Below, piece by piece: positions 1 through 64,000 of a stretch of 64,000 bases of DNA (positions are counted from its first letter, which is position 1; every line of letters begins with the position of its first letter). Both the position numbers and the translations under genes were made by a program. Origin of the DNA: Roseococcus sp. SYP-B2431 (lineage in GTDB: Bacteria > Pseudomonadota > Alphaproteobacteria > Acetobacterales > Acetobacteraceae); the NCBI RefSeq assembly GCF_004336745.1, contig NZ_SJXD01000022.1, positions 496,001-560,000 of the forward strand, written 5' to 3'. A model generated the notes under the pieces. It was not told where the DNA came from. It made no database searches and saw only the letters and a list, made by a program, of their open reading frames with translations.

Positions 1-118
1 TGGACCCTCTGACGCGGTGAAGGTCAGAGAAATGCAACCTTAAGTTGCGCAATATAACCTTGGGTTGCATTTCCAGGATCGAGGTGGTGCAGTGCTCCCA
101 CCATGCCGGGGCGACGCC

Positions 119-754
119 ATGTCTGATTCCATTCGCAATGATCTTGGCGACCTGAATAACGGCTGGGGCATATGCGGCTTCACCAGCACCTTCTACGCCA
201 TGAGCAGCCTGCAACACGGCACGCGGGGCGCACTCATCAACGCCTCCCGGCCTTTTAACGTCCTTGCCGAAATAAAGACCTTCCTGCGGATTTTGCAGGC
301 GGGCGGCAAGCAGAAGGCCCTCTCGGACATCACCGCGTTCACGCGCTCCTTCGGCAAGCCCTATGACAAATTCACCATCGAAAATTACATCAGCCGCATC
401 GACAATGCAGCGAGGGAGAATTTGAGCGACGACGAGATCAAAAAAAATCAGTTGTTCGGTGTTGCCGTTCCGCCTGATCAGGTGGTGGCTTACGTGGAGA
501 ATATCTGGGGCCTGAAATGCTCGATCTCCAAGGGCGAAAATCAGGAAAATGGCATTATTGGCGTGAAGTCCAAGGGCATCAGCAATTTGTGGAAGCCCTA
601 TAATGGCCTCGTTCACTATATGTACCGTCACAACCAGAAGATCTATAGCTGGGGGGAAGTCTATAATTCCATCAAGGACGCGCGCAAGAGCTTCGAGCTT
701 GTCTTGACGATCCGGATTGATGGCGCCGGCAAGACCAACCCGAACTTCCGGTAA
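119..754 (+). CDS. Hypothetical protein, possible papain-like Cys/His enzyme
   Basis: 211 aa, family not recognised. The N-terminus reads NNGWGICGF with Cys19 followed by a predicted helix, and near the C-terminus GLVHYMY (His166) precedes KIYSWGE. This Cys, then His on a strand, then aromatic-Trp-Gly order is seen in papain-fold peptidases, amidases and transglutaminases, so a cysteine hydrolase is a reasonable but unproven guess. No signal peptide or membrane segment is visible. Codon use is clearly richer in A/T than the neighbours (AAA, AAT, TTG, ATT are common), suggesting recent acquisition. A start at 119 is preferred over 65 because the upstream extension has no conserved character. 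The gene stands alone ahead of the lipoprotein operon. Confidence 0.6.
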   Translation: MSDSIRNDLGDLNNGWGICGFTSTFYAMSSLQHGTRGALINASRPFNVLAEIKTFLRILQAGGKQKALSDITAFTRSFGKPYDKFTIENYISRIDNAARENLSDDEIKKNQLFGVAVPPDQVVAYVENIWGLKCSISKGENQENGIIGVKSKGISNLWKPYNGLVHYMYRHNQKIYSWGEVYNSIKDARKSFELVLTIRIDGAGKTNPNFR

Positions 755-898
755 TCGGCAGCGGACGCGGAAAGGCCCCTGATATCCTCGGGGGTGCCGG
801 CTTTCCGCATCTGGACGATCCGCCCAAGCTTCTTTAGTGCGGAAGCCGCTGATGGGCGTCCGAGGGGAAGAGCGAGCGCCTGTTCCTCGCGCCGGGAG

Positions 899-1642
899 AT
901 GGCTCACCGCTTGCTCAGATCCCGCCTCTGGCTGCTCCTGCCATGGCTCGTCGGCGCTTGCGCGCTGCCGGTCAACACCGCGCTGCGCGACTGGTCGCGG
1001 CTGGCGGATACCGCCGTGGCTGGCCCGGCAGCCGCGCCCCCGGCCGAGGCCATGCAGCAGGCGCTCTCCCTCTATTTCCAGGCCCTCGGCGTGCTTTGGG
1101 ACGGCGCGCCCCTCACCTTCGACGCGCCGGGTTTCGCGGCCCTGGCGCGGCAGCTGCCCGACCCCGCGCCCGCCGGGGCGATCCTGGCCTTGGGCGAGGT
1201 GCTGCGCGCGGCGAGCGAGGAGGTGCCGCCCCGCTGGCTCCCCCGCGACAATTCCGGCCCCACCCCGGCCTATGAGGACCGGCGGCTCACCGCCCTGCTC
1301 CGCGGGGCGGAGGCGCCGATGCGGGTCCTTCTCCTTGCCCTCGCCGCCCCAGGCCGGGCCGAGGCGCCCGCCCCGCCCGCGCCCGGCGAGGCGACGAGCG
1401 ACCCAGCCCTGCGGCAGGCGCGCCTCGAGCAAGAGGCCGAGCGCCTGCGCCTCGCCGCCGAGGGACGGGCCGCGGGCGCGCAATATGTCGCGGTGCTGGA
1501 CCATGTCCTGGAGGGACAGGCCGTGCTGGCGGCCCATGCCGGCCGGATCAGGCAGAGGTCCACGGAGCTCCGGCTTCGCCTCGCCGAGGATCGTCTCCGC
1601 CGCATCCTGGATGGCCGCGACGTGGCGACGGCGGGTCCATGA
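899..1642 (+). CDS. Putative outer-membrane lipoprotein, paralogue A
   Basis: 247 aa. A short basic N-terminus and hydrophobic stretch end in LVGAC, a good lipobox, so Cys21 is predicted to be lipidated. The mature part is Ala/Leu/Arg-rich and mainly helical, with RDW near the start, an AMQQALSLYFQAL helix, an LALGEVLR helix and a C-terminal AEDRLRRIL helix. The same landmarks recur in the same order in the next gene, so the two are tandem paralogues. The stop overlaps the next start as ATGA, implying coupled translation. No known family recognised. The start at 899 is chosen because it gives a compact signal peptide; longer versions bury it. Confidence 0.72.
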   Translation: MAHRLLRSRLWLLLPWLVGACALPVNTALRDWSRLADTAVAGPAAAPPAEAMQQALSLYFQALGVLWDGAPLTFDAPGFAALARQLPDPAPAGAILALGEVLRAASEEVPPRWLPRDNSGPTPAYEDRRLTALLRGAEAPMRVLLLALAAPGRAEAPAPPAPGEATSDPALRQARLEQEAERLRLAAEGRAAGAQYVAVLDHVLEGQAVLAAHAGRIRQRSTELRLRLAEDRLRRILDGRDVATAGP

Positions 1643-2469
1643 TCGGCGGCCGGACAGCGGGGCACACCCATCGCATGCGCGTCACTCGTCTTCTCTGGAC
1701 CCTCCTGGCGCTGAGCGGCTGCAATGCGCCGGACTACACCCCCGTGCGTGACTGGGCGGCGACGGCGAGCCTGGCGGTGGACCATCCGCGCATCGCCGGC
1801 AGCCCCCTCGCCGGCAGCCCCGTCGCCCCGCCGCCCGGCGCGGAACCCGCCCAGCCCCAGCCACGCCGGGACGACAGCATCCTGGCCATGCAGGAGGCCC
1901 TGGCCACCTATCTCCAGGCGGTGGCGACGCTCGCCTCGGACGGCGTGCTGCCCTATCGCGAAAGCCCTTTCGTGGATCTCGCGGCGCGCGTCACGCCGGC
2001 ATCCCCGTCGGGCGGGCAGGCCATCGCAGCGCTCGGCCTGCTGCTGCGCCACGCCAATCGCACCAACGCGCAGGCGCCGATGCTGCGCGACAACATCCGC
2101 GCGGCCGATGCGCCGGTGCAGGCCCTGATCTCCGCCCTGCTCGACGCCGTCGCGCGTCAGGCCGGCGAAGAGACCCAGGCGCGCCAGGACGCGGCCGCCT
2201 TCTACGCCGGGATCGAGGCCCGGAGCGACGATGCGGCGGCGCGCCAGGCGCTGCGCGAATGGGCCGGCCGGCGCGACGGCGCATTCGCCGCCCAGGCCGC
2301 CGCGCGGGCGCAGTACGGCGAAATCCTGACGCGCGTGGCCGCCGGCCATGCCCTGCTCAAGGGCCGCGCCGGCCGCGTGACGCAGGAGGACGTCGTGCAG
2401 GAGGTCCGCATCGCCGAGGACCAGCTGCGGCGTGCCGCCCTCGCGCTGCGGCGCGGCGGCGCCGGATGA
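1639..2469 (+). CDS. Putative outer-membrane lipoprotein, paralogue B
   Basis: 276 aa from the ATG overlapping the previous stop; a second in-frame ATG at 1675 also works. The lipobox ALSGC puts the lipidated cysteine at residue 28. It shares with its neighbour the RDW motif after the cysteine, a helix of the form AMQEALATYLQAV, an AIAALGLLLRHA helix, an LRDN motif, a YGEILTRVAAGHALL helix and a C-terminal AEDQLRR helix. It has a longer linker rich in Gly, Pro and Ser after the cysteine and a longer middle helical section. The stop overlaps the start of the barrel gene as ATGA. Function unknown; the context suggests an outer-membrane complex. Confidence 0.72.
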   Translation: MIGGRTAGHTHRMRVTRLLWTLLALSGCNAPDYTPVRDWAATASLAVDHPRIAGSPLAGSPVAPPPGAEPAQPQPRRDDSILAMQEALATYLQAVATLASDGVLPYRESPFVDLAARVTPASPSGGQAIAALGLLLRHANRTNAQAPMLRDNIRAADAPVQALISALLDAVARQAGEETQARQDAAAFYAGIEARSDDAAARQALREWAGRRDGAFAAQAAARAQYGEILTRVAAGHALLKGRAGRVTQEDVVQEVRIAEDQLRRAALALRRGGAG

Positions 2470-3491
2470 CCCTGGCGCGGCGCCGATCGCCGGGCATCGC
2501 GCTCGCGGCCGGCCTGCTGGCCGCGGCCCCGTGCGGCCCATCGGGCGCGGCCGCGCAGACGCCGGACGGCAGCCAGGTCCAGGACCGCATCGCGCAGATG
2601 CACACGACCTTCCGGTCCCGGAACGGCGGCGTGCTCGGGCTGATGGGCTACAACATGACGCCCGACGGCTCGACGAATTCGCTGGTGATCAACCGCGGTT
2701 CCGGCAAGGCGGGCGGCGATGGCGCGACCTCACTGCAGCTCAGCCAGTTCGGCTTCGGCTTCACGGTGAGCGAGTCGCTGCCGGTCTTCCTGGAATCCTA
2801 CCTCGGCGTCGCCCGCTACGACCCGCGGGCCTATCTCACGGGCGGCGCGGCGGAGCGCATCCTGCCGCTGCGCTGGAACAACATCACCGCGACATTGGGC
2901 ATCGGCTACGACATCCGCCTCGCCGAGAACCTCTGGCTGCGGCCGATCCTGAACGGCTCGCTGGGCCTCGCGGCCTCCGATGCATCGCTGTTCGGCGCCT
3001 TCGTCGACTACCGCCGGGGCACCGATCTCTCGGCGCTCACCGACAAGCACATGAACGTCTATGGCATCGGCGCCTCGCTGATGCTGGCCTATTACGACTA
3101 CACGCCGGCGCGGAACATCGACGTCGAGCTGCGCTACACGCAGCTGCGCCTGCAGAGCTTCGGCGACACGCCCGCCGGCATCGGCGGCACCTCCGTCCCG
3201 CGCACCCTCGGCCTCTGGGCGCGCCTGCGCTGGCCGACCGGCCGGGAGGCCTTCGGGCGGCCGGTGCGCTGGGTGATCGACGGCTCGGCCTCGGCCTATC
3301 TCGGGGACCAGAGGCAGGCGCTGGGCTATGCCTGGGGGGTGAAGATCGGCGGCGGCATCGAGTTCGACGTGGGCCGCTACGAGGTCGGCGCCATGGGCAT
3401 CAACCTCAACCGCGTGCGGCTGATCGGGCGCTACTTCTTCGGCGACGGCGGGGTGACCGGCGCCTCCTTCGGCATCGGCATGAGCTTCTGA
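2466..3491 (+). CDS. Outer-membrane beta-barrel protein, exported
   Basis: 341 aa. A Sec-type signal peptide (basic start, hydrophobic core, AAA-Q cleavage near residue 30) is followed by alternating amphipathic strands such as LWLRPILNGSLGLAAS, VWGVKIGGG-like segments and VRLIGRYFFG. The last residue is Phe after GIGMS, the classical BAM recognition ending of barrel proteins. I infer a barrel of roughly 10-12 strands, but no named porin or transporter family is recognised. The ATG overlaps the lipoprotein stop, so all three genes are probably made together and may form a complex. The downstream gap carries a promoter-like sequence, so the operon probably ends here. Confidence 0.7.
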   Translation: MTLARRRSPGIALAAGLLAAAPCGPSGAAAQTPDGSQVQDRIAQMHTTFRSRNGGVLGLMGYNMTPDGSTNSLVINRGSGKAGGDGATSLQLSQFGFGFTVSESLPVFLESYLGVARYDPRAYLTGGAAERILPLRWNNITATLGIGYDIRLAENLWLRPILNGSLGLAASDASLFGAFVDYRRGTDLSALTDKHMNVYGIGASLMLAYYDYTPARNIDVELRYTQLRLQSFGDTPAGIGGTSVPRTLGLWARLRWPTGREAFGRPVRWVIDGSASAYLGDQRQALGYAWGVKIGGGIEFDVGRYEVGAMGINLNRVRLIGRYFFGDGGVTGASFGIGMSF

Positions 3492-3504
3492 GGGCGCCTC
3501 TGGT

Positions 3505-3534
3505 TTGACAGCGCGCCCGGCGCCTTCCGATACT
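3505..3534 (+). promoter_or_regulatory. Candidate sigma-70 promoter before the Bug/FAH operon
   Basis: TTGACA (3505-3510) is a perfect -35 hexamer. With an 18-base spacer it precedes GATACT (3529-3534), four of six matches to TATAAT. It lies in the 70-base gap between the barrel gene and the binding-protein ATG, giving a short leader of about 20 bases. It suggests separate transcription of the catabolic trio that follows. Confidence 0.45.
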
Positions 3535-3561
3535 TCCGGAAAATCGTCCCGGGAGGACAAG

Positions 3562-4524
3562 ATGACCACGTCGCGCCGCGCCCTGCTGGCCATGCCCGCC
3601 GCCCTGCTGGCCACCCCCGCGCTTTCGCAGCCCGCCTGGCCGACCCGGCCGGTGCGCATCTTCGTCGGCTTCCCCGCCGGTGGCACCACCGACATCCTCG
3701 GCCGCATCGCCGGGCAGATCCTGCAGGAAGAGCTGGGCCAGCCCTTCGTCGTCGAGAACCGCCCCGGCGCCGGCTCCAACATCGCCGCCCAGGCCGTCCT
3801 GCGCAGCCCGGCCGACGGCTATACGCTGCTGCTGGGCTCGCCGGGCACCAACGCCATCAATCCGCACCTCTACAGCAATTCCGGCTACGACCCGCGCACG
3901 GACTTCCTTCCGATCAGCCAGATCGCCGAGGTGCCCAACCTGATCGCCGCGCACCCCTCGCTCGGCGTGCGCGACGCGGCGGGGCTGATCGCGCTAGCGA
4001 AGCAGCGCCGGCTTTCCTATGGCGAGACCAGCATCGGCGGCTCCACCCATCTCTCGGCCGAGCTGTTCCGCCTGATGGGCGGCTTCGAGGCCACCCATGT
4101 GGGCTACCGCGGCAGCTCGCCGATGATGGTGGACCTGCTGCCCGGCCGCATCGATTTCGGCTGCGACAACCTGCCCTCCATCCTGCCGCATATCCGCTCG
4201 CGCGCGCTGGTGCCCATCGGCGTGACCTCGACCGGTCGCTGGGCCGGCGCCTCCGACATCGCCGCGATCGGCGAGACGCTTCCCGGCTACGAGGTCACCG
4301 CCTGGTTCGGCATCGTGGCGCCGAAGGGCACGCCGCCGGAGGTGATCCGGCGCGCCAACGCCGCCCTGCGCGCGGGTCTCGCCAAGCCCGAGACCGTGTC
4401 GCGGCTGCAGGAGCTGGGCGCGACGCCGCTTCCGGGCACGCCGGAGGAGTACCAGGCGCGCAACGTCGCGCAGTACGACCGGATGGGCGATCTGATCCGC
4501 CGCGCGGGCATCCGGGCGGAATAG
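3562..4524 (+). CDS. Bug-family tripartite tricarboxylate transporter binding protein
   Basis: 320 aa periplasmic solute-binding protein. The signal peptide runs to about residue 22 (PALSQ). Mature landmarks are typical of the Bug/TctC family: PTRPVRIFVGFPAGGTTDIL near the N-terminus, VENRPGAGSNIAA, SPADGYTLLLG, then YGETSIGGSTHLSAELF and the RGSSPMMVDLLPGRIDF segment. The ATG follows a GGGAGG ribosome site at good spacing. No TctA/TctB membrane genes are nearby, so partners must be encoded elsewhere. It probably feeds the two downstream catabolic enzymes; the ligand (often a carboxylate or aromatic acid) cannot be read from sequence. Confidence 0.9.
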   Translation: MTTSRRALLAMPAALLATPALSQPAWPTRPVRIFVGFPAGGTTDILGRIAGQILQEELGQPFVVENRPGAGSNIAAQAVLRSPADGYTLLLGSPGTNAINPHLYSNSGYDPRTDFLPISQIAEVPNLIAAHPSLGVRDAAGLIALAKQRRLSYGETSIGGSTHLSAELFRLMGGFEATHVGYRGSSPMMVDLLPGRIDFGCDNLPSILPHIRSRALVPIGVTSTGRWAGASDIAAIGETLPGYEVTAWFGIVAPKGTPPEVIRRANAALRAGLAKPETVSRLQELGATPLPGTPEEYQARNVAQYDRMGDLIRRAGIRAE

Positions 4525-4607
4525 GCCTTCCGATCCGCCAGGGGCCCCGGGCTTCGCGCGACACGCTTTCCCGTGCAGTCTTCGCCCGCTTCTACGGAGG
4601 AACATCC

Positions 4608-5459
4608 ATGAAACTGCTTCGTTTCGGCCCCAAGGGCCAGGAAAAGCCCGGCCTGCTCGACGCGTCCGGCACCATCCGCGACCTCTCCGCGCTGGTCCCG
4701 GACATCAACGGCGAAACGCTCGCGCCCGGCGCGCTGAAGAAGCTTGCCGGCGTGGATCCCTCCACCCTGCCCGCCGTCACCGGCAATCCGCGCCTCGGCC
4801 CGGCCGTCACGGGCATGAAGAACCTGATCTGCATCGGCCTGAACTACGCCGACCATGCGGCCGAGACGGGTTCCCCCCTGCCGAAGGAGCCGATCGTCTT
4901 CATCAAGTCGCTCGGCGCGCTGAACGGCCCCTTCGACGACATCGTCATCCCGAAGAACTCGGTGAAGACGGACTGGGAATGCGAGCTCTGCGTCGTCATC
5001 GGCACCACGGCCCGCTACGTGACCGAGGAGCAGGCGATGGATCACGTGGCCGGCTACGCCGTCGGCAACGACGTCTCCGAGCGCGAATGGCAGGCCGAGC
5101 GCGGCCCGACCTGGGACAAGGGCAAGGGCTTCGAGACCTTCGGCCCGCTCGGCCCCTATGTCGTCACCAAGGACGAGGTGCCGGACCCGCAGAACCTCAG
5201 GATGTGGACCGACCTGGACGGCGTCCGCCAGCAGGACGGCAGCACCAGGACCATGATCTTCAACGTGAAGCAGCTGGTCAGCTATGTCAGCCAGTGCATC
5301 ACGCTCTTCCCGGGCGACGTGATCTTCACCGGCACGCCGCCGGGCGTGGGCCTCGGCAAGAAGCCGACGCCGTGGTTCCTCAAGGCCGGGCAGCAGCTGA
5401 AGGTCGGCATCGAGGGGCTGGGCGAGCAGGTCTCGAACACGGTCGCCTACAAGGGCTGA
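4608..5459 (+). CDS. Fumarylacetoacetate hydrolase family protein
   Basis: 283 aa, typical for single FAH-domain enzymes that cleave or hydrate 2-keto acids (ureidoglycolate lyase, acylpyruvase, 2-hydroxyhepta-2,4-diene-dioate isomerase relatives). The N-terminal 70 residues form the small extra domain. The catalytic domain begins at KNLICIGLNYADH, and the metal ligands are probably Glu124 and Glu126 (WECEL) and Asp155 (GNDVSERE). GTPPGVGLG near the C-terminus is a family hallmark. The start follows a strong GGAGGA site. It sits between a Bug protein and a YdhR-like monooxygenase, suggesting use on an aromatic or keto-acid breakdown product. Exact substrate unknown. Confidence 0.88.
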   Translation: MKLLRFGPKGQEKPGLLDASGTIRDLSALVPDINGETLAPGALKKLAGVDPSTLPAVTGNPRLGPAVTGMKNLICIGLNYADHAAETGSPLPKEPIVFIKSLGALNGPFDDIVIPKNSVKTDWECELCVVIGTTARYVTEEQAMDHVAGYAVGNDVSEREWQAERGPTWDKGKGFETFGPLGPYVVTKDEVPDPQNLRMWTDLDGVRQQDGSTRTMIFNVKQLVSYVSQCITLFPGDVIFTGTPPGVGLGKKPTPWFLKAGQQLKVGIEGLGEQVSNTVAYKG

Positions 5460-5463
5460 GAGG

Positions 5464-5802
5464 ATGGGCCAGCCGGCCGTGCCGCGCGTGATCCTGCGGA
5501 TGGATTTCGCGGTGCCGCCCGGCACCCCTCCGCCGGGGCCGGAGCGGGATGCGCTGCTCCGGCCGCTGGCGCATTCCATCGCCGCCCACACGCCGGGCCT
5601 CGCCTGGAAGATCTGGACCGAGGACCATGCGGCCGGCCGCGCTGGCGGCCTCTATGCCTTCGCGACGCGCGAGGACGCGCTCGCCTATCGGGCCCTGCAC
5701 GAGGCGCGCGTGGCCGCCCGCGGGGCGAGCGACATCCGGGTCGCGCTGTGGGACATCAATGCCGCGCTGTCCGCCGTCACCCGGGGCGTCGCCGGGTCAT
5801 GA
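5464..5802 (+). CDS. YdhR-like dimeric alpha-beta-barrel monooxygenase
   Basis: 112 aa, close to the length of E. coli YdhR. The pattern PLAHSIAAHTPGLAWKIWTED, then GGLYAFATREDALAYRALHEAR and the ALWDINAALSAV ending matches YdhR (PLAESINQEPGFLWKVW, GGIYLF, KVFDVNEPLS). The fold is a ferredoxin-like dimeric barrel related to antibiotic biosynthesis monooxygenases; the real substrate of this family is not established. It starts four bases after the FAH gene stop with GAGAGG in between, so it belongs to that operon. An acidic Glu-Asp pair after KIWT is kept. Confidence 0.8.
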   Translation: MGQPAVPRVILRMDFAVPPGTPPPGPERDALLRPLAHSIAAHTPGLAWKIWTEDHAAGRAGGLYAFATREDALAYRALHEARVAARGASDIRVALWDINAALSAVTRGVAGS

Positions 5803-5927
5803 CGCGATTGCCGTCCTCACGCCTTACATCGTGATGCGTTCGCATTCGCTCCCTTATCCCGATTTCGTTTTGTTTTATCGCGTGATTCAGATCTCCGGCG
5901 CATTCGCGCCTTCGATCATCACGCTTG
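5803..5927 (+). repeat. Structured repeat family B, copy 1
   Basis: The gap after the YdhR-like gene contains GTGATGCGTTCGCATTCGCT and, further on, CGCGTGATTCAGATCTCC followed by the small hairpin GGCGCATTCGCGCC and TCATCACGCT. The same blocks in the same order occur at 54770-54872 (GATGCGCTCGCATTCGCT; CGCGTGATTCAGACCTCC; GGCGCCTTCGCGCC; TCATCGCGCT). Both copies follow a stop codon. This copy is the more degraded: the first hairpin has lost its right arm. Confidence 0.7.
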
Positions 5928-6018
5928 GAGCATCATCCGACCAGACGGAATCGTCCGGTCGGATAAATCAAACGGCTGGAGACTTTGCAGTGAGCCCTTG
6001 CGAAGGAAGAAGGCTCTA
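5928..6018 (-). repeat. Structured repeat family A, copy 1
   Basis: On the minus strand it starts at the TAG stop of the FkbM gene and reads AGAGCCTTCTTCCTTCGCAA, continuing into GGGCTCACTGCAAAGTCT, then ATCCGACCGGACG-ATTC-CGTCTGGTCGGAT. It is almost the same as the copies at 23495-23598 and 38665-38768 over about 90 bases. The second part is a 13-bp hairpin with a GAUUCC-like loop. The outer GAGCATC arm seen in the other copies has decayed here. Confidence 0.85.
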
Positions 6019-6789
6019 GCTGATCCCCTCCATCTCGCCGACGAGCCGGCGATGGATGAAGACGGGATTGCAGCGCCGCGATACCGGCCGGCCGCCGCCC
6101 TTGAACTCGAAGGCTTCGCCGTAGATGCGGAACAGGTAGAAGCCGGCCTGGTCCAGCACTGTCTGGAAGTCGCGCAGGGGCACATGAGTCTCGTTGTACG
6201 GGTTCGTCGCGGCCTCGACCTGAACGAAGTCCACGATCTGCAGGAACGGGCCGAAGCCCCGCACCACTTCGAGGTCGTGCCCCTCCGTGTCGATCTTGAG
6301 GAAGGAGACGTGATCGATGCCCCGGTCGCGGCAGAAATCCGCGCCGGCGACGACCTCCACACCCTGCCGCCGCTCCCTGCGCGGCGCCTCCGGCTCGGGC
6401 GGCGGGCCTCCCGGCATCCGGCCCAGCGCCTGTGCCAGGCTGGGCCGCTGCGCAGGGGCCGGCAGGATGAGCCGGTTCGTGACCGAGGTTCCGCCGGCCG
6501 TCATGGCCGCGCTCTCCGTCCGGGCGCCGAGGGCGAGGTTCAGCGGCTCGACATTGGGGTGGACCGCGACGGCGGCCTGGAGCCTGGCGAAGCTGCGGGC
6601 CGCCGGCTCGAAGGCATAGATCCGTGCCCGCGGCAGCGCCTCGGCCAGAGGCAGGCAGGACTGGCCCAGATTGGCGCCGACATCCAGGATGGTCCGGACG
6701 TCGTAGCCGGGCACGCGCGCCGAGATGTCGCGGATCACGCGCGGCGCCCCGGCGAGGTCCGGCGCCGGATGCAGGACGGTCCGCTCCAT
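6016..6789 (-). CDS. FkbM family methyltransferase
   Basis: 257 aa SAM-dependent O-methyltransferase. The SAM-binding loop is TILDVGANLGQS (residues 34-44), followed by the acidic FEP at the end of strand 2. The FkbM signature FLKIDTEGHDLEVVRGF lies at 163-179. A proline-rich insert of about 25 residues sits before it. Such enzymes usually methylate a sugar or polyketide hydroxyl. It begins 16 bases after the GT61 gene, so the pair probably modifies one surface glycan. The start at 6789 is chosen because an upstream extension would run into the glycosyltransferase gene. Its stop codon lies inside a family A repeat. Confidence 0.87.
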   Translation of the reverse strand: MERTVLHPAPDLAGAPRVIRDISARVPGYDVRTILDVGANLGQSCLPLAEALPRARIYAFEPAARSFARLQAAVAVHPNVEPLNLALGARTESAAMTAGGTSVTNRLILPAPAQRPSLAQALGRMPGGPPPEPEAPRRERRQGVEVVAGADFCRDRGIDHVSFLKIDTEGHDLEVVRGFGPFLQIVDFVQVEAATNPYNETHVPLRDFQTVLDQAGFYLFRIYGEAFEFKGGGRPVSRRCNPVFIHRRLVGEMEGIS

Positions 6790-6805
6790 CAGCTTGGCTC
6801 CCCGC

Positions 6806-8023
6806 TCATGCGGCGATCGCCCCGATGGTCCGCACCAGCTCCCCGACATCGACCTCGATGTCGGAGTTGCAGCGGTTGCCCTTGCGGTCCGGCTTCGCCT
6901 CCCGGGCGAAGAGCTGCGCATAGGGCAGGCCGAAGAGGTCCGCGAGGCTGCGGTAGGAGGTCACCCCCTGGTCGTAGCCCTCGGGCACCAGCTCCACCAC
7001 CGGCGTCCCGGCGTCGCAATAGGCGATGTTGGACAGGCCCGCGCCATGCGGCGAGACGACCATCGCGGCGTCGCGGAAGGCGCGGATCTGCTCCCGCACC
7101 GAATGCTCGGCATTGTCGAAGACCTCGAAGCCCAGCTGGCCCAGCGCCTCCTCCACCGCCGCCTCGTTGACCACGCGCCGCATGCGGACGTTGCGGCGCG
7201 GGACATAGATCCGGCGCTTCGGGCGCCGCCAGAGTTCCTGCACGCGCGGGTGGCCGCGCAGCGTGTCGGCGATCTGCGGCGAGATCTCGTAGCGGCCGAA
7301 GGCCATGGGCGAGACCAGAACCAGCCGGTCGAAGATCATCGGCGCCTCGATGTGGATGACCTCGTGCTGCGGCACGCCGAGGAATTCCAGCGTCTGGGGG
7401 ACGTAGCTGCGGCGCGGCATCGGCACCGCGAGCTGCACGACATCCGGCATGGCCTGGTACTGGGCCACGCGCGAGGCGTAGCGCAGCGTCCAGTTGAAGT
7501 AGTTGTCCGCGAGCCCGTAGCCGAGCAGGAAGCTCCGGCCCGGCACGCGATAGGCGGGCGGGACGGCGCCCCCCTCGACCGGCGTGGTCGAGGAGCCCAT
7601 GGCCGCCCAGAACCGCTCCTCCTGCCCTTCGGGAAAGACCGACTTCAGCATCTTCGGGTTGCGGACCGTGTCCCGGACGATCCGGTCCCCCACGGCCACG
7701 ATGCCGAAGGGCGGGAAGACGGTGGCCTGTTCCAGCTCGACGACCCAGAAGCGGGAGAGGCGCGCCTCGTTGCGGTATTGCGCGTCATAGCCCTGCCAGC
7801 GCTCGGCCAGCCCCGGCTCGGTGACGCTCGGCCCGATGGGCGGCACGAATTCCCGGCGGAGGTCCGGGACATCGAGCACGGAACGGCCGCCGAAGAAGGC
7901 CTGGTGCGGGTCGATGATCTGCCGGGAGAACCGGCTGGTCGGCACCGGGGCGCCCACCACGTCGCTGATGCCGGTGATCCGGTAGGTGCCGCTCATCCGG
8001 GCGGCGGTGTCGTCGCGGCGCAT
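6806..8023 (-). CDS. Glycosyltransferase family 61 (DUF563) protein
   Basis: 405 aa. The C-terminal half carries the DUF563/GT61 pattern: RRIYVPRRNVRMRRVVNE, a VEEALGQLGFEVFDN block, then MVVSPHGAGLSNIAYCDAGTPVVEL. The HGAGL motif is the hallmark of this cytosolic glycan transferase family (EOGT/XylT relatives). No signal peptide or membrane segment is seen. The start is uncertain: ATG at 8023 and ATG at 7996 both lack a strong ribosome site. It is followed by an FkbM methyltransferase 16 bases away, a common pair in surface-polysaccharide clusters. The sugar donor is not predictable. Confidence 0.82.
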   Translation of the reverse strand: MRRDDTAARMSGTYRITGISDVVGAPVPTSRFSRQIIDPHQAFFGGRSVLDVPDLRREFVPPIGPSVTEPGLAERWQGYDAQYRNEARLSRFWVVELEQATVFPPFGIVAVGDRIVRDTVRNPKMLKSVFPEGQEERFWAAMGSSTTPVEGGAVPPAYRVPGRSFLLGYGLADNYFNWTLRYASRVAQYQAMPDVVQLAVPMPRRSYVPQTLEFLGVPQHEVIHIEAPMIFDRLVLVSPMAFGRYEISPQIADTLRGHPRVQELWRRPKRRIYVPRRNVRMRRVVNEAAVEEALGQLGFEVFDNAEHSVREQIRAFRDAAMVVSPHGAGLSNIAYCDAGTPVVELVPEGYDQGVTSYRSLADLFGLPYAQLFAREAKPDRKGNRCNSDIEVDVGELVRTIGAIAA

Positions 8024-8135
8024 TGGCGGGATGGCAGCAAGAAGTCTCTCCGAATGGCTCTGCCGGCGAGATGCCGGCTTTGCCGGCGATGGCGGGCGCG
8101 GCATGATACGCGGCAAACCTGCCACGGGAAACTCC

Positions 8136-8261
8136 ATGAAACGCCGCGCTATCCTGGCCCTCCCCGCGGCCGGCCATGCGTCTGCCGCGACGGCCGCCCT
8201 CCCGACGACCCCTGGGGGCGGGTGGTGCGGGCCGACGGAGCCAGGCCCGGCCAGGGAATGA
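8136..8261 (+). pseudogene. Signal-peptide-like 41-codon remnant
   Basis: A short reading frame, MKRRAILALPAAG..., resembles the first 20 residues of the exported Bug proteins in this window (basic Arg pair, ALPAA core) and then runs into unrelated Gly/Pro-rich sequence before TGA. It follows GGGAAACTCC and ends overlapping the possible upstream start of the next gene. It may be the leftover 5' end of a deleted binding-protein gene or just a chance frame. No function is proposed. Confidence 0.25.
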
Positions 8262-8293
8262 CGGCTTCGGGCGGATCGCCGGACTCCTTCATC

Positions 8294-8818
8294 ATGCGCT
8301 CACATCCAGAGGCTCCAGTGGAGACACCCGAGGGGCTGCTCGCCCGGCTGGCCGCCGCCGGCATCGAGGTCCGCAACGTCGGGCACAAGGCGGTCTTCAC
8401 CGTGGCGGAAGCCGAATCCGTGCGCGGCGGGATGCCGGGCGCGCATTCGAAGAACCTGTTCCTCGCGCCGGCGAAGGGCGACGGCCCCTATGCCCTTGCC
8501 GTGCTGGAGGCGGAACGCAAGGTCTCGGTCAACGCGCTCGCCCGCGCGGCCGGCTGGGGCAAGGTGACCATGGGCTCGGCGGAGGCGCTGGCGGCCACGC
8601 TGGGCGTCACGCCGGGCAGCGTCACGCCCTTCGGCCTGGTGAACGCCCCGCCGGGATCGGTCCGGGTCGCGCTCGACGCCGCCCTGGCCGAGGCGCCGGG
8701 CCTCGCCTGGTTCCATCCGCTGGTGAACACCGCTTCCACCGGGATCCGCCCGGCCGATCTCCTGCGCTTCCTCGAGGGCCTCGGCCATGAGGTGGCGATT
8801 CTGAAGCTGGAGCCCTGA
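8294..8818 (+). CDS. Prolyl-tRNA editing protein (YbaK/ProX family deacylase)
   Basis: 174 aa free-standing editing domain that removes wrongly attached amino acids (usually Ala) from tRNA-Pro. Family landmarks are LLARLAAAGIEVRNVGHKAVFTVAEAESVRG, then GAHSKNLFLAPAKGD, the KVSVNALARAAGWGKVTMGSAEAL block with its invariant Lys, LGVTPGSVTPFGLVN and a final WFHPLVNTASTGI. All are in the expected order and spacing. The start at 8294 gives the usual length; an in-frame ATG at 8258 adds 12 residues and cannot be excluded. A solitary gene between the GT61 gene and cnoX. Confidence 0.92.
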   Translation: MRSHPEAPVETPEGLLARLAAAGIEVRNVGHKAVFTVAEAESVRGGMPGAHSKNLFLAPAKGDGPYALAVLEAERKVSVNALARAAGWGKVTMGSAEALAATLGVTPGSVTPFGLVNAPPGSVRVALDAALAEAPGLAWFHPLVNTASTGIRPADLLRFLEGLGHEVAILKLEP

Positions 8819-8894
8819 CGCCCGAGACAAGCCGCATGGGTTGTCTTATGCCCGCTCCCACAACATCTCTCTGCTTTCGCCAGGACCGAGCCCG

Positions 8895-9842
8895 ATGGAC
8901 GTGATCTTCGACCCCAACAAGCCCAATCCCTCGCCCCGGGCTGCCGCCGGCGCGGATCCCGTGATCGACGGCGACCAGAAGACCTTCATGCAGGACGTGG
9001 TCGAGGCCTCGCGAGAGGTTCCCGTCCTGGTGGACTTCTGGGCGACGTGGTGCGGCCCCTGCAAGACGCTGACGCCCGCGCTGGAGAAGGTCGTCCGCGC
9101 CTCGGGCGGCCGGGTGCGCCTCGTGAAGATCGACATCGACAAGAACCGCCAGCTCGTCCAGCAGCTGACGCAGATGGGCCTGCCGCTGCAGTCGGTGCCG
9201 ACCGTCGCCGCCTTCTGGCAGGGCCAGATCGCCGACCTCTTCCAGGGCGCCCTGCCCGAGAGCGAGGTGAAGAAGTTCATCGAGAACCTGCTCAAGGTCG
9301 CCGGCGGCCAGATGCCCTCCGCCGACCTGATCGCCGAGGCCAAGGAGCTGTTCGAGGCGCAGGACTTCTCCGGCGCGCTGGAGATCTACGCGGCCCTCGC
9401 GCAGCAGGAGCCGGAGAATGCCGAGGCCCTCGCCGGCCTCGCGCGCTGCCTCGTCGCGCTGGACGAGGAGGGCCAGGCCAAGGAGATGCTCGACAACCTG
9501 GACGCCAAGCTGCAGGCCCATCCGGAGATCTCCGCCGTCCGCGCGCAGATCGAGCTGGCCGAGGCCGGCCGTGTCGCGCAGTCCAGCTTCGGCCTCTTCG
9601 AGGAGCGGCTGGCCCGCGACCCCGACGACCACGAGGCCCGCATCGAGCTCGCCGTCGCGCTCAACGCCGCCGAGAAGCGCGCCGAGGCCGCGCAGGCCCT
9701 GCTGGAGGCCATCAAGCGCGATCGCTCCTGGAACGACGAGGCGGCGCGCAAGCAGCTCCTCAAGTTCTTCGAGGCCTGGGGCTTCGACGATCCCGCGACG
9801 CTGAAGGCGCGGCGCGGGCTTTCGGCGCTGCTGTTCCGCTGA
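8895..9842 (+). CDS. cnoX: Thioredoxin-TPR chaperedoxin (CnoX/YbbN)
   Basis: 315 aa cytosolic protein. The thioredoxin domain (about residues 25-130) has an intact WCGPC active site at 52-56 and the cis-proline loop SVPTVAAFW. A TPR-like helical domain follows from about residue 140 to the end, with LAALAQQEPENAEALAGLARC and DPDDHEARIELAVAL repeats. CnoX protects clients from over-oxidation and passes them to GroEL/DnaK. Unlike E. coli CnoX (SxxC), this one keeps both cysteines and should be redox-active. The ATG at 8895 follows AGGACCGAG. The LON-domain and Trm112 genes come next, as in many alphaproteobacteria. Confidence 0.92.
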   Translation: MDVIFDPNKPNPSPRAAAGADPVIDGDQKTFMQDVVEASREVPVLVDFWATWCGPCKTLTPALEKVVRASGGRVRLVKIDIDKNRQLVQQLTQMGLPLQSVPTVAAFWQGQIADLFQGALPESEVKKFIENLLKVAGGQMPSADLIAEAKELFEAQDFSGALEIYAALAQQEPENAEALAGLARCLVALDEEGQAKEMLDNLDAKLQAHPEISAVRAQIELAEAGRVAQSSFGLFEERLARDPDDHEARIELAVALNAAEKRAEAAQALLEAIKRDRSWNDEAARKQLLKFFEAWGFDDPATLKARRGLSALLFR

Positions 9843-9895
9843 GGGCGATCGCGGGCGGCGCCTGCGGCCGCCCGTCCGCTTTCGACACGGTCGAG

Positions 9896-9934
9896 GACTT
9901 CGAAGTGAGCTCTCGCGAACCGAAAAGGCTCTGA
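9896..9934 (-). repeat. Degenerate half copy of repeat family A
   Basis: The plus strand reads GACTTCGAAGTGAGCTCTCG, continuing as CGAACCGAAAAGGCTCTGA. It lines up with the 5' half of family A copy 1 as written on the plus strand (GACTTTGCAGTGAGCCCTTG, CGAAGGAAGAAGGCTCTAG). Only the GAGCC/GGCTC hairpin half is present. It sits directly before the LON-domain gene. Confidence 0.5.
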
Positions 9935-9936
9935 CG

Positions 9937-10602
9937 ATGAACCCCTTTCAGCCTGCGCCTGAGCAGCTGCCGGCCGAGATCGCGGTGTTTCCGCTCTCGG
10001 GCGCACTGCTCCTGCCGGGCGGGAAGCTGCCGCTGAACATCTTCGAGCCCCGCTATCTGGCGATGGTGCTGGACAGCCTCGCCGAGGGCCGGATGTTCGG
10101 CATGGTCCAGGGCAATCCCCGGGGGCCGCGAACGGCGCAGGGCGACGGCCTCTATCACGTCGGCTGCCTCGGCCGCCTGACCTCCTTCGCCGAGACCGAG
10201 GACGGGCGCCTGCTGATCACGCTGACCGGCTTGCTGCGCTTCCGCATCGCGGAGGAGCTGGCCCCGCGCCGCGGCTACCGGCGCGTGCGGGCCGACTACA
10301 CGCCCTATCTCGAGGATCTCGATCCGCCCGAGCCCGCCGAGCTGCCGCGCGAGGCCATCCTGGCCGCGCTGAAGCCCTATTTCGTGGCCAAGGGAATCGA
10401 CGCCAACTGGTCCGCCATCGAGCAGATGAGCTGCCCGACGCTGGTCACCACCCTCTCCATGGTCTGCCCCTTCGCCGTGGCCGAGAAGCAGGCGTTGCTG
10501 GAGGCGGCCACCCCGGCCGAGCGCGCCAACGACCTCGTCGCCCTGCTGCGGATGGCCGCGCTCGGGGGTGGGGAGCTTCCGCCGGGCGGGCGGCCGAGCT
10601 AG
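9937..10602 (+). CDS. LON peptidase substrate-binding-domain protein
   Basis: 221 aa made only of the N-terminal LON domain, without ATPase or protease parts. Typical patterns are AVFPLSGALLLPGGKLPLNIFEPRYLAMV at the start, GCLGRLTSFAETEDGRLLITLTG in the middle, and a C-terminal helix bundle ending LLRMAALGGG. Stand-alone LON-domain proteins are widespread in alphaproteobacteria; their role is not established, but a substrate- or chaperone-related one is likely. It lies downstream of cnoX and nine bases before the Trm112 gene, a conserved neighbourhood. Confidence 0.92.
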   Translation: MNPFQPAPEQLPAEIAVFPLSGALLLPGGKLPLNIFEPRYLAMVLDSLAEGRMFGMVQGNPRGPRTAQGDGLYHVGCLGRLTSFAETEDGRLLITLTGLLRFRIAEELAPRRGYRRVRADYTPYLEDLDPPEPAELPREAILAALKPYFVAKGIDANWSAIEQMSCPTLVTTLSMVCPFAVAEKQALLEAATPAERANDLVALLRMAALGGGELPPGGRPS

Positions 10603-10611
10603 GACTTCGTC

Positions 10612-10806
10612 ATGACCGACACGCCCAAGCCCGCCGGCGCCGTGGACCCGCAGCTCCTGGAAATTCTCGTCTGCCCGGTGACCAAGCAGCCGCTTCGCTA
10701 CGACCGCGAGGCCGGCGAGCTGGTGAGCGAGGCGGCCGGGCTCGCCTATCCCGTGCGCGACGGCATCCCCATCATGCTGCCGGACCAGGCCCGCAAGCTG
10801 GATTGA
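10612..10806 (+). CDS. Trm112-family protein (YcaR-like)
   Basis: 64 aa. The sequence follows the UPF0434/Trm112 pattern: [17 protein letters not shown], then [20 protein letters not shown]. Only one Cys of the usual zinc pair is left (CPVTKQPL), as is common in bacterial members. In eukaryotes and some bacteria Trm112 activates methyltransferases acting on tRNA, rRNA or release factors. It starts nine bases after the LON-domain gene and is probably co-transcribed with it. Confidence 0.92.
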
Positions 10807-10848
10807 CGGGCATGATCGTCGCAGGCGGAATCGCCGGAGACGTGAATC

Positions 10849-11211
10849 ATGCCCGCAGATAGTCCGGTCACCGTCACCGAGCTGCGCTACCGCTCGGCCG
10901 AGAAGACCCTCGACGTTGCCTTCGACGACGGCAGCCGCTTTTCGCTGCCGGCCGAGTACCTGCGCGTGGAAAGCCCCTCGGCCGAGGTGCAGGGGCATGG
11001 GCCGGGGCAGCGGAAGCTCGTCACCGGGCGGCGGCATGTCGGCATCATGAAGATCGAGCCGGTGGGGAACTACGCCGTCCGGATCTTCTTCGACGACCTG
11101 CACGACACCGGGCTCTACACCTGGGAGACGCTCCACCGGCTGGGGCGGGAGCAGGCCCTGCGCTGGGCGGAATACGAGCGGGCGCTCGCCGAGAAGGGAC
11201 TGACGCGATAG
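10849..11211 (+). CDS. DUF971 (gamma-butyrobetaine hydroxylase N-terminal-like) protein
   Basis: 120 aa. ELRYRSAEKTLDVAFDDGSRFSLPAEYLRVESPSAEV followed by VGIMKIEPVGNYAVRIFFDDLHDTGLYTWETL is the DUF971 signature. The same fold occurs at the N-terminus of gamma-butyrobetaine hydroxylase and in a protein linked to iron-sulfur cluster carriers. The small bacterial form is a soluble beta protein, and a role in Fe-S or Mrp/ApbC function is only suggested by gene neighbourhood in other genomes. The gene lies 42 bases after Trm112. Confidence 0.9.
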   Translation: MPADSPVTVTELRYRSAEKTLDVAFDDGSRFSLPAEYLRVESPSAEVQGHGPGQRKLVTGRRHVGIMKIEPVGNYAVRIFFDDLHDTGLYTWETLHRLGREQALRWAEYERALAEKGLTR

Positions 11212-11338
11212 GCAGGCCCGGCGTCTGTCGCATCCGTCACGCCCGCCCGGTTTCGCGTTTCGCGGCGCCCCGGTCCTGTGGGAAGCCTCCGCCATCCCTG
11301 GACCGGCATCATGTCGGCCATGGACGAGGAAAAATCCC

Positions 11339-11701
11339 ATGCCCCAGATCACCCGCCGCACCGCGGCCCTGGCCGCCCTCGCGGCCGGCTCGCTCGGCAC
11401 GGCCGCCGCCCAGGCGCCGGCCGTGCGGCTCTTCAAGGTCATCGGCCCGCGCGACGAGGTCACGATCGGCCTGACCGAGGCCGAGCTGACCGCCCTCGGC
11501 TCCGGCCCGGAGGTCGAGCGCATCGCCCGCGCCTTGGTCGCCAACGGGCAGCTCACGGCCTGGCAGTACATCGTCGGCCGCGCGCCGGACGGATCGACGC
11601 GCCTGGCCGCGACGCGCCGCATCGCGGTGCTACGCAGCGAGAGCCTGCGGATCGAGCCCTACACGGCCGCGCTGCCCGTGGCCCCGCCGCCGGCGAACTG
11701 A
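11339..11701 (+). CDS. Small exported hypothetical protein
   Basis: 120 aa. ITRRTAALAALAAGSLGTAAAQ is a clear export signal with an AAA-Q cleavage near residue 25; the Arg pair could suit the Tat path but lacks the full motif. The mature 95 residues are a compact alpha/beta sequence (VRLFKVIGPRDEVTIGLTEAEL, NGQLTAWQYIVGRAPDGSTRLAATRRIAVL) with a proline-rich end. Similar small exported proteins are common in Acetobacteraceae, but I recognise no family. It is preceded by GAGGAAAAATCCC. It ends one base before the stop of the convergent glycosyltransferase gene. Confidence 0.75.
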   Translation: MPQITRRTAALAALAAGSLGTAAAQAPAVRLFKVIGPRDEVTIGLTEAELTALGSGPEVERIARALVANGQLTAWQYIVGRAPDGSTRLAATRRIAVLRSESLRIEPYTAALPVAPPPAN

Positions 11702-13498
11702 TCAGCTCAGCGCGCGCACCCCGAGGCGGCCCGCCATGTAGCTGAGCTGAAGCTCCGTCTCGGTCTCGGCGCAGATCATCAGCCCGCTCAGCAGCAGGGT
11801 CAGCGCCCGCTCATCTCCGGGTGGCCGCACCGCGCCCGAGGTGTCGATCTCGATCAGCAGGTCGCCCGCCTCGCAGGGCGGGATGGCCAGCCTCAGGTGC
11901 CGCGCCTCGCCGGCACCGAGCGCGGCGCTCATCCAGGGATCGGGCTCCGCGCCCGGACGGAGGGAGCGCAGGCGCGCCGTCGTGGCGAGTTCCGGCACGC
12001 CGGTCACCTCCAGCGTCAGCGCCAGCGCGCCGTGGGGCGGCGCCGTCAGCGGGATGCGCAGCCGGGCCGGGCCGGAGGTGGCCCAGATTCCCCAGCGCTC
12101 CTGCTCGCCCCAACCCTCGCCCTCGCAGAGCAGCTGGTGCAGCAGCGCGGAGGGATGGGGCAGGCCGGGCAGGTCGGGAACCTCCGGTCGGTCGAAGCCG
12201 ATGCGTCCGCCGATCGGGAAAGGAAGCCGCGCCAGCGGGTCCGGTAGCGGATCGGCCGGCGCCAGCAGGGTGGCGACCAGCCCCTCGGCCACCTCGCGCC
12301 AGCTCCGCAGCGCGACACGGCGGGGAATCGCCGCCTCCAGCGCATGGCGGCGCGCGGGGTCGCGGATGAGGGACCAGGCGGCCTCGGCCAGTTCGGGCTC
12401 GCTCTGGGGCGTGAAGTAGATGGCGGCGGCGCCGCCGGCCTCGCGCAGGCTGGTGTGGTCGGGGGCGAGCGCCAGTCGGCCATGGGCCAGCGCCTCGGTG
12501 ACCGGCAGGCCCCAGCCCTCGTAGAAGCTGTTGAAGACGGTGAAGAGGCAGCGCTCGTAGAGGCGGCCGAGCAGGGCGTCGCCGACATGGCTCAGATGCG
12601 TCACCCGCCGCCGCAGCTCCGGCGCGGCCGCCATGAGCTGCAGGACCGGCGCGGCGTTGAAGCCTGGGCGGCCCACCAGCACCAGGTCCGGGATCACGGC
12701 ATCGCCATGCCGGCGCAGCAGGGTCAGCCAGGCATGCAGCAGCAGCAGGTGATTCTTCCGCGACTCCAGCGTCGCGACGCAGAGCACGAAGGGACGCCCC
12801 TCGCGCAGGATCGCGGGCAGTTCCTCCTCCCCGATCGGCGCGGGATCGGCCAGCGCCGGGAAGCGCGCGTCGAGCGGCATGACGCCGCAGGGAATGTCGA
12901 GCTGCGGCAGCAACCTGCGCTGCCACTCGCGGAAATCATGGGCGGACCGGGCGCTGATGGCCACCGCGCGGTCGATCTGCAGGCAGGTGGCCAGCAGATG
13001 CTCGGCGAAGCTGCGCGACAGCTTCGCCTCGCAATGCTCCGGCGCGGCGAGCGGGATGGCGTCGTAGAAGAGGGTGCAGATCACCGCGCCATGCGCGTGC
13101 CGCAGCTCGCGCAGCCGGCGGAGCTGCTGCGGGAAGGCGCCGGTGAGGCCGAGCGCGACCACGCGGTCGCCGGGTGCGAAGGCGAAGGGGGCGGCCGCCT
13201 CGCGAGCGGCGCGCATCTCCAGCCGGAGGGCCTTCCAGTCCTCCGCCTCCGGGGAGCCGCCCTGGCGCGCGCCGCGGATCAAGGCGGCCAGCACGGGCTG
13301 CGGGAAGGCGACGAAGGCACCCTGCTCGACCGAGAAGGTCGCAAGGCCGAAGAGCGCCGGCCCGCCGGGCTCGAAGCCGGCCTCCAGCAGCGCCATCTGC
13401 ACCCGCGCGACACCCATGGGCGCGCGGTTGCCCTCGAAGAATTCGAGGAGGTCCGTCAGGTCGACGATGATGCGGGGCGATGCGGCGCCTTCAGCCAT
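11702..13498 (-). CDS. GT4-type glycosyltransferase with C-terminal beta domain
   Basis: 598 aa. Residues from about 180 to 425 form a GT-B retaining transferase: VLCVATLESRKNHLLLLHAWLTLL, the donor site FYEGWGLPVTEALAHGRLALA and SLREAGGAAAIYF. The N-terminus is unusually divergent (IIVDLTDLLEFF, GVARVQMALLEAG). The last 150 residues look like a beta-sandwich (ARLRIPLTAPPHGALALTLEV, EARHLRLAIPPCEAGDLLIEI), possibly a carbohydrate-binding or capping module; this is inference. No membrane segment. It follows manC in the same orientation with a 167-base gap holding the manC terminator, so it probably has its own promoter. Likely a surface-glycan gene. Confidence 0.85.
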   Translation of the reverse strand: MAEGAASPRIIVDLTDLLEFFEGNRAPMGVARVQMALLEAGFEPGGPALFGLATFSVEQGAFVAFPQPVLAALIRGARQGGSPEAEDWKALRLEMRAAREAAAPFAFAPGDRVVALGLTGAFPQQLRRLRELRHAHGAVICTLFYDAIPLAAPEHCEAKLSRSFAEHLLATCLQIDRAVAISARSAHDFREWQRRLLPQLDIPCGVMPLDARFPALADPAPIGEEELPAILREGRPFVLCVATLESRKNHLLLLHAWLTLLRRHGDAVIPDLVLVGRPGFNAAPVLQLMAAAPELRRRVTHLSHVGDALLGRLYERCLFTVFNSFYEGWGLPVTEALAHGRLALAPDHTSLREAGGAAAIYFTPQSEPELAEAAWSLIRDPARRHALEAAIPRRVALRSWREVAEGLVATLLAPADPLPDPLARLPFPIGGRIGFDRPEVPDLPGLPHPSALLHQLLCEGEGWGEQERWGIWATSGPARLRIPLTAPPHGALALTLEVTGVPELATTARLRSLRPGAEPDPWMSAALGAGEARHLRLAIPPCEAGDLLIEIDTSGAVRPPGDERALTLLLSGLMICAETETELQLSYMAGRLGVRALS

Positions 13499-13650
13499 CG
13501 CATCCAGCCGGACCGCGTGCCCAGATCAGGGGCGGCCCCCCGGCCATCCGGCCGCAAAGCGGCCGGCGCCGCCCACCCGACCTCCCGGCCGGGCGCCCCC
13601 GTGGCGCGGCGAAGCCAAGGCCGCGGAGCGGCCGCCCGGCGTCTGAGGGC

Positions 13651-13675
13651 AAAAAAGAAGCTCCTTCAGCTTCTT
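13651..13675 (-). terminator. Intrinsic terminator overlapping the manC stop codon
   Basis: On the minus strand AGAAGCT-GAAGG-AGCTTCT forms a 7-bp hairpin directly followed by TTTT. The TGA stop of manC is in the left arm and loop (GCTGAAGG). Gene end and terminator are merged, leaving almost no 3' untranslated sequence. Confidence 0.7.
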
Positions 13676-15090
13676 CCATAGTTATCCTCGATGCGCACGA
13701 TGTCGTCCTCGCCGAGATAGGAGCCCACCTGCACCTCGATGAGCGCCAGCGGGATCATGCCCGGATTCTCCAGCCGGTGCGTGCAGCCCAGCGGCAGGTA
13801 GACGCTCTGGTTCTCGGTCAGCAGGATGCTCTCCGCGTCGCGCCGCACCCGGGCCGTGCCGCTCACCACGACCCAGTGCTCGGCCCGGTGATGATGCTTC
13901 TGCAGCGAGAGCTGGCCGCCCGGGCGGACGACGATCTGCTTCACCTGGAAGCGGTCGCCCATGATCAGCCCCTCGTAATGGCCCCAGGGGCGGTACATCC
14001 GGCGATGCTCGGTGGCCAGCTTGTTGCCCTTGCCGCGCAGCCGCTCGACGATCTGCTTCACGTCCTGCGCGCGGTCCCGCGGGAGGGCGAGGACGGCGTC
14101 GTCCGTCACGACCAGCACCACGTCCTTCAGGCCGAGCACCGCGGTCATGATCCCCTCGGAGCGGATCAGGCAGCCCTCGGCGTCCAGGGCCTCCACCGGG
14201 CCGTGCAGCACGTTCCCCTTTCCGTCCTGGGGCGAGGCCTCCCACAGCGCGTCCCAGCTGCCCACGTCGCTCCAGCCCAGATCGGCCGGCACCACGGCGG
14301 CGTGGCGGGTGTGCTCCATCACCGCATAGTCGATCGAGACGGAGGGCGCGTGGCGGAATTCCTCCGCGCCGAGGCGAATGAAGTCCAGGTCGCGCGCGGA
14401 GGCCGCCAGCGCCGCCCGGGCCGCCGCCAGCACCGCCGGGGCGTGCTGCGCCAGCTCCTGCAGCAGGGTCGCGGCGGTGGCGACGAACATGCCGCTGTTC
14501 CAGACATGCTTCCCGTCGGTGGAGAGGCGCTTCGCGGTCTCCAGGTCCGGCTTCTCCTTGAAGCTGGCCACGACATGGACGCCGGCGACCTCCGCCAGGC
14601 CCTCGCCCATCTCGATGTAGCCGAAGCCGGTATGCGGCTGGTCGGGGCGCATGCCGAAGGTGACGATCCGACCGGTCCGCGCGGCCGCGGCCGCCTTCGC
14701 CAGGGCGGCATGCAGCGCCGGCACGTCGTTGATCGCGGCGTCGGCCGCCATGATCCAGAGCACCGAATCGGCGTTGTGCTCGGCCACCAGCAGGGCGGCG
14801 GTGGCGATGGCCGGGGCGGAGTTGCGCCCCTCCGGCTCCAGGATGATCTGCGGGTCGCGGATCCCGGCGTCGCGCAGCTGCTCGGCGACCAGGAAGCGGT
14901 GCCCCTCGCCCACCACGGCGATCGGCGGCGCGAAGCCCGGGCCGGAAGCCCGGAAGGCGGTGTCCTGCACCATCGTGCGCTCGGTGAGCAACGGCCAGAA
15001 CTGCTTGGGGTTCGACTCGCGGGACAGCGGCCAGAGCCGGCTGCCCGTTCCGCCAGAAAGGATGACGGGAACGATGTCGGTGGGACTCAT
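13666..15090 (-). CDS. manC: Mannose-1-phosphate guanylyltransferase / mannose-6-phosphate isomerase
   Basis: 474 aa, normal for the bifunctional enzyme. It makes GDP-mannose from mannose-1-P and GTP and interconverts fructose-6-P and mannose-6-P. The nucleotidyltransferase half has the signature VILSGGTGSRLWPLSRE and NPKQF at 30-34, then EPEGRNSAPAIATAAL. The isomerase cupin half begins near residue 350: RPWGHYEGLIMGDRFQVKQI, PGGQLSLQKHHHRAEHWVVV with the metal His cluster, and a closing ENPGMIPLALIEVQ. The ATG at 15090 is preferred to an upstream ATG at 15102. Surrounded by two GT4 genes, it supplies GDP-mannose for exopolysaccharide or LPS. Confidence 0.95.
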   Translation of the reverse strand: MSPTDIVPVILSGGTGSRLWPLSRESNPKQFWPLLTERTMVQDTAFRASGPGFAPPIAVVGEGHRFLVAEQLRDAGIRDPQIILEPEGRNSAPAIATAALLVAEHNADSVLWIMAADAAINDVPALHAALAKAAAAARTGRIVTFGMRPDQPHTGFGYIEMGEGLAEVAGVHVVASFKEKPDLETAKRLSTDGKHVWNSGMFVATAATLLQELAQHAPAVLAAARAALAASARDLDFIRLGAEEFRHAPSVSIDYAVMEHTRHAAVVPADLGWSDVGSWDALWEASPQDGKGNVLHGPVEALDAEGCLIRSEGIMTAVLGLKDVVLVVTDDAVLALPRDRAQDVKQIVERLRGKGNKLATEHRRMYRPWGHYEGLIMGDRFQVKQIVVRPGGQLSLQKHHHRAEHWVVVSGTARVRRDAESILLTENQSVYLPLGCTHRLENPGMIPLALIEVQVGSYLGEDDIVRIEDNYGRS

Positions 15091-15194
15091 GGGGCGGAGC
15101 ATTCCTGTGTCTCAGTGCGACGGGATGTGCCGGCAGATGCGGGTGATTTCATGGCAGCCTTGTCGCCTTGTCGCCGCGAAGGCAAGGTGGGTCC

Positions 15195-16535
15195 ATGCCC
15201 GGTGACACTCCTCGTATCTGGATGGACGGCTTCTCGCTCACCCATTCCCATGGCACCGGCATCACCACCTATTCCCGTGGGCATGCGGCCACGCTGCGCG
15301 CGCTCGGCGCGAATCTCGGCATCCTCTACGGGCGGCCCATGCCGCGACTCAAGGACGCGACCGAGCGCGAGGTCCGCTTCTTCGACGCCCGTGCCCGGCC
15401 CAACCGCTCGTTGCGGCAACGGCTGATCGACATCGCCCTGGAACCGCGCGGCCCGCTGGCCCAGCCGGTGCAGATCTCGCGCATGGTGGACAGCACCGCG
15501 GTCTCCGCCATCACCCACAAAGGCTTCAGCACCGCGAGCCTGCCCCCCGTGGACGAGCTGTGGAACGCCAACGACGCCTTCGGCCGCGCGCTGGTGAACT
15601 TCACGGTCTCCAAGCGGCTGCTGCCCGTCCGCGTCCAGGGCCGGCCGCCGGAGCTCATGCACTGGACCTACAGCCATGCGATGCGGCTGGTGGGCGCGCG
15701 CAACATCTACACCATCCACGACCTGATCCCGCTACGGCTGCCCTGGGCGACGCTCGACATCAAGTCGCGCTGGCTGAACACGCTGCGGATCCTGGTGCGC
15801 GACGCCGAGCACATCGTCACGGTGTCGGAGCATGCGCGGCAGGACATCATCGACCAGTTCGGCATCGCCGGGGACCGCATCACCAACACCTACCAGCCCG
15901 TCTTCCCGCCGGAGCAGGAGATGGACGAGGCGATGTCGGTGGCCCGCCTGCGCGCCGCCCATGGGCTGGAGCCGCGCGGCTACTTCCTCTTCGTCTCCAC
16001 CATCGAGCCGCGGAAGAACCTGGCGCGGATGCTGGACGCCTATCTCGCCTCGGGCATCACGACGCCCTTCATCATCGTCGGCAACGTGGCCGAGCACGGC
16101 AAGGACGAGATGCGGCTGCTGACGGAGGCGAACGGCACCCGCACCGCCGACGGGCGGATCCGCCATCTCGGCTATGTCCCCCGCCTGGACGTGGACATCC
16201 TGCTGCGCCACGCCCGGGCGCTGTGCTTCCCCTCCCTCTACGAGGGCTTCGGCCTGCCCGCCATCGAGGCCATGCAGCTCGGAACCGCGGTGCTGACCTC
16301 CAACACCTCCAGCCTGCCCGAAGTGGTGGGCGACGCCGCCCTGGCGGTGACGCCCACCGACACGCGCGAACTGGCCGAAGCCCTGCGCGCCCTGGACGGG
16401 GACGAGGGGCTGCGCGGAAGGCTGGAGGAGGCCGGCCCGCGCCGCGCCGCGGCATTCAGCCCGGAGCGCTATGCGGAACGGCTCGGCGCGCTGTACGGGC
16501 GGCTCGGCATCCACCTGCCGGGAGCGCGCGGATGA
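15195..16535 (+). CDS. GT4 glycosyltransferase (mannosyltransferase-like)
   Basis: 446 aa GT-B fold enzyme. The N-terminal acceptor domain includes MDGFSLTHSHGTGITTYSRGHAATL and IYTIHDLIPLRLPW. The donor domain has FLFVSTIEPRKNLARMLDAY, the LRHARALCFPSLYEGFGLPAIEAMQLG motif with the E-x7-E pair, and NTSSLPEVVGDAAL. This resembles GDP-mannose-dependent WbdB/MtfB-like transferases, which fits the adjacent divergent manC. The ATG at 15195 follows AAGGTGG. The stop overlaps the next start as ATGA. Mannose specificity is an inference. Confidence 0.9.
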   Translation: MPGDTPRIWMDGFSLTHSHGTGITTYSRGHAATLRALGANLGILYGRPMPRLKDATEREVRFFDARARPNRSLRQRLIDIALEPRGPLAQPVQISRMVDSTAVSAITHKGFSTASLPPVDELWNANDAFGRALVNFTVSKRLLPVRVQGRPPELMHWTYSHAMRLVGARNIYTIHDLIPLRLPWATLDIKSRWLNTLRILVRDAEHIVTVSEHARQDIIDQFGIAGDRITNTYQPVFPPEQEMDEAMSVARLRAAHGLEPRGYFLFVSTIEPRKNLARMLDAYLASGITTPFIIVGNVAEHGKDEMRLLTEANGTRTADGRIRHLGYVPRLDVDILLRHARALCFPSLYEGFGLPAIEAMQLGTAVLTSNTSSLPEVVGDAALAVTPTDTRELAEALRALDGDEGLRGRLEEAGPRRAAAFSPERYAERLGALYGRLGIHLPGARG

Positions 16536-17083
16536 TCACGGCCGGCGAGCTGCTGCATGGGTCCGACGCGGATTTCGTGGTGAATGCCTATCTCGCCGCC
16601 CTGGGCCGCTGGCCGGAGGAGGGCGGATTCGAGCACCACCTGGCCTCCATCGCCGGCCGGCCCGACCTCAGGCTCGAGACGCTCGGGCGGATCCTCCGCT
16701 CCGAGGAAGGCAAGCTGAAGGCGCTCCCCCTCTCGCTCGACGCCACGCCGGTGCCGCCGGATCAAGCCCTGGCCGCGCAGCTCCGCCTCCGCACGGAGGC
16801 GCTGCGGGCCGAGATGGCGGCGCTGCGCGAGACGGCGGGCACCACCTCGGCCGCGCCGGCGCTGGCGGGCGAGGTCGCGGCCCTGGGCGCGGACCTGGCG
16901 GCCCTCCGCTCCGAGATGCGCGAGCGCCTCGCGGCGCTGGAGGCGCTGATCGCCGGGCGCATCCCGCCGGCGCCGAGCCTCTCGCCCGCGATCTCGGTGG
17001 ATTACGTGAACGATCTGATCGAGGCCGCGCAGGCGCAGCTCGGGCATCGGCTGCGCGCGATCGAGAAGAAGCTGCTGGATTAG
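16532..17083 (+). CDS. DUF4214 domain protein with coiled coil
   Basis: 183 aa. The first 60 residues (DADFVVNAYLAALGRWPEEGGFEHHLASIAGR, then RLETLGRILRSEEGK) match the DUF4214 pattern, a helical module often seen in secreted or surface-glycan proteins and fused to glycosyltransferases. Residues 75-140 form a strong Ala/Leu/Glu coiled coil (LRLRTEALRAEMAALRE, LGADLAALRSEMRERLAALEAL). No signal peptide. It is translationally coupled to the GT4 gene by ATGA overlap, so it probably assists that enzyme. Confidence 0.8.
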   Translation: MITAGELLHGSDADFVVNAYLAALGRWPEEGGFEHHLASIAGRPDLRLETLGRILRSEEGKLKALPLSLDATPVPPDQALAAQLRLRTEALRAEMAALRETAGTTSAAPALAGEVAALGADLAALRSEMRERLAALEALIAGRIPPAPSLSPAISVDYVNDLIEAAQAQLGHRLRAIEKKLLD

Positions 17084-17111
17084 AGCGCGATCCTGTTCGG
17101 CGGATCCCGCT

Positions 17112-17843
17112 TCAGGCGGCCCGCTTCCAGGTCAGGACCAGCACATCCCGGCTGGAGGGGAGCGCATTATTGGCCGGCTGCACCGGCGTCACGCCATGCA
17201 TCACGCGGCGGTCGTCCAGGATGGTGAGGTCCAGCATCCCCTCCAGCGTGAAGCGCGCGAGCTCCCGGCCATCGTCGTCCGTCACGCGGGTCTCGCCGCC
17301 CTTCAGGTTGGTGCGCGCCAGCATGGCGATGAGGACCACGTCCACGCCGTCGTGATGCACGCCCTCGGGCGTCGGATGGCCCGGCGAATTGGGCTGCGCC
17401 TGGACGCGGAACTGGTGCATCTCGACGAACCAGCGCGTGGCCGGGTGCAGCCGGTCCGCCACGTCCCGGCCGAGGGCGAGCAGTCCCTGGCAAAAGGGAT
17501 TGGCGACCGCCGCGTCCTCCACCGGCGCGAACCAGCGGTCCACGCCGCCGTTCAGGGTGTTGTGCACCGTCGCCTGGAAATGCGCGCGATGCAGGCCGCG
17601 GCGGTGGCCGGCCTCGCCGGGGATCGCCAGGAAGTTGGCCAGCCGGCGCAGGCGATAGCGACCGCCGTCGCGCATGAAGCCGTCCGTCTCCAGCCGCTGC
17701 CAGCTTCCGGCGAAGTCGCGCAGCTCCGCATCCGAGCCGCGGAGCGTCGCGCGGACCTCGGCGGGGCTGCGCCGGGCGTAGCCCCGCTCCGCGACCTCGT
17801 CGGCGATGCTGTCCAGGGTCAGGCTCCCCAGGGTCGAGCTCAT
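17112..17843 (-). CDS. 2OG-Fe(II) dioxygenase family protein (BsmA/IDO-like)
   Basis: 243 aa. The GVHHDGVDVVLIAML segment gives the iron ligands His163 and Asp165, His216 (VMHGVTP) is the distal ligand, and Arg232 (SRDVLVLTW) is the likely 2-oxoglutarate binder. RWFVEMHQFRVQAQ before it and GGETRVTDDDGRELARFTL after it match the 2OG-Fe dioxygenase group (PF10014) that includes L-isoleucine-4-hydroxylase and biofilm protein BsmA. It would hydroxylate a free amino acid or similar molecule, which remains to be identified. Its ATG overlaps the stop of the CCG-domain gene upstream, so the two are made together. Confidence 0.87.
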   Translation of the reverse strand: MSSTLGSLTLDSIADEVAERGYARRSPAEVRATLRGSDAELRDFAGSWQRLETDGFMRDGGRYRLRRLANFLAIPGEAGHRRGLHRAHFQATVHNTLNGGVDRWFAPVEDAAVANPFCQGLLALGRDVADRLHPATRWFVEMHQFRVQAQPNSPGHPTPEGVHHDGVDVVLIAMLARTNLKGGETRVTDDDGRELARFTLEGMLDLTILDDRRVMHGVTPVQPANNALPSSRDVLVLTWKRAA

Positions 17844-18604
17844 GGCGCCTCTCCGATCGGCGGGGCCTCGCGCGTCATATCCGCCAGAACTTCGGCGACG
17901 TGGCGCACATGCACGTCGCTGCCCTCGCGCCGCAGCCGGCCCGCGAGATTCAGCAGGCAGCCCATATCGCCCGCGAGGAGCGTGCCGGCCCCCGTCGCGG
18001 CCACGTCCTTGACCTTGTCGGCGACCATGCGGGTGGAGATCTCGGGGTACTTCACGCAGAAGGTGCCGCCGAAGCCGCAGCAGATCTCGGGCTCCGCGAG
18101 CTCGGCGATGTCGAGCCCCTCGACCGTGCCGAGCAGCCGGCGCGGCTGCGCCTTGACGCCGAGCTCGCGCAGGCCGGCACAGCTGTCGTGATAGGTGACG
18201 GTGCCGTCGTATTGCGCCTTCACCCGGTCCATCTTCATCACGTCGGTGAGGAAGGAGACGAGCTCGTGGGTCCTGGCCGCCATGGCCTCGGCCTTGCCGC
18301 GATACTGCGGATCGGTGTCGCCGAAGAGGCCCGGATAGTGGTGCGCCATCATCCCGCCGCAGGAGCCTGAGGGCGCCACGACATAGTCGTAGGCCGAAAA
18401 ATGATCGATCACCTGCCGGGCGATCGCCTGGGCCGACGCCCGGTCGCCGCCGTTGAAGGCGGGTTGGCCACAGCAGGTCTGTGCCTCGGGAACGATGACC
18501 TCGCAGCCGGCCTCCTCGAGAAGCCGGATCGCCGCGAAGCCGACCGTGGGCCGGTAGAGGTCCACGAGGCAGGTGACGAAGAGGGCAACGCGGGGCTTGG
18601 CCAT
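17840..18604 (-). CDS. CCG-domain (Fe-S)-binding protein, LutA/GlcF-like
   Basis: 254 aa. Two cysteine-rich CCG repeats are visible: TCCGQPAFNGG (Cys44-Cys45) with SGSCGGMM (Cys82), and HDSCAGLRELG (Cys142) with ICCGFGGTFCVKYPEIS (Cys175, Cys176, Cys183). This is the LutA/YkgE layout, the subunit of L-lactate utilisation complexes carrying a non-cubane iron-sulfur site. Length matches LutA (about 240). LutB and LutC are absent in this window. The ATG at 18604 is chosen because the upstream extension is low-complexity. Coupled by a 4-base overlap to a 2OG-Fe dioxygenase, an unusual partner. Confidence 0.88.
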   Translation of the reverse strand: MAKPRVALFVTCLVDLYRPTVGFAAIRLLEEAGCEVIVPEAQTCCGQPAFNGGDRASAQAIARQVIDHFSAYDYVVAPSGSCGGMMAHHYPGLFGDTDPQYRGKAEAMAARTHELVSFLTDVMKMDRVKAQYDGTVTYHDSCAGLRELGVKAQPRRLLGTVEGLDIAELAEPEICCGFGGTFCVKYPEISTRMVADKVKDVAATGAGTLLAGDMGCLLNLAGRLRREGSDVHVRHVAEVLADMTREAPPIGEAP

Positions 18605-18945
18605 GCGAGGGAGGCTATCGCCCTTTTGCCATCTCCCGAAAGGGAGGAGGCGTTGCATGGTGCGGTCCGCAGGGGTGCGGACGGCGCAGGGGACCGGACC
18701 AATTCGACGCCGCACCTCCGGGAGATTGGTCCGCCATGCGCTTCGGATCGTGACACCCACGCGACAAAATGGGGGATGGAATTCCAGGCATAGATCAAAG
18801 AGATTCCGCATCGAGAGCAATCACTCTGTCACGACCTGAATACTTCAAGTCGGCAGATCAGGGCATTCTCAATATCGATGGTTCTATCGACCTTATTCCA
18901 TGCGGATAGGGCCGGTCGGTCCATGCACTCGTCGTGGGGGAGTTC
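18605..18945. other. 341-base intergenic region between divergent genes
   Basis: It separates the CCG-protein gene (minus) from the lipase gene (plus), so it should hold both promoters. Base composition drops toward A/T from about 18760 on (ATAGATCAAAGAGATTCC, CTCAATATCGATGGTTCTAT). I see no reading frame worth calling, no terminator and no convincing -35/-10 pair. Confidence 0.5.
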
Positions 18946-19671
18946 ATGTACGACATTTTGGGTATGGCCAAGATTGCCGACGACATTTATTCGGATGCCA
19001 GCAACTCTACGATGTTGAAGGATTGGTCCACCGGACAGATCCAGGACCTCTACGAGAACGACAACTTCCGCGCCCGCGTCTATTGGAGGACCGGCCGGGC
19101 CCGCATCGCCTGCGTCTGCTTCCGGGGGACCGCCAATTGGAAGGACACCGTCTACGCCGATATCGGCGGGATCGGCCTCGGGCTGAATGCCCTCGCCATG
19201 AAGATCAACGACGCCGTCACCTTCACCTCCATGATCGCCCGGAAGGCCGATATCGTCTGGTTGACGGGCCATTCGCTCGGGGGCGCCTTCGTCCAGATCG
19301 TGGGCGCCATCTGCCAGCTTCCGGGCGTGACCTGGAACGCGCCGGGCTGCCTCGCCCTGATGAACCAGATGTCGTCCAATCCCGTGCGTGCCTTGGTGGG
19401 CGGCGCCGGGTCAGCGGGGGTGAGCATGCTGTCCAGCCTGATCACGGCCGGGATCGGCGGCCAGGTCGTGACCCTGCTCAACAAGGCTGCGGCGGCAGGG
19501 GGCGATGACGCCTTCGCGCCCATCGTCAATTTCCGGGGGAACATGGACCCGGTGAGCCTGGTCGGCGCCCATGTCGGCCTGCCGCTCCAGACCATCCAGC
19601 TCGCCAGCCAGAGCCCGCACCCGCACAGCATGGTGCCGCTGATCCAGGCGCTGGAGAACCGGACGCGCTGA
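18946..19671 (+). CDS. Class-3 lipase-like alpha/beta hydrolase
   Basis: 241 aa. The fold markers are ordered as in lipase class 3 (PF01764): YDILGMAKIADDIY at the start, CFRGTANWKDTVYADI (oxyanion region, residues 58-72), TGHSLGGAFVQ with nucleophile Ser110, NFRGNMDPVSL with Asp201, and SPHPHSM with His225/His227 as the third triad member. No signal peptide is seen, so it is cytosolic or exported by a specialised route. The ATG at 18946 follows GGGGGAG; a GTG at 18934 is also in frame. Residues 148-185 form a Gly/Ala-rich, moderately hydrophobic insert. It stands alone; the substrate (acylglycerol, phospholipid or polyester) is unknown. Confidence 0.82.
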   Translation: MYDILGMAKIADDIYSDASNSTMLKDWSTGQIQDLYENDNFRARVYWRTGRARIACVCFRGTANWKDTVYADIGGIGLGLNALAMKINDAVTFTSMIARKADIVWLTGHSLGGAFVQIVGAICQLPGVTWNAPGCLALMNQMSSNPVRALVGGAGSAGVSMLSSLITAGIGGQVVTLLNKAAAAGGDDAFAPIVNFRGNMDPVSLVGAHVGLPLQTIQLASQSPHPHSMVPLIQALENRTR

Positions 19672-19673
19672 GT

Positions 19674-21482
19674 TCAGGCCCCCAGCTCCTCGCGCAGCAG
19701 CTCCAGCCTGAGCCACTCCTCCTCGGCCGCCTCCAGCGCGGCCTGGCGCTCGGCCAGGGCCGCGGTGCGCTGCTGGAAGCCCTTCGGATCGCGCGCATAC
19801 AGGCCGGGATCGGCCAGCCAGTTCTGCAGCACGCCGATCTCCTTCTGCAGCTTCTCCATCGTCGCCGGCAGCGTCGTCAGCGCGTGCTGGTCCTTGAAGC
19901 TCAGCCGCTTCGCGGAAGCCGCGGGCTGCGCGCGCGGGACCGCGGCCTCGCGCGCCGGAGCCGCCTTGGCCACGCTCCGCGCCTGCACCCCTTCCCCGCG
20001 CTGGCCGAGCATATCGGAATAGCCGCCGGCATAATCCTGCCAGCGGCCGTTCCCCTCCGCCATGATGATCCCGGTGCAGACGCGGTCGAGGAAGTCGCGG
20101 TCATGGCTGACCAGCAGCACCGTGCCGGCATAGTCGGCCAGCATGTCCTCCAGCAGGTCGAGCGTCTCGAGGTCGAGGTCGTTGGTCGGCTCGTCGAGCA
20201 CCAGCAGGTTGGAGGGGGCGGCCAGCGCCTTGGCCAGCAGCACCCGGCCCCGCTCGCCGCCGGAGAGCTTCCCGACGGGCGTCCGCGCCTGCTCGGGGCT
20301 GAACAGGAAGTCCTGCATATAGCCGATGACGTGGCGCGGCTTGCCGTCGACCCAGACCTGGTCGCCATTGCCGTCCGTCAGCGTGTCGGCCAGGCTCCGT
20401 GCGGGGTCGAGCGTGGCGCGCAGCTGGTCCAGCGCCCGCATGGCGATGTTGGTGCCGAGCTTCACCGTCCCCGCATCCGGCGGCAGCTTGCCGATGAGGA
20501 TGTTGAGCAGCGTCGTCTTGCCCGCGCCATTGGCGCCGACGATGCCGATCCGGTCGCCCTTGATGATGCGGGTCGAGAAGTTCCGCAGGATCGGCGTCTC
20601 GCCCCAGGCCTTCTCCACGCCCTCGGCGGTGATGACCAGCTGGCCCGACGAGGACGCCTCGGCCGCCTGCATGTTCACCGTCCCGGTCGGCTTGATCCGC
20701 TCGCGCCGCGCCGCCCGCAGCGCCTGCAGCTCGCCCACGCGGCGCATGTTGCGCTTGCGGCGGCCGGAGACGCCGTGCCGCAGCCAATGCTCCTCGCGCA
20801 GGATCTGCCGGCCGAGCTTGTGGGCCGCCTGCTCCTCCAGCTCGAGCTGCTCCTCCCGCCAGGCCTCGAACTCGCCGAAGCCGCGGTCCAGCCGCCGCGT
20901 GACGCCGCGGTCAAGCCAGAGCGTGGCGCGCGAGAGGCGGGACAGGAAGCGCCGGTCGTGGCTGATCAGCACCAGCGCCCCGCGCAGCGAGGCCAGCTCG
21001 CTTTCCAGCCATTCGATGGCCGGAAGGTCGAGATGGTTGGTCGGCTCGTCCAGCAGCAGGATGTCGGGCTGCGGCGCCAGGGCGCGGGCCAGCGCCGCCC
21101 GCCGCGCCTCGCCGCCGGAGAGGCGCGAGGGGTCCTCCTCGCCGGTCAGGCCCAGCCCCTCGAACAGGGCCCGCGCGCGGTGCGGATCGTCCGAGGGGCC
21201 GAGCCCCGCCATCACGTAGTCCTCGACGGTGCGATGGCCGGACAGGTCGGGCTCCTGCGGCAGGTAGCGCAGCGTGGCGCCGGGCTGGAGGAAGCGCGTG
21301 CCGCCCTCGGGCTCCAGCTCGCCGGCGGCGATGCGCAGCAGGGTGGACTTGCCGCTGCCGTTGCGCCCCACCAGCGCCAGCCGCTCGCCGGGCGAGACGG
21401 ACAGCCCCGCCCCATGCAGGAGCGGCGAATTGCCGAGGGTGAAGCGGATATTGTCGAGCAGCAGAAGGGGGGGTGCGGCCAT
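19674..21482 (-). CDS. ABC-F ATPase, Uup-like
   Basis: 602 aa. Two ABC domains lie in tandem with no membrane part: Walker A VGRNGSGKSTLLR and signature RLSGGEARRAALARAL in the first, VGANGAGKTTLLN and KLSGGERGRVLLAKAL in the second, each followed by LLLDEPTN. The linker is the charged arm typical of ABC-F ribosome factors. A C-terminal tail from about residue 520 (LTTLPATMEKLQKEIGVLQNWLADPGLY) is the coiled coil found in Uup. Such proteins rescue or tune ribosomes; Uup also affects transposon excision and branched DNA. The ATG at 21482 gives the normal length. Confidence 0.92.
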   Translation of the reverse strand: MAAPPLLLLDNIRFTLGNSPLLHGAGLSVSPGERLALVGRNGSGKSTLLRIAAGELEPEGGTRFLQPGATLRYLPQEPDLSGHRTVEDYVMAGLGPSDDPHRARALFEGLGLTGEEDPSRLSGGEARRAALARALAPQPDILLLDEPTNHLDLPAIEWLESELASLRGALVLISHDRRFLSRLSRATLWLDRGVTRRLDRGFGEFEAWREEQLELEEQAAHKLGRQILREEHWLRHGVSGRRKRNMRRVGELQALRAARRERIKPTGTVNMQAAEASSSGQLVITAEGVEKAWGETPILRNFSTRIIKGDRIGIVGANGAGKTTLLNILIGKLPPDAGTVKLGTNIAMRALDQLRATLDPARSLADTLTDGNGDQVWVDGKPRHVIGYMQDFLFSPEQARTPVGKLSGGERGRVLLAKALAAPSNLLVLDEPTNDLDLETLDLLEDMLADYAGTVLLVSHDRDFLDRVCTGIIMAEGNGRWQDYAGGYSDMLGQRGEGVQARSVAKAAPAREAAVPRAQPAASAKRLSFKDQHALTTLPATMEKLQKEIGVLQNWLADPGLYARDPKGFQQRTAALAERQAALEAAEEEWLRLELLREELGA

Positions 21483-21576
21483 GCCCGGGGCGATGGCCCG
21501 CCCGTCACGGCGCGTCAAGCTCTGGACAATCCTCACGGCGCCGACTTCCATGGCGCCGAAGGCGGCGGAGGCAAGC

Positions 21577-22761
21577 ATGTCCGACAGCGGAGGCAGTGAG
21601 TCTGGCAGCCCCTGGACCAATCCCGGCGGCGCCCCCGGCGGGGCGGACACCTTCACCTCCACCAGCTCGCAATCCTGGTTCTCCCGCATCGGCTCGGCGC
21701 TGGTCGGCCTGCTCATTGGGCTGGTCCTGATCCCCGGCTCGGGGTTTCTCCTGTTCTGGAACGAGGGGCGGGCCGTGCAGACGGCGCGCTCGCTCACCGA
21801 AGGCGCCGGCCTCGTGCGCGACGTCCCCGCCGACCGGCCGGATGGGGCGAATGAAGGCCGGCTGGTGCATGTCTCCGGCCCGGTGCGGGTCGGCCAGGTG
21901 CCGCTCGACGCCGAGCTGGACGCGAGGCCGCCCGACGGCACGCTGCGGCTGGTGCGCAACGTCGAGATGTTCCAGTGGCTCGAGGAGAACCGCAGCGAGA
22001 CCCGCACGCGGCTCGGTGGCGGGACCGAGACGGTCACCACCAGCACCTATCGCCGCGGCTGGCATGACGGGCGCGTGGATTCCAGCCGCTTCCGCCAGCC
22101 GGACGGACACCAGAATCCCGCGCTCCGGTATCAGCCGCGCAGCTTCAACGCCCAGGGCGTAACGCTGGGCGGCTTCCGCCTCTCCGACCAGCAGATCGGC
22201 GGCCTGCCGGCGGACCAGACGCTGAGCCTCCCTTCCGGCGACAGCACCCGCTACATCGGCGGGGACCCGAACAACCCGCGCGTCGGCGACCTTCGCATCA
22301 CCTGGCGCTATGCCCAGCCCAGCGACGTTTCCGTCATCGCCGCGCAGGCCGGCGACGCCTTCGGCCCCTATGCGACCAATGCCGGCGACCGGCTGATGCT
22401 CATCCGCGCCGGCACCGTGCCGGCGCCGGCGATGTTCCAGCAGGCGCAGGACGACAATGCGCTGCTGACCTGGATCCTGCGCCTCGTGGGCGTGGTGCTG
22501 ATGTTCGTCGGCTGGGCGCTGCTCTTCAATCCGCTGAAGGTGCTGGCCGACGTGATCCCGCCGCTGGGCGCCGTCGTCGGCTTCGGGACCGGCGCGCTGG
22601 CGGCCGTGCTCACGGCGCTGGTCGCGCCGGTCGTCATCGCGATCGCCTGGCTGTTCTACCGGCCGCTGGTCGGCATCGCGATCCTCGCCGCCGGTCTCGC
22701 CCTCGCCTATGGATTCACGCGGCTGCGCCGACGCAGGCCGCAACAGGAGAAATTGGCATGA
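21577..22761 (+). CDS. TMEM43-family membrane protein
   Basis: 394 aa. After a low-complexity Ser/Gly N-terminus comes one membrane segment (SRIGSALVGLLIGLVLIPGSGFLLF, about 36-60), followed by WNEGRAVQTARSLTEGAGLV. That block and the later GRLVHVSGPVRVGQVPLDAEL and VEMFQWLEENRS are the TMEM43/DUF1625 pattern. A large soluble domain follows, and the last 110 residues hold three further hydrophobic segments (LLTWILRLVGVVLMFVGWALLF and after). In eukaryotes TMEM43 is a nuclear-envelope/ER protein; the bacterial role is unknown. The stop overlaps the SDR start as ATGA. Confidence 0.88.
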   Translation: MSDSGGSESGSPWTNPGGAPGGADTFTSTSSQSWFSRIGSALVGLLIGLVLIPGSGFLLFWNEGRAVQTARSLTEGAGLVRDVPADRPDGANEGRLVHVSGPVRVGQVPLDAELDARPPDGTLRLVRNVEMFQWLEENRSETRTRLGGGTETVTTSTYRRGWHDGRVDSSRFRQPDGHQNPALRYQPRSFNAQGVTLGGFRLSDQQIGGLPADQTLSLPSGDSTRYIGGDPNNPRVGDLRITWRYAQPSDVSVIAAQAGDAFGPYATNAGDRLMLIRAGTVPAPAMFQQAQDDNALLTWILRLVGVVLMFVGWALLFNPLKVLADVIPPLGAVVGFGTGALAAVLTALVAPVVIAIAWLFYRPLVGIAILAAGLALAYGFTRLRRRRPQQEKLA

Positions 22762-23495
22762 GCTTCGACTTCACCGGCAAGCGCGTCATCGTCTGCGGCG
22801 GCAGCAAGGGCATCGGGCGCAGCGTGGCGCTGGGCTTCGCCAGGGCCGGCGCCGCCGTCTCGATCTGCGCGCGCGGCGCCGAGGCGCTGGCGGCCACCAA
22901 GGCGGAGATGGGCGCCAAGGCCCATGCCGCGAGCTGCGACCTGGGCGACAAGGATTCGGTGAACGGCTACATCGCCGGGGCGATCGGCGCGCTCGGCGGC
23001 CTCGACATCCTGGTGAACAACGCCAGCGGCTTCGGCATGGTCGACACCGAGGAGGGCTGGAACTCCGCGCTGAACGTGGACGTGCTCGCCACCTTCCGCG
23101 CCAGCCGCGCCGGGCTGGACGCGCTGAAGGCCAGCAAGGGCAGCATCGTCAACGTCTCGTCGATCTCCGGCTACCGCGCCTCGACGCGCAGCCCGGTCTA
23201 CAACGCGGTGAAGGCGCTGCTCATCAACTACACCATGAGCCAGGCCTCGCTCTTCGCGGCGGACGGCATCCGGGTGAACGCGGTGGCGCCGGGCTCCATC
23301 GAGTTCCCGGGCGGCAGCTGGGAGAAGCGGAAGACCGAGGCGCCGGCCCTCTACAACGCCACGCTGGGCAGCATCCCCTTCGGCCGCATGGGCACGCCGG
23401 AGGAGGTGGCCAATGTGGTGCTGTTCCTGGCCTCGCCGCTGGCGAGCTGGGTCACCGGCCACACGGTGGTGGTGGATGGCGGCCAGCTGCTTTAA
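22758..23495 (+). CDS. SDR family oxidoreductase
   Basis: 245 aa classical short-chain dehydrogenase. The cofactor loop is GGSKGIG (14-20), with ICARG after strand 2 (a pattern tolerant of NADP), NNAS at 87-90 and a catalytic Tyr148-x3-Lys152 (VYNAVK). The C-terminal RMGTPEEVANVVLFLAS and VTGHTVVVDGG are standard. The substrate cannot be read from sequence. It is coupled to the TMEM43-like gene, a link without an obvious explanation. Its TAA stop is the first codon of a family A repeat. Confidence 0.92.
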   Translation: MSFDFTGKRVIVCGGSKGIGRSVALGFARAGAAVSICARGAEALAATKAEMGAKAHAASCDLGDKDSVNGYIAGAIGALGGLDILVNNASGFGMVDTEEGWNSALNVDVLATFRASRAGLDALKASKGSIVNVSSISGYRASTRSPVYNAVKALLINYTMSQASLFAADGIRVNAVAPGSIEFPGGSWEKRKTEAPALYNATLGSIPFGRMGTPEEVANVVLFLASPLASWVTGHTVVVDGGQLL

Positions 23496-23598
23496 GAGCC
23501 TTCTTCGTTCGCAAGGGCTCACTGCAAAGTCTCTAGCCGTTTTTTTTCGAGCATCTTTATCCGACCGGACGATTCCGTCTGGTCGGATGATGCTCTAG
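23495..23598 (+). repeat. Structured repeat family A, copy 2
   Basis: It begins in the TAA stop of the SDR gene. First hairpin: GAGCCTT...AAGGGCTC. Second hairpin: GAGCATC-TTT-ATCCGACCGGACG, loop ATTC, then CGTCTGGTCGGATGATGCTC, a stem of about 20 bp with one internal loop. Closest relatives in the window are 5928-6018 (minus) and 38665-38768 (plus). Differences between copies keep the stem paired (see findings). Confidence 0.88.
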
Positions 23599-23624
23599 CC
23601 GGCCATCCCGGCCCGAGCGGCGCC

Positions 23625-24050
23625 TCAGTCGCTGATCGGGCCGGAGCGCAGCTTCTTGGTGGCGCCGTGCTTCGTCTTGCTGTCCATCCGCCGCGTCTGC
23701 GAGCCCTTGGTGGGCCTGGTCTTGCGGCGGACGGGCGGCGGCGGGGCGGCCGCCTCGCGGAGGAGCTCGGCCAGCCGCTCCAGCGCATCCTCCCGGTTCC
23801 GCAACTGGGACCGGTGCTGCTGGGCGAAGATGACGATCTCGCCGCTGTCGGTCATCCGCTGGCCGGCGATGGCGCGCAGCCGCATCTTGATCCGGTCGGA
23901 CAGGACGGGCGAGGCGAAGGCGTCGAAGCGCAGCTGAACGGCCGTGGACGCCTTCTGGACATGCTGCCCGCCCGCGCCGCTCGCGCGGACGAAGGTCTCC
24001 GAGATCTCCTCGTCCGGGATCGAGAGCTTGGGGGAGATGCGTAGGGGCAT
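23625..24050 (-). CDS. arfB: Alternative ribosome-rescue factor / peptidyl-tRNA hydrolase ArfB
   Basis: 141 aa (E. coli ArfB is 140). It hydrolyses peptidyl-tRNA on stalled ribosomes lacking a stop codon. The GGQ motif is at 27-29 within VRASGAGGQHVQKASTAVQLRF, and the basic C-terminal tail (KTRPTKGSQTRRMDSKTKHG, then ATKKLR) inserts into the empty mRNA channel. Both parts are complete. The ATG at 24050 is chosen by comparison with the family; upstream codons are not conserved in character. It is transcribed toward the repeat after the SDR gene. Confidence 0.93.
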   Translation of the reverse strand: MPLRISPKLSIPDEEISETFVRASGAGGQHVQKASTAVQLRFDAFASPVLSDRIKMRLRAIAGQRMTDSGEIVIFAQQHRSQLRNREDALERLAELLREAAAPPPPVRRKTRPTKGSQTRRMDSKTKHGATKKLRSGPISD

Positions 24051-24151
24051 GGTCCGGCTTTTGGCGCGGAAAGCCGCGCCGGGGCCAGCCCTAAGATCGG
24101 ACCGCAGCAGGGCGAAGGCCCCGAAGGCGCGAATCCGATCGCCGGACAATG

Positions 24152-25090
24152 CTATTGCCGGCTGATGCCCAGCTCCTGCAGCAGCGCCCGGTTGGCCACG
24201 CTCTCCGCCACGAAGCGCTCGCGGAAGGTGGCGCCCGGCTGGAAGCTCGGCACGGCGTTCAGGCGCTCGGCGATGGTCCTGAAGCCCTCGCTCGTCACCG
24301 CGGTCTGGCAGGCGCGCTCGATGGTCTGGGCCATGGCGTCCGGCAGGTCGGCCGGGGCGATGAGGCCGCCATAGGTGGTGCCGGCCATGGGGTAGCCGAG
24401 CTCGGCGGTGCTCGGTACGTTCGGCAGGGCCGCCATCCGCTGCGAGCCGAGCACGGCCAGCACGCCGAGGCCCGTGGAGGCCGGGATCGAGGCGGCCTCG
24501 ACGAAGACATGCACCTGCCCCGCCAATGCCGCCTGCGAGAGCGGCCCGGCGCCGGTGAAGGGCACGTAGAGCCCGTCCACGCCGGCCGCGCGCAGCAGCT
24601 GCACGGTGAGGATGTGCTGCGTGCTGCCCACGCCGGGCGCCCCGTAGATCAGCGCCTCACGCCCGCTGCGCGCATGCGCGATCATGCCCCGGAAGTCGGA
24701 GAAGGGCGCGTTGCGGCCGAGGATCAGCACCTGCGGGTTGTCGTAGACCAGGCAGAGATAGCGAAAGCCCTCGGCCGTGTAGTTCACGTTCTGCAGGTAG
24801 GGCTGCGTGGTGATGGCGTTGTTGGGCGAGATGCCGATGGTGTAGCCGTCGCCGCGGGTCCGGTGGAGCTCGGCATTGCCGATGGCGCCGGCCGCGCCGC
24901 CGCGGTTCACGCCGACCACCGGCTGGCCCAGCGCCTTGGAGAGCTCGGCCTGCAGCGCGCGGGCCATGAGGTCCGTGTTGCCGCCGGGCGGGAAGGGGAT
25001 GATCATCTGCACGGGGCGATTGGGATAGGCCTCCTGCGCCGCGGCGGGCAGGGACAGCAGCAGGGCGGCCAGGGTCAGGAACCAGCGCAT
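24152..25090 (-). CDS. Bug-family tripartite tricarboxylate transporter binding protein
   Basis: 312 aa. Signal peptide RWFLTLAALLLSLPAAAQ with cleavage near residue 19, then YPNRPVQMIIPFPPGGNTDLMARAL, GVNRGGAAGAIGNAELHRTRGDGYTIG and YGAPGVGSTQHILTVQLL. The usual VENRPGA is VNRGGAAGA here. A GAGGAGACAC ribosome site precedes the ATG. It lies 41 bases after eutC on the same strand, so it may be in the ethanolamine operon; an amine ligand would be unusual for this family, so the link is only positional. No TctA/TctB nearby. Confidence 0.9.
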   Translation of the reverse strand: MRWFLTLAALLLSLPAAAQEAYPNRPVQMIIPFPPGGNTDLMARALQAELSKALGQPVVGVNRGGAAGAIGNAELHRTRGDGYTIGISPNNAITTQPYLQNVNYTAEGFRYLCLVYDNPQVLILGRNAPFSDFRGMIAHARSGREALIYGAPGVGSTQHILTVQLLRAAGVDGLYVPFTGAGPLSQAALAGQVHVFVEAASIPASTGLGVLAVLGSQRMAALPNVPSTAELGYPMAGTTYGGLIAPADLPDAMAQTIERACQTAVTSEGFRTIAERLNAVPSFQPGATFRERFVAESVANRALLQELGISRQ

Positions 25091-25131
25091 CTTCTTGTGT
25101 CTCCTCGTTGGTCCGCAGGCTAGGCAAAGCC

Positions 25132-26001
25132 TCAGGGGAGCGCCAGCCCGGTTGAGGTCATGTCGTCCTTCAGCCGGACGCCCGTGGCGCCGATCGCCTT
25201 CGCGCCCCGCAGCAGCCAGCGGATCTTGGCGGCGGCCTCGGCCGCGCTCAGCCCGCCCGGGCGGATGTTGCTGATGCAGTTGCGCTCGGCATCCGTGCGG
25301 CCGCGGCGGGGCGCCCAGGTGAGGTAGGCGCCCATGCTGTCCTGCGCGGAAAGCCCGGGCCGCTCGCCGATGAGGACGACCACGGCCTCGGCGCCCATCG
25401 CCTCGCCCACCTCGTCGCCGATGGCGACGCGCCCCTGCTCGACGATGACGATGTGCCAGCGCGCCTCCGGCGCGACCGGGGGTTCGGCGCTCAAGGCGCG
25501 GATCAGCGGCACGGCCTGGCGCTGAACGCCGCTGGCGCAGAGGCCGTCGGCGACGACGATCACCGTGCCACCGGTCCGCGGCAGGCCCGCGCGGTCGGCG
25601 GCGCGCAGGCGGCGGCCGAGATCCGGGCGCAGGAGATAGGACCGGCGATCCTCCACCTCGCTGCGCAGCACGGGGACGGGTCCCAGCTCCGCGCGCAACG
25701 CCTCGACATCGAGCGCCGACCAGACGGCGTCGCGCGCCGCCGCATGCGCCTCCTGGAAGTCGAGATGCGCGGCGGTGGGAACCGCGTTGCCGGCCCGGCC
25801 GAGGCCGACGCGGGCCTCGGTGAAGCGGCGCAGGTCGTGCCAGAGGGTCGGCGAGTCGCCTCGTGCCGGATTCAGACCTCCGGTGCTCGGCGCCCGAGGC
25901 GCCTCCGCCCTGCGGTCATCCGCTTCGCCTCGCGCCGGATTCAGACCTCCGGTGCTCGGCGCCCGAGGCGCCTCCGCCCTGCGGTCATCCGGCGCGGTCA
26001 T
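25132..26001 (-). CDS. eutC: Ethanolamine ammonia-lyase small subunit
   Basis: 289 aa. With EutB it cleaves ethanolamine to acetaldehyde and ammonia using adenosylcobalamin. The conserved body starts at DSPTLWHDLRRFTEARVGLG and includes VIVVADGLCASGVQRQAVPL, VEQGRVAIGDEVGEAMGAEAVVVLIGERPGLSAQDSMGAYLTW and the ERNCISNIRPGGLS motif near cobalamin. Before it, residues 4-49 are two copies of a 23-residue unit (DDRRAEAPRAPSTGGLNPAR, then GEA/GDS), encoded by a 69-bp tandem repeat and absent from normal EutC. The ATG overlaps the eutB stop. The added tail is likely disordered. Confidence 0.92.
   Translation of the reverse strand: MTAPDDRRAEAPRAPSTGGLNPARGEADDRRAEAPRAPSTGGLNPARGDSPTLWHDLRRFTEARVGLGRAGNAVPTAAHLDFQEAHAAARDAVWSALDVEALRAELGPVPVLRSEVEDRRSYLLRPDLGRRLRAADRAGLPRTGGTVIVVADGLCASGVQRQAVPLIRALSAEPPVAPEARWHIVIVEQGRVAIGDEVGEAMGAEAVVVLIGERPGLSAQDSMGAYLTWAPRRGRTDAERNCISNIRPGGLSAAEAAAKIRWLLRGAKAIGATGVRLKDDMTSTGLALP
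25856..25993 (+). repeat. Two 69-bp in-frame tandem repeats inside eutC
   Basis: Units 25856-25924 and 25925-25993 differ at only a few bases. Each contains GATTCAGACCTCCGGTGCTC on the plus strand, then a GGCGCC-rich palindrome and GCGGTCATCCG. The flanks GATTCAGACCTCCGG and CGGTCATC also bound the second hairpin of repeat family B at 54833-54870. The period is exactly 23 codons, so the reading frame of eutC (minus strand) survives. Confidence 0.85.
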
Positions 26002-27359
26002 TCCAGCCCGATCAGCGCCGGCGACATCGCGGCCGGAATCGCCTCGCCTTTTCCGATGCCCATGCGTTCCAGCCACTCGGCAAATTCCGGCGCGGGCGTC
26101 TTGCCCAGCGCCGCGCGCGCGTAGAGCCCGTCATGGAAGGAGGTGGACTGATAGGCCAGCATCACGTCGTCCGCCCCGGGTACGCCCATGATGTAGGTAA
26201 CCCCGGCGACCGCGAGGCAGGTCAGCAGCGTGTCCATGTCGTCCTGGTCCGCCTCGGCGTGGTTCGTGTAGCAGATGTCCACGCCCATCGGGAGGCCGAG
26301 CAGCTTGCCGCAGAAATGGTCCTCGAGGCCGGCGCGGAGGATCTGCTTGCCGTCGAAGAGATATTCCGGCCCGATGAAGCCCACCACGCTGTTCACCAGC
26401 AGCGGCGAATAGGCGCGCGCGACGCCATAGGCCCGCGCCTCGAGGGTCTGCTGGTCCACGCCGCGATGCGCCTCCGCGGAGAGCGCGCTGCCCTGGCCGG
26501 TCTCGAAATACATCACGTCCTGGCCGATCGTGCCGCGCTTCAGCGCCAAAGCGGCGTCCTCCGCCTCGCGCAGCAGCCCCAGCGTGACGCCGAAGCTGTC
26601 GTTCACGCCCTGCGTGCCGCCGATGGACTGGAAGACGAGATCCACCGGCGCCCCGCGCTCCATGGCCAGCATTGCGGTGGTGACGTGGCACAGCACGCAG
26701 CTCTGCGTCGGGATGTCGAAGCGCGTGCGGACCTCGTCGAGCATGCCGAGCAGGCGCAGCACCGCCTCGATATTGTCGGTGGCCGGGTTGATGCCGATCA
26801 CCGCATCGCCCGCGCCCAGCAGCAGCCCGTCCAGCACCGAGGCCGCGACGCCGCGCGCATCGTCGGTCGGATGATTGGGCTGGAGGCGGATGGAGAGCGT
26901 GCCCGGCAGGCCGATCGTGTTGCGGAAGCGCGTGACCACGCGGCACTTCTGCGCCACCGCGATCAGGTCCGAGACGCGCATGATCTTGGAGACCGCGGCG
27001 GCCATCTCAGGTGTCAGGCCGCGCGCCAGTGGCGCGATCTCCTCCGGTGGGGCGGCCAGCAGCCAGTCGCGGAAGCCGCCGACGGTGAGGTGCGCGACCG
27101 GCGCGAAACCCGCGCCGTCGTGGCTGTCCAGGATCAGCCGCGTGACGTCGTCGTCCTCATAGGGAATCACGGCTTCGGCCAGAAAGTGCTTCAGCGGCAG
27201 GTCGGCCAGGGCCTTCTGGGCCGCCACGCGCTCGGCCGCGCTCGTCGCCGCCACGCCCGCCAGCGCGTCGCCGGAGCGGAAGGGCGTGGCCCGCGCCAGC
27301 AGCGCGCGCAGGTCTCCGAACACGTAGGAGGTGCCGCCGATCACATGCCGGAACGCCAT
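25998..27359 (-). CDS. eutB: Ethanolamine ammonia-lyase large subunit
   Basis: 453 aa, the usual length. It forms the TIM-barrel active site. Family blocks include YVFGDLRALLARATPFRSGDALAG at the start, PYEDDDVTRLILDSHD, GINPATDNIEAVLRLLGMLDEV, CVLCHVTTAMLAMERGAPVDLVFQS, SVVGFIGPEYLFDG and GVDICYTNHAEADQDDMDTLL. Glu in FIGPEYL and Asp in NHAEADQDD are the known substrate-side acids. Coupled to eutC by a 4-base overlap. No eutA reactivase, microcompartment or aldehyde dehydrogenase genes occur nearby, so this is the minimal catabolic form. Confidence 0.96.
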   Translation of the reverse strand: MAFRHVIGGTSYVFGDLRALLARATPFRSGDALAGVAATSAAERVAAQKALADLPLKHFLAEAVIPYEDDDVTRLILDSHDGAGFAPVAHLTVGGFRDWLLAAPPEEIAPLARGLTPEMAAAVSKIMRVSDLIAVAQKCRVVTRFRNTIGLPGTLSIRLQPNHPTDDARGVAASVLDGLLLGAGDAVIGINPATDNIEAVLRLLGMLDEVRTRFDIPTQSCVLCHVTTAMLAMERGAPVDLVFQSIGGTQGVNDSFGVTLGLLREAEDAALALKRGTIGQDVMYFETGQGSALSAEAHRGVDQQTLEARAYGVARAYSPLLVNSVVGFIGPEYLFDGKQILRAGLEDHFCGKLLGLPMGVDICYTNHAEADQDDMDTLLTCLAVAGVTYIMGVPGADDVMLAYQSTSFHDGLYARAALGKTPAPEFAEWLERMGIGKGEAIPAAMSPALIGLE

Positions 27360-27487
27360 GCCGTCCTGCCCCGCTTCAGGCCGGCAGGATCATCCGCGGC
27401 GCCGGAAATCGCAATCGGGTCCTGCGTCCGCCCGGCTTGTCAGATCGCTGGCCGGAGCGGAAACTCCGGCCCGACGGAGGGATATCC

Positions 27488-28039
27488 ATGGATCGCAATA
27501 TGATCGAGAGCGCGCCGAATGCGGCGGCCGACTGGCCGGATCGCATCTACGACCTGCTCAAGCAGTACAATGTCCGCCAGGTGGCCCTGGTGCCCGATGC
27601 GGGCCATTCGCGCCTCATCAAGCGCTGCCTCGCCGACAACACGCTCCGCGTCGTGACGCTGACCACCGAGGAGGAGGGCGTCGCCCTCATGCAGGGCGCC
27701 TGGCTGGGCGGCGATCGCTCGGTGCTGCTCATGCAGTCCTCCGGCGTGGGCAATTGCATCAACATGCTCTCGCTCTCGAGCATCCATCGCACGCCGATGC
27801 CGATGATCATCACGATGCGCGGCGATTTCGGCGAGTTCAACCCGGCGCAGGTGGCCATGGGCCAGGCGACGCAGAGCGTGCTGGAGGCCATGGGCACCCT
27901 CGTCCACCGCGCCGACCGCGCCGAGGACGTGGCCGAGACCGTCGAGGCCTCGCTCAAGCTCGCCTACAACACCTTCCGCCCCACCGCGACGCTGATCGGC
28001 CAACGGGTGCTGGGCGCCAAGACCTTCGGGAAGGACTGA
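27488..28039 (+). CDS. TPP-dependent decarboxylase, alpha (PYR) subunit, ComD-like
   Basis: 183 aa. It corresponds to the N-terminal PYR domain of thiamine-diphosphate enzymes: a RIYDLLKQYNVRQVALVPDAGH start, TLTTEEEGVALMQGAWLGG with the conserved Glu that activates the cofactor, and LLMQSSGVGNCINMLSL. Closest by pattern are the alpha halves of sulfopyruvate decarboxylase (ComD) and phosphonopyruvate decarboxylase. The start follows GGAGGGATATCC. The beta half begins four bases after its stop, so the enzyme is split. The substrate is probably a 3-substituted pyruvate, but the sequence alone does not say which. Confidence 0.87.
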   Translation: MDRNMIESAPNAAADWPDRIYDLLKQYNVRQVALVPDAGHSRLIKRCLADNTLRVVTLTTEEEGVALMQGAWLGGDRSVLLMQSSGVGNCINMLSLSSIHRTPMPMIITMRGDFGEFNPAQVAMGQATQSVLEAMGTLVHRADRAEDVAETVEASLKLAYNTFRPTATLIGQRVLGAKTFGKD

Positions 28040-28043
28040 CGCC

Positions 28044-28649
28044 ATGGTGAAGCTCGGAGCCTCCGGCAAGCTCGACCGGCGCGACCTGACGCGCGTCCTT
28101 CTCTCCGACCGCGGCGACCTGCTCGTCGTGGCCGGCCTCGGCGCGCCCGCCTGGGACATCTCGGCCGTGGATGACGGCCCGCAGAACCTGCCGCTCTGGG
28201 GTGGCATGGGCGGGGCGGCGATGATCGGCCTCGGCCTCGCGCTCGCGCAGCCGGACAAGGACGTGCTGGTGCTGACCGGCGACGGCGAGATGCTGATGGG
28301 CATCGGCAGCCTCGCCACCATCGCGCATCAGGCGCCGAAGAACCTCTCGATCGTGGTGCAGGACAACGAGCATTACGGCGAGACGGGCATGCAGGAGACG
28401 GCGACGCGCCACGGCACGGACCTCGTGAAGATGGCGGAGGGCGCGGGCATCAAGACCACGATGCTCGTCACGGAGCCGGGGCAGGTGCCGGCGCTGAAGG
28501 CGGCGCTCCACGCGAAGAAGGGGCCGTTCTTTGCCGTGGCGAAGATCGATCCGGCCTCGCTGCCGCTGGCCTTGCCGCCGCGCGAGGGCGCCATCCTGCA
28601 GGCCCGGATGCGCGAGCATCTGATGGGCCCCGCGGCGCATCTCGCCTAG
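28044..28649 (+). CDS. TPP-dependent decarboxylase, beta (PP) subunit, ComE-like
   Basis: 201 aa PP domain. The diphosphate/Mg motif is GDGEMLMG (79-86) ending with Asn108 in VVQDNEHYGETG, the GDG-X26-N pattern. LWGGMGGAAMIGLGLALAQPD precedes it, as in sulfopyruvate and phosphonopyruvate decarboxylases. A Cys- and metal-free C-terminus ends in REGAILQARMREHLMG. It pairs with the alpha subunit immediately upstream (4-base gap). A GC-rich hairpin follows the stop and a dehydrogenase gene comes after it. Confidence 0.88.
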   Translation: MVKLGASGKLDRRDLTRVLLSDRGDLLVVAGLGAPAWDISAVDDGPQNLPLWGGMGGAAMIGLGLALAQPDKDVLVLTGDGEMLMGIGSLATIAHQAPKNLSIVVQDNEHYGETGMQETATRHGTDLVKMAEGAGIKTTMLVTEPGQVPALKAALHAKKGPFFAVAKIDPASLPLALPPREGAILQARMREHLMGPAAHLA

Positions 28650-28671
28650 CTCGGGCCGAGGCTTTCATTGA

Positions 28672-28691
28672 GGGGGCGAGGCCCCCTCAGG
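28672..28691. terminator. GC-rich hairpin after the TPP subunit genes
   Basis: TGAGGGGGCGAGGCCCCCTC can fold as TGAGGGGGC/GGCCCCCTCA with almost no loop. No T-run follows, so termination is only possible; it may instead attenuate or stabilise the message between the decarboxylase and dehydrogenase genes. A similar TTGAGGGGGC-TTT-GCCCCCTCAA hairpin occurs at 55753. Confidence 0.4.
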
Positions 28692-28706
28692 GCAATACAA
28701 GGAAGA

Positions 28707-29684
28707 ATGATGCCTCACATCGTCCTGCTGCGCTCGGTCCATCCCGACACGATCGCCGCCATCGAGGCCGCGCCCGGCTTCACCCATGAGCTCGTCGAGG
28801 ATACGAGCCGCGACAACCTCGCCCGCGCCATGGAGAAGGGCGAGGCCATCATCGTGCGCGGCACGCCGATCGATGCGGACTTCCTCTCCTTCTCGCCGAA
28901 GCTGCAGATCGTCGCCCGCCATGGCGTGGGCTACGACGCGGTGAACGTGCCGGAGCTGACCAGGCGCGGCATCCCGCTCACCGTCACGGCCGACGCCAAT
29001 GCGCTCAGCGTGGCCGAGCATGCGCTGATGCTCATGCTCAACATCGCACGCGGCACCAAGGCCTATGACGCCAATACCCGCGCGCTGAAGTGGAGCACGA
29101 CCGAGGCTCCCGTCACCTGGGATCTCTCGGGCATGACGGTGCTGGTGGTGGGCTTCGGCCGCATCGGCGGCCGCGTCGCGCGACTCTGCGACGCCTTCGG
29201 CATGGACGTGCTGGTCTGCGACCCGAACGTGCCGATGAACACGGTGAAGGGCGCGGGCTTCCGCTATGCCAAGACCCTGCAGGAAGGCCTGGCCCAGGCC
29301 GACTGGGTCACGGTGCATTGCCCTTCGAACGCCGAGAATCGTGGCATGGTGAATGCCGAGTTCCTCGCCGCCATGAAGCCGGGCGCGCGCTTCATCAACA
29401 CGGCGCGCGGCACGCTGGTTCAGGAGGAGGCCCTGGCCGGCGCGCTCAAGAGCGGCCATGTCGCCGCCGCCGGCGTGGACGTCTTCTGGGACGAGCCGAC
29501 GCGGCAGGACAACCCGCTGCTCTCGGCGCCCAACGTCATCATGACGCCGCACTCCGCCGCCGCGACGGAGCAGAGCATGCGTCGCATGGGCCTCTCCTGC
29601 GTCGATTCCATCGTCCGGCATTTCCGCGGTGACATCGACATGGACATGGTGATCAACAAGGAAGTGATCCGGAGCAACCGATGA
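28707..29684 (+). CDS. D-2-hydroxyacid dehydrogenase (SerA/SlcC-like)
   Basis: 325 aa. The NAD loop is VVGFGRIGGRVARL (148-160). Substrate-side residues are RHGVGYDAVN (71-80), Arg in NTARGTL and the catalytic His in MTPHSAAATEQS. The order and length match phosphoglycerate, hydroxypyruvate or (S)-sulfolactate dehydrogenases. ATG at 28707 (or the next codon) follows GGAAGA. In this operon it could oxidise a 2-hydroxy acid to the 2-oxo acid that the TPP enzyme then decarboxylates. The stop overlaps the PrpD-like start by ATGA. Confidence 0.9.
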   Translation: MMPHIVLLRSVHPDTIAAIEAAPGFTHELVEDTSRDNLARAMEKGEAIIVRGTPIDADFLSFSPKLQIVARHGVGYDAVNVPELTRRGIPLTVTADANALSVAEHALMLMLNIARGTKAYDANTRALKWSTTEAPVTWDLSGMTVLVVGFGRIGGRVARLCDAFGMDVLVCDPNVPMNTVKGAGFRYAKTLQEGLAQADWVTVHCPSNAENRGMVNAEFLAAMKPGARFINTARGTLVQEEALAGALKSGHVAAAGVDVFWDEPTRQDNPLLSAPNVIMTPHSAAATEQSMRRMGLSCVDSIVRHFRGDIDMDMVINKEVIRSNR

Positions 29685-31030
29685 ACCCTCTCCTCGTCCT
29701 GGCGGAGCACGCCGCCTCCTGGCGCCATGCGCCGCTGACGGGGGAGGTGGAGCATCACGCCCGCCGCGCGCTGATCGACTGGTTCGCCTCGCTGCTGCCC
29801 GGCTGCCATCTGCCGCCGGCGACCCTGATGGCCAGGGCGCTGGTGGAAGGACGCGGCGTGGGCCATGCCGTCTCCTATGTGGACGGCGCGCGGGTCGCGC
29901 TGCGGCATGCGGCGCTGATGAACGGCACGGCGAGCCACACGGTCGAGTTCGACGACATCTGGCGCTGGGGCGTCTACCACCCCGGCTGCCCGACCGTCGC
30001 CGCCGCGCTCGCGGCCGCGCAGGCGAAGCAGCTCGACATGGCCGCGCTGCTGCGCTCGATGATCGCGGGCTACGAGGTGTCGTGCCGGATCGCGCAGGCG
30101 GTGCAGCCCTCGCATTACGATTTCTGGCACACCACCGGCACGGTCGGCACCTTCGGCGCCGCCGCCGCCGTCGCGGTCCTCTACGACTGCGATGCGATGC
30201 AGACGGCGCATGCCATCGCGACCTCGGCCACCATGGCCGGCGGCCTCCAGCAGGCCTTCCGCGGGGACGGCATGAGCAAGCCGCTGCACCCCGGCCATGC
30301 CGCCGAGGCGGGCGCGCTCGCCGCGATGTCGGCCAGGGAGGGCATGACCGGCGCGCTCGACGTGCTGCACGGCCCGGCCGGCTTCGCGGCGGCGACCAGC
30401 GAGGACACGGGCAAGTGGGAGAAGGCCATCGCCGCCATCGGCCAGCCGCTCGCCATTACGCAGATGACGGTGAAGAACCACGGCTGCTGCGGGCATATCT
30501 TCGCCGCCCTGGACGCCACGCGCGAGCTCCAGCGCGAGCACGCCTTCGCGGCGGATGACGTGGCGTCGCTGCATGTCGCCGGCTATGCCGCGACCAAGAA
30601 TGTCTGCGACCGCCCGAACGCCCAGACGGAGCAGGAGGCGCGCTTCTCCACGCAGTTCACCATCGCCTCGCTGATGGAGTATGGCGGCGTGCGCCTGGAT
30701 GCCTTCGCCCCGGAACGGCTGGCCGACCCCAAGATCCGGGCCGTCATGCCGCGCATCCGCGTGAGCCTGGACGAGGAATGCGAGGCAGGCTTCCCCGGCC
30801 GCCGCAGCGCCAAGGTCTCCATCACGCTGAAGGACGGCCGCGAGCTCTTCCGCTACCAGCCGACCCGCAAGGGCGACCCCGACGCGCCGCTTACCGATAC
30901 CGACCTCGACGAGAAGTTTCTCGAGCTCGTCGGGCCCGTGCTGGGCGCCCAGCCGGCCAGGGATTTTCTCCGCACCCTCTGGACCGGCAGCGCCCTTCCC
31001 GGCGAACTCGACCTGCTCACTCGACGGTGA
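29681..31030 (+). CDS. MmgE/PrpD family protein
   Basis: 449 aa, typical length. Named after 2-methylcitrate dehydratase, but the family also includes cis-aconitate decarboxylase and many unassigned dehydratases. Landmarks are RALIDWFASLLPG, NGTASHTVEFDDIWRWGVYHPGCPTVAAALA with the conserved Asp pair and His, FWHTTGTVGTFGAAAAVA, KPLHPGHAAEAGALAA and VKNHGCCGHIFAALDA. All are complete. There are no prpC/prpB genes nearby, so propionate breakdown is unlikely; a dehydration or decarboxylation step in the dehydrogenase/TPP pathway is more probable. Its end overlaps the convergent Bug gene by 14 bases. Confidence 0.9.
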   Translation: MNPLLVLAEHAASWRHAPLTGEVEHHARRALIDWFASLLPGCHLPPATLMARALVEGRGVGHAVSYVDGARVALRHAALMNGTASHTVEFDDIWRWGVYHPGCPTVAAALAAAQAKQLDMAALLRSMIAGYEVSCRIAQAVQPSHYDFWHTTGTVGTFGAAAAVAVLYDCDAMQTAHAIATSATMAGGLQQAFRGDGMSKPLHPGHAAEAGALAAMSAREGMTGALDVLHGPAGFAAATSEDTGKWEKAIAAIGQPLAITQMTVKNHGCCGHIFAALDATRELQREHAFAADDVASLHVAGYAATKNVCDRPNAQTEQEARFSTQFTIASLMEYGGVRLDAFAPERLADPKIRAVMPRIRVSLDEECEAGFPGRRSAKVSITLKDGRELFRYQPTRKGDPDAPLTDTDLDEKFLELVGPVLGAQPARDFLRTLWTGSALPGELDLLTRR

Positions 31031-32003
31031 TGTTCGCCGTCCGGATCACATTGCCCCAGCGCTCGACCTCCTGACCGAGGAAGGCGCCGGTGGCCGCCGG
31101 CGTGAGCCCCTCGGCCACGAAGCCCAGATCCCGGAGCCGCGCCGCCATGGCCGGTTCCCGCACGATCTTGCCGACCTCCGCCGACACGCGGTCCACAATC
31201 GGCTGCGGCGTGCGCGCGGGGGCCAGCAGCATGCACCAGGTGCTGGCGGCGAAGGGCGCGATGCCGGCCGCCTCGCCCACCGTCGGCATCTCCGGCACGA
31301 AGGGAGAGCGCTGCGCCGAGGCGACGGCCAGCGGCCGGATGGTGCCCGCCTCGAACTGCGGTTTGAACGAGGACAGCGTGTCGAACATGATGCTGATGTT
31401 CCCCGCCATCAGGTCCTGCAGCGCGGGCTGCGTGCCGCGATAGGGGATGTGCGTCATGCGGACGCCGGTGAGGATGGCCAGCTGCTCCATCGCCAGATGC
31501 GCCGTCGCGCCGATGCCGCTCGATCCGAAATTGACCTGTCCCGGCCGCGCCTTCGCATGGTCCAGATATTCGCGCAGCGTCGTGGCCGGAAGGCGCTTCG
31601 TGCCGGCCGCGATCAGCGGCGAGGTCACGACCAGGGAGACCGGCGAGAAGCTGTTCATGACATCGAAGGGCAGCTTGCCGGCTTGCAGCGTGGCATTGGC
31701 GGCATGCGCCGGCAGCACCATGACCAGCGTGTAGCCATCGGCCGGGCTCGTGGCCGCGGCGCCCGCGCCGACGATGCTGTTGGCGCCCGGCCGGTTCTCG
31801 ACGACGACGGGCTGGCCCAGCACCCGGCCCAGCGGCTCGGCGACCAGGCGGGTCGCGATGTCCGTCGTGCCGCCCGGCGTATAGGGCACGATGATGCGCA
31901 TCGATTTCGACGGAAAATCCTGCGCGCGGGCAAGGGCCGGAGCCGCGAGGCCTGCCATGGCCAGCACGGATCGCCGCGCGAACGGCGCGTTGAAGACAGT
32001 CAT
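31017..32003 (-). CDS. Bug-family tripartite tricarboxylate transporter binding protein
   Basis: 328 aa. A signal peptide of about 27 residues (RRSVLAMAGLAAPALARAQ) leads into DFPSKSMRIIVPYTPGGTTDIATRL, VENRPGANSIVGAGAAATSPADGYTLV and NFGSSGIGATAHLAMEQL. The ATG at 32003 is preceded by GGGGAAACGAGA. It is convergent with the PrpD-like gene, so it is not in that operon but could supply its substrate. No membrane subunits nearby. Confidence 0.92.
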   Translation of the reverse strand: MTVFNAPFARRSVLAMAGLAAPALARAQDFPSKSMRIIVPYTPGGTTDIATRLVAEPLGRVLGQPVVVENRPGANSIVGAGAAATSPADGYTLVMVLPAHAANATLQAGKLPFDVMNSFSPVSLVVTSPLIAAGTKRLPATTLREYLDHAKARPGQVNFGSSGIGATAHLAMEQLAILTGVRMTHIPYRGTQPALQDLMAGNISIMFDTLSSFKPQFEAGTIRPLAVASAQRSPFVPEMPTVGEAAGIAPFAASTWCMLLAPARTPQPIVDRVSAEVGKIVREPAMAARLRDLGFVAEGLTPAATGAFLGQEVERWGNVIRTANITVE

Positions 32004-32093
32004 TCTCGTTTCCCCAATTCTGGTTGACGCGAAGTCTAAGCGCGCCGGCCGCCTCCGCAAGGCGGCGGCCCGGGGATTCGACGCGAAAACCAG

Positions 32094-32372
32094 TCAGGCC
32101 GCGACGCGCAGCCCGGTCCCGCCGCGCGTCTCGCGATGCTCGGTAACGCGATGCACGCCCACCAACTGCCCGAGATTGCCGGCGACGAGATGCACCATCC
32201 CGGCCGGCATCTGCTCCATGCCGAGCTCGACGCGCATCCGGCCGCGATGCTGCTGGGACACCATATGGTCGGGCGTCAGGTCGCGCTTGGCGAAGGGCTG
32301 GAGCAATCGGGGGAGCAGGCAGGGCGAAGCCTCGGCCTCGACCGTGAAGAGCACGGAAACGGTATGGGACAT
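32094..32372 (-). CDS. Small ACT-domain protein, IlvM/AHAS-small-subunit-like
   Basis: 92 aa. TVSVLFTVEAEASPCLLPRLLQPFAKRDLTPDHMVSQ, then MRVELGMEQMPAGMVHLVAGNLGQLVGVHRV follows the beta-alpha-beta-beta-alpha-beta pattern of an ACT domain, nearest to the short acetolactate-synthase regulatory subunit type IlvM. No ilvB/ilvG gene is near, so it may act on another enzyme or an unlinked one. The ATG at 32372 follows AGGAATTTTCC. A Met- and His-rich central section is unusual. Low-complexity ends are absent. Confidence 0.65.
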   Translation of the reverse strand: MSHTVSVLFTVEAEASPCLLPRLLQPFAKRDLTPDHMVSQQHRGRMRVELGMEQMPAGMVHLVAGNLGQLVGVHRVTEHRETRGGTGLRVAA

Positions 32373-32518
32373 GGTGGAAAATTCCTGGGAGCGGGTTGCG
32401 GCTGCGAGGCCCGGCGCGGTGGCGCGCCACGGCATCGCGGCGCGGGTCAACCGGCCGGGCGCGTAATTCGCAGCGTGGTGCTCTTCAGGAACATGGGCTT
32501 GATACTAGGCACGGAGGC

Positions 32519-33697
32519 TCAGCGAAGCAAGGCCGGCAACAGCGCGTCGAGCCGGACGCGGCCTTCCGCGGTCGCGACCAGGCGCGGGCCCTGCCATTCC
32601 AGGTAGCCCTCGTCCAGGCAGGCGCCGAGCATCGCGGGATCGATGGTTTCCAGGAATTTCAGGCCGCTGCGGGCCTCGATGCGCGCCGGTTCCACGCCCT
32701 CGGCCAGGCGCAGTCCCATGAGCAGCGCCTCGCGGCCGCGGTCGCGTGGCGAAAGGGTCTCCTCTTCCACGATGGCATGGCCGCTGGCCTGGACGCGCGA
32801 GAGCCATTCCTCGGGCGCGCGATGCCGGCGCGTCGCGATCATCGCCCCCCCGAGAAGCAGGCGCTGATGGGCGCCGGCGCCAATGCCGAGATAGTCGCCG
32901 TAGCGCCAATAGGCGAGGTTGTGGCGGCTCTCGGCGCCCGGCTTCGCATAGTTGCTGACCTCGTAGGGCGCGAGGCCGAAGCGCGCCGCCTCCTCCGCCG
33001 TGGCCTCGTACATCCGGGCCGCGTCCTCCTCCTCCGGGAGCGCGAAGGCGCCGCGCGCATGCTCGGTGAAGAAGCGCGTCCCGGGCTCGATGGTGAGCTG
33101 GTAGAGGCTGAGATGATCGGCCGCCAGCGCCAGGGCCTGGCGCAGCTCGGCGCGCCAGGACTCCTCCGATTGGCCGGGGCGCGCATAGATCAGGTCGAAG
33201 GACAGCCGCGGAAAGGTGCCGCGCGCCGCTTCCAGCGCGGCGATGGCCTGCCCCGCATCGTGCCGGCGGCCCAGGAAGCGCAGCGCCTCCGCGTCCAGCG
33301 ACTGCACGCCGAGCGAGGCGCGGTTCACGCCGGCGGCGGCGAATTCGCGCAGCTTGCCGGTCTCCACGCTGGTGGGATTGGCCTCCAGCGTGATCTCGAT
33401 GTCCTCCGCCGCGTCGAAGAGCTTGCGCGCATCGGCGATGAGGGCCGCGACGGTCTCGGGCTCCATCAGGCTCGGCGTGCCGCCGCCGAAGAAGATGCTG
33501 GCCAGCGGGCGCTTCGAGTTCCGGCCGGGCTCTTCCGCCGCGATCCGCTGCGCTTCATGGACGAGCTCCCGCCGCAGCGCCTCGCGGTGCCGCGCATGAT
33601 CCACGCCGCCTTCGCGCACATGCGAGTTGAAGTCGCAATACGGGCACTTGGAGGCGCAGAAGGGCCAGTGGATGTAGAGGGCGAGGGGCTCGGGCAC
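32519..33697 (-). CDS. hemW: Radical SAM family heme chaperone HemW
   Basis: 392 aa. The N-terminal YIHWPFCASKCPYCDFNSHV holds the 4Fe-4S cluster cysteines Cys14, Cys18 and Cys21. FFGGGTPSLMEPETVAAL, EITLEANPTSVE and GVNRASLGVQSLDAEALRFLGRRH follow in HemW order, and the C-terminal domain has SNYAKPGAESRHNLAYWRYGDYLGIGAGAH. HemW is a heme-transfer protein, often misnamed oxygen-independent coproporphyrinogen oxidase. The start is GTG. It lies 18 bases beyond the phnE2 stop on the same strand and may be co-transcribed with the transporter by read-through. Confidence 0.93.
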   Translation of the reverse strand: MPEPLALYIHWPFCASKCPYCDFNSHVREGGVDHARHREALRRELVHEAQRIAAEEPGRNSKRPLASIFFGGGTPSLMEPETVAALIADARKLFDAAEDIEITLEANPTSVETGKLREFAAAGVNRASLGVQSLDAEALRFLGRRHDAGQAIAALEAARGTFPRLSFDLIYARPGQSEESWRAELRQALALAADHLSLYQLTIEPGTRFFTEHARGAFALPEEEDAARMYEATAEEAARFGLAPYEVSNYAKPGAESRHNLAYWRYGDYLGIGAGAHQRLLLGGAMIATRRHRAPEEWLSRVQASGHAIVEEETLSPRDRGREALLMGLRLAEGVEPARIEARSGLKFLETIDPAMLGACLDEGYLEWQGPRLVATAEGRVRLDALLPALLR

Positions 33698-33715
33698 GGC
33701 GCTTATATAGGCGCT

Positions 33716-34558
33716 TTATCGCGCCCCGATCAGCCTCCGCCGCACCCGGCCCGAGATCCAGTCGATGGCCGCCACGGTGATCACCATCAGGATGATGATG
33801 AAGGCCACCTCGTCCCAGTAACGGACGCGGATGCGTTCGGCGATCTGCAGCCCGATGCCGCCCGCGCCCACGACGCCCAGGATGGTCGCGCTGCGCGTGT
33901 TGCTCTCGAAGAAGTAGAGCACATGGCCCAGCATGACCGGTGCCACCTGCGGCAGCAAGCCGAAGCGCATCACCATCAGCGAGGAGCCGCCCGAGGCCGC
34001 GATGCCCTCAGCCTGCTTCTTCTCGGCATTCTCGGTTGCCTCGGCGAAGAGCTTGGCCAGCACCGCGATATCCGCCGTGGCGATGGCCAGCACGCCGGCC
34101 AGCGGGCCGAGGCCCACCGCGCGCACATAGGCCAGCGCCCAGATCAGCGAATCCACGCCGCGCATGCCGTCGAAGAAGCGGCGCAGCGAGAAGCGGAACA
34201 GCGTGTTCGTCACCACGTTGCGCGCGCCGAGAAAGCCCAGCGGCAGGGCGATGACCGCGGCGATGCAGGTGCCGAGGAAGGCCATGGCGAGGCTCTCGCC
34301 GATGCCGCGCAGGATATCCAGCCAGAGCTCGCCGGGCGAGGGCGGGATCATCAGGCGGACGATCACCATCAGCCCGTTCAGCCCGTTCCAGATCCGCTGC
34401 GGCGTGACCTCGAACATCCAGAGCGTGCCGATGAGCCAGGCGAGGAAGGCGACGCCACCCAGCATGCGAAGCGCCTTGCCGCGCGGGCTCGGACCGAAAG
34501 CGCGCGGCATGCGCGCGCGCCAGGCGTCGATCTCGGCGGGAATCATATGCGGGCTCAC
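33716..34558 (-). CDS. phnE: Phosphonate-type ABC transporter permease PhnE (second copy)
   Basis: 280 aa with about six membrane helices. The EAA-like loop is seen around SSLMVMRFGLLPQVAPVMLGHVLYFFE, followed by RSATILGVVGAGGIGLQIAERI, a strong PhnE mark. WNGLNGLMVIVRLMIPP and ARNVVTNTLFRFSLRRFFDGMRGVDSLIWAL are also typical. GTG at 34558 is used because GGAGG lies eight bases upstream; an ATG 12 bases later has no good site. Last gene of phnCDEE; the two permeases probably form a heterodimer. Confidence 0.92.
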   Translation of the reverse strand: MSPHMIPAEIDAWRARMPRAFGPSPRGKALRMLGGVAFLAWLIGTLWMFEVTPQRIWNGLNGLMVIVRLMIPPSPGELWLDILRGIGESLAMAFLGTCIAAVIALPLGFLGARNVVTNTLFRFSLRRFFDGMRGVDSLIWALAYVRAVGLGPLAGVLAIATADIAVLAKLFAEATENAEKKQAEGIAASGGSSLMVMRFGLLPQVAPVMLGHVLYFFESNTRSATILGVVGAGGIGLQIAERIRVRYWDEVAFIIILMVITVAAIDWISGRVRRRLIGAR

Positions 34559-34613
34559 GGCTGGAGCCTCCGATTCAGCTCTCCGCGGCTCGCGCCGCTG
34601 CGACCATCGGGGC

Positions 34614-35498
34614 TCACGTCACCACCTCGATCACGCGGCGCCGCAGCCGCTCGGAGGTCATGTCGATGAGCATCACCGCGAAGATGATCAGCAGGATGAT
34701 CGCGCTGATCTCCTCGTAGTAGTTGAAGGAGATGACCTTGTAGAGCTCCTCGCCGATGCCGCCCGCGCCCACGAAGCCGATCACGCTGGCCGAGCGCAGG
34801 TTCACCTCGAAGCGCAGCATCGCATAGCTCAGCAGATCCGGCAGCGCGGCCGGCAGCACGGCAAAGCGACAGGCCTCGAACCAGGTGCCGCCGGAGGCGC
34901 GCACGCCATCCCAGGGGCGTAGCTCCACATTCTCCATCGCATCCGCGAAGAGCTTGCCGAGGGCGCCCGTCGTGTGCAGCGCGATGGCGAGAATGCCGGC
35001 CAGCGCCCCCACGCCGAAGGCCCAGACGAAGATGAGCGCGAAGACGATCTCGGGCACGGTGCGCGTGGCTTCGAGCAGGCGCCGCGTCAGTTGGAAGACC
35101 CAATTCGGCGCGCCGAGAGTCTTCGCCGCCGGGAAGGCCAGGAGCATCGCCACGGCCGCGCCCATGAGGGTCGCGATGGCGGCCATCTGCGCCGTCTCGA
35201 AGAGCAGCAGCAGCCAGGCGTCGAGCCGGTAGAACCAGAAGGCGAGGCTGCCCTCGGTCTCCGGGCCGGCGAGGAGGTTCGCCCATTCGAGCGAGGGCAG
35301 GACCTTCGACAGATATTCGCCGATGCGTGGGAAGCCGGCGACGACCGAGGCGGGATGGAACTCGCTCATCCAGGCCGCGGCGGCGAGGAGAACGGCAAGC
35401 ACGGCGACGCCGACCAGCGTGGTCGCGCGGCGTTGCCGGCGCAGGTCGCGGAAGGCCGCCTCCTGCGCCGAAATGGCGGTCGAGCCGGGTGCATGCAT
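34614..35498 (-). CDS. phnE: Phosphonate-type ABC transporter permease PhnE (first copy)
   Basis: 294 aa. A cytosolic N-terminal stretch is followed by a first helix (ATTLVGVAVLAVLLAAAAWM), a loop with GEYLSKVLPSLEW, and the core helices. The pattern ATRTVPEIVFALIFVWAFGVGALAGILA, a WFEACRFAVLPAALPDLLSYAMLRFEVNLRSASVIGFVGAGGIG block and the EEISAIILLIIFAV end are standard PhnE. It is similar in length to and aligns with the next gene but is not identical. The intergenic gaps are 55 and 50 bases. Confidence 0.92.
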   Translation of the reverse strand: MHAPGSTAISAQEAAFRDLRRQRRATTLVGVAVLAVLLAAAAWMSEFHPASVVAGFPRIGEYLSKVLPSLEWANLLAGPETEGSLAFWFYRLDAWLLLLFETAQMAAIATLMGAAVAMLLAFPAAKTLGAPNWVFQLTRRLLEATRTVPEIVFALIFVWAFGVGALAGILAIALHTTGALGKLFADAMENVELRPWDGVRASGGTWFEACRFAVLPAALPDLLSYAMLRFEVNLRSASVIGFVGAGGIGEELYKVISFNYYEEISAIILLIIFAVMLIDMTSERLRRRVIEVVT

Positions 35499-35548
35499 CA
35501 GGAGATGGAACTCACAAATTCATCCGTGCTGAAGACGAGGGCACAGGA

Positions 35549-36556
35549 TCAGCTTCTGCGGCGACGCGCGGCCGCTTCCTCGCGGCGAAGGTCGACGATG
35601 ATCTGGAAGATGTCATGCGTCGCCTCGCGGTAGCCCTGGCCGCCGCCGCGCTCGATCTGCTCGTAGATCGCCGGATGGGTCTTCGGCAGCGCCAGATGGA
35701 ACAGCTTCATGTCCTCCTGGAAGGAGGCGGGCAGCTCGCTGCGCGAGGCGAGCGGGCCGTTCGGGATCGGATCCGAGGTCCAGAGCACGCGGAGATCGGC
35801 CATGTTCACCATGCCCTTCTCGACCATGGCGCGGAGGTTGCCGCGGCTGTAGCCCTGCGCCGGATCGCCCTGGCCCGACACCCAGGTCACGGCGCCGTCG
35901 TACTGGCGCTGCAGCACGGCCACGACCGCCTGCTCATGGCCGCCGCCGAAGCCCGTGCGGGAGAAGTACTGGCCCGGCTCGACGCCGATGCCCTGACGGC
36001 GCAGCGCGAAGCGGGGGATCAGGTAGCCCGAGGTGGAGTTCGGATCGGCCCAGGCCAAGCTCTTGCCGCGCATCTGCTCGAGGTTCTGGATGCCGCTGTC
36101 GGAACGGACGATCAGCACGGAGTGGTAGGCGATGGAGCCGTCATTTTCCTCCGGCACCACCAGCGGCGTGATGCCGCCATGGGTGTCGAGCCAGGCGCCG
36201 GCATAGCCGGAGGAGCCGAGCATGGACATCTCGATCTGCTTCGCGCTGAAGGCCTGCAGCACGCCCGCATAGTCGCTGGCCGGGAAGAGCCGGACCGGAA
36301 CCTTGAAGGTCTCCTGCAGCAGGTTCTGATAGGCGCCGAAGCGACCGAGGCGGTCCGCCTCGTTCTCGCCGCCCAGCAGGCCGATGCGCAGGGTGGGAAC
36401 CTGGTCGGCCCAGGCCTTGCGGCCGGCGGCCGGCATGGCGACGCCGGCATCGGCCGTGCGGCGCATGACGGGGGCGGCGGCCTGGCCACGCGCGATCTGC
36501 GGGAGCAGCGCGGAGGCCCCGAGGGCCAGCGCGCCGAGGCGACGGCGGTTGATCAT
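35549..36556 (-). CDS. phnD: Phosphonate-type ABC transporter substrate-binding protein PhnD
   Basis: 335 aa periplasmic protein. A signal peptide of about 25 residues (RRRLGALALGASALLPQIARGQ) is followed by a Pro/Ala linker, then TLRIGLLGGENEADRLGRF, VPVRLFPASDYAGVLQAFSAKQIEMSMLGSSGYAG, and the phosphonate/phosphite/sulfate-like pocket motif ADPNSTSGYLIPRF. The region FLRTGFGGGHEQAVVAVL-like (SRTGFGGGHEQAVVAVLQ) is also a PhnD mark. Ligand could be a phosphonate, phosphite or aminoethylphosphonate. The linker after the signal is longer than usual. Confidence 0.93.
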   Translation of the reverse strand: MINRRRLGALALGASALLPQIARGQAAAPVMRRTADAGVAMPAAGRKAWADQVPTLRIGLLGGENEADRLGRFGAYQNLLQETFKVPVRLFPASDYAGVLQAFSAKQIEMSMLGSSGYAGAWLDTHGGITPLVVPEENDGSIAYHSVLIVRSDSGIQNLEQMRGKSLAWADPNSTSGYLIPRFALRRQGIGVEPGQYFSRTGFGGGHEQAVVAVLQRQYDGAVTWVSGQGDPAQGYSRGNLRAMVEKGMVNMADLRVLWTSDPIPNGPLASRSELPASFQEDMKLFHLALPKTHPAIYEQIERGGGQGYREATHDIFQIIVDLRREEAAARRRRS

Positions 36557-36576
36557 GTTCCTACTCCGTGCGGTGT

Positions 36577-37401
36577 TCAGGCCAGCGCCGTCTGGCGCGG
36601 CATGTCGAAAGCGGGGGAGGCCTTCACGGCGAGGGCAGCCTCGGCCTGGAACTCGGCCTCGGTGATGCCGTAGATCTGCGTGATGCGGGCCGGGCTGAGC
36701 TCGGACGGCGCGCCGTCGAAGACCACGCGGCCCTGCTGCATGGCGACGACGCGGCCGCAATATTCGCGCGCGGTGTCGAGGTGGTGGAGGTTCACCAGCA
36801 CGGTGATTCCGTCGCGGTTCACCTGGGCCAGCGCGTCCATCACCGTGCGCGCGTTGCGCGGATCGAGGCTCGCGATCGGCTCGTCGGCGAGAATGAGACG
36901 CGGCTGCTGCATCAGCGCGCGGCAGATGGCAACGCGCTGCTGCTGCCCGCCCGAGAGCGTGTCGGAGCGCTGGAGCGCCGTCGGCAACAGGTCGAAACGG
37001 TCGAGCGCGGCCAGCGCCATCGCGCGCTCCTCGGGCGAGAACTGGCAGAGCAACGAGCCGAGCCTCGCCAGGAACCCGTGGCGGTGGTTCAGCCGGCCGA
37101 TCAGCACGTTGGTCAGCACGTCGAGGCGCTGCACGAGGTTGAATTGCTGGAAGATCATGGCGCATTCCGTCCGCCAGTCGCGCAAAGCGCGCCCGCGCAG
37201 CGCGGTGACATCACGCCCCTCGAAGCGGATCTGGCCCTCGCTGGGCTCGGCCAGCCGGTTCACCAGACGCAGCAGCGTGGACTTGCCCGCGCCGGAACGG
37301 CCGATGACGCCCACCATCTGCCCCGCCGGAATCCGCAGGCTCACGCGGTCCACCGCGGCCTTCGCGCCGAAGCGCCGGCTCAGTCCTTCGATCTCGAGCA
37401 T
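36577..37401 (-). CDS. phnC: Phosphonate-type ABC transporter ATPase PhnC
   Basis: 274 aa. Walker [10 protein letters not shown] (34-42), Q-loop [19 protein letters not shown], signature [34 protein letters not shown] and H-loop LVNLHHLD. The [10 protein letters not shown] segment and order match PhnC. ATG at 37401 follows two in-frame GTG codons; ATG is used because GAGGGTGGTG is well placed before it. First gene of the phnCDEE operon; the divergent Bug gene starts 116 bases away. No C-P lyase or phosphonatase genes are seen. Confidence 0.94.
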
Positions 37402-37517
37402 CACCACCCTCGTTCAACGAGGCGCGGCATAGGCGGCTTGCGTGACAGCCGCGTGACGGTTGCGCGGAGAGCTGATGACAGACAGGTTGTCCCCAAGAAC
37501 ACCTTCGGAGGACTGCC

Positions 37518-38480
37518 ATGAATTCACGTCGCACGCTGCTGGCCGCACCCGCGGTGCTAGCCCTGCCAGCCTCAGCACAGGAGAACTATCCGAGCCGCGC
37601 CATCACCGGCGTCACGGGCTATGCGCCGGGCGGCGTCACTGATGTGAGCGGACGCGCGATCGCCGAGCGAATGTCGCGCGAGCTCGGCGTGCCGGTGGTG
37701 ATCGAGAATCGCGTCGGCGCGGCCACCGCCGTCGCGAACACCCACGTCGCCCAGGCGCGGCCCGACGGCTACACGCTGCTGATGGGCACCTCGACGCTTG
37801 CCATCAATCCGGGCCTGCAGCCCAACCTTACCCCGCGCGATCCGATGCGCGAGCTGGTGCCCGTGGGCATGATGTACCGCACCGCCTTCGCGCTGCACGT
37901 CCATCCGAGCCTGCCGGTGCGCAGCACGGCCGAGTTCATCGCCTATTGCCGGGCCAATCCCGGCCGCGTGAATTTCGGCAGCTCGGGCACCGGCGCGGTG
38001 AACCATCTCGCCCAGGCGCTGCTCGCCCACCGGACCGGGATCGACGTGGTGCACGTTCCTTTCCGCGGCGGCGCACCGGCCCTGATGGAGCTGCGCACCG
38101 GCCGCATCCACGCGATGTTCCAGGCCCTGCTGGAGGCGATCCCGACCTTGCGCGAGGGCAGCACGCGCGGCCTGGGCATCTCCTCGGCCGAGCGCAACGC
38201 CCTGCTGCCCGACCTGCCGCCCGTGGCCGAGGCCGTGCCGGGCTTCGAGGCGGTGTTCTGGCAGGGCGTCTTCGCGCCCGCCGGGACGCCGGAGGCGGTG
38301 GTGCGCAAGCTCGGCGCGGCGCTCGCCGCCGCAACGTCGGACGCCGCGCTGCGTTCCAGGATGGCGGAGCAGGGTGTAGAGCTCATCACCGGCGACGCGG
38401 CCTATCTGCGCGACCTGCTCGCGCGCGAAACCGCGATGTGGGGCGAGCTGATTCGCGGCGCCCAGATCCGTGCGGAGTAG
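37518..38480 (+). CDS. Bug-family tripartite tricarboxylate transporter binding protein
   Basis: 320 aa. Short signal peptide (TLLAAPAVLALPASAQ, cleavage near residue 20), then NYPSRAITGVTGYAPGGVTDVSGRAI, VIENRVGAATAVANTHVAQARPDGYTLLMG and VNFGSSGTGAVNHLAQALLAH. The GYAPGGVTD variant differs from the usual PFPPGG. ATG is preceded by GGAGGACTGCC. Divergent from phnC. A small lipoprotein gene starts with the base after its stop, so the two are probably co-transcribed. Confidence 0.92.
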   Translation: MNSRRTLLAAPAVLALPASAQENYPSRAITGVTGYAPGGVTDVSGRAIAERMSRELGVPVVIENRVGAATAVANTHVAQARPDGYTLLMGTSTLAINPGLQPNLTPRDPMRELVPVGMMYRTAFALHVHPSLPVRSTAEFIAYCRANPGRVNFGSSGTGAVNHLAQALLAHRTGIDVVHVPFRGGAPALMELRTGRIHAMFQALLEAIPTLREGSTRGLGISSAERNALLPDLPPVAEAVPGFEAVFWQGVFAPAGTPEAVVRKLGAALAAATSDAALRSRMAEQGVELITGDAAYLRDLLARETAMWGELIRGAQIRAE

Positions 38481-38666
38481 ATGGCGATGATTCGTGTGCT
38501 TTCCCTCACGCTGGCCCTGGCGCTCGGCGCCTGCGGCCAGCTCGACACCTCGCCCGGCGCCTCCGGCGTGCCGGACACGCCCATCGGCCCGATGAACTTC
38601 ACGCGTGGCCAGATCACCACCGGCGGCCAGGTGATCCTCGACCGCGAGCTGGTTCCGCGGCGCTAG
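38481..38666 (+). CDS. Small putative lipoprotein
   Basis: 61 aa. IRVLSLTLALALGACGQ ends in a good lipobox (LGAC), so Cys at residue 18 is predicted to be lipidated; the remaining 43 residues are Gly/Pro/Thr-rich with FTRGQITTGGQVILDREL. No family recognised. It starts at the base after the Bug gene's stop, and an ATG six bases later is an alternative. Its TAG stop is the first codon of a family A repeat, so it is a complete short gene rather than a truncated one. Confidence 0.65.
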   Translation: MAMIRVLSLTLALALGACGQLDTSPGASGVPDTPIGPMNFTRGQITTGGQVILDRELVPRR

Positions 38667-38768
38667 AGCCTTCTCCGTTCGCAAGGGCTCACGGCAAAGC
38701 CTCTAGCCGCTTCTTTTTCGAGCATCTTTATCCGGCCAGACGATTCCGTCTGGTCGGATGATGCTCTG
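38665..38768 (+). repeat. Structured repeat family A, copy 3
   Basis: It begins in the TAG stop of the small lipoprotein. First hairpin GAGCCTT...AAGGGCTC; second hairpin GAGCATC-TTT-ATCCGGCCAGACG, loop ATTC, CGTCTGGTCGGATGATGCTC. Compared with copy 2 the left arm has GGCCAGACG in place of GACCGGACG, changes that keep the stem by trading one G-T pair for another. Confidence 0.88.
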
Positions 38769-38828
38769 GCCTTTGGCCCCTCAGGCCGCCATGATGCTCC
38801 CAACAAAGGATTTTCCAGGGAGGTTCTC

Positions 38829-40454
38829 ATGCGCGGCCTGATGCAGGAGTACCAGCTCCTCGTCTCGTCCATCCTGCGGCACGCGGCGAAGCACCACCGG
38901 GGTGCGAAGATCGTCTCGGTCGATCCGGAGGGCGTGGCCGGCCGGGCCGGCTGGCCGGAGGTGGCGCAAGGCGCCGCGAAGCTGGCGCAGGCGCTGGCGC
39001 GGCTCGGCGTGAAGCCCGGCGATCGGGTCGCGACGCTCGGCTGGAACTCGCGGCAGCACCTGGAGCTCTACTACGCGGTCTCGGGCATGGGCGCGGTGCT
39101 GCACACGGTGAACCCTCGCCTCTTCGCCGACCAGATCGCCTATATCCTCGAGGATGCGCAGGACGTCCTGATCTTCGTCGATCCCGTGGTGCTGCCGGCG
39201 CTGGCCGCGATCGCCGATCGCCTGCCGGCATCGGTCCGCGCGGTCGTGCTGATGCGTCCCGCGCCGCGACCCGACCTCGCCGTCGAGGTGCTGGAGCAGG
39301 GCGCGCTCTGCGCGGCGGAGTCGGACGACTACGCCTGGCCCGTCCTGGACGAGCGCTCCGCCTCCTCGCTCTGCTACACCTCGGGCACGACCGGCATGCC
39401 GAAGGGGGTGCTCTACTCGCACCGCTCGACGGTGCTGCACGCCATGGCCGCCATCCAGCCCGACGCCTTCGGGCTCGCCGCGGTGGATGTCGCGATGCCC
39501 GTCGTGCCGATGTTCCATGTGAACGCCTGGGGCATCCCCTATGCCGCGCCGATGTCCGGCGCTTCGCTGGTGCTGCCTGGGCCGAAGCTCGATCCCGCGA
39601 GCCTGTTCCACCTGTTCGAGACCGAAGGCGTCACCTTCTCGGCCGGCGTGCCGACGATCTGGACGCTGATGCTGCAATGGCTGCGTGAGGATCCGTCGCG
39701 CCGCTTCGCGAAGCCGCCGCGGCTGGTGGTGGGCGGCACGGCGCTGCCCGTCGCGATCACCGCGGGCTTCCTGAAGGAATACGGCGTGCCGATCCTGCAT
39801 GCCTGGGGCATGTCGGAGATGAGTCCGCTGGGCAGCCTCAACGCGCCGAAGCCCGAGAATGCGGATTGGGATCAGGACCGGCTGCTCGACTACGGCCGCA
39901 AGCAGGGCCGCGCCCTCTTCGGCGTGGATTTCCGCGTGCTGGACGGCGACGGAAAGCCCATCGCCGAGGACGGCGTCGCCTTCGGCGAGCTGGAGGTGCA
40001 GGGCCCCTGGGTGGCCGGCGGCTATTTCAATCGCGAGAGCGATCCCGCCGTCACGCCGGACGGATGGTTCCGCACCGGCGATGTCGTGACGATCGACGCG
40101 CTGGGGCAGATCGAGATCGTCGATCGCGCGAAGGACGTCATCAAGTCGGGCGGCGAGTGGATCAGCTCCATCACGCTGGAGAACCTGGCCATGGCGCATC
40201 CCGACGTCGCGCTGGCGGCGGCGATCCCGGTGCACCATCCGAAATGGGATGAACGGCCGCTGCTGCTGGTCGTGCCGCGACAGGGCACGGAGCCGACGCC
40301 GGAGAGCATCCTCGCGGTGCTGGAGGGGAAGGTCGCGAAGTGGTGGATGCCCGACCGCGTGGAGTTCCTGGAGACGCTGCCGCTCACGGCGACGGGCAAG
40401 CTGTGGAAGGCGGAGCTGAAGCGGCGGTTCAAGGACTACTCGCTGCCCGGCTGA
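38829..40454 (+). CDS. Medium/long-chain acyl-CoA ligase
   Basis: 541 aa adenylate-forming enzyme: fatty acid + ATP + CoA to acyl-CoA. P-loop SSLCYTSGTTGMPKGVLYSH, the A5 block HAWGMSEMSPLGSL, the adenylate site WFRTGDVVTIDALGQIEIVDRAKDVIKSGGEWIS and the C-terminal catalytic Lys in LTATGKLWK are complete. The type (long N-terminus YQLLVSSILRHAAKHHRG) matches AlkK-like medium-chain ligases. The ATG follows GGGAGGTTCTC. Followed by a 51-aa reading frame and an oligopeptide-type binding protein. Confidence 0.94.
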   Translation: MRGLMQEYQLLVSSILRHAAKHHRGAKIVSVDPEGVAGRAGWPEVAQGAAKLAQALARLGVKPGDRVATLGWNSRQHLELYYAVSGMGAVLHTVNPRLFADQIAYILEDAQDVLIFVDPVVLPALAAIADRLPASVRAVVLMRPAPRPDLAVEVLEQGALCAAESDDYAWPVLDERSASSLCYTSGTTGMPKGVLYSHRSTVLHAMAAIQPDAFGLAAVDVAMPVVPMFHVNAWGIPYAAPMSGASLVLPGPKLDPASLFHLFETEGVTFSAGVPTIWTLMLQWLREDPSRRFAKPPRLVVGGTALPVAITAGFLKEYGVPILHAWGMSEMSPLGSLNAPKPENADWDQDRLLDYGRKQGRALFGVDFRVLDGDGKPIAEDGVAFGELEVQGPWVAGGYFNRESDPAVTPDGWFRTGDVVTIDALGQIEIVDRAKDVIKSGGEWISSITLENLAMAHPDVALAAAIPVHHPKWDERPLLLVVPRQGTEPTPESILAVLEGKVAKWWMPDRVEFLETLPLTATGKLWKAELKRRFKDYSLPG

Positions 40455-40477
40455 CCTGGCCTGGGCTACGAGAGCGG

Positions 40478-40633
40478 ATGGCTGACACGGATCAGCACCC
40501 GATCTGCGCGCACCGTGTGCTGGAGAGCACCTTCGGTCCGGTCTCGGTCTGGATGGAAGCTCCCGCCCCCGAGGGCGACGACGACGACGACTGCTGCCGC
40601 CACCACATCAAAGGCCCGCGCACGGACGCGTGA
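40478..40633 (+). CDS. Small acidic hypothetical protein with Asp run and Cys pair
   Basis: 51 aa. MADTDQHPICAHRVLES starts it; near the end five Asp in a row are followed by a Cys-Cys pair and RHH. A weak GAGAGCGG site precedes the ATG. The Cys/His content could bind a metal, but there is no recognised family. It may be a chance frame; it is listed because composition (acidic, Cys-rich) differs from random high-GC frames, which are usually Arg/Ala/Pro-rich. Confidence 0.35.
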   Translation: MADTDQHPICAHRVLESTFGPVSVWMEAPAPEGDDDDDCCRHHIKGPRTDA

Positions 40634-40815
40634 GCTGTGCCATTCGGTCGCTGGCGAAGGGACGTGATCCGTCCTCCTCTGCCCAGGCCCGAGGCGCGGC
40701 TGCGCGCGGATGAGGCAGAACGGTCGGCGCGACATCCGCGCGGGCCATTTGGCTGCTTGCGCGCGTCCTGGCCGGAGCCCTCCAATTCCCTGTCTCGTCA
40801 GGGAGAGGCCCACCC

Positions 40816-42432
40816 ATGAAATCCATCCTCCGCCAGCTCGGCCTCGCCGCCGCGCTGCTGGCCGTTCCGCTCGCGGCGATGTCTCCCGCCGGGGCCCAGC
40901 AGCCGCGGACCTTGCGCATCGCCATGACCGCCGCGGACGTGCCGACCACCACCGGCATGCCCAACAACGGCTTCGAGGGCATGCGCTTCCTCGGCTATCC
41001 GATCTTCGAGGGGCTGGTGCTGTGGGATCTTTCGCGCACCGACCAGCTTGCCCCGCTGCGTCCCGGCCTGGCCGAATCCTGGCGGCAGGATCCCGCCGAT
41101 CCGCAGACCTGGCTGTTCACCCTGCGCCAGGGCGTGAAGTTCCATGACGGCTCGGACTTCAACGCCGATGCGGTGATCTGGAACCTCGACCGCTACTTCA
41201 ACAACCAGAGCCCGCAATACGATGCGGCGGGCGCCGGCATCACCCGGGCACGCGCTCCGCTCGTCGAAAGCTTCCGCAAGGTGGACGAGCGCACCGTCGC
41301 GATCCGCACCACGCGCGTGGCCAGCTACTTCCCCTATATGGCCGTCTACATGCTCTTCACCTCGCCCCGGAGCTTCGAGGCGGCCGGGCGCGACTGGGGC
41401 CGCGTCGCCACGCTCCCCGCCGCCGGCACCGGACCCTTCCGCATCACGCGCTTCGTGCCGCGCACCTCGGTCGAGCTCGGCAAGAACGAGAACTACTGGG
41501 ACCGCGGCCGCATCCCGCGGCTCGACCGCGTGCTGCTGCTGCCCATGCCCGAGGCAACGACGCGCCTCGCCGCGCTCCGCTCGGGCCAGGTGGACTGGAT
41601 CGAGGTGCCGCCGCCGGACGCCATCGCCTCGCTGCGCGGCGCCAACTTCGCCATCACCACCGGCTCCTATCCGCATGTCTGGCCCTATATGCTCCAGACG
41701 GGCGGCGACGGCCCGCTGCGCGACCCGCGCGTGCGCCAGGCGCTGAACTACTGCGTGGACCGCGCCGGCATGGTCGAGATGCTGAACGGCACGGCGGAGC
41801 CCAGCGTCGGCTGGCTCAAATCCTCCGACCCGAACTTCGGCACGCCGGAGAACCGCTACACCTTCGATCCCGCGCGCGGCCGGCGCCTGCTGGCCGAGGC
41901 CGGCTACAACGCGCAGCGCCCGCTCGCCTTCAAGGCCATGATCTCGACCTCCGGCTCGGGCCAGATGCTGCCCCTGCCGATGAACGAGTTCCTCCAGCAG
42001 AACCTGCGCGAGGCCTGCGGCGTGAACCTCTCCTTCGAGGTGACGGAGTGGAACACGCTGCTGACCGCGACGCGCGCCGCGCCCGGCTCGCCCCAGCTCG
42101 CGGGCTCGGTGGCGCTGAACGTCTCCTCGCCTTCGAGCGACCCCGCGGTGGCGGCGCGCTATTTCCTCCAGGCCTTCGTGCCGCCGAACGGCTTCAACTG
42201 GCCGCAATGGAACGACCCGGAGTTCGAGGCGGCCTTCGCGCGGCTGGAGCGCGCGACGAGCGAGGCCGAGTTCAACGCGGCCTATGCGGCGGCGCATGCC
42301 CGCCTCGTGGACAACCCGCCCTGGCTCTACATCGTGCACGACCTGAACCCGCGCGCGATGACGCGGCGCGTGCGGAACTTCGTCAGCCCGCAATCCTGGT
42401 TCGTGGATCTCGTGCCGATCGACCTCCAGTAG
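40816..42432 (+). CDS. ABC transporter substrate-binding protein, peptide/nickel (family 5) type
   Basis: 538 aa periplasmic protein. Signal peptide ending near residue 29 (SPAGAQ), then TLRIAMTAADVPTTTGMPNNGFEG, LAESWRQDPADPQTWLFTLRQGVKFHDGSDFNADAVIWNLDRYFN, which is the SBP_bac_5 signature, GTGPFRITRFVPRTSVELGKNENYWD and a CVDRAGMVEMLNG repeat in the second lobe. Oligopeptide, dipeptide, glutathione and similar ligands are possible. No permease or ATPase genes follow; the next gene is a NIPSNAP protein. Preceded by GGGAGAGGCCC. Confidence 0.92.
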   Translation: MKSILRQLGLAAALLAVPLAAMSPAGAQQPRTLRIAMTAADVPTTTGMPNNGFEGMRFLGYPIFEGLVLWDLSRTDQLAPLRPGLAESWRQDPADPQTWLFTLRQGVKFHDGSDFNADAVIWNLDRYFNNQSPQYDAAGAGITRARAPLVESFRKVDERTVAIRTTRVASYFPYMAVYMLFTSPRSFEAAGRDWGRVATLPAAGTGPFRITRFVPRTSVELGKNENYWDRGRIPRLDRVLLLPMPEATTRLAALRSGQVDWIEVPPPDAIASLRGANFAITTGSYPHVWPYMLQTGGDGPLRDPRVRQALNYCVDRAGMVEMLNGTAEPSVGWLKSSDPNFGTPENRYTFDPARGRRLLAEAGYNAQRPLAFKAMISTSGSGQMLPLPMNEFLQQNLREACGVNLSFEVTEWNTLLTATRAAPGSPQLAGSVALNVSSPSSDPAVAARYFLQAFVPPNGFNWPQWNDPEFEAAFARLERATSEAEFNAAYAAAHARLVDNPPWLYIVHDLNPRAMTRRVRNFVSPQSWFVDLVPIDLQ

Positions 42433-42488
42433 ATTTACATGCGCGGCAGTCCGGCGATGATGGGGCATTCCACCAAGGGAAGCGCCCC

Positions 42489-42821
42489 ATGATCGTCGAC
42501 GTCCGCATCTACACCTGCCTGCCGAACCGCATGAACGAGTTCGTGAACCTCTACGAGGAGAAGGCCTGGCCGCTGCAGCTCAAATATCTGGAGAACTGCC
42601 TGGGCTGGTACACGACCGTGGAGGGCGAGCTGAACACCGTCGTCCATCTCTGGGCCTACAAGGACCAGGGCGACCGCGAGCAGCGCCGCGCGGCCATGGC
42701 CGCCGACCCCGCCTGGGGCGAGTTCCTGGCCGCCGTGGGCAAGGCCGGCTGCCTCGTGAAGATGGAGAACCGCATCACGAAGGAAGCGCCGCACTTCGCG
42801 AAGTGGAAGGCGAAGGCCTGA
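42489..42821 (+). CDS. NIPSNAP family protein
   Basis: 110 aa ferredoxin-like fold. VDVRIYTCLPNRMNEFVNLYEEKAWPLQLKYL, LGWYTTVEGELNTVVHLWAYKDQGDREQRRAAMAADPAWGEFL matches the NIPSNAP pattern (Y-T-P-G, W-Y-D, R-R). The function of the bacterial members is not known; they often accompany catabolic or transport genes. ATG preceded by GGGAAGCGCCCC. It probably ends the operon with the substrate-binding protein, before a strong hairpin. Confidence 0.9.
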   Translation: MIVDVRIYTCLPNRMNEFVNLYEEKAWPLQLKYLENCLGWYTTVEGELNTVVHLWAYKDQGDREQRRAAMAADPAWGEFLAAVGKAGCLVKMENRITKEAPHFAKWKAKA

Positions 42822-42829
42822 TCCCGCCG

Positions 42830-42855
42830 CCCGGCCGGGGAAGCCCGGCCGGGCG
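42830..42855. terminator. Bidirectional hairpin between convergent genes
   Basis: GCCCGGCCGGG-GAAG-CCCGGCCGGGC is an 11-bp perfect hairpin with a four-base loop in the 43-base gap between the NIPSNAP and SOD genes, which converge. No T-run follows on either strand, so it may block read-through in both directions mainly by structure. Confidence 0.55.
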
Positions 42856-42864
42856 ATCGCGACC

Positions 42865-43596
42865 TCAGACCTTCAGCGTGCCGGCCATCGCCGCCTGGTA
42901 GCGCGTGCCGATCTTCGCCCAGTCCAGCACGTCCCACCACTTGCCGACATACTCGGCGCGGCGGTTCTGGTAGCGCAGGTAATAGGCGTGCTCCCACACG
43001 TCGTTGCCCATCAGCATGCGATGCCCGTCCATCAGGGGACTGTCCTGGTTGGGCTTGGTCACGATCGCCAGCCGCCCCTCGCGCGTCACCGTCACGAAAG
43101 CCCAGCCCGAGCCGAAGACGCTCATCGCCGCCGCGTTGAAGCGGTTCTTGAACTCGCCGAAGCCGCCGAGGTCGCGGTCGATCGCCGCCTTCACAGGGCC
43201 CGCGGCCTCGCCGCCCGCGCCGCCCATGATCTCCCAGAACATGGTGTGGTTGGCATGCCCGCCGCCGAAGTTGCGCAGCCGCGTGCGCAGCGCCTCGGGC
43301 GCCTGGTTCACCTGCATCACCAGCTCGTCCAGCGGCAGGCGCGCCAGCGCATCCTGCCCGGCCACGGCCGCGTTGAGCCCGGTCACATAGGCCTGGTGGT
43401 GGAAGCGCCAGTGGAGCTCCATGGTGCGCGCGTCGATCGCGGCCTCGTTCTTGTCGAAGCCGTAGCCGAGCTGGGGCAGGGTGAAGGGGCCGGTCGGGGC
43501 TGCCGCGGGCGCCTGGGCCGCGGCGGGACGCAAGAAGCCGGCGAGACCGAGGCCGGCGGCGCCGAGCACCAGGCCGCGGCGTTGGATGAAGGCCAT
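42865..43596 (-). CDS. Exported Fe/Mn superoxide dismutase
   Basis: 243 aa. A signal peptide of about 28 residues with an Arg pair (QRRGLVLGAAGLGLAGFL, cleavage near AAAQ) precedes the SOD. Metal ligands are His62 (MELHW), His117 (GGHANHTMFW), Asp199 and His203 (DVWEHAYYL), all present. GSGWAFVTVTREGRL and DVLDWAKI are standard. It converts superoxide to peroxide and oxygen in the periplasm, where Cu/Zn enzymes are more usual; iron or manganese cannot be decided. A run of Ala/Pro (QAPAAAPTGP) after the signal acts as linker. Confidence 0.92.
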   Translation of the reverse strand: MAFIQRRGLVLGAAGLGLAGFLRPAAAQAPAAAPTGPFTLPQLGYGFDKNEAAIDARTMELHWRFHHQAYVTGLNAAVAGQDALARLPLDELVMQVNQAPEALRTRLRNFGGGHANHTMFWEIMGGAGGEAAGPVKAAIDRDLGGFGEFKNRFNAAAMSVFGSGWAFVTVTREGRLAIVTKPNQDSPLMDGHRMLMGNDVWEHAYYLRYQNRRAEYVGKWWDVLDWAKIGTRYQAAMAGTLKV

Positions 43597-43761
43597 ATGT
43601 GGTTCCTCCCTGGGGGCCGTCCGGAGATGGGGCCCCGCCCGGGGAACGTCTATAGCCGCATCCCGGCCGGCCCCGCCCGGAAAATTCGGCGACCGGCCCG
43701 CCTGCTTGCCAGCCCCCTCCCCCCGCGCTACCGCCGGGGGAACACGTTCCGAGGACCCGAG

Positions 43762-44772
43762 ATGAGCGAAGCCAGCCTGATCCTGAACCGCGAAGGCGCC
43801 GCCGGTACCCTGCTGATGAACCGGCCCAAGGCGCTGAACGCGCTCGACATCGGGATGATCCGGGATTTCGCCGCCGCCATCGCGCAGTGGAAGGACGACG
43901 CTTCGGTCAAGCTCGTGATCCTCGAGGGCGCCGGCGGCCGCGCCTTCTGCGCCGGCGGCGACGTGCGCGCCGTCCGCGAGGCGGCCGTCGCCGGCGACCG
44001 CGCGCCCGTCGCCGCCTTCTTCACCGAGGAATACGCGGTGAACGAGGGCATCGCGCTCTTCCCCAAGCCCTGGGTCTCGCTGATCGACGGCGTCTGCATG
44101 GGCGGCGGCATCGGGCTCGCCATCCACAACGGCCCGCGCGTCGTCAGCGAGCATGCGCTGCTGGCCATGCCCGAGACGGCCATCGCGCTCTTCCCCGATG
44201 TCGGCACCAGCTATGTGCTGCCGCGCCTGCCCAATTCGATCGGCACCTGGCTCGCGCTCACCGGCGCGCGGCTGAACGGCGCGGATGCCGTGCATGCCGG
44301 CCTCGCCACGCATTTCGTCCCGCGCGAGAAGTTTTCCGCAATGCGCGCCGCGCTGGTCGGAAGCGGCGACGCGCAGGTCGTCGGGGACTTCGCCGTCCCG
44401 CCGCCGGAAGCCAGCTTCGCCCCGCATATGGAGGCCATCGGTCGCTGCTTCTCGATGGACAGCATGCTCGGCATCCTCGATGCGCTGGAGGCCGAGGACA
44501 CCGAATGGTCCGCCGCCCAGATCAAGACGCTGCGCCGGATGTCGCCGACCAGCCTCAGCGTCTCGCTGGAGCTGCTGCGCCGCGGCGCGAAGCTGGACCT
44601 GCGCGGCTGCCTGGACGAGGAGCTGAAGCTCACCCGCAGCGTCGTGCACGACCATCCGGATTTCCGCGAGGGCGTGCGCAGCGTGCTCGTGGACAAGGAC
44701 GGCGCCCCGAACTGGACGCCGAAGACGCTGGAAGAGGTCGAGCCGGCGAAGATCCTGGCGCTGTTCCAGTAG
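43762..44772 (+). CDS. 3-Hydroxyisobutyryl-CoA hydrolase / enoyl-CoA hydratase family
   Basis: 336 aa. The crotonase core has GGRAFCAGGDVRAVRE, FTEEYAVNEGIALFPKPWVSLIDGVCMGGGIGLAIH, and LLAMPETAIALFPDVGTSYVLPRLP; the EYxxN, the MPE.. and FPDVG motifs are those of 3-hydroxyisobutyryl-CoA hydrolase (valine breakdown) rather than of plain enoyl-CoA hydratase. The C-terminal KTLRRMSPTSLSVSLELLRRG is also typical. Length (about 340) fits. ATG after GAGGACCCGAG. No other valine genes nearby. Confidence 0.92.
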   Translation: MSEASLILNREGAAGTLLMNRPKALNALDIGMIRDFAAAIAQWKDDASVKLVILEGAGGRAFCAGGDVRAVREAAVAGDRAPVAAFFTEEYAVNEGIALFPKPWVSLIDGVCMGGGIGLAIHNGPRVVSEHALLAMPETAIALFPDVGTSYVLPRLPNSIGTWLALTGARLNGADAVHAGLATHFVPREKFSAMRAALVGSGDAQVVGDFAVPPPEASFAPHMEAIGRCFSMDSMLGILDALEAEDTEWSAAQIKTLRRMSPTSLSVSLELLRRGAKLDLRGCLDEELKLTRSVVHDHPDFREGVRSVLVDKDGAPNWTPKTLEEVEPAKILALFQ

Positions 44773-44793
44773 TTCAGCGCAAGGCGCGCTGCC

Positions 44794-45705
44794 TCAGCGC
44801 AGCGCGCCGAGAAGCACGAGGACGACGCCCCCGACCAGCGTCAGCGCGCCCACCACGTCCTTGGTCTTCAGACGCTCGCCCAGGAAGAAGCGGCTGAAGA
44901 GCAGGGTGAAGACGATCTCCACCTGCCCCACCGCGCGCACCAGCGCGACCGGCGCCAGCGAGAAGCCGACGAACCAGCAGCTCGACCCGAAGGCCGAGAG
45001 CGCGCCCACCTGCATGGAGCTGCGCCAGCTGCGGAAGACGGCGACGAGCTGCTTCGGCTCGGCCAGCAACAGCCAGCCGCCTTGCAGGGCGGTCTGGATC
45101 ATGTTGGTGACCACGACCGAGAAGAGCGCCTTCAGGATCGCATCCTCGCCCGGCAGTTCGAGATTCGCCTTGCGCACGAAGATCGAGGTGAAGGCGAAGA
45201 AGGCCCCGGCGCCGATGCCGCAGAGCGCCGCCGGCTGGAAGGTGGCGCGCCAGATGTCCCGCCCGCTCAGCCCGCGCCCCGCCAGCGTCAGGTACATCAC
45301 GCCGAAGACGCTGATCGCGATGCCGAGCCAGGAGAGCGCCGGCAGCACCTCGCCGAGCAGGATGATCGACAGCAGGGAGGCCTGCACGGCCTCGGTCTTG
45401 GAATAGGCCGTGCCCACGGCGAAGCCGCGCGGCCCGAAGGAGGAGATGAGCAGGTTGGTGCCGAAGATCTGCCCGAGGCCTGCCATCGCGCAAAGCGCGA
45501 TGAACCACCAGCTCACCGGCCCGAAGCTCCCCCCGAAGATCAGCCAGTAGACCAGCAGGATCATCGCGCCCACGGGCACGCCGTAGAGGTAGCGCACCAC
45601 CGCGGCGGCATTGAGCGAGAGCTGTCCCCGGAGCCGCTGCTGGAGGGCGGTGCGCCAGCACTGGAACAGCGCGGCGGAGAGGGTGATGAAGACCCAGAGC
45701 GGCAC
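44794..45705 (-). CDS. EamA/DMT-superfamily permease
   Basis: 303 aa with about ten membrane helices in two EamA-like halves. Helix stretches such as WWFIALCAMAGLGQIFGTNLLISS, AVQASLLSIILLGEVLPALSWLGIAISVFGVMYL and the second-half VRAVGQVEIVFTLLFSRFFLGERLKTKDVVGALTLVGGVVLVLLG match DMT exporters. The start is GTG with AAGGGG upstream. It converges on the hydratase gene with a 21-base gap. Substrate unknown (amino acids, nucleotides or metabolites for this superfamily). Confidence 0.88.
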   Translation of the reverse strand: MPLWVFITLSAALFQCWRTALQQRLRGQLSLNAAAVVRYLYGVPVGAMILLVYWLIFGGSFGPVSWWFIALCAMAGLGQIFGTNLLISSFGPRGFAVGTAYSKTEAVQASLLSIILLGEVLPALSWLGIAISVFGVMYLTLAGRGLSGRDIWRATFQPAALCGIGAGAFFAFTSIFVRKANLELPGEDAILKALFSVVVTNMIQTALQGGWLLLAEPKQLVAVFRSWRSSMQVGALSAFGSSCWFVGFSLAPVALVRAVGQVEIVFTLLFSRFFLGERLKTKDVVGALTLVGGVVLVLLGALR

Positions 45706-45735
45706 TCGGAAAACCCCTTGATCGGGGCAGCTTAC

Positions 45736-47151
45736 CTAACGCCTCGTGCGCCGCCAGCCGGGGTCCTCGACGGCCAGCCATGCCAGGCCGGACCGGCGCA
45801 GCATGGTCGCCGCCTCGGCCTCGGCGGCCGCCACGATCTCCGCCTCGTCCAGATGCGGGGTCCGGCGGTCCTCCATCAGCAGCTCGCCGCCGATGACCAC
45901 GTCGCGCACATCGGCGCCGGTCGCGAAGCACACCACCCGCCAGACCGGCATATTGGCCGGGACCATGTGCGGCGCGGTGAGATCCACCGTGATGAGGTCG
46001 GCGCGCTTGCCCGCTTCCAGGCTGCCGATCTCGCGCTCCAGGCCGATGGCGCGCGCCGCGTCGATCGTGATCATCTCCAGCGCGCGGCCGGGCGGGATCA
46101 GCGAGGCGTCGCGCTCCGCGCGCTGGGCGTAGCGCATGGCCTCGAAGGCATGGCGGAAGAGGTCGCCGCTGCGGTCGGGCGCCGTGCCGTCGCTGCCCAC
46201 GGCGACATTCACCCCGGCATCCAGCAGCTTCGCCACCGGGCAGAAGCCGGTGACGGCGGCGATGGCCGTCGGGTTGTGCACCACATGCGCCGCCGATTTC
46301 ACCAGGGCCGCGATGTCGGCCTCCGTGAGGTCGGTGCAATGGGACAGGAAGGCGTCCGGCCCCAGCAGGCCGAACATGTCCTGCGCCATGGCGATGCTGC
46401 CGGCGCGGTGCCCGTCCTGGTGGAAGATCGTGTTGAAGGTCGCTCCCAGCTCGCGGACCTTGCGGCCCTGCGCCTTGATCTCGGCCACGAGGGCCGGGTC
46501 GTGCGCGCTCTCGCGGTAGACCGGCATCATGGTGCAGAGGCGCATCCGCCCCTTCCCGTGCAGCCGCTCGAAGAGCAGGCCCATGGTCTCCAACTGGTCC
46601 TCGAAGGAGATGGCGCGGGTGCCGCCGTCCTCCATCACGTAGTCGTGCGGGAAGGGCGGGCGCCGGGGGCCCACGGCCATGACCTCGCGGAGGCCAATCT
46701 CGGCGATCGCGCGGGCGCGGGCCTCGCCGGCGGCCGGCGTGTCCACCCGCATGATGCAGTCGCCCCCGCCCAGCACGGAGACGCCGGTGGTGACGCCCGC
46801 CTTCAGCCGCTCCAGCCCCGCAAGCCGGGCCTCGGCGTACCAGAAGGCGGCGGGCGAGGCGGAGGAGTAGATGACCCGGCAGGCGGCGCTCCACTGCTGG
46901 AAATCGCCGTTGCCCAGCGTTTTCACGAGCCCGTGGCCGGCATGGGCATGGGCGTCCACCAGCCCCGGCAGCACGGCCTTGCCGCGCGCGTCCAACACAT
47001 GTTCCGGCGCGGGGAAGGCTTTCGCGACCTCGTCGCGCGTCCCCACCGCCAGGATCCGGCCGCCCCGCATCGCGATGGCGCCGTCCGGAATGACGCGGCG
47101 CTCCTCGTCGAGGGTGATGACGGTTCCGCCGGTGACGAGCAGCTCGCTCAT
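45736..47151 (-). CDS. Amidohydrolase (TRZ/ATZ, cytosine deaminase-like)
   Basis: 471 aa. Metal-dependent hydrolase of the chlorohydrolase/cytosine-deaminase type. VLPGLVDAHAHAGHG gives the first His pair, LFNTIFHQDGHRAGS and FLSHCTDLTEADI the third and fourth His region, and VGSDGTAPDRSGDLFRHAF the metal Asp. A short N-terminal beta part (LLVTGGTVITLDEERR) and a C-terminal return (IGSLEAGKRADLITVDL) complete the barrel with its sandwich domain. The substrate may be a hydroxyl- or amino-substituted ring or amide. The ATG overlaps the phosphatase stop, so both are co-expressed. Confidence 0.9.
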   Translation of the reverse strand: MSELLVTGGTVITLDEERRVIPDGAIAMRGGRILAVGTRDEVAKAFPAPEHVLDARGKAVLPGLVDAHAHAGHGLVKTLGNGDFQQWSAACRVIYSSASPAAFWYAEARLAGLERLKAGVTTGVSVLGGGDCIMRVDTPAAGEARARAIAEIGLREVMAVGPRRPPFPHDYVMEDGGTRAISFEDQLETMGLLFERLHGKGRMRLCTMMPVYRESAHDPALVAEIKAQGRKVRELGATFNTIFHQDGHRAGSIAMAQDMFGLLGPDAFLSHCTDLTEADIAALVKSAAHVVHNPTAIAAVTGFCPVAKLLDAGVNVAVGSDGTAPDRSGDLFRHAFEAMRYAQRAERDASLIPPGRALEMITIDAARAIGLEREIGSLEAGKRADLITVDLTAPHMVPANMPVWRVVCFATGADVRDVVIGGELLMEDRRTPHLDEAEIVAAAEAEAATMLRRSGLAWLAVEDPGWRRTRR

Positions 47152-47705
47152 GCGTGCCGCCACGCGAACTCCTGCGGCGGTCCGGCGGTCGGGTCCGCCT
47201 CGATCATCTCGCCATTCGTCACCGACTTGCCGGTGAAGGCCAGGATGAACCCCCAATGCGAGACCACGACCGTGTGCGCCCAGTCGTCCAGCGCCGCCAT
47301 CTCCGCGCGGAACAGGGCCGCGCGGTCCATCACCTGGTCGTGCGGCTCCTCGATGGCGGGCCACCAGACCTCCTCCATCGCGTGGAAGCCCACCTCGGGG
47401 AAGCTGGCGCGCAGATGGCTGATGGGCGAGCCGACGTCGCAAACAAAGGCGTAACGTTCCCGCACCGTCGGCGTTACCGTGAGCGGCAGGCCGAGCGCCC
47501 GGGCCACCGGCGTCGCGGTCTCGATCGCGCGGGTATAGGGCGAGACGATGATCCGGCGGATGTCGCGCCGGGCCAGCACTCCGGCCGCCTTGGCCGCCTG
47601 CTCATGCCCCAGCGGGGTGAGCTTCGGATCGACGATCCCGGGATCGACCCGGGTGGCCGAGAAGTGGAGGTTGAACTCGCTCTGTCCGTGCCGGAGGAAG
47701 ATCAT
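47148..47705 (-). CDS. Histidine phosphatase family protein
   Basis: 185 aa. The phosphoenzyme His is in LRHGQSEFN (His6), IVSPYTRAIETA gives the second Arg, and VVVSHWGFI supplies the C-terminal His. An EERYAF-like stretch (RERYAFVCDVG) and EEPHDQVMDR in the middle differ from cofactor-dependent mutases, so a phosphatase role is more likely. ATG at 47705 is preferred because it makes the RHG motif begin near residue 5. Translationally coupled to the amidohydrolase; its start is divergent from the Tim44-like gene. Confidence 0.88.
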   Translation of the reverse strand: MIFLRHGQSEFNLHFSATRVDPGIVDPKLTPLGHEQAAKAAGVLARRDIRRIIVSPYTRAIETATPVARALGLPLTVTPTVRERYAFVCDVGSPISHLRASFPEVGFHAMEEVWWPAIEEPHDQVMDRAALFRAEMAALDDWAHTVVVSHWGFILAFTGKSVTNGEMIEADPTAGPPQEFAWRHA

Positions 47706-47812
47706 GCCCGAGGCGTAGCCGGAGGTCTCCGGTGCGGCAAGCGGGCGATTCAGGAACAAGACATTGCGGCGAGGCCATGCCTTGCCTAAGTAGATGAGGC
47801 TTGGAGGTCCCA

Positions 47813-48478
47813 ATGTCGGGCGGTTTTCCCATCGATCTGATTCTGTTCGCCATGGTTGCGGCCTTCCTGGTGCTGCGCCTGCGCAGCGTGCTGGGCAAGC
47901 GCCAGGGCTTCGAACGGCCGCCGGCCACGCCCGGCTTGCCCGAGGCCCGCACGGCCCGCGTCGAGGCCGTGACGGAGGACATCGCCGCCGCCCGCGCGGA
48001 CGGTGCGCGGCGGACCCTGCCGCCTTCCTCCAGCGCGGCCGGCCAGGGCCTGGCCCGCATCGCGGCCGTGGACCCCAGCTTCGAGCCCAATGCCTTCCTG
48101 GACGGGGCGGAGGGCGCTTTCCGCATGATCGTCGCCGCCTTCGCCCAGGGCGACCGGCAGACGCTGCGCGGCCTGCTCTCCGACGACACCTATGCCGGCT
48201 TCGAGCAGGCGGTGACGGCGCGCGAGAATGCCGGCGAGAGCCAGCGTACCGAGATCCGCGCCATGCAGGAGATCGCGGTCGAGGGCGCCGCGCTGAACGG
48301 CAACCTGGCCGAGGTGACGGTGCGCTTCGTCTCCGACCAGGTGAACATCACCACGCGGAACCAGGAGATCGTCGCCGGCGCCGATGCGGTGACCGAGGTG
48401 GTCGACATCTGGACCTTCCAGCGCGACGTGTCGCAGAAGGACCCGACCTGGAAGCTGACGGCCACGCGCAGCGGCTGA
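47813..48478 (+). CDS. Tim44-like domain protein (TimA-type)
   Basis: 221 aa. One N-terminal membrane segment (DLILFAMVAAFLVLRLRSVLG) is followed by a linker rich in Ala/Arg and a Tim44-like/calponin fold starting at DPSFEPNAFLDGAEGAFRMIVAAFAQGDRQTLRGLLSDD. VVDIWTFQRDVSQKDPTWKLTATRS is the hallmark end. In alphaproteobacteria this inner-membrane protein is related to the mitochondrial import motor factor; its bacterial role may be in membrane-protein assembly. ATG preceded by TTGGAGG. Confidence 0.92.
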   Translation: MSGGFPIDLILFAMVAAFLVLRLRSVLGKRQGFERPPATPGLPEARTARVEAVTEDIAAARADGARRTLPPSSSAAGQGLARIAAVDPSFEPNAFLDGAEGAFRMIVAAFAQGDRQTLRGLLSDDTYAGFEQAVTARENAGESQRTEIRAMQEIAVEGAALNGNLAEVTVRFVSDQVNITTRNQEIVAGADAVTEVVDIWTFQRDVSQKDPTWKLTATRSG

Positions 48479-48490
48479 AGGCGTTCCGTC

Positions 48491-48522
48491 GGAGGCGCGG
48501 CCTTAGTTAGCCAGGCGCCTCC
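48491..48522 (+). terminator. Hairpin after the Tim44-like gene
   Basis: GGAGGCGC (48491-48498) pairs with GCGCCTCC (48515-48522), followed by TTTCCT on the plus strand. It lies between convergent genes and overlaps the end of the DUF1003 gene. A weak intrinsic terminator for the plus-strand gene. Confidence 0.4.
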
Positions 48523-49013
48523 TTTCCTGTCTCCGCCATCCGATGCTCCGCCAGATGCGCGGAGAGCTGCTCGATCACATGGATCATCTTGATGATCTCC
48601 TGCTCCCGCAGCGAGTCCAGCTTGGCGTGCAGCGCCTCGATCTCCAGCTCCGCCTTCACGTTCACGCGATAGTCGAACTCCGCGTGCCTCCGGTCGATCT
48701 CCGACTGCCGGTTCTGGCTCATCATGATGATGGGCGCCGTGTAGGCCGCCTGGAAGGAGAGCGCGAGGTTCAGCAGGATGAACGGGTAGGGGTCCCACCG
48801 CAGGACGTAGCCGGTGACGTTCAGCGCGATCCAGATCGCGAGCAGGGCGCTCTGGATGATGATGAAGCGCCAGGAGCCGACGGTCGCCGCCACGAAGTCT
48901 GCGACGCGCTGGCCGGTATCCGTGTGGAGCGGCCTCTTGCTGCGCGCCGGCTTCTCCGCCCGCAGACTGAGGAGCTGGGCCTTCTCCTCGGCGGTGAGAT
49001 GGGTGTGGGGCAT
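48507..49013 (-). CDS. DUF1003 membrane protein
   Basis: 168 aa. Two membrane helices (WRFIIIQSALLAIWIALNVTGYVL and YPFILLNLALSFQAAYTAPIIMMSQNRQ) and the conserved WDPYPFILLN...MMSQNRQSEIDRRHAEFDYRVN pattern define DUF1003. The C-terminal part is a coiled coil (AELEIEALHAKLDSLREQEI). Function unknown; related proteins have been noted in stress and cell-envelope contexts. It follows tyrA on the same strand after 68 bases. Confidence 0.9.
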   Translation of the reverse strand: MPHTHLTAEEKAQLLSLRAEKPARSKRPLHTDTGQRVADFVAATVGSWRFIIIQSALLAIWIALNVTGYVLRWDPYPFILLNLALSFQAAYTAPIIMMSQNRQSEIDRRHAEFDYRVNVKAELEIEALHAKLDSLREQEIIKMIHVIEQLSAHLAEHRMAETGKEAPG

Positions 49014-49081
49014 GCGGCCTGATCCCGTTCGTTCCGGGTCCAGGCTACGCCTTCGCGGTCTCGGCCGGCCAGGACGCTGGC

Positions 49082-49969
49082 TCAGGCCTGCTTGTGCTCG
49101 ATCAGCTCCTTGCGGATCTTCCGGCCGCGCTGGATGCGGTCGACGATGAACTCCTCCTGGCCCCAGCGGATGGCCCGGCCGAAGGCCTGGGCGTCCTCGG
49201 TGAAGCGGGCCAGCATCTCCAGCACCGCGGGGCGGTTGTTCAGGAAGACGTCGCGCCACATGGCCACGTCGCTGCCGGCGATCCGCGTGAAGTCGCGGAA
49301 GCCGGAGGCGGCGAATTTCAGCACGCTCTCGCGCGTCTCTTCCGAGAGGTCGTCCGCCGTGCCGCAGATGGTGAAGGCGATGAGATGCGGCAGATGCGAG
49401 ACGATCGCCACGACCTTGTCATGCGTCGCCGCGTCCATGCACTCGATCATGGCCCCGCAGCGCAGCCACATCTCCCGAAGCGCGGCGATGGCGGCCGGAT
49501 CCGTCCCCTCGGGCGGGGTGAGGATGGTGTACCGGCCCTCGAAGAGGCTGGAAAATCCGGAATCGGGGCCGGAGAACTCCGTGCCCGCCATGGGATGCGC
49601 GGGGACCAGATGCACGCCGGCCGGCAGCAGCGGCTGAAGGTCGCGCAGCACGGAGCCCTTGGTGGAGCCCACGTCGCTGAGGATGGCGCCCGGCTTCAGA
49701 TGGGGCGCGATCCGCGCCATCACCTCGGCATAGGCGCCGACGGGCACGCAGAGGATGACGCAGTCCGCGCCCTCGACGGCCCTGGCCGGATCCTCCTCCA
49801 CACGATCCGCGAAGCCGAGCTCGCGCACGCGGTCCAGGGTCTTGCCGCTGCGGGCGCTGACCACGACCTCGCGCGCGATGCCGCCGGTCTCCCGGGCCCG
49901 GCGGGCGATGGAGCCGCCGATGAGCCCCGCGCCGATCAGGCAGAGCCGGCCGAAAAGCGGCTCAACCAT
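49082..49969 (-). CDS. tyrA: Prephenate/arogenate dehydrogenase
   Basis: 295 aa. NAD-binding [16 protein letters not shown] at the start, [52 protein letters not shown] and the helical C-terminal dimerisation part [13 protein letters not shown] are standard TyrA. It makes 4-hydroxyphenylpyruvate or tyrosine from prephenate/arogenate. No chorismate mutase or ACT domain is fused. It starts eight bases before the hisC stop (overlap), and so belongs to the pheA-like-hisC-tyrA operon. Confidence 0.94.
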
Positions 49970-51050
49970 CCTTCATGAAGGCCGCCAGCGCCTCCGCGAC
50001 CAAGGTGCATTCCTCGCTTGTGCCGATGGTGATGCGCAGGCAGTGGCCGAGGCCATAGGCGCCCATGGCGCGCACGATCAGTCCGCGCGCGCGCAGATAA
50101 GCGTCGGCGGCCTTCGCCGTCTCGCCGGTCGCGAAGTCGGCGAGGATGAAGTTGCCGTGGCTCGGCCAGACCTTGATGCCCACGGCCTCCAGCGCCGCCG
50201 TCAGCTTGCCGCGCCATTCCGCGTTGTGGGCGATGGACTTCTCCACCCAGCCCGGCTCGGACAAAGCGGCGATGCCAGCCGCCTGGGCGCCCGCATTCAC
50301 GTTGAAGGGCCCACGGATGCGGGCCAGGATGTCCATGACCTCGGCCGGCAGATAGGCCCAGCCCAGGCGCAGCCCGCCGAGGCCGAAGATCTTGCTGAAG
50401 GTGCGCGTCATCACCGTGTTGCCCGACGCGTCCACCAAGGCCTGGCCCGGATCGAAATCCGGGTCGGTGACGTATTCGGCATAGGCCGCGTCGATCACCA
50501 GCAGGATATCGCCCCGCAGCCCCGCGCGCAGGCGGCGCACCTCGGAGCTCGGCAGCAGCGTGCCGGTCGGGTTGTTCGGATTGGCCAGGCAGACGATGCG
50601 CGTGCGCGGGCCGACCGCGGCCAGGATCGCATCCACATCCGCCGTGAGGTTCTTCTCCGGCACCTTGATGACGTGGCAGCCGGCATAGCGCCCGGTCAGG
50701 TCGTACATCACGAAGCCGTGTGCCGACATGACGAGCTCGGTGCCCTCGCCGCCATAGGCAAGGATCAGATAGGCCAGCAGCTCGTCCGAGCCGTTGCCGC
50801 AGAGGATGCGCGCGGGATCCAGCCCGAAGCGCCCGCCGATCGCCTCGCGCAGCCCGCTCGAACTGGGGTCGGGATAGCGGTGCAGGTCCTTCGCGATGGC
50901 CGCATAGGCCTCCATCGCCGCCGGCGGCGGCCCGAAGGCGCCCTCGTTGCTGGAGAGCTTCACGATCCGGTTCACGCCGGGGATCTTCGACTCGCCGCCC
51001 ACATAGGGCTCGATCGAGAGGATGGAGGGGCGGGGTGTCAGGACGCTCAA
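49962..51050 (-). CDS. hisC: Histidinol-phosphate / aromatic aminotransferase
   Basis: 362 aa PLP class I/II aminotransferase. [15 protein letters not shown] and [16 protein letters not shown] at the substrate end, [28 protein letters not shown], the Schiff-base Lys in [17 protein letters not shown] and a C-terminal Arg in CLRITIGT. Placed between chorismate mutase and tyrA it probably serves aromatic amino acids as well as histidine. The start is TTG at 51050 overlapping the stop of the upstream gene (TTGA); this gives the normal N-terminus SVLTPRPSI. No ATG or GTG fits nearby. Confidence 0.92.
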
Positions 51051-51841
51051 GGCTTCGCTCCGCGCTCGGGGATCGCATAACGGCCGAGGACGACCGCGTC
51101 GGCCGGCGGTTCGCCCAGGGTCTCGATCAGCGCGCGGGTGAAGCCCTCCTCGCGGCGCATGGCCACGACGCGGCCGGGGCCGGAGAGCGTGGCCAGCGCG
51201 GCGCGGCTCGGCTCGCCCGAGACCTCGAGCCGCAGCAGCGTCGCGTCCTTGCCCGAGGAATCGGCCGGGTGCAGACCGATGACCGCCGCTTCCAGCGGCG
51301 GCTCGCGGTCGCTGTAGAAGGGCAGCCGGGCGATCACGGAGAGGTGGTGCGGGTCGAAATGCGCCCACCATTCCTCGGCGTTCTTGTCGCTCTCGCGCGG
51401 CCAGGGGAGGATGGCGATGCTGGCGTCCCGCCCGCCGAGGGCGGCGAGCGCCGCGTGCAGCGAGGGATGCTGGCGCTGCGGCGTGCTCGCGCCGAAATGC
51501 TCGGCCGCCAGCCGCGCCAGGGCCGGGTCCGGCGGCAGGGCGATGGAGAAGTTGCCCTGCTGGGCGACGGAGCTGGCGAAGAGCTCCCGCCAAAGACGCA
51601 CCAGGGCGACACGCGGCAGGGGACCGGCATGGCGTCCGAGCAGGCGGCGCAGGATGGCGGCCTCGCGTCCGGGGCGAAGCACCGTGCCGGCCGGCTTCGC
51701 GCCGCCGGCGGCCAGGCGCTGCACCACCTGGGCGCGGCGGACGAGAAGATCCTGCAGGGCGTCGTCGAGCGTGTCGATCTCGGCGCGCAGGGCGCCCAGG
51801 GTTTCGCTGTCGGTCTCGCTGGCGGTCGGGGCGTCGGGCAT
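51047..51841 (-). CDS. Chorismate mutase with prephenate-dehydratase-like C-terminal region
   Basis: 264 aa. Residues 14-95 are an AroQ-type chorismate mutase ([30 protein letters not shown], a [34 protein letters not shown] ending). The next part ([21 protein letters not shown] through [10 protein letters not shown]) recalls the dehydratase fold, but the TRF motif and the ACT domain normal for PheA are not visible, so dehydratase activity is doubtful. A start at 51841 or at 51856 is possible; neither has a good ribosome site. First gene of the operon with hisC and tyrA. Confidence 0.82.
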
Positions 51842-51987
51842 GGGTGGATGACGCATAGCCGCGCCATCGCGCCACGCCAAGGCGCCCCTTCGCAGCGAAG
51901 CCATGCGCGCCGGGGCCATGCGCCGGGGCGGGCGGCGGCCGGCGCCACGTTGCGGGGCATCCGGGCAGGCCTTATCTCTGGCGCGGC

Positions 51988-53136
51988 ATGGACCAGATCG
52001 CCCCTTTTCCGGTGATGGAACACCAACGCGCCGTGCTGCCCGAGGGGCTGGTGCTCGACTGCGGCGCGGTGATCCGCCCCCTGGCCGTCGCCTACCGCAC
52101 CTACGGGGCCCTGAACGCCGCGCGCAGCAACGCCGTCCTGGTCTGCCACGCCCTGACCGGCGACCAATACGTCGCCGAGCGCCAGCCCCTGACCGGCAAG
52201 GCCGGCTGGTGGGAGGCGATCATCGGCCCCGGCAAGGCGGTGGACACGAACCGCTTCTTCGTCGTCTGCGCCAATGTGCTGGGCGGCTGCATGGGCTCGA
52301 CCGGCCCGCGCGAGGAGATGACGGACGAGAACGGCATCCCGCAGGGCCGCCCCTGGGGCACGGGCTTCCCGAGCGTCACCATCCGCGACATGGTCCGCGC
52401 GCAGAAGAAGCTGGTCGAGCATCTGGGCATCGAGCGGCTGCTGGCGGTGATCGGCGGCTCGATGGGCGGCATGCAGGTGCTGGAATGGGCCGCGACCTAT
52501 CCCGAGGCCGTCTTCGCCGCGGCGCCGATCGCCGCGGCCACGCATCATTCGGCCCAGAACATCGCCTTTCACGAGGTCGGCCGCGCGGCCATCCATTCCG
52601 ATCCGGACTGGCGGAACGGACGCTACTGGGAGGATGGGCGCATCCCCGCCCAGGGCCTCTCGGTCGCGCGCATGGTGGCCCACATCACCTATCTCTCGGA
52701 GGCCGCGCTCACCCGGAAATTCGGGCGGAAGCTGCAGGGCGCCTCGGCCGTGACCTTCCTCGAGGACGTGTTCCAGGTGCAGAGCTACCTGCGCCACCAG
52801 GGCAGCACCTTCGTGCGCCGCTTCGACGCGAACTCCTACCTCACCATCACCCGCGCCATGGACTATTTCGACCTTGCCACCGAGCACGGCAGCGTGGCCG
52901 CGGCCTTCGCCGGAACGCCGACGCGCTTCTTCGTGGCCAGCTTCTCCTCCGACTGGCTCTTCCCCACCAGCGAGAGCCGCGCCCTGGTGCGCGCGCTGAA
53001 CGCGGCGGCGGCGCCGGTCAGCTTCATCGAGGTCCCGACCGACAAGGGCCATGACGCCTTCCTGCTCGACGAGCCGGAATTCCACCGGGCGCTCGGCGGC
53101 TTCCTGGCGGGCGCCGCTAGGACGCTGGACGCATGA
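51988..53136 (+). CDS. metX: Homoserine O-acetyltransferase
   Basis: 382 aa alpha/beta hydrolase that acylates homoserine for methionine synthesis. Nucleophile Ser158 in [10 protein letters not shown], Asp322 in SSDWLFPTS and His355 in DKGHDAFLL form the triad. [39 protein letters not shown] and [30 protein letters not shown] are classical. Acetyl- versus succinyl-CoA use cannot be told from sequence alone. The stop overlaps the DinB start by ATGA, and metW follows. Divergent from the aromatic operon. Confidence 0.94.
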
Positions 53137-53699
53137 GCGCGTATCCCGCCGCGCTCTACTTCGCCGCCCAGGCGCGCCACAACGCCTGGGCGAACCACCG
53201 CCTGCTCACGGCCTGCGCGCAGCTCTCCCAGGCGGAGTTCGAGGCCACGCGCATCAGCTTCTTCCCCTCGGTCAAGGCCACGCTGAACCACATCCTGATC
53301 ATCGACCGGTTCTACGTGGACGCGATGGAGGGCGGCACGCTGGGCCACGCCGCCTTCGCCGATCATGAGCCCTGCGCCACCCTCGCCGAGCTGCGGCGCG
53401 AGCAGGCCGCCCTGGACAGCCGCCTCATCGCCTGGTGCGAGGCCCTGGACGACCTCGGCCATATCGTCGAGGTGCATCGCGGCCCCCGTATCCAGCGCGA
53501 GCGCGCCGACCGGCTGCTGCTGCATCTCTTCGGGCACGACATCCACCATCGCGGACAGGTCCACGCCATGCTCTCCGGAACCAGCGTCAAGCCGCCGCAG
53601 CTCGACGAGTTCTTCTCCGTCGGCGAGGCGCCGCTGCGCGCGGCGGAGTTCGCCGAGCTGGGCTGGACGGAACGCGACATCTGGCCGGACCAGGCGTGA
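53133..53699 (+). CDS. DinB-family metal-binding four-helix protein
   Basis: 188 aa. The start [22 protein letters not shown], then [14 protein letters not shown] and [21 protein letters not shown] matches the DinB/YfiT family, with His in TLNH and two in HDIHHRGQ forming the metal triad. Relatives include mycothiol/bacillithiol transferases and proteins of unknown function. It is placed between metX and metW with overlaps at both ends (ATGA and GTGA), an arrangement I do not recognise as standard. Confidence 0.88.
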
Positions 53700-54769
53700 G
53701 CCGCCTTCTCTTCACCCTCGGCGGCTATTCCGAGCTGCCGGACGGCGATTCCTCCTGGCGCGTGATCCGCCGGCGCCGGGACTTCTCCAGCGCGGAGAAG
53801 GTGCTGGAGATCTTCGACCGGGAGGCCGAAGGGCTGCGGCCGGGCCTGTGCCTGATCCTGGTCGACCCCGAGCGACGGCTGATCCTGCGCTGGGCCGGAA
53901 CGGCCGATCCCGTCGGCGCGCTGCGGAGCCAGGCGGGGCTGGACGGGCTCGCGATGGCCGGACCGGAACCGCCCGCAAGCCCGCTCGTGCCGACCGCGCC
54001 AGAACCGGAGCCGGAGCCGGAACGGGAGCCGCGGCCTCCGGCCGCGCCGCCTCGGCCCGTCCTCGCGGCCACCGCCCCGCCGCCACCCGCCGCGACGAAC
54101 ACCTACAGGCCCCAGGATCCGCCCCTCCGCACCCGGGCCGCCGACGGCTCCGTCCAATACGTCGCGAAGAACATGCGGCTGGACCTCAGGCTCATCGCCG
54201 GGATGATCCCGCCCGATGTGCGCGTGCTCGACATCGGCTGCGGGGACGGCGCGCTGATGGCGGAGCTCGCCACCAGGGGCGTGGACGCCCGCGGCATCGA
54301 GATCGACATGCAGGCCGCGACCGAGGCCGTGTCCCAGGGCCTCGCCGTCATCCATGGCGATGCCGACAACGACCTCGCCTTCTACCCCGACGAGGCCTTC
54401 GACTATGTGGTGCTGAGCCGCACGCTGCAGGCGGTGGAGAAGCCGCGCGAGGTGCTGCGCCAGATGCTGCGCATCGGCCGCCACGCCATCGTGAGCTTTC
54501 CCAATTTCGGCCATTGGGAGATGCGGCTGAAGCTGCTCTTCGGCGGGCGCATGCCCGACACCGAGACCTGGACGCGCCCCTGGTACGAGACGCCCAACAT
54601 CCACCCCTGCACCATCCTCGACTTCTTCGCGCTGGCGGAGATGGAGGGCTACGTCATCGAGCAGTGGCTGGCGGTGGACGAGAAGGGGCTGAAGGCGCCG
54701 TGGCGCCGCTCCGTGCGGCTCGCCAACATCTTCGGGCAGCAGGCGCTGTTCCAGCTCCGGCGCCGCTAG
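53696..54769 (+). CDS. metW: MetW-like methyltransferase with unusual N-terminal extension
   Basis: 357 aa; MetW alone is about 200. The C-terminal 190 residues are MetW: RLDLRLIAGMIPPDVRVLDIGCGDGALMAEL (SAM loop near residue 178), YVVLSRTLQAVEKPREVL, and the LLFGGRMPDTETWTRPWYETPNIHPCT stretch. Before it lie about 75 residues of an unrecognised compact domain (LLFTLGGYSELPDGDSSWRVI, LILVDPERRLILRWAG) and a Pro/Glu-rich linker. The GTG start at 53696 overlaps the DinB stop. An internal ATG at 54172 would give MetW alone, but the upstream frame is open and coupled, so the long form is favoured. Confidence 0.85.
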   Translation: MSRLLFTLGGYSELPDGDSSWRVIRRRRDFSSAEKVLEIFDREAEGLRPGLCLILVDPERRLILRWAGTADPVGALRSQAGLDGLAMAGPEPPASPLVPTAPEPEPEPEREPRPPAAPPRPVLAATAPPPPAATNTYRPQDPPLRTRAADGSVQYVAKNMRLDLRLIAGMIPPDVRVLDIGCGDGALMAELATRGVDARGIEIDMQAATEAVSQGLAVIHGDADNDLAFYPDEAFDYVVLSRTLQAVEKPREVLRQMLRIGRHAIVSFPNFGHWEMRLKLLFGGRMPDTETWTRPWYETPNIHPCTILDFFALAEMEGYVIEQWLAVDEKGLKAPWRRSVRLANIFGQQALFQLRRR

Positions 54770-54872
54770 ACCATGATGCGCTCGCATTCGCTCAGGCATC
54801 ATGGTCCAGCTTATTGTCCGAGCGCGTGATTCAGACCTCCGGCGCCTTCGCGCCTTCGGTCATCGCGCTCTA
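54770..54872 (+). repeat. Structured repeat family B, copy 2
   Basis: Directly after the metW TAG stop. First hairpin: GACCATGATGC, loop GCTCGCATTCGCTCAG, GCATCATGGTC, 11 bp perfect. Second: GAGCGCGTGA ... TCATCGCGCTC enclosing a small GGCGCCTTCGCGCC hairpin. It matches 5803-5927 in order of blocks. The second half flanks (GATTCAGACCTCCGG and CGGTCATC) also bound the repeat unit inside eutC. Confidence 0.85.
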
Positions 54873-55026
54873 ACCGGCACCTCTGTGCACGGTCCCGGGC
54901 TTCGCTGCACCGCACGGGCGGCGTCTGGTTTCGGGCTTCGGCACTCGCTAGGTTTTGTCACCGATCTTCGGTGGCGCGGCCGCGGGCGAAAGTGGTTGGG
55001 CAGAACAGCTTCAGGGAGAGCCCGAA

Positions 55027-55749
55027 ATGGCGCGTCTGGCATTGGTGACGGGTGGGCAGCGCGGAATCGGCGCGGCGATCAGCGAGGGGCTTCTGGCGGC
55101 GGGGCGCAAGGTCGTCGCGAACTACGCGGGCAACGATGCCGCGGCGAAGGAATTCACCGAGCGCACGGGCATTCCCTGCGTCAAGTTCGACGTCTCGGAC
55201 TTCGAGCAATGCATCGAAGCGGTCAGGAAGATCGAGGCCGAGCACGGGCCCATCGAGATCCTGGTGAACAATGCCGGCATCACGCGCGACAGCGTGATGA
55301 AGCGCCTGGACCGCAAGATGTGGGACGAGGTGATCGATACCAACCTCGGCTCCTGCTACAACCTGTGCAAGGCGGTGTGGGACGGGATGAGCGCGCGGAA
55401 GTTCGGGCGCATCGTGAACATCGGCTCGATCAACGGGCAGGCGGGGCAGTACGGCCAGGTGAACTACGCCGCCGCGAAATCCGGCATCCATGGCTTCACC
55501 AAGGCGCTGGCCCAGGAGGGCGCGCGGGCGCAGATCACGGTGAACGCGATCGCACCGGGCTATGTGGACACCGAGATGGTGCGCGCGGTGCCGCCGGAGG
55601 TGCTGGAGAAGATCATCGCGCGGATTCCGCGCGGGCGGCTGGGCACGGCGCAGGATATCGCGCGGGGCGTGGTGTTCCTCACGGCCGACGATGCTGATTT
55701 CGTGACGGGGTCCACGCTGTCGATCAATGGCGGACAGCATATGTATTGA
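55027..55749 (+). CDS. phbB: Acetoacetyl-CoA reductase
   Basis: 240 aa SDR of the PhaB type. It reduces acetoacetyl-CoA with NADPH to (R)-3-hydroxybutyryl-CoA for polyhydroxybutyrate. GGQRGIG is the cofactor loop, ILVNNAGITRDSVMKRL and MWDEVIDTNLGSCYNLC are PhaB marks, and catalytic residues lie in GSINGQAGQYGQVNYAAAK. Ends AQDIARGVVFLTADDADFVTGSTLSINGG. The ATG follows GGGAGAGCCCGAA. No phaA or phaC nearby, so it is a stand-alone gene. Terminator-like hairpins follow. Confidence 0.92.
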   Translation: MARLALVTGGQRGIGAAISEGLLAAGRKVVANYAGNDAAAKEFTERTGIPCVKFDVSDFEQCIEAVRKIEAEHGPIEILVNNAGITRDSVMKRLDRKMWDEVIDTNLGSCYNLCKAVWDGMSARKFGRIVNIGSINGQAGQYGQVNYAAAKSGIHGFTKALAQEGARAQITVNAIAPGYVDTEMVRAVPPEVLEKIIARIPRGRLGTAQDIARGVVFLTADDADFVTGSTLSINGGQHMY

Positions 55750-55750
55750 G

Positions 55751-55843
55751 GAATTGAGGGGGCTTTGCCCCCTCAAACTCCCCCACCAAGAAACTCAGTT
55801 TCTTGGATCTTCGATCTGTGGAGGGGCAGAGCCCCCCTTTCAG
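55751..55843. terminator. Cluster of three hairpins after phbB
   Basis: In 90 bases: TTGAGGGGGC-TTT-GCCCCCTCAA (10 bp, about 55753-55776), CCAAGAAACT-CAG-TTTCTTGG (near 55785), and GGGGC-AGA-GCCCC followed by CCTTT (near 55822). The last is a plausible terminator for phbB on the plus strand. The strand is left open because the gap is between convergent genes. Confidence 0.55.
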
Positions 55844-56124
55844 ATGAACTTGCCCCTCAAAAACCCCAGCGCCGGCAAAGGCGTCCACTTCCTCGGCAGG
55901 TCCGACCTGCGGATCGGCGCCACCGAGTAATGCGGCACCGGTTGCTGAGAACGCACCAGGAAATCCGCGTAGGCCCGGACCTGCTGCGCCCGCCAGGCCC
56001 GGTCCTCCAGGGCGGCGGTGCGGCTGCGAAATATCTCCGCCACGCGGTTGGCGCGCCCCACGGTCGCCACCACGGCCCATAAGGTATCTTCGTCGCCCCT
56101 CGGGAGGGCCGCGATGTCCCGCAT
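55840..56124 (-). CDS. Hypothetical protein
   Basis: 94 aa. Sequence MRDIAALPRGDEDTLWAV, a long Arg/Ala helix (AEIFRSRTAALEDRAWRAQQVRAYADFL) and a basic end (SDLPRKWTPLPALGFL). No family, signal or membrane segment is recognised. Composition is acceptable for a real gene and it fills the gap between phbB and amtB, but no strong ribosome site is seen. Possibly a small conserved protein of Acetobacteraceae. Confidence 0.45.
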   Translation of the reverse strand: MRDIAALPRGDEDTLWAVVATVGRANRVAEIFRSRTAALEDRAWRAQQVRAYADFLVRSQQPVPHYSVAPIRRSDLPRKWTPLPALGFLRGKFI

Positions 56125-56170
56125 GGGACGAGATCAAAGGCGCCTGCCCGGGCCGGGTCAAGCACATATG

Positions 56171-56202
56171 AAAAGGGCGCCGGAGGTCTCCCCCCGGCGC
56201 CC
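56171..56202 (-). terminator. Intrinsic terminator of amtB
   Basis: On the minus strand GGGCGCCGG ... CCGGCGCCC forms a 9-bp hairpin followed by TTTT, 24 bases after the amtB stop. It has the form of a rho-independent terminator. Confidence 0.75.
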
Positions 56203-56225
56203 GAACACGATCGTTGCGGGAGAAC

Positions 56226-57617
56226 CTACCCCAGGCGCTCGCCGTGCTGCGTGACGTCGAGGCCCTCGCGCTCCTCCTCCTCGCTGACGCGCAGGCCGAC
56301 GATGGCATCCACGATCTTCAGCAGGATGGCCGTGGCCACCGCCGTGAAGACGAAGACCGCCACGACCGCCTGAACCTGGATGATCAGCTGCGCCATGGAG
56401 CCCGAGATGCCCTCCGGCGCCGCCGTCGTGGCCGAGAGCGGGCCATAGGCCAGGATGCCCGTCAGCAGCGCGCCGACGATGCCGCAGATGCCGTGCACGC
56501 CGAAGGCGTCCAGGCTGTCGTCGTAGCCGAGCCAATGCTTGAGGGCCGTCGCGCCCCAGAAGCCGGCCAGGCCCGCCGCCACGCCGATGATGAGCGACGC
56601 GCCCGGCAGGACGAAGCCCGCCGCCGGGGTGATGGCGACGAGGCCCGCCACCGCGCCCGAGATCACGCCCAGCACCGAGGGCTTACCCTTGATCGCCCAT
56701 TCGGCGACCATCCAGCTCAGCGCCGCGGCCGCGGCCGCCGTGTTGGTCACCAGGAAGGCCATGCCCGCGCGGCCGCTGGCCCCGCCGGCGGAGCCCGCGT
56801 TGAAGCCGAACCAGCCGACCCACAGCATCGAGGCGCCGATGACGGCGAAGGCCAGGTTGTAGGGGGACATGTTCTCGGTCCCGTAGCCGATGCGCTTGCC
56901 CAGGATCAGCGCGCCCACGAGGCCCGCGACACCGGCGTTGATGTGGACCACCGTGCCGCCTGCGAAGTCGAGCGCGCCGAGGCCGAAGATCCAGCCGTTC
57001 GGATGCCAGACCCAATGCGCGATGGGCGAATAGACCAGCAGCGTCCACAGCAGCACGAAGACCATCAGGCCGGAGAACTTGATTCGGTCGGCCAGCGCGC
57101 CCGTGATCAGCGCGGCGGTGATGACGGCGAAGGTGCACTGGAAGGCGACGAAGACGGTCTCCGGGATGGTGAAGGCCACCGCGGCGTCGCCCGTGCCCAG
57201 GGTGAAGGGCTTGTCCCAGTTCTCGGCGATGCCGCCGAGCATGAACTTGGACAGGTCGCCGATATAGGCGCCCCCTTCGCCGAAGGCGAGGCTGTAGCCG
57301 ATCACGACCCAGGCCACCGAGACGAGCGCGGTGATCGCGAAGGACTGCGCGAGCGTGGAGAGCACGTTCTTCTTGCGGACCATGCCGCCGTAGAAGAGCG
57401 CAAGGCCGGGCACGGTCATCATCAGCACGATGGCGGTGGAGATGAGCATCCAGGCCGTGTCGCCCGTGTCCACCTTCGCGTCCTGCGCGAAGGCCGGCAT
57501 CGAGAGGGCCAGCAGCGGGACCGCCCCCAGCATCCCGCCCAGAGGGCCGCGCAAGGGGCCGCGCAAGGGGCCGCCCAGGGGGCCACGCAGAGGGGCGCCG
57601 CGCATCCAGGATTTCAT
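56226..57617 (-). CDS. amtB: Ammonium transporter AmtB
   Basis: 463 aa. After the signal peptide come about 11 membrane helices. DTAWMLISTAIVLMMTVPGLALFYGGMVRKKNVL, the pore His in GGTVVHINAGVAGLVGAL and the second in DAFGVHGICGIVGALLTGIL are complete, as is WFGFNAGSAGGASGRAG. It takes up ammonium under nitrogen limitation. Before the signal core the N-terminus contains GAPLRGPLGGPLRGPLRGPL, coded by imperfect 12-bp repeats. ATG at 57617 or 57605. glnK lies upstream and the pair shares a sigma-54 promoter. Confidence 0.95.
   Translation of the reverse strand: MKSWMRGAPLRGPLGGPLRGPLRGPLGGMLGAVPLLALSMPAFAQDAKVDTGDTAWMLISTAIVLMMTVPGLALFYGGMVRKKNVLSTLAQSFAITALVSVAWVVIGYSLAFGEGGAYIGDLSKFMLGGIAENWDKPFTLGTGDAAVAFTIPETVFVAFQCTFAVITAALITGALADRIKFSGLMVFVLLWTLLVYSPIAHWVWHPNGWIFGLGALDFAGGTVVHINAGVAGLVGALILGKRIGYGTENMSPYNLAFAVIGASMLWVGWFGFNAGSAGGASGRAGMAFLVTNTAAAAAALSWMVAEWAIKGKPSVLGVISGAVAGLVAITPAAGFVLPGASLIIGVAAGLAGFWGATALKHWLGYDDSLDAFGVHGICGIVGALLTGILAYGPLSATTAAPEGISGSMAQLIIQVQAVVAVFVFTAVATAILLKIVDAIVGLRVSEEEEREGLDVTQHGERLG
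57546..57605 (-). repeat. 12-bp repeats in the amtB signal-peptide region
   Basis: Five imperfect copies of a 12-base unit (about GGGCCGCGCAAG on the plus strand) give the peptide repeat RGPL/GGPL on the minus strand. The copies nearest 57550-57575 are identical; the outer ones differ at one to three bases. Confidence 0.8.
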
Positions 57618-57679
57618 ATGTGGTATTCTCCCATGGCTGGCGGCCGCCGGGGCACGCCGATGTTGTGCGAGGCGCTGGC

Positions 57680-59516
<1,837 letters not shown>

Positions 59517-59559
59517 ACGGGCCGATCCGATCTCCGGGACGCCTCGCGCCATAGTCGTG

Positions 59560-60165
59560 TCATGGCAGATCGATCGCCCGCACCTCCCAGCGCAGCCGCC
59601 AGGGATCCGTCAGCCCCAGGGTCAGTCGCGCGGAGCGCCGGGGGAATCGCGGCGCCGAAAGCTCGACCTCCCAGGCATCCAGGCCGACGATCCTCACCCG
59701 GCCCAGCATGTCGCGCGCCGATCCGGTCCCGCCATGCCCAAGCTGGGTCTTCAACAGCTCCGTCAGCGCATCCGCCCCCGACAGCTGCGCCGCCATGTCC
59801 CGCGCCATGCCGGCGATGAAGGCGGGCATGGGCCGCTCCTCCTGATCGCGGGCGCGGGCTGATAGCACCGCCGCCATGGCCGGGCGCAAGGACTCCCAGT
59901 CGACGTGGCCGGCCAGCGCCCCGGAGTCGCCGCGCTGGATCGCCGAGGCCACCTGCACCGCGGAGGCCACGGGCGAAATTATATAGACCGTGGCGAGCCC
60001 GACACCGATCAGGGCCAGAAGGCGGCGAAGGCCGGCGGCCGGGCGCCGCCTTCTCCTGGCCTCACCCTCGGGGGCGCGCGCCGGCGCGGCGCGATGCACC
60101 GGCTGCCGCGCGTCGAACTCCGCCCAGATCTCGTCCCAGGAGTTGGATGCCGTCGTCCCGCTCAT
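59560..60165 (-). CDS. DUF2939 family membrane-anchored protein
   Basis: 201 aa. A charged N-terminus with an Arg run precedes one membrane segment (LRRLLALIGVGLATVYIISPVASAV), then AIQRGDSGALAGHVDWESLRPAMAAVL, the DUF2939 pattern of a lipid-exposed periplasmic alpha/beta domain. The end VRIVGLDAWEVELSAPRF, TDPWRLRWEVRAI is also typical. Function unknown. It converges on the ubiH-like gene. Confidence 0.82.
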   Translation of the reverse strand: MSGTTASNSWDEIWAEFDARQPVHRAAPARAPEGEARRRRRPAAGLRRLLALIGVGLATVYIISPVASAVQVASAIQRGDSGALAGHVDWESLRPAMAAVLSARARDQEERPMPAFIAGMARDMAAQLSGADALTELLKTQLGHGGTGSARDMLGRVRIVGLDAWEVELSAPRFPRRSARLTLGLTDPWRLRWEVRAIDLP

Positions 60166-60259
60166 CTGCCCCCCTCTGTCCCGGAGGACAGGGAAAAATC
60201 CGCCAGCCGAGACCGCGTCTCGGTTTTTGGATTATCAGGGCTGCTCTATGAGCGAGGGG

Positions 60260-60880
60260 TTAACGCCGTCGTATTTGTGGGACGCTTGAGACGAGCCAGG
60301 ATTCCAGCTCAACGAAGAGCTTCCCCAGGGCCGCCTGCATGCCGGCCGCCTGCGCGGCCGGGGTGGCCTCGGGCGGCAGCGGCACGACGGCCTCGAGCCG
60401 CCGCTGGGCCAGGACGCGCGGATCGGCCAGGAGGTCGCCCGCCGAGGAGAGCAGCAGGGCGGTCATGACCGCCCGGGCCTGGCCCGGCTCGGCCTGCAGC
60501 GCGACCATCTCGGCCTCCAGGACGAAGGGCGTCGACAGTCGCGAGCCCGGCGCCGCCACGGCGGTAAAGACGCCCGAGGCGATCAGCCATTCGCGCAGCG
60601 CCGACTCCACGAGATCGGCCGGCGGCGCCAGCCACTCGTCGTAGAAGGCGACATCCAGCGTGCCGTCAGGCCGGACCAGGCGCAGCCCGCGCACCTCCAT
60701 GCCCGGCCCCGCGCGCAGGGTCCGGAGCAGGATGGCGCCGCGCGGCGCCCGGGCGCGCGGCGCCGAGGCCGGCCGCCGGGGCTCCAGCGCATAGCGCCGG
60801 GTCTCGAGATAGGGCCGGCTCGGCAGGAGCGAGCAGCCCCCGGCCAGCAGCGGCAGCGTCAGAAGAAGGCGCCTGTTCAT
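60260..60880 (-). CDS. ABC-transport auxiliary lipoprotein (PqiC/MlaA-type partner, DUF330)
   Basis: 206 aa. Lipobox LLAGGC with Cys16. A YALEPRRPA stretch, LLRTLRAGPGMEVRGLRLVRPDGTLDVAFYDEWLAPPADLVESALREWL and the LEAEMVALQAE pattern match the periplasmic lipoprotein that accompanies MCE-domain transporters (PqiC, LetC group). It probably helps pass lipids between the MlaD-like protein and the outer membrane. ATG overlaps the mlaD stop. Last gene of the operon. Confidence 0.88.
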   Translation of the reverse strand: MNRRLLLTLPLLAGGCSLLPSRPYLETRRYALEPRRPASAPRARAPRGAILLRTLRAGPGMEVRGLRLVRPDGTLDVAFYDEWLAPPADLVESALREWLIASGVFTAVAAPGSRLSTPFVLEAEMVALQAEPGQARAVMTALLLSSAGDLLADPRVLAQRRLEAVVPLPPEATPAAQAAGMQAALGKLFVELESWLVSSVPQIRRR

Positions 60881-61902
60881 CGACGGGCTCCGCTCGGGAC
60901 CGGAGGTGGGGCGCCCAGGATGGCTTGCGAGGGCGAACGCCGCAGCGCCTCCGTCGTTTCGCGCAGATTGGCGGTGGTGGCGCGCAGGTCGCGCAGCACC
61001 GGCGCGAGGTCGGCCTGCAGGTCGCCCGTGGTGCTGCGCACGCCGCGAACCCCGGCATCCAGCTGGGTGATCGTCCCCGGCAGGCGGGCGGCGGTCCGGC
61101 GCAGGTCCTGCGTGGCGGCGGCCAGCGAGGCCAGCGCATTGCGCACGTCCGGCGAATTCACCGTCTCCCGCAGCGTCACCGTGGTGTTGCGGACCTCGCC
61201 CAGCACGCCGGGAATATCGGCAGCGCCGAGCGTGCGCCGGAAGTCGGCCAGCAGCGCCGTCGCCTCCTGGACCGCGCCGCTCAGCTCCGCCGCCTTCACC
61301 TGGTCCCGCAGCTCCGTGGCGAGGCTGTTGATGGTCCCGAACAGCGTGGCGAAGTCGATGTCCTGCAGCTGCCGCATGACCATCTCGGCCGCCGACTGCA
61401 CCTGCGCCACCGTGGAGGGCACGGCCGGAATCCAGGGGAAGCGCGGCTCCCAGGGCAGGGTGCGGAGCGCGTCGTCGCGCGCCGAATCGATGAAATCCAG
61501 CTCGATGTAGGACACGCCCGTGATGCCCTGACTCGAGAGCCGCGCCCGCAGGCCGAGCTTCACGGCATCGTCCAGGGACGGGATGTCGCCCACCAGGCCG
61601 AGATTGACCGCGAAGCGGACCACCACGAGCTGGAAGGAGGCGGCGAAGGGCTCGCCCTCGGGCCTCCGGTACTCGGCCGAGGCCAGGCCGATGGCCGTGA
61701 CGCGCCCGACCGAGACGCCGCGATAGCGCACGGCCGAGCCCACCTCGAGCCCCTGCACGCTCTCGCGGATATAGGTCTCCATCACCACGTCCGACCCGCT
61801 CAGCCGGTTCTGGGTCAGGAAGAACACGAAGCCCAGCAGCAGGCCGACGCCCACCAGCACCATGATGCCGACCGAGACCTGGATTCTGCGTATGCTCGCC
61901 AC
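60877..61902 (-). CDS. MlaD-like MCE-domain protein
   Basis: 341 aa. One N-terminal membrane helix (VSVGIMVLVGVGLLLGFVFFLT) then the MCE domain (VVMETYIRESVQGLEVGSAVRYRGVSVGRVTAIGL). The C-terminal 180 residues are long helices (MVMRQLQDIDFATLFGTINSLATELR, LAAATQDLRRTAARL) that line a hydrophobic tube in related proteins. It binds lipids in the periplasm. A GTG start directly follows the ATPase stop. Length and helical tail are larger than E. coli MlaD (183 aa). Confidence 0.92.
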   Translation of the reverse strand: MASIRRIQVSVGIMVLVGVGLLLGFVFFLTQNRLSGSDVVMETYIRESVQGLEVGSAVRYRGVSVGRVTAIGLASAEYRRPEGEPFAASFQLVVVRFAVNLGLVGDIPSLDDAVKLGLRARLSSQGITGVSYIELDFIDSARDDALRTLPWEPRFPWIPAVPSTVAQVQSAAEMVMRQLQDIDFATLFGTINSLATELRDQVKAAELSGAVQEATALLADFRRTLGAADIPGVLGEVRNTTVTLRETVNSPDVRNALASLAAATQDLRRTAARLPGTITQLDAGVRGVRSTTGDLQADLAPVLRDLRATTANLRETTEALRRSPSQAILGAPPPVPSGARR

Positions 61903-62679
61903 CTACATCGCCTCCCGCCGGAAGAAGGCGCGCACCGTGGGATGCTCGCTCTCGTCGCGGAGTTTCTTCGGATCGCCCTCGGCGATCATGCCCTGGGCGT
62001 CCTTGTCCAGCATGATGCAGCGATCGCCAATGGCGAGGATCGACTGCAGCTCATGCGTCACGACCACGAAGGTCGTTCCCGTCTCCCGCGCCAGCGAGAG
62101 GATCAGCTGGTCGAGCCCGGCCGAGGTGATCGGGTCGAGGCCGGCCGAGGGCTCGTCCAGGAAGAGGATCTCGGGGTCCAGCGCCATGGCGCGGGCGATG
62201 CCGGCGCGCTTCAGCATGCCGCCGGAGATTTCGGCCGGCAGGCGGTCCAACGCGTCGCCCAGGCCGACCAGGCCGAGCTTGGCGCTGGCGACCAGGGCGC
62301 GCGCGGCCGCGGGTAAATGGCTGTGGGCCTCGATCGGCAGCTCCACATTCTCCGAAAGCGTAAGGGAGCCGAGCAGCGCGCCCGACTGCCACATGACGCC
62401 GATGCGCTGCAGCAGGTGACGCCGGGCCTCGCCCTCCAGCTTCGCCCATTCGTCGCCCAGGACGGAGATGTCGCCCTCGCTGGGGGGCATCAGGCCGATG
62501 AGCAGCTTCAGCAGGGTGGACTTGCCGCAGCCCGAGCCGCCGAGGATGACGAAGATCTCCCCTCGGCGGACCTCGAAGGTGACGTCCTTGAAGACCGTGC
62601 GGCGGCCGTAGCGCATGGCCACGTCGCGGGCCGTGATGACGGGCTCGGGACCGGCGGCCGCCTTCTCGGGCGCCGCCAT
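61903..62679 (-). CDS. mlaF: Phospholipid ABC transporter ATPase (MlaF)
   Basis: 258 aa. Walker A LGGSGCGKSTLL, Q-loop GVMWQSGALLGSLTLSENVELPI, signature ISGGMLKRAGIARAMALDPEILFLDEPSAGLDP and H-loop VVTHELQSI. Together these are MlaF marks. It drives lipid movement by the MlaE permease. Its ATG overlaps the mlaE stop by one base. Confidence 0.94.
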   Translation of the reverse strand: MAAPEKAAAGPEPVITARDVAMRYGRRTVFKDVTFEVRRGEIFVILGGSGCGKSTLLKLLIGLMPPSEGDISVLGDEWAKLEGEARRHLLQRIGVMWQSGALLGSLTLSENVELPIEAHSHLPAAARALVASAKLGLVGLGDALDRLPAEISGGMLKRAGIARAMALDPEILFLDEPSAGLDPITSAGLDQLILSLARETGTTFVVVTHELQSILAIGDRCIMLDKDAQGMIAEGDPKKLRDESEHPTVRAFFRREAM

Positions 62680-63782
62680 CACCAGCCCAGCCGGAAGAAG
62701 AGGATCGCGAAGAGCCCGTCGAGCAGCACCAGCGCCACGATGCCGCCCACCACGGCGCCCGTGGCCGCATCGCCCACCGCGCGCGGCCCGCGCCCGGCGG
62801 ACAGGCCGGCGCGGCAGCCGACATAGCCGATGGCCAGTCCGAAGGCCGCGCTCTTGGCCAGACCGCCGGCGAGGTCGCCGACCGACATCCACTGCTCCAG
62901 CTGGTTCAGCACGGCGACCGGCGGGAAGCCCAGGGTCGCCATGACGATCGACATGCCGATGAGGCCGGTGATGTTCATGACCATGCTCAACGCCGGCATG
63001 ACCAGGGTGGAGGCGAGGATGCGCGGGACGACCAGCCAGGCCGTGGGATCGAGCCCCATGGTCTTGAGCGCGTCCACCTCCTCGTTCACCCGCATGGTGC
63101 CGAGTTCGGCGGCATAGGCCGAGCCGGTGCGCCCGGCGAGGATCACGCCGGCGAGCAGCGGGCCGAGCTCGCGGGTCAGCGAGATGCCGACGAGCTGCGG
63201 GATGAAGATGGTCGCGCCGAACTGGCGCATGGGTACCGAGGACTGAAAGGCCAGGATCACGCCGATCAGCGTCCCGAGCAGGATGCAGAGGGGAAAGGCC
63301 TGGGTGCCCGCCTCGTCGAGGTGGCGCAACACCTCGGCCCAGCGCAGTCGCCAGGGGCGCGGGAGGAGGCCGATCGTGGTGAGGATGGTGTCGCCCATGA
63401 AGGCGGCGCGCTCCAGGAACTTGTGGTAGCGGCCGAGCGTATAGGCGCCGAGGGCCGTCACGGGCCGGAACCTGAGGTGGCGCGGTCCCGATGGCCTTGC
63501 CGTTCCGAGGCCTTTGCGGAAGCGGTCCAGCGTGCCCTGGGCCGCCGGATCCCGGGGCTCCACCCATTCGGCCTCGTCGCCCGCGAGCGAGACCAGCAGC
63601 GCGGCGCCGCCCGAATCCAGAGCCGTGACCTCCCCGGCATCGAGCGTGACGGCACGGGCATCCCTGGCGGCGCGGTGAGCCTCGTCCCATCGGGCGGCGG
63701 CGGCGGCGCGATCCAGCGGGCCCGAGAAACGCAGGTGAAGCCGCCCGTCCCTGGTTTCGGCGCTGAACATATCGCTGGGCAT
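62679..63782 (-). CDS. mlaE: MlaE-family permease with N-terminal STAS domain
   Basis: 367 aa. The first 110 residues (LHLRFSGPLDRAAAAARWDEAHRAA, AVTLDAGEVTALDSGGAALLVSL) are a STAS domain, normally the separate protein MlaB; the rest is the MlaE permease with IPQLVGISLTRELGPLLAGVILAGRTGSAYAAELGTMRVNEEVDALKTMGLDP. About five membrane helices follow. STAS-MlaE fusions are known in non-E. coli lineages. ATG at 63782 or 63770. First gene of mlaE-mlaF-mlaD-lipoprotein. The neighbour upstream is an RNA methyltransferase. Confidence 0.92.
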   Translation of the reverse strand: MPSDMFSAETRDGRLHLRFSGPLDRAAAAARWDEAHRAARDARAVTLDAGEVTALDSGGAALLVSLAGDEAEWVEPRDPAAQGTLDRFRKGLGTARPSGPRHLRFRPVTALGAYTLGRYHKFLERAAFMGDTILTTIGLLPRPWRLRWAEVLRHLDEAGTQAFPLCILLGTLIGVILAFQSSVPMRQFGATIFIPQLVGISLTRELGPLLAGVILAGRTGSAYAAELGTMRVNEEVDALKTMGLDPTAWLVVPRILASTLVMPALSMVMNITGLIGMSIVMATLGFPPVAVLNQLEQWMSVGDLAGGLAKSAAFGLAIGYVGCRAGLSAGRGPRAVGDAATGAVVGGIVALVLLDGLFAILFFRLGW

Positions 63783-63817
63783 GCGGGCCGGACCATGCAC
63801 GCCGGGGGTGCCGGGCT

Positions 63818-64000
63818 TCAAGGGGCTTGGCGGCGTGGCGCGAGGAGCGCGTGCATCAGGACCGCGGCGGCGGCGGCGACGTTGAGGCTCTCCACGAGGC
63901 CTGAGCCCGGCAGCGTCACGCGCGCCTCGCAAGCGGCCAGGACATCAGGCGAAAGGCCGGCCTCCTCATGCCCCAGGACCAAGGCGATGGGCTTGCCGCG
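63818..64000 (-). CDS. TrmH/SpoU-family RNA methyltransferase (partial, C-terminal end)
   Basis: The last 60 residues are in the window; the 5' part lies beyond the right edge. Motif 2 LVLGHEEAGLSPDVL and motif 3 TLPGSGLVESLNVAAAAAVLMHAL form the SAM-binding knot of SpoU 2'-O-ribose methylases, which act on tRNA or 23S rRNA. Read in frame to TGA. It ends 35 bases ahead of mlaE in the same direction, so it may be in the same transcript. Confidence 0.88.
   Translation of the reverse strand, partial: RGKPIALVLGHEEAGLSPDVLAACEARVTLPGSGLVESLNVAAAAAVLMHALLAPRRQAP

Follow-up and report, generated by a model that had tools for sequence, protein, structure and literature searches.

A conserved gene trio encoding two paralogous lipoproteins and a predicted passenger-less autotransporter-type barrel in Roseococcus and related Acetobacteraceae

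We describe a locus at positions 899-3491 of the window (the whole analysed stretch, 64,000 nucleotides of Roseococcus sp. SYP-B2431), where three plus-strand open reading frames encode two paralogous lipobox proteins, lipo1 and lipo2, and then a beta-barrel protein with a signal peptide. From its structure model, the barrel is predicted to be an orphan, passenger-less translocator of autotransporter (type V) type, and the three genes are kept together while the genes flanking them change. We tentatively propose, at a confidence that falls a little short of even, that the outer-membrane lipoprotein pair has been recruited to the orphan barrel as a heteromeric accessory for its assembly or gating, and would form a complex with it. 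No description of the trio was found in the literature searched. The operon, which is found in the Roseomonas group, links one passenger-less barrel to a preserved lipoprotein pair and thus offers concrete partners for probing the function of the barrel. Should the lipoproteins turn out to assemble it, gate it or pass through it, the trio would represent a new type of lipoprotein-barrel arrangement, one built on the type V fold.

Results

The locus and its gene junctions

The features of the locus are given in Table 1. The earlier note had claimed that the two lipobox proteins share the same ordered landmarks, and all of these can be read directly, namely LVGAC-ALPVNTALRDW, AMQQALSLYFQAL, ALGEVLR and AEDRLRR in lipo1 and LSGC-NAPDYTPVRDW, AMQEALATYLQAV, ALGLLLR and AEDQLRR in lipo2. 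Its ATGA overlaps at both junctions are confirmed, and so is its description of a barrel protein with a signal-peptide-like N-terminus and Phe as the last residue. A genome search gives a single copy of the barrel in the window genome.

Table 1. Coordinates of the features of the trio in the window
Feature	Position	Strand	Remark
lipo1, first lipoprotein, 247 aa	899..1642	+	lipobox LVGAC
lipo1 lipid Cys codon	959-961	+	read from sequence
lipo1 RDW codons	986-994	+	read from sequence
ATGA overlap, lipo1/lipo2	1639..1642	+	putative translational coupling
lipo2, second lipoprotein, 276 aa	1639..2469	+	lipobox LSGC; modelled helical bundle
lipo2 Cys and membrane-proximal NAPDYTPVRDWAATASLAV codons	1720..1779	+	most conserved segment among the aligned lipoproteins
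ATGA overlap, lipo2/barrel	2466..2469	+	read from sequence
barrel, 341 aa, 12 strands, autotransporter-translocator fold, no passenger, C-terminal Phe	2466..3491	+	predicted structure
barrel helix 55-64 (GVLGLMGYNM), ahead of strand 1	2628..2657	+	likely counterpart of the autotransporter lumenal helix; presumed lumenal

The junctions were compared in 19 trio loci (the window and 18 of the 31 named loci described below), and at each of the 38 junctions there is a possible start that overlaps the preceding stop. The overlap is four bases long at 37 of them and a single base at the other. At the lipo1/lipo2 junction the start at −4 is available in 19/19 loci, 7 of which also have a later non-overlapping start, while at the lipo2/barrel junction it is available in 18, with −1 in the remaining one (L080) and a later non-overlapping start in 11/19. 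In total, a later non-overlapping in-frame start occurs at 18/38 junctions, including that of the window lipo2 at 1675, which the 264-aa database version of this protein (P0121) would match. From the overlapping starts available at every junction we infer that the genes may be translationally coupled.

The lipoprotein pair

Both window lipoproteins have the lipobox Cys together with a signal peptide by which bacterial lipoproteins are recognised, and both copies in 19/19 loci carry a loose lipobox pattern, for which chance matches are possible, close to their start. The origin of the pair by duplication, as stated in the earlier note, is upheld by a single BLASTP comparison (31% identity over 197 columns, E 5e-15) and by a tree of 48 rows (19 first copies, 19 second copies, 7 singles and 3 from a lipoprotein-only genus), in which the second copies are grouped together in 54% of bootstrap trees. 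Because the first copies form one clade with support 100/99, the duplication is, by this tree, old: it predates the split of the 19 trio loci, and both forms have been kept. The pairwise distances of lipo1, lipo2 and barrel correlate at 0.74-0.87, values that common descent alone could yield.

The best conserved part of the aligned lipoproteins is the segment from the Cys through RDW (3.40 bits, the next being 3.17 and 3.05), after which comes a gap-rich, Pro-rich linker. The structure models cover two of the three proteins, lipo2 and the barrel. The AlphaFold2 model of lipo2, built with 77 sequences, is predicted to be an all-helical bundle with mean pLDDT 90.0 and pTM 0.85, and in structure comparison no solved structure stands out as its relative. 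It is not TbpB-like, the TbpB-like fold being rich in beta structure.

Among the genome samples searched, the lipoprotein family is seen solely in the Acetobacteraceae, the family of the window. In genus g97 a lipoprotein homologue (L107 at 6135-7358, L108 and L109) is followed by a 143-aa protein of a different kind, and no barrel was found in the three genomes of this genus. Since the homologue there precedes a different, small protein, the lipoprotein fold can also serve something besides the barrel.

The barrel

None of the three window proteins gave a family match above noise in Pfam, NCBIfam, PADLOC or PHROGs: in Pfam, neither they nor the gene before them match any family at E up to 1, and NCBIfam gave noise only, far under its cut-offs. 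The earlier claim that no known family holds the trio therefore stands as regards family databases, but not as regards the barrel, which is autotransporter-translocator-like. Its model has 12 strands, a helix of its own before strand 1 and no domain preceding the barrel, and resembles the translocators of NalP, Hbp, EspP, AIDA-I and BrkA at identities of 9-14%, the alignments with NalP (1uyn) and with AIDA-I beginning at residue 54. Among members of the barrel family, 19/92 match PF03797 at E up to 0.1 (best 5.2e-7), with the window member giving no match; among its distant relatives 2/5 match, below the curated cut-off.

These type Va autotransporters share with the modelled protein the 12-strand C-terminal barrel with a helix, the lumenal place of which is presumed here. 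They carry a passenger, whereas the window barrel has none, is linked to two lipoproteins and lacks a Pfam match. Between its signal peptide and the helix lie about 26 poorly conserved residues (about 29-54) and no N-terminal passenger domain. By its model, then, the barrel belongs to the autotransporter-translocator fold group, yet it is not an autotransporter, because it has no passenger. The helix 55-64 (3.70 bits vs 2.16 for residues 29-54) probably sits in the lumen of the barrel.

This bears on the earlier suggestion that the lipoproteins plug the barrel, which the model does not support as it was put. The lipoproteins are not needed as a plug because the barrel is modelled with its own helix before strand 1; moreover, barrels with no lipoprotein in the flank searched occur in 10/31 named loci and in all 9 plasmid-collection loci covered.

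Relatives of the barrel are found in records labelled Alpha-, Beta- and Gammaproteobacteria, including Burkholderiales, and no dedicated family for them was found in Pfam or NCBIfam. The 9 plasmid-collection loci (of 16 plasmid records matched) gave no lipoprotein match in flanks of about 5 kb, where the record allows. Alignment A7 leaves out plasmid loci L129, L132, L133 (barrel in two pieces or frames), L135 and L136, and the barrel tree leaves out L090 (broken barrel), L129, L132, L133 and L135. In L090, from a Rubritepida MAG, a broken barrel remnant lies in two frames at 2640-3124; another remnant, with two internal stops, lies in L092, from a genome of another family.

Occurrence and linkage of the trio

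A barrel scan with one genome per species gave 31 named loci, titled Roseococcus, Roseomonas, Neoroseomonas, Falsiroseomonas, Siccirubricoccus, Sabulicella, Roseicella, Pseudoroseomonas, Dankookia or Rubritepida, the remainder being titled Acetobacteraceae or Rhodospirillales bacterium only. Gene calls in the relatives come from a codon-usage script, which missed the barrel of L088; the counts of trios and of lipoprotein absence are those of six-frame profile searches. By these, the order lipo-lipo-barrel on one strand is found in 18/31 loci, a single lipoprotein lies directly upstream of the barrel in two (L068 and L071), and in one (L066) the start of a lipoprotein, interrupted by the contig end, lies downstream of it. 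No lipoprotein was found in the flank searched at the other ten (L067, L069, L070, L074, L081, L083, L086, L087, L088 and L090), of which seven have about 8 kb on both sides and L070, L081 and L090 have shorter flanks.

Of 21 genomes of the window's genus, in which every candidate was scored, 8 have both barrel and lipoprotein, one has only a fragmented barrel and 12 have neither, so that the two are jointly present or absent in 20/21. In the 8 with both, the genes are side by side, and 7 of these have both lipoprotein copies. A scan of 299 genomes of the family, in which the 7-8 best candidates of each were scored, gave 16 genomes with both, 6 with just the barrel and 5 with just the lipoprotein; some of these genomes are evidently assemblies from which named loci also come, and the counts are not independent. 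Rescoring of 13 family genomes with all or nearly all candidates (150/164 and 150/155 in two lipoprotein cases) removed weak lipoprotein matches in G049 and G175. After it, G107, G148 and G162 have a full-length barrel only, G059, G269 and G166 a partial or weak barrel match only, and G097, G197 and G289 lipoprotein only. At L113 (6193-7457, genome G237) the barrel is on a separate contig from the two lipoprotein genes, which face each other.

The linkage across relatives, which the earlier note had proposed as a check, is thus borne out, with the trio kept together as its flanks vary: an HIUase gene is found in L077, and TctC-like genes, by reading, adjoin the window trio and several others.

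Discussion

Proposed model

In the model that we propose, the three genes would give rise to one outer-membrane unit. The sister lipoproteins would be made in a fixed order, via the overlapping starts, just ahead of the barrel, whose short mature N-terminus would lead into the conserved and probably lumenal helix. Both lipoproteins would be lipid-anchored in the outer membrane, presumably in its inner leaflet, and may use the conserved RDW helix next to the membrane to bind the barrel from its periplasmic side; once bound, they would help the barrel to assemble or set its gate.

By analogy, the trio may work like other lipoprotein-assisted barrel systems. In LptDE, a lipoprotein-barrel complex, LptE serves LptD, and the role proposed here is comparable. 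Likewise, outer-membrane lipoproteins serve one barrel in BAM; there, however, BamA has POTRA domains and a 16-strand barrel, whereas the trio barrel has no POTRA match and 12 strands. The accessory role can also be likened to that of SadB for SadA, in that the lipoprotein SadB is reported to help the surface display of SadA, a protein of autotransporter type (PMC3953254; PMC6604945). SadA is a trimeric autotransporter, SadB is described as a trimeric inner-membrane lipoprotein (PMC6604945), and SadB has similarity to MATH domains (PMC3953254); the trio differs in that its lipoproteins are a paralogous pair, of which lipo2 is modelled as helical, and its barrel is a single chain with no passenger.

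A larger claim would be that the trio is a previously undescribed outer-membrane machine, in which a passenger-free autotransporter-type translocator works with duplicated, heteromeric helical lipoproteins, either as their surface exporter or as a gated channel that they tune. We judge this reading rather unlikely.

Alternative explanations

The main dull alternative, which we judge rather unlikely, is that the three proteins share a regulon or an envelope task, for example one concerning sulfated compounds, with no complex between them, the operon serving co-expression only. A related sulfatase lies near the barrel, in the flank searched, in 7/31 loci (L069, L074, L075, L076, L083, L088 and L089), where about 0.12 would be expected from 16 copies in 11 genomes, a rough figure for loci that are not independent; the limit of 1e-60, which all 7 loci pass, was the same for the background count. 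This enrichment hints at a nutritional or envelope setting, and the finding of lipoprotein and barrel each without the other is also as a merely shared task would have it. However, the constant gene order and the overlapping starts seen across the 19 loci suggest more than co-expression, and at 1e-60 no sulfatase of this kind is present in the window genome. Several of the sulfatase loci also have an AraC-type regulator and, by reading, a small putative barrel protein.

The main alternative of interest, to which we give still less credence and which we consider clearly unlikely, is that the barrel is a dedicated exporter that brings its two neighbour lipoproteins to the surface, as Slam does but built on an autotransporter-type barrel. 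Surface proteins often diverge fast, and lipo1 is the fastest of the three to diverge (median pairwise difference 0.557 for first copies, against 0.478 for second copies and 0.33 for the barrel). A lipobox gene adjoins the barrel in 21/31 loci, the kind of signal that was used to list Slam substrates, 185 of 353 putative Slam homologues adjoining a lipobox gene (PMC5449769). The likeness lies in the barrel gene adjoining lipobox genes in both kinds of locus. Slam, however, combines TPR repeats with a DUF560 barrel predicted to have 14 strands, and many of its neighbours are TbpB-like (PMC5449769), whereas the trio barrel has 12 predicted strands with no TPR or DUF560 Pfam match at E up to 1, and lipo2 is modelled as helical. 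In addition, the lipid-proximal segment of the lipoproteins is the best conserved and, in the lipo2 model, helical, as a free tether would not be; export would require the barrel's own helix to vacate the pore; and barrels occur with no local lipoproteins. The accessory role of the pair, by comparison, is the reading that we retain.

That the trio is a phage-conversion cassette, carried by a prophage and altering the host surface, is highly improbable: in L075, L076 and L089, of three species, phage tail genes do stop directly before the trio, upstream of lipo1, with about 90% identity from the tail genes through the barrel stop, and the F. bella genome (G152, contig C12, about 164999-210969) has, by reading, a putative serine recombinase gene at the far end of the prophage, yet the barrel has no match in 50,697 phage records or in an IMG/VR pattern scan, the sole lipoprotein match in that scan lies at the edge of what seems to be this same prophage, and for a second trio of R. 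rosulenta (L072), whose shared identity with L076 still spans the whole trio, no adjoining phage tail gene was called.

Finally, we note the gene before the trio, at 119-754 of the window, between an SDR-like gene and lipo1. Its product has a GWGICGFTSTFY motif, which we take to resemble the nucleophile of cysteine proteases; no family match supporting a cysteine protease was obtained in Pfam at E up to 1 or in further searches. In Roseococcus pinisoli (L060) no counterpart was called between the matching neighbours. The gene encodes 211 aa and has 53% GC, against 70% GC for the window.
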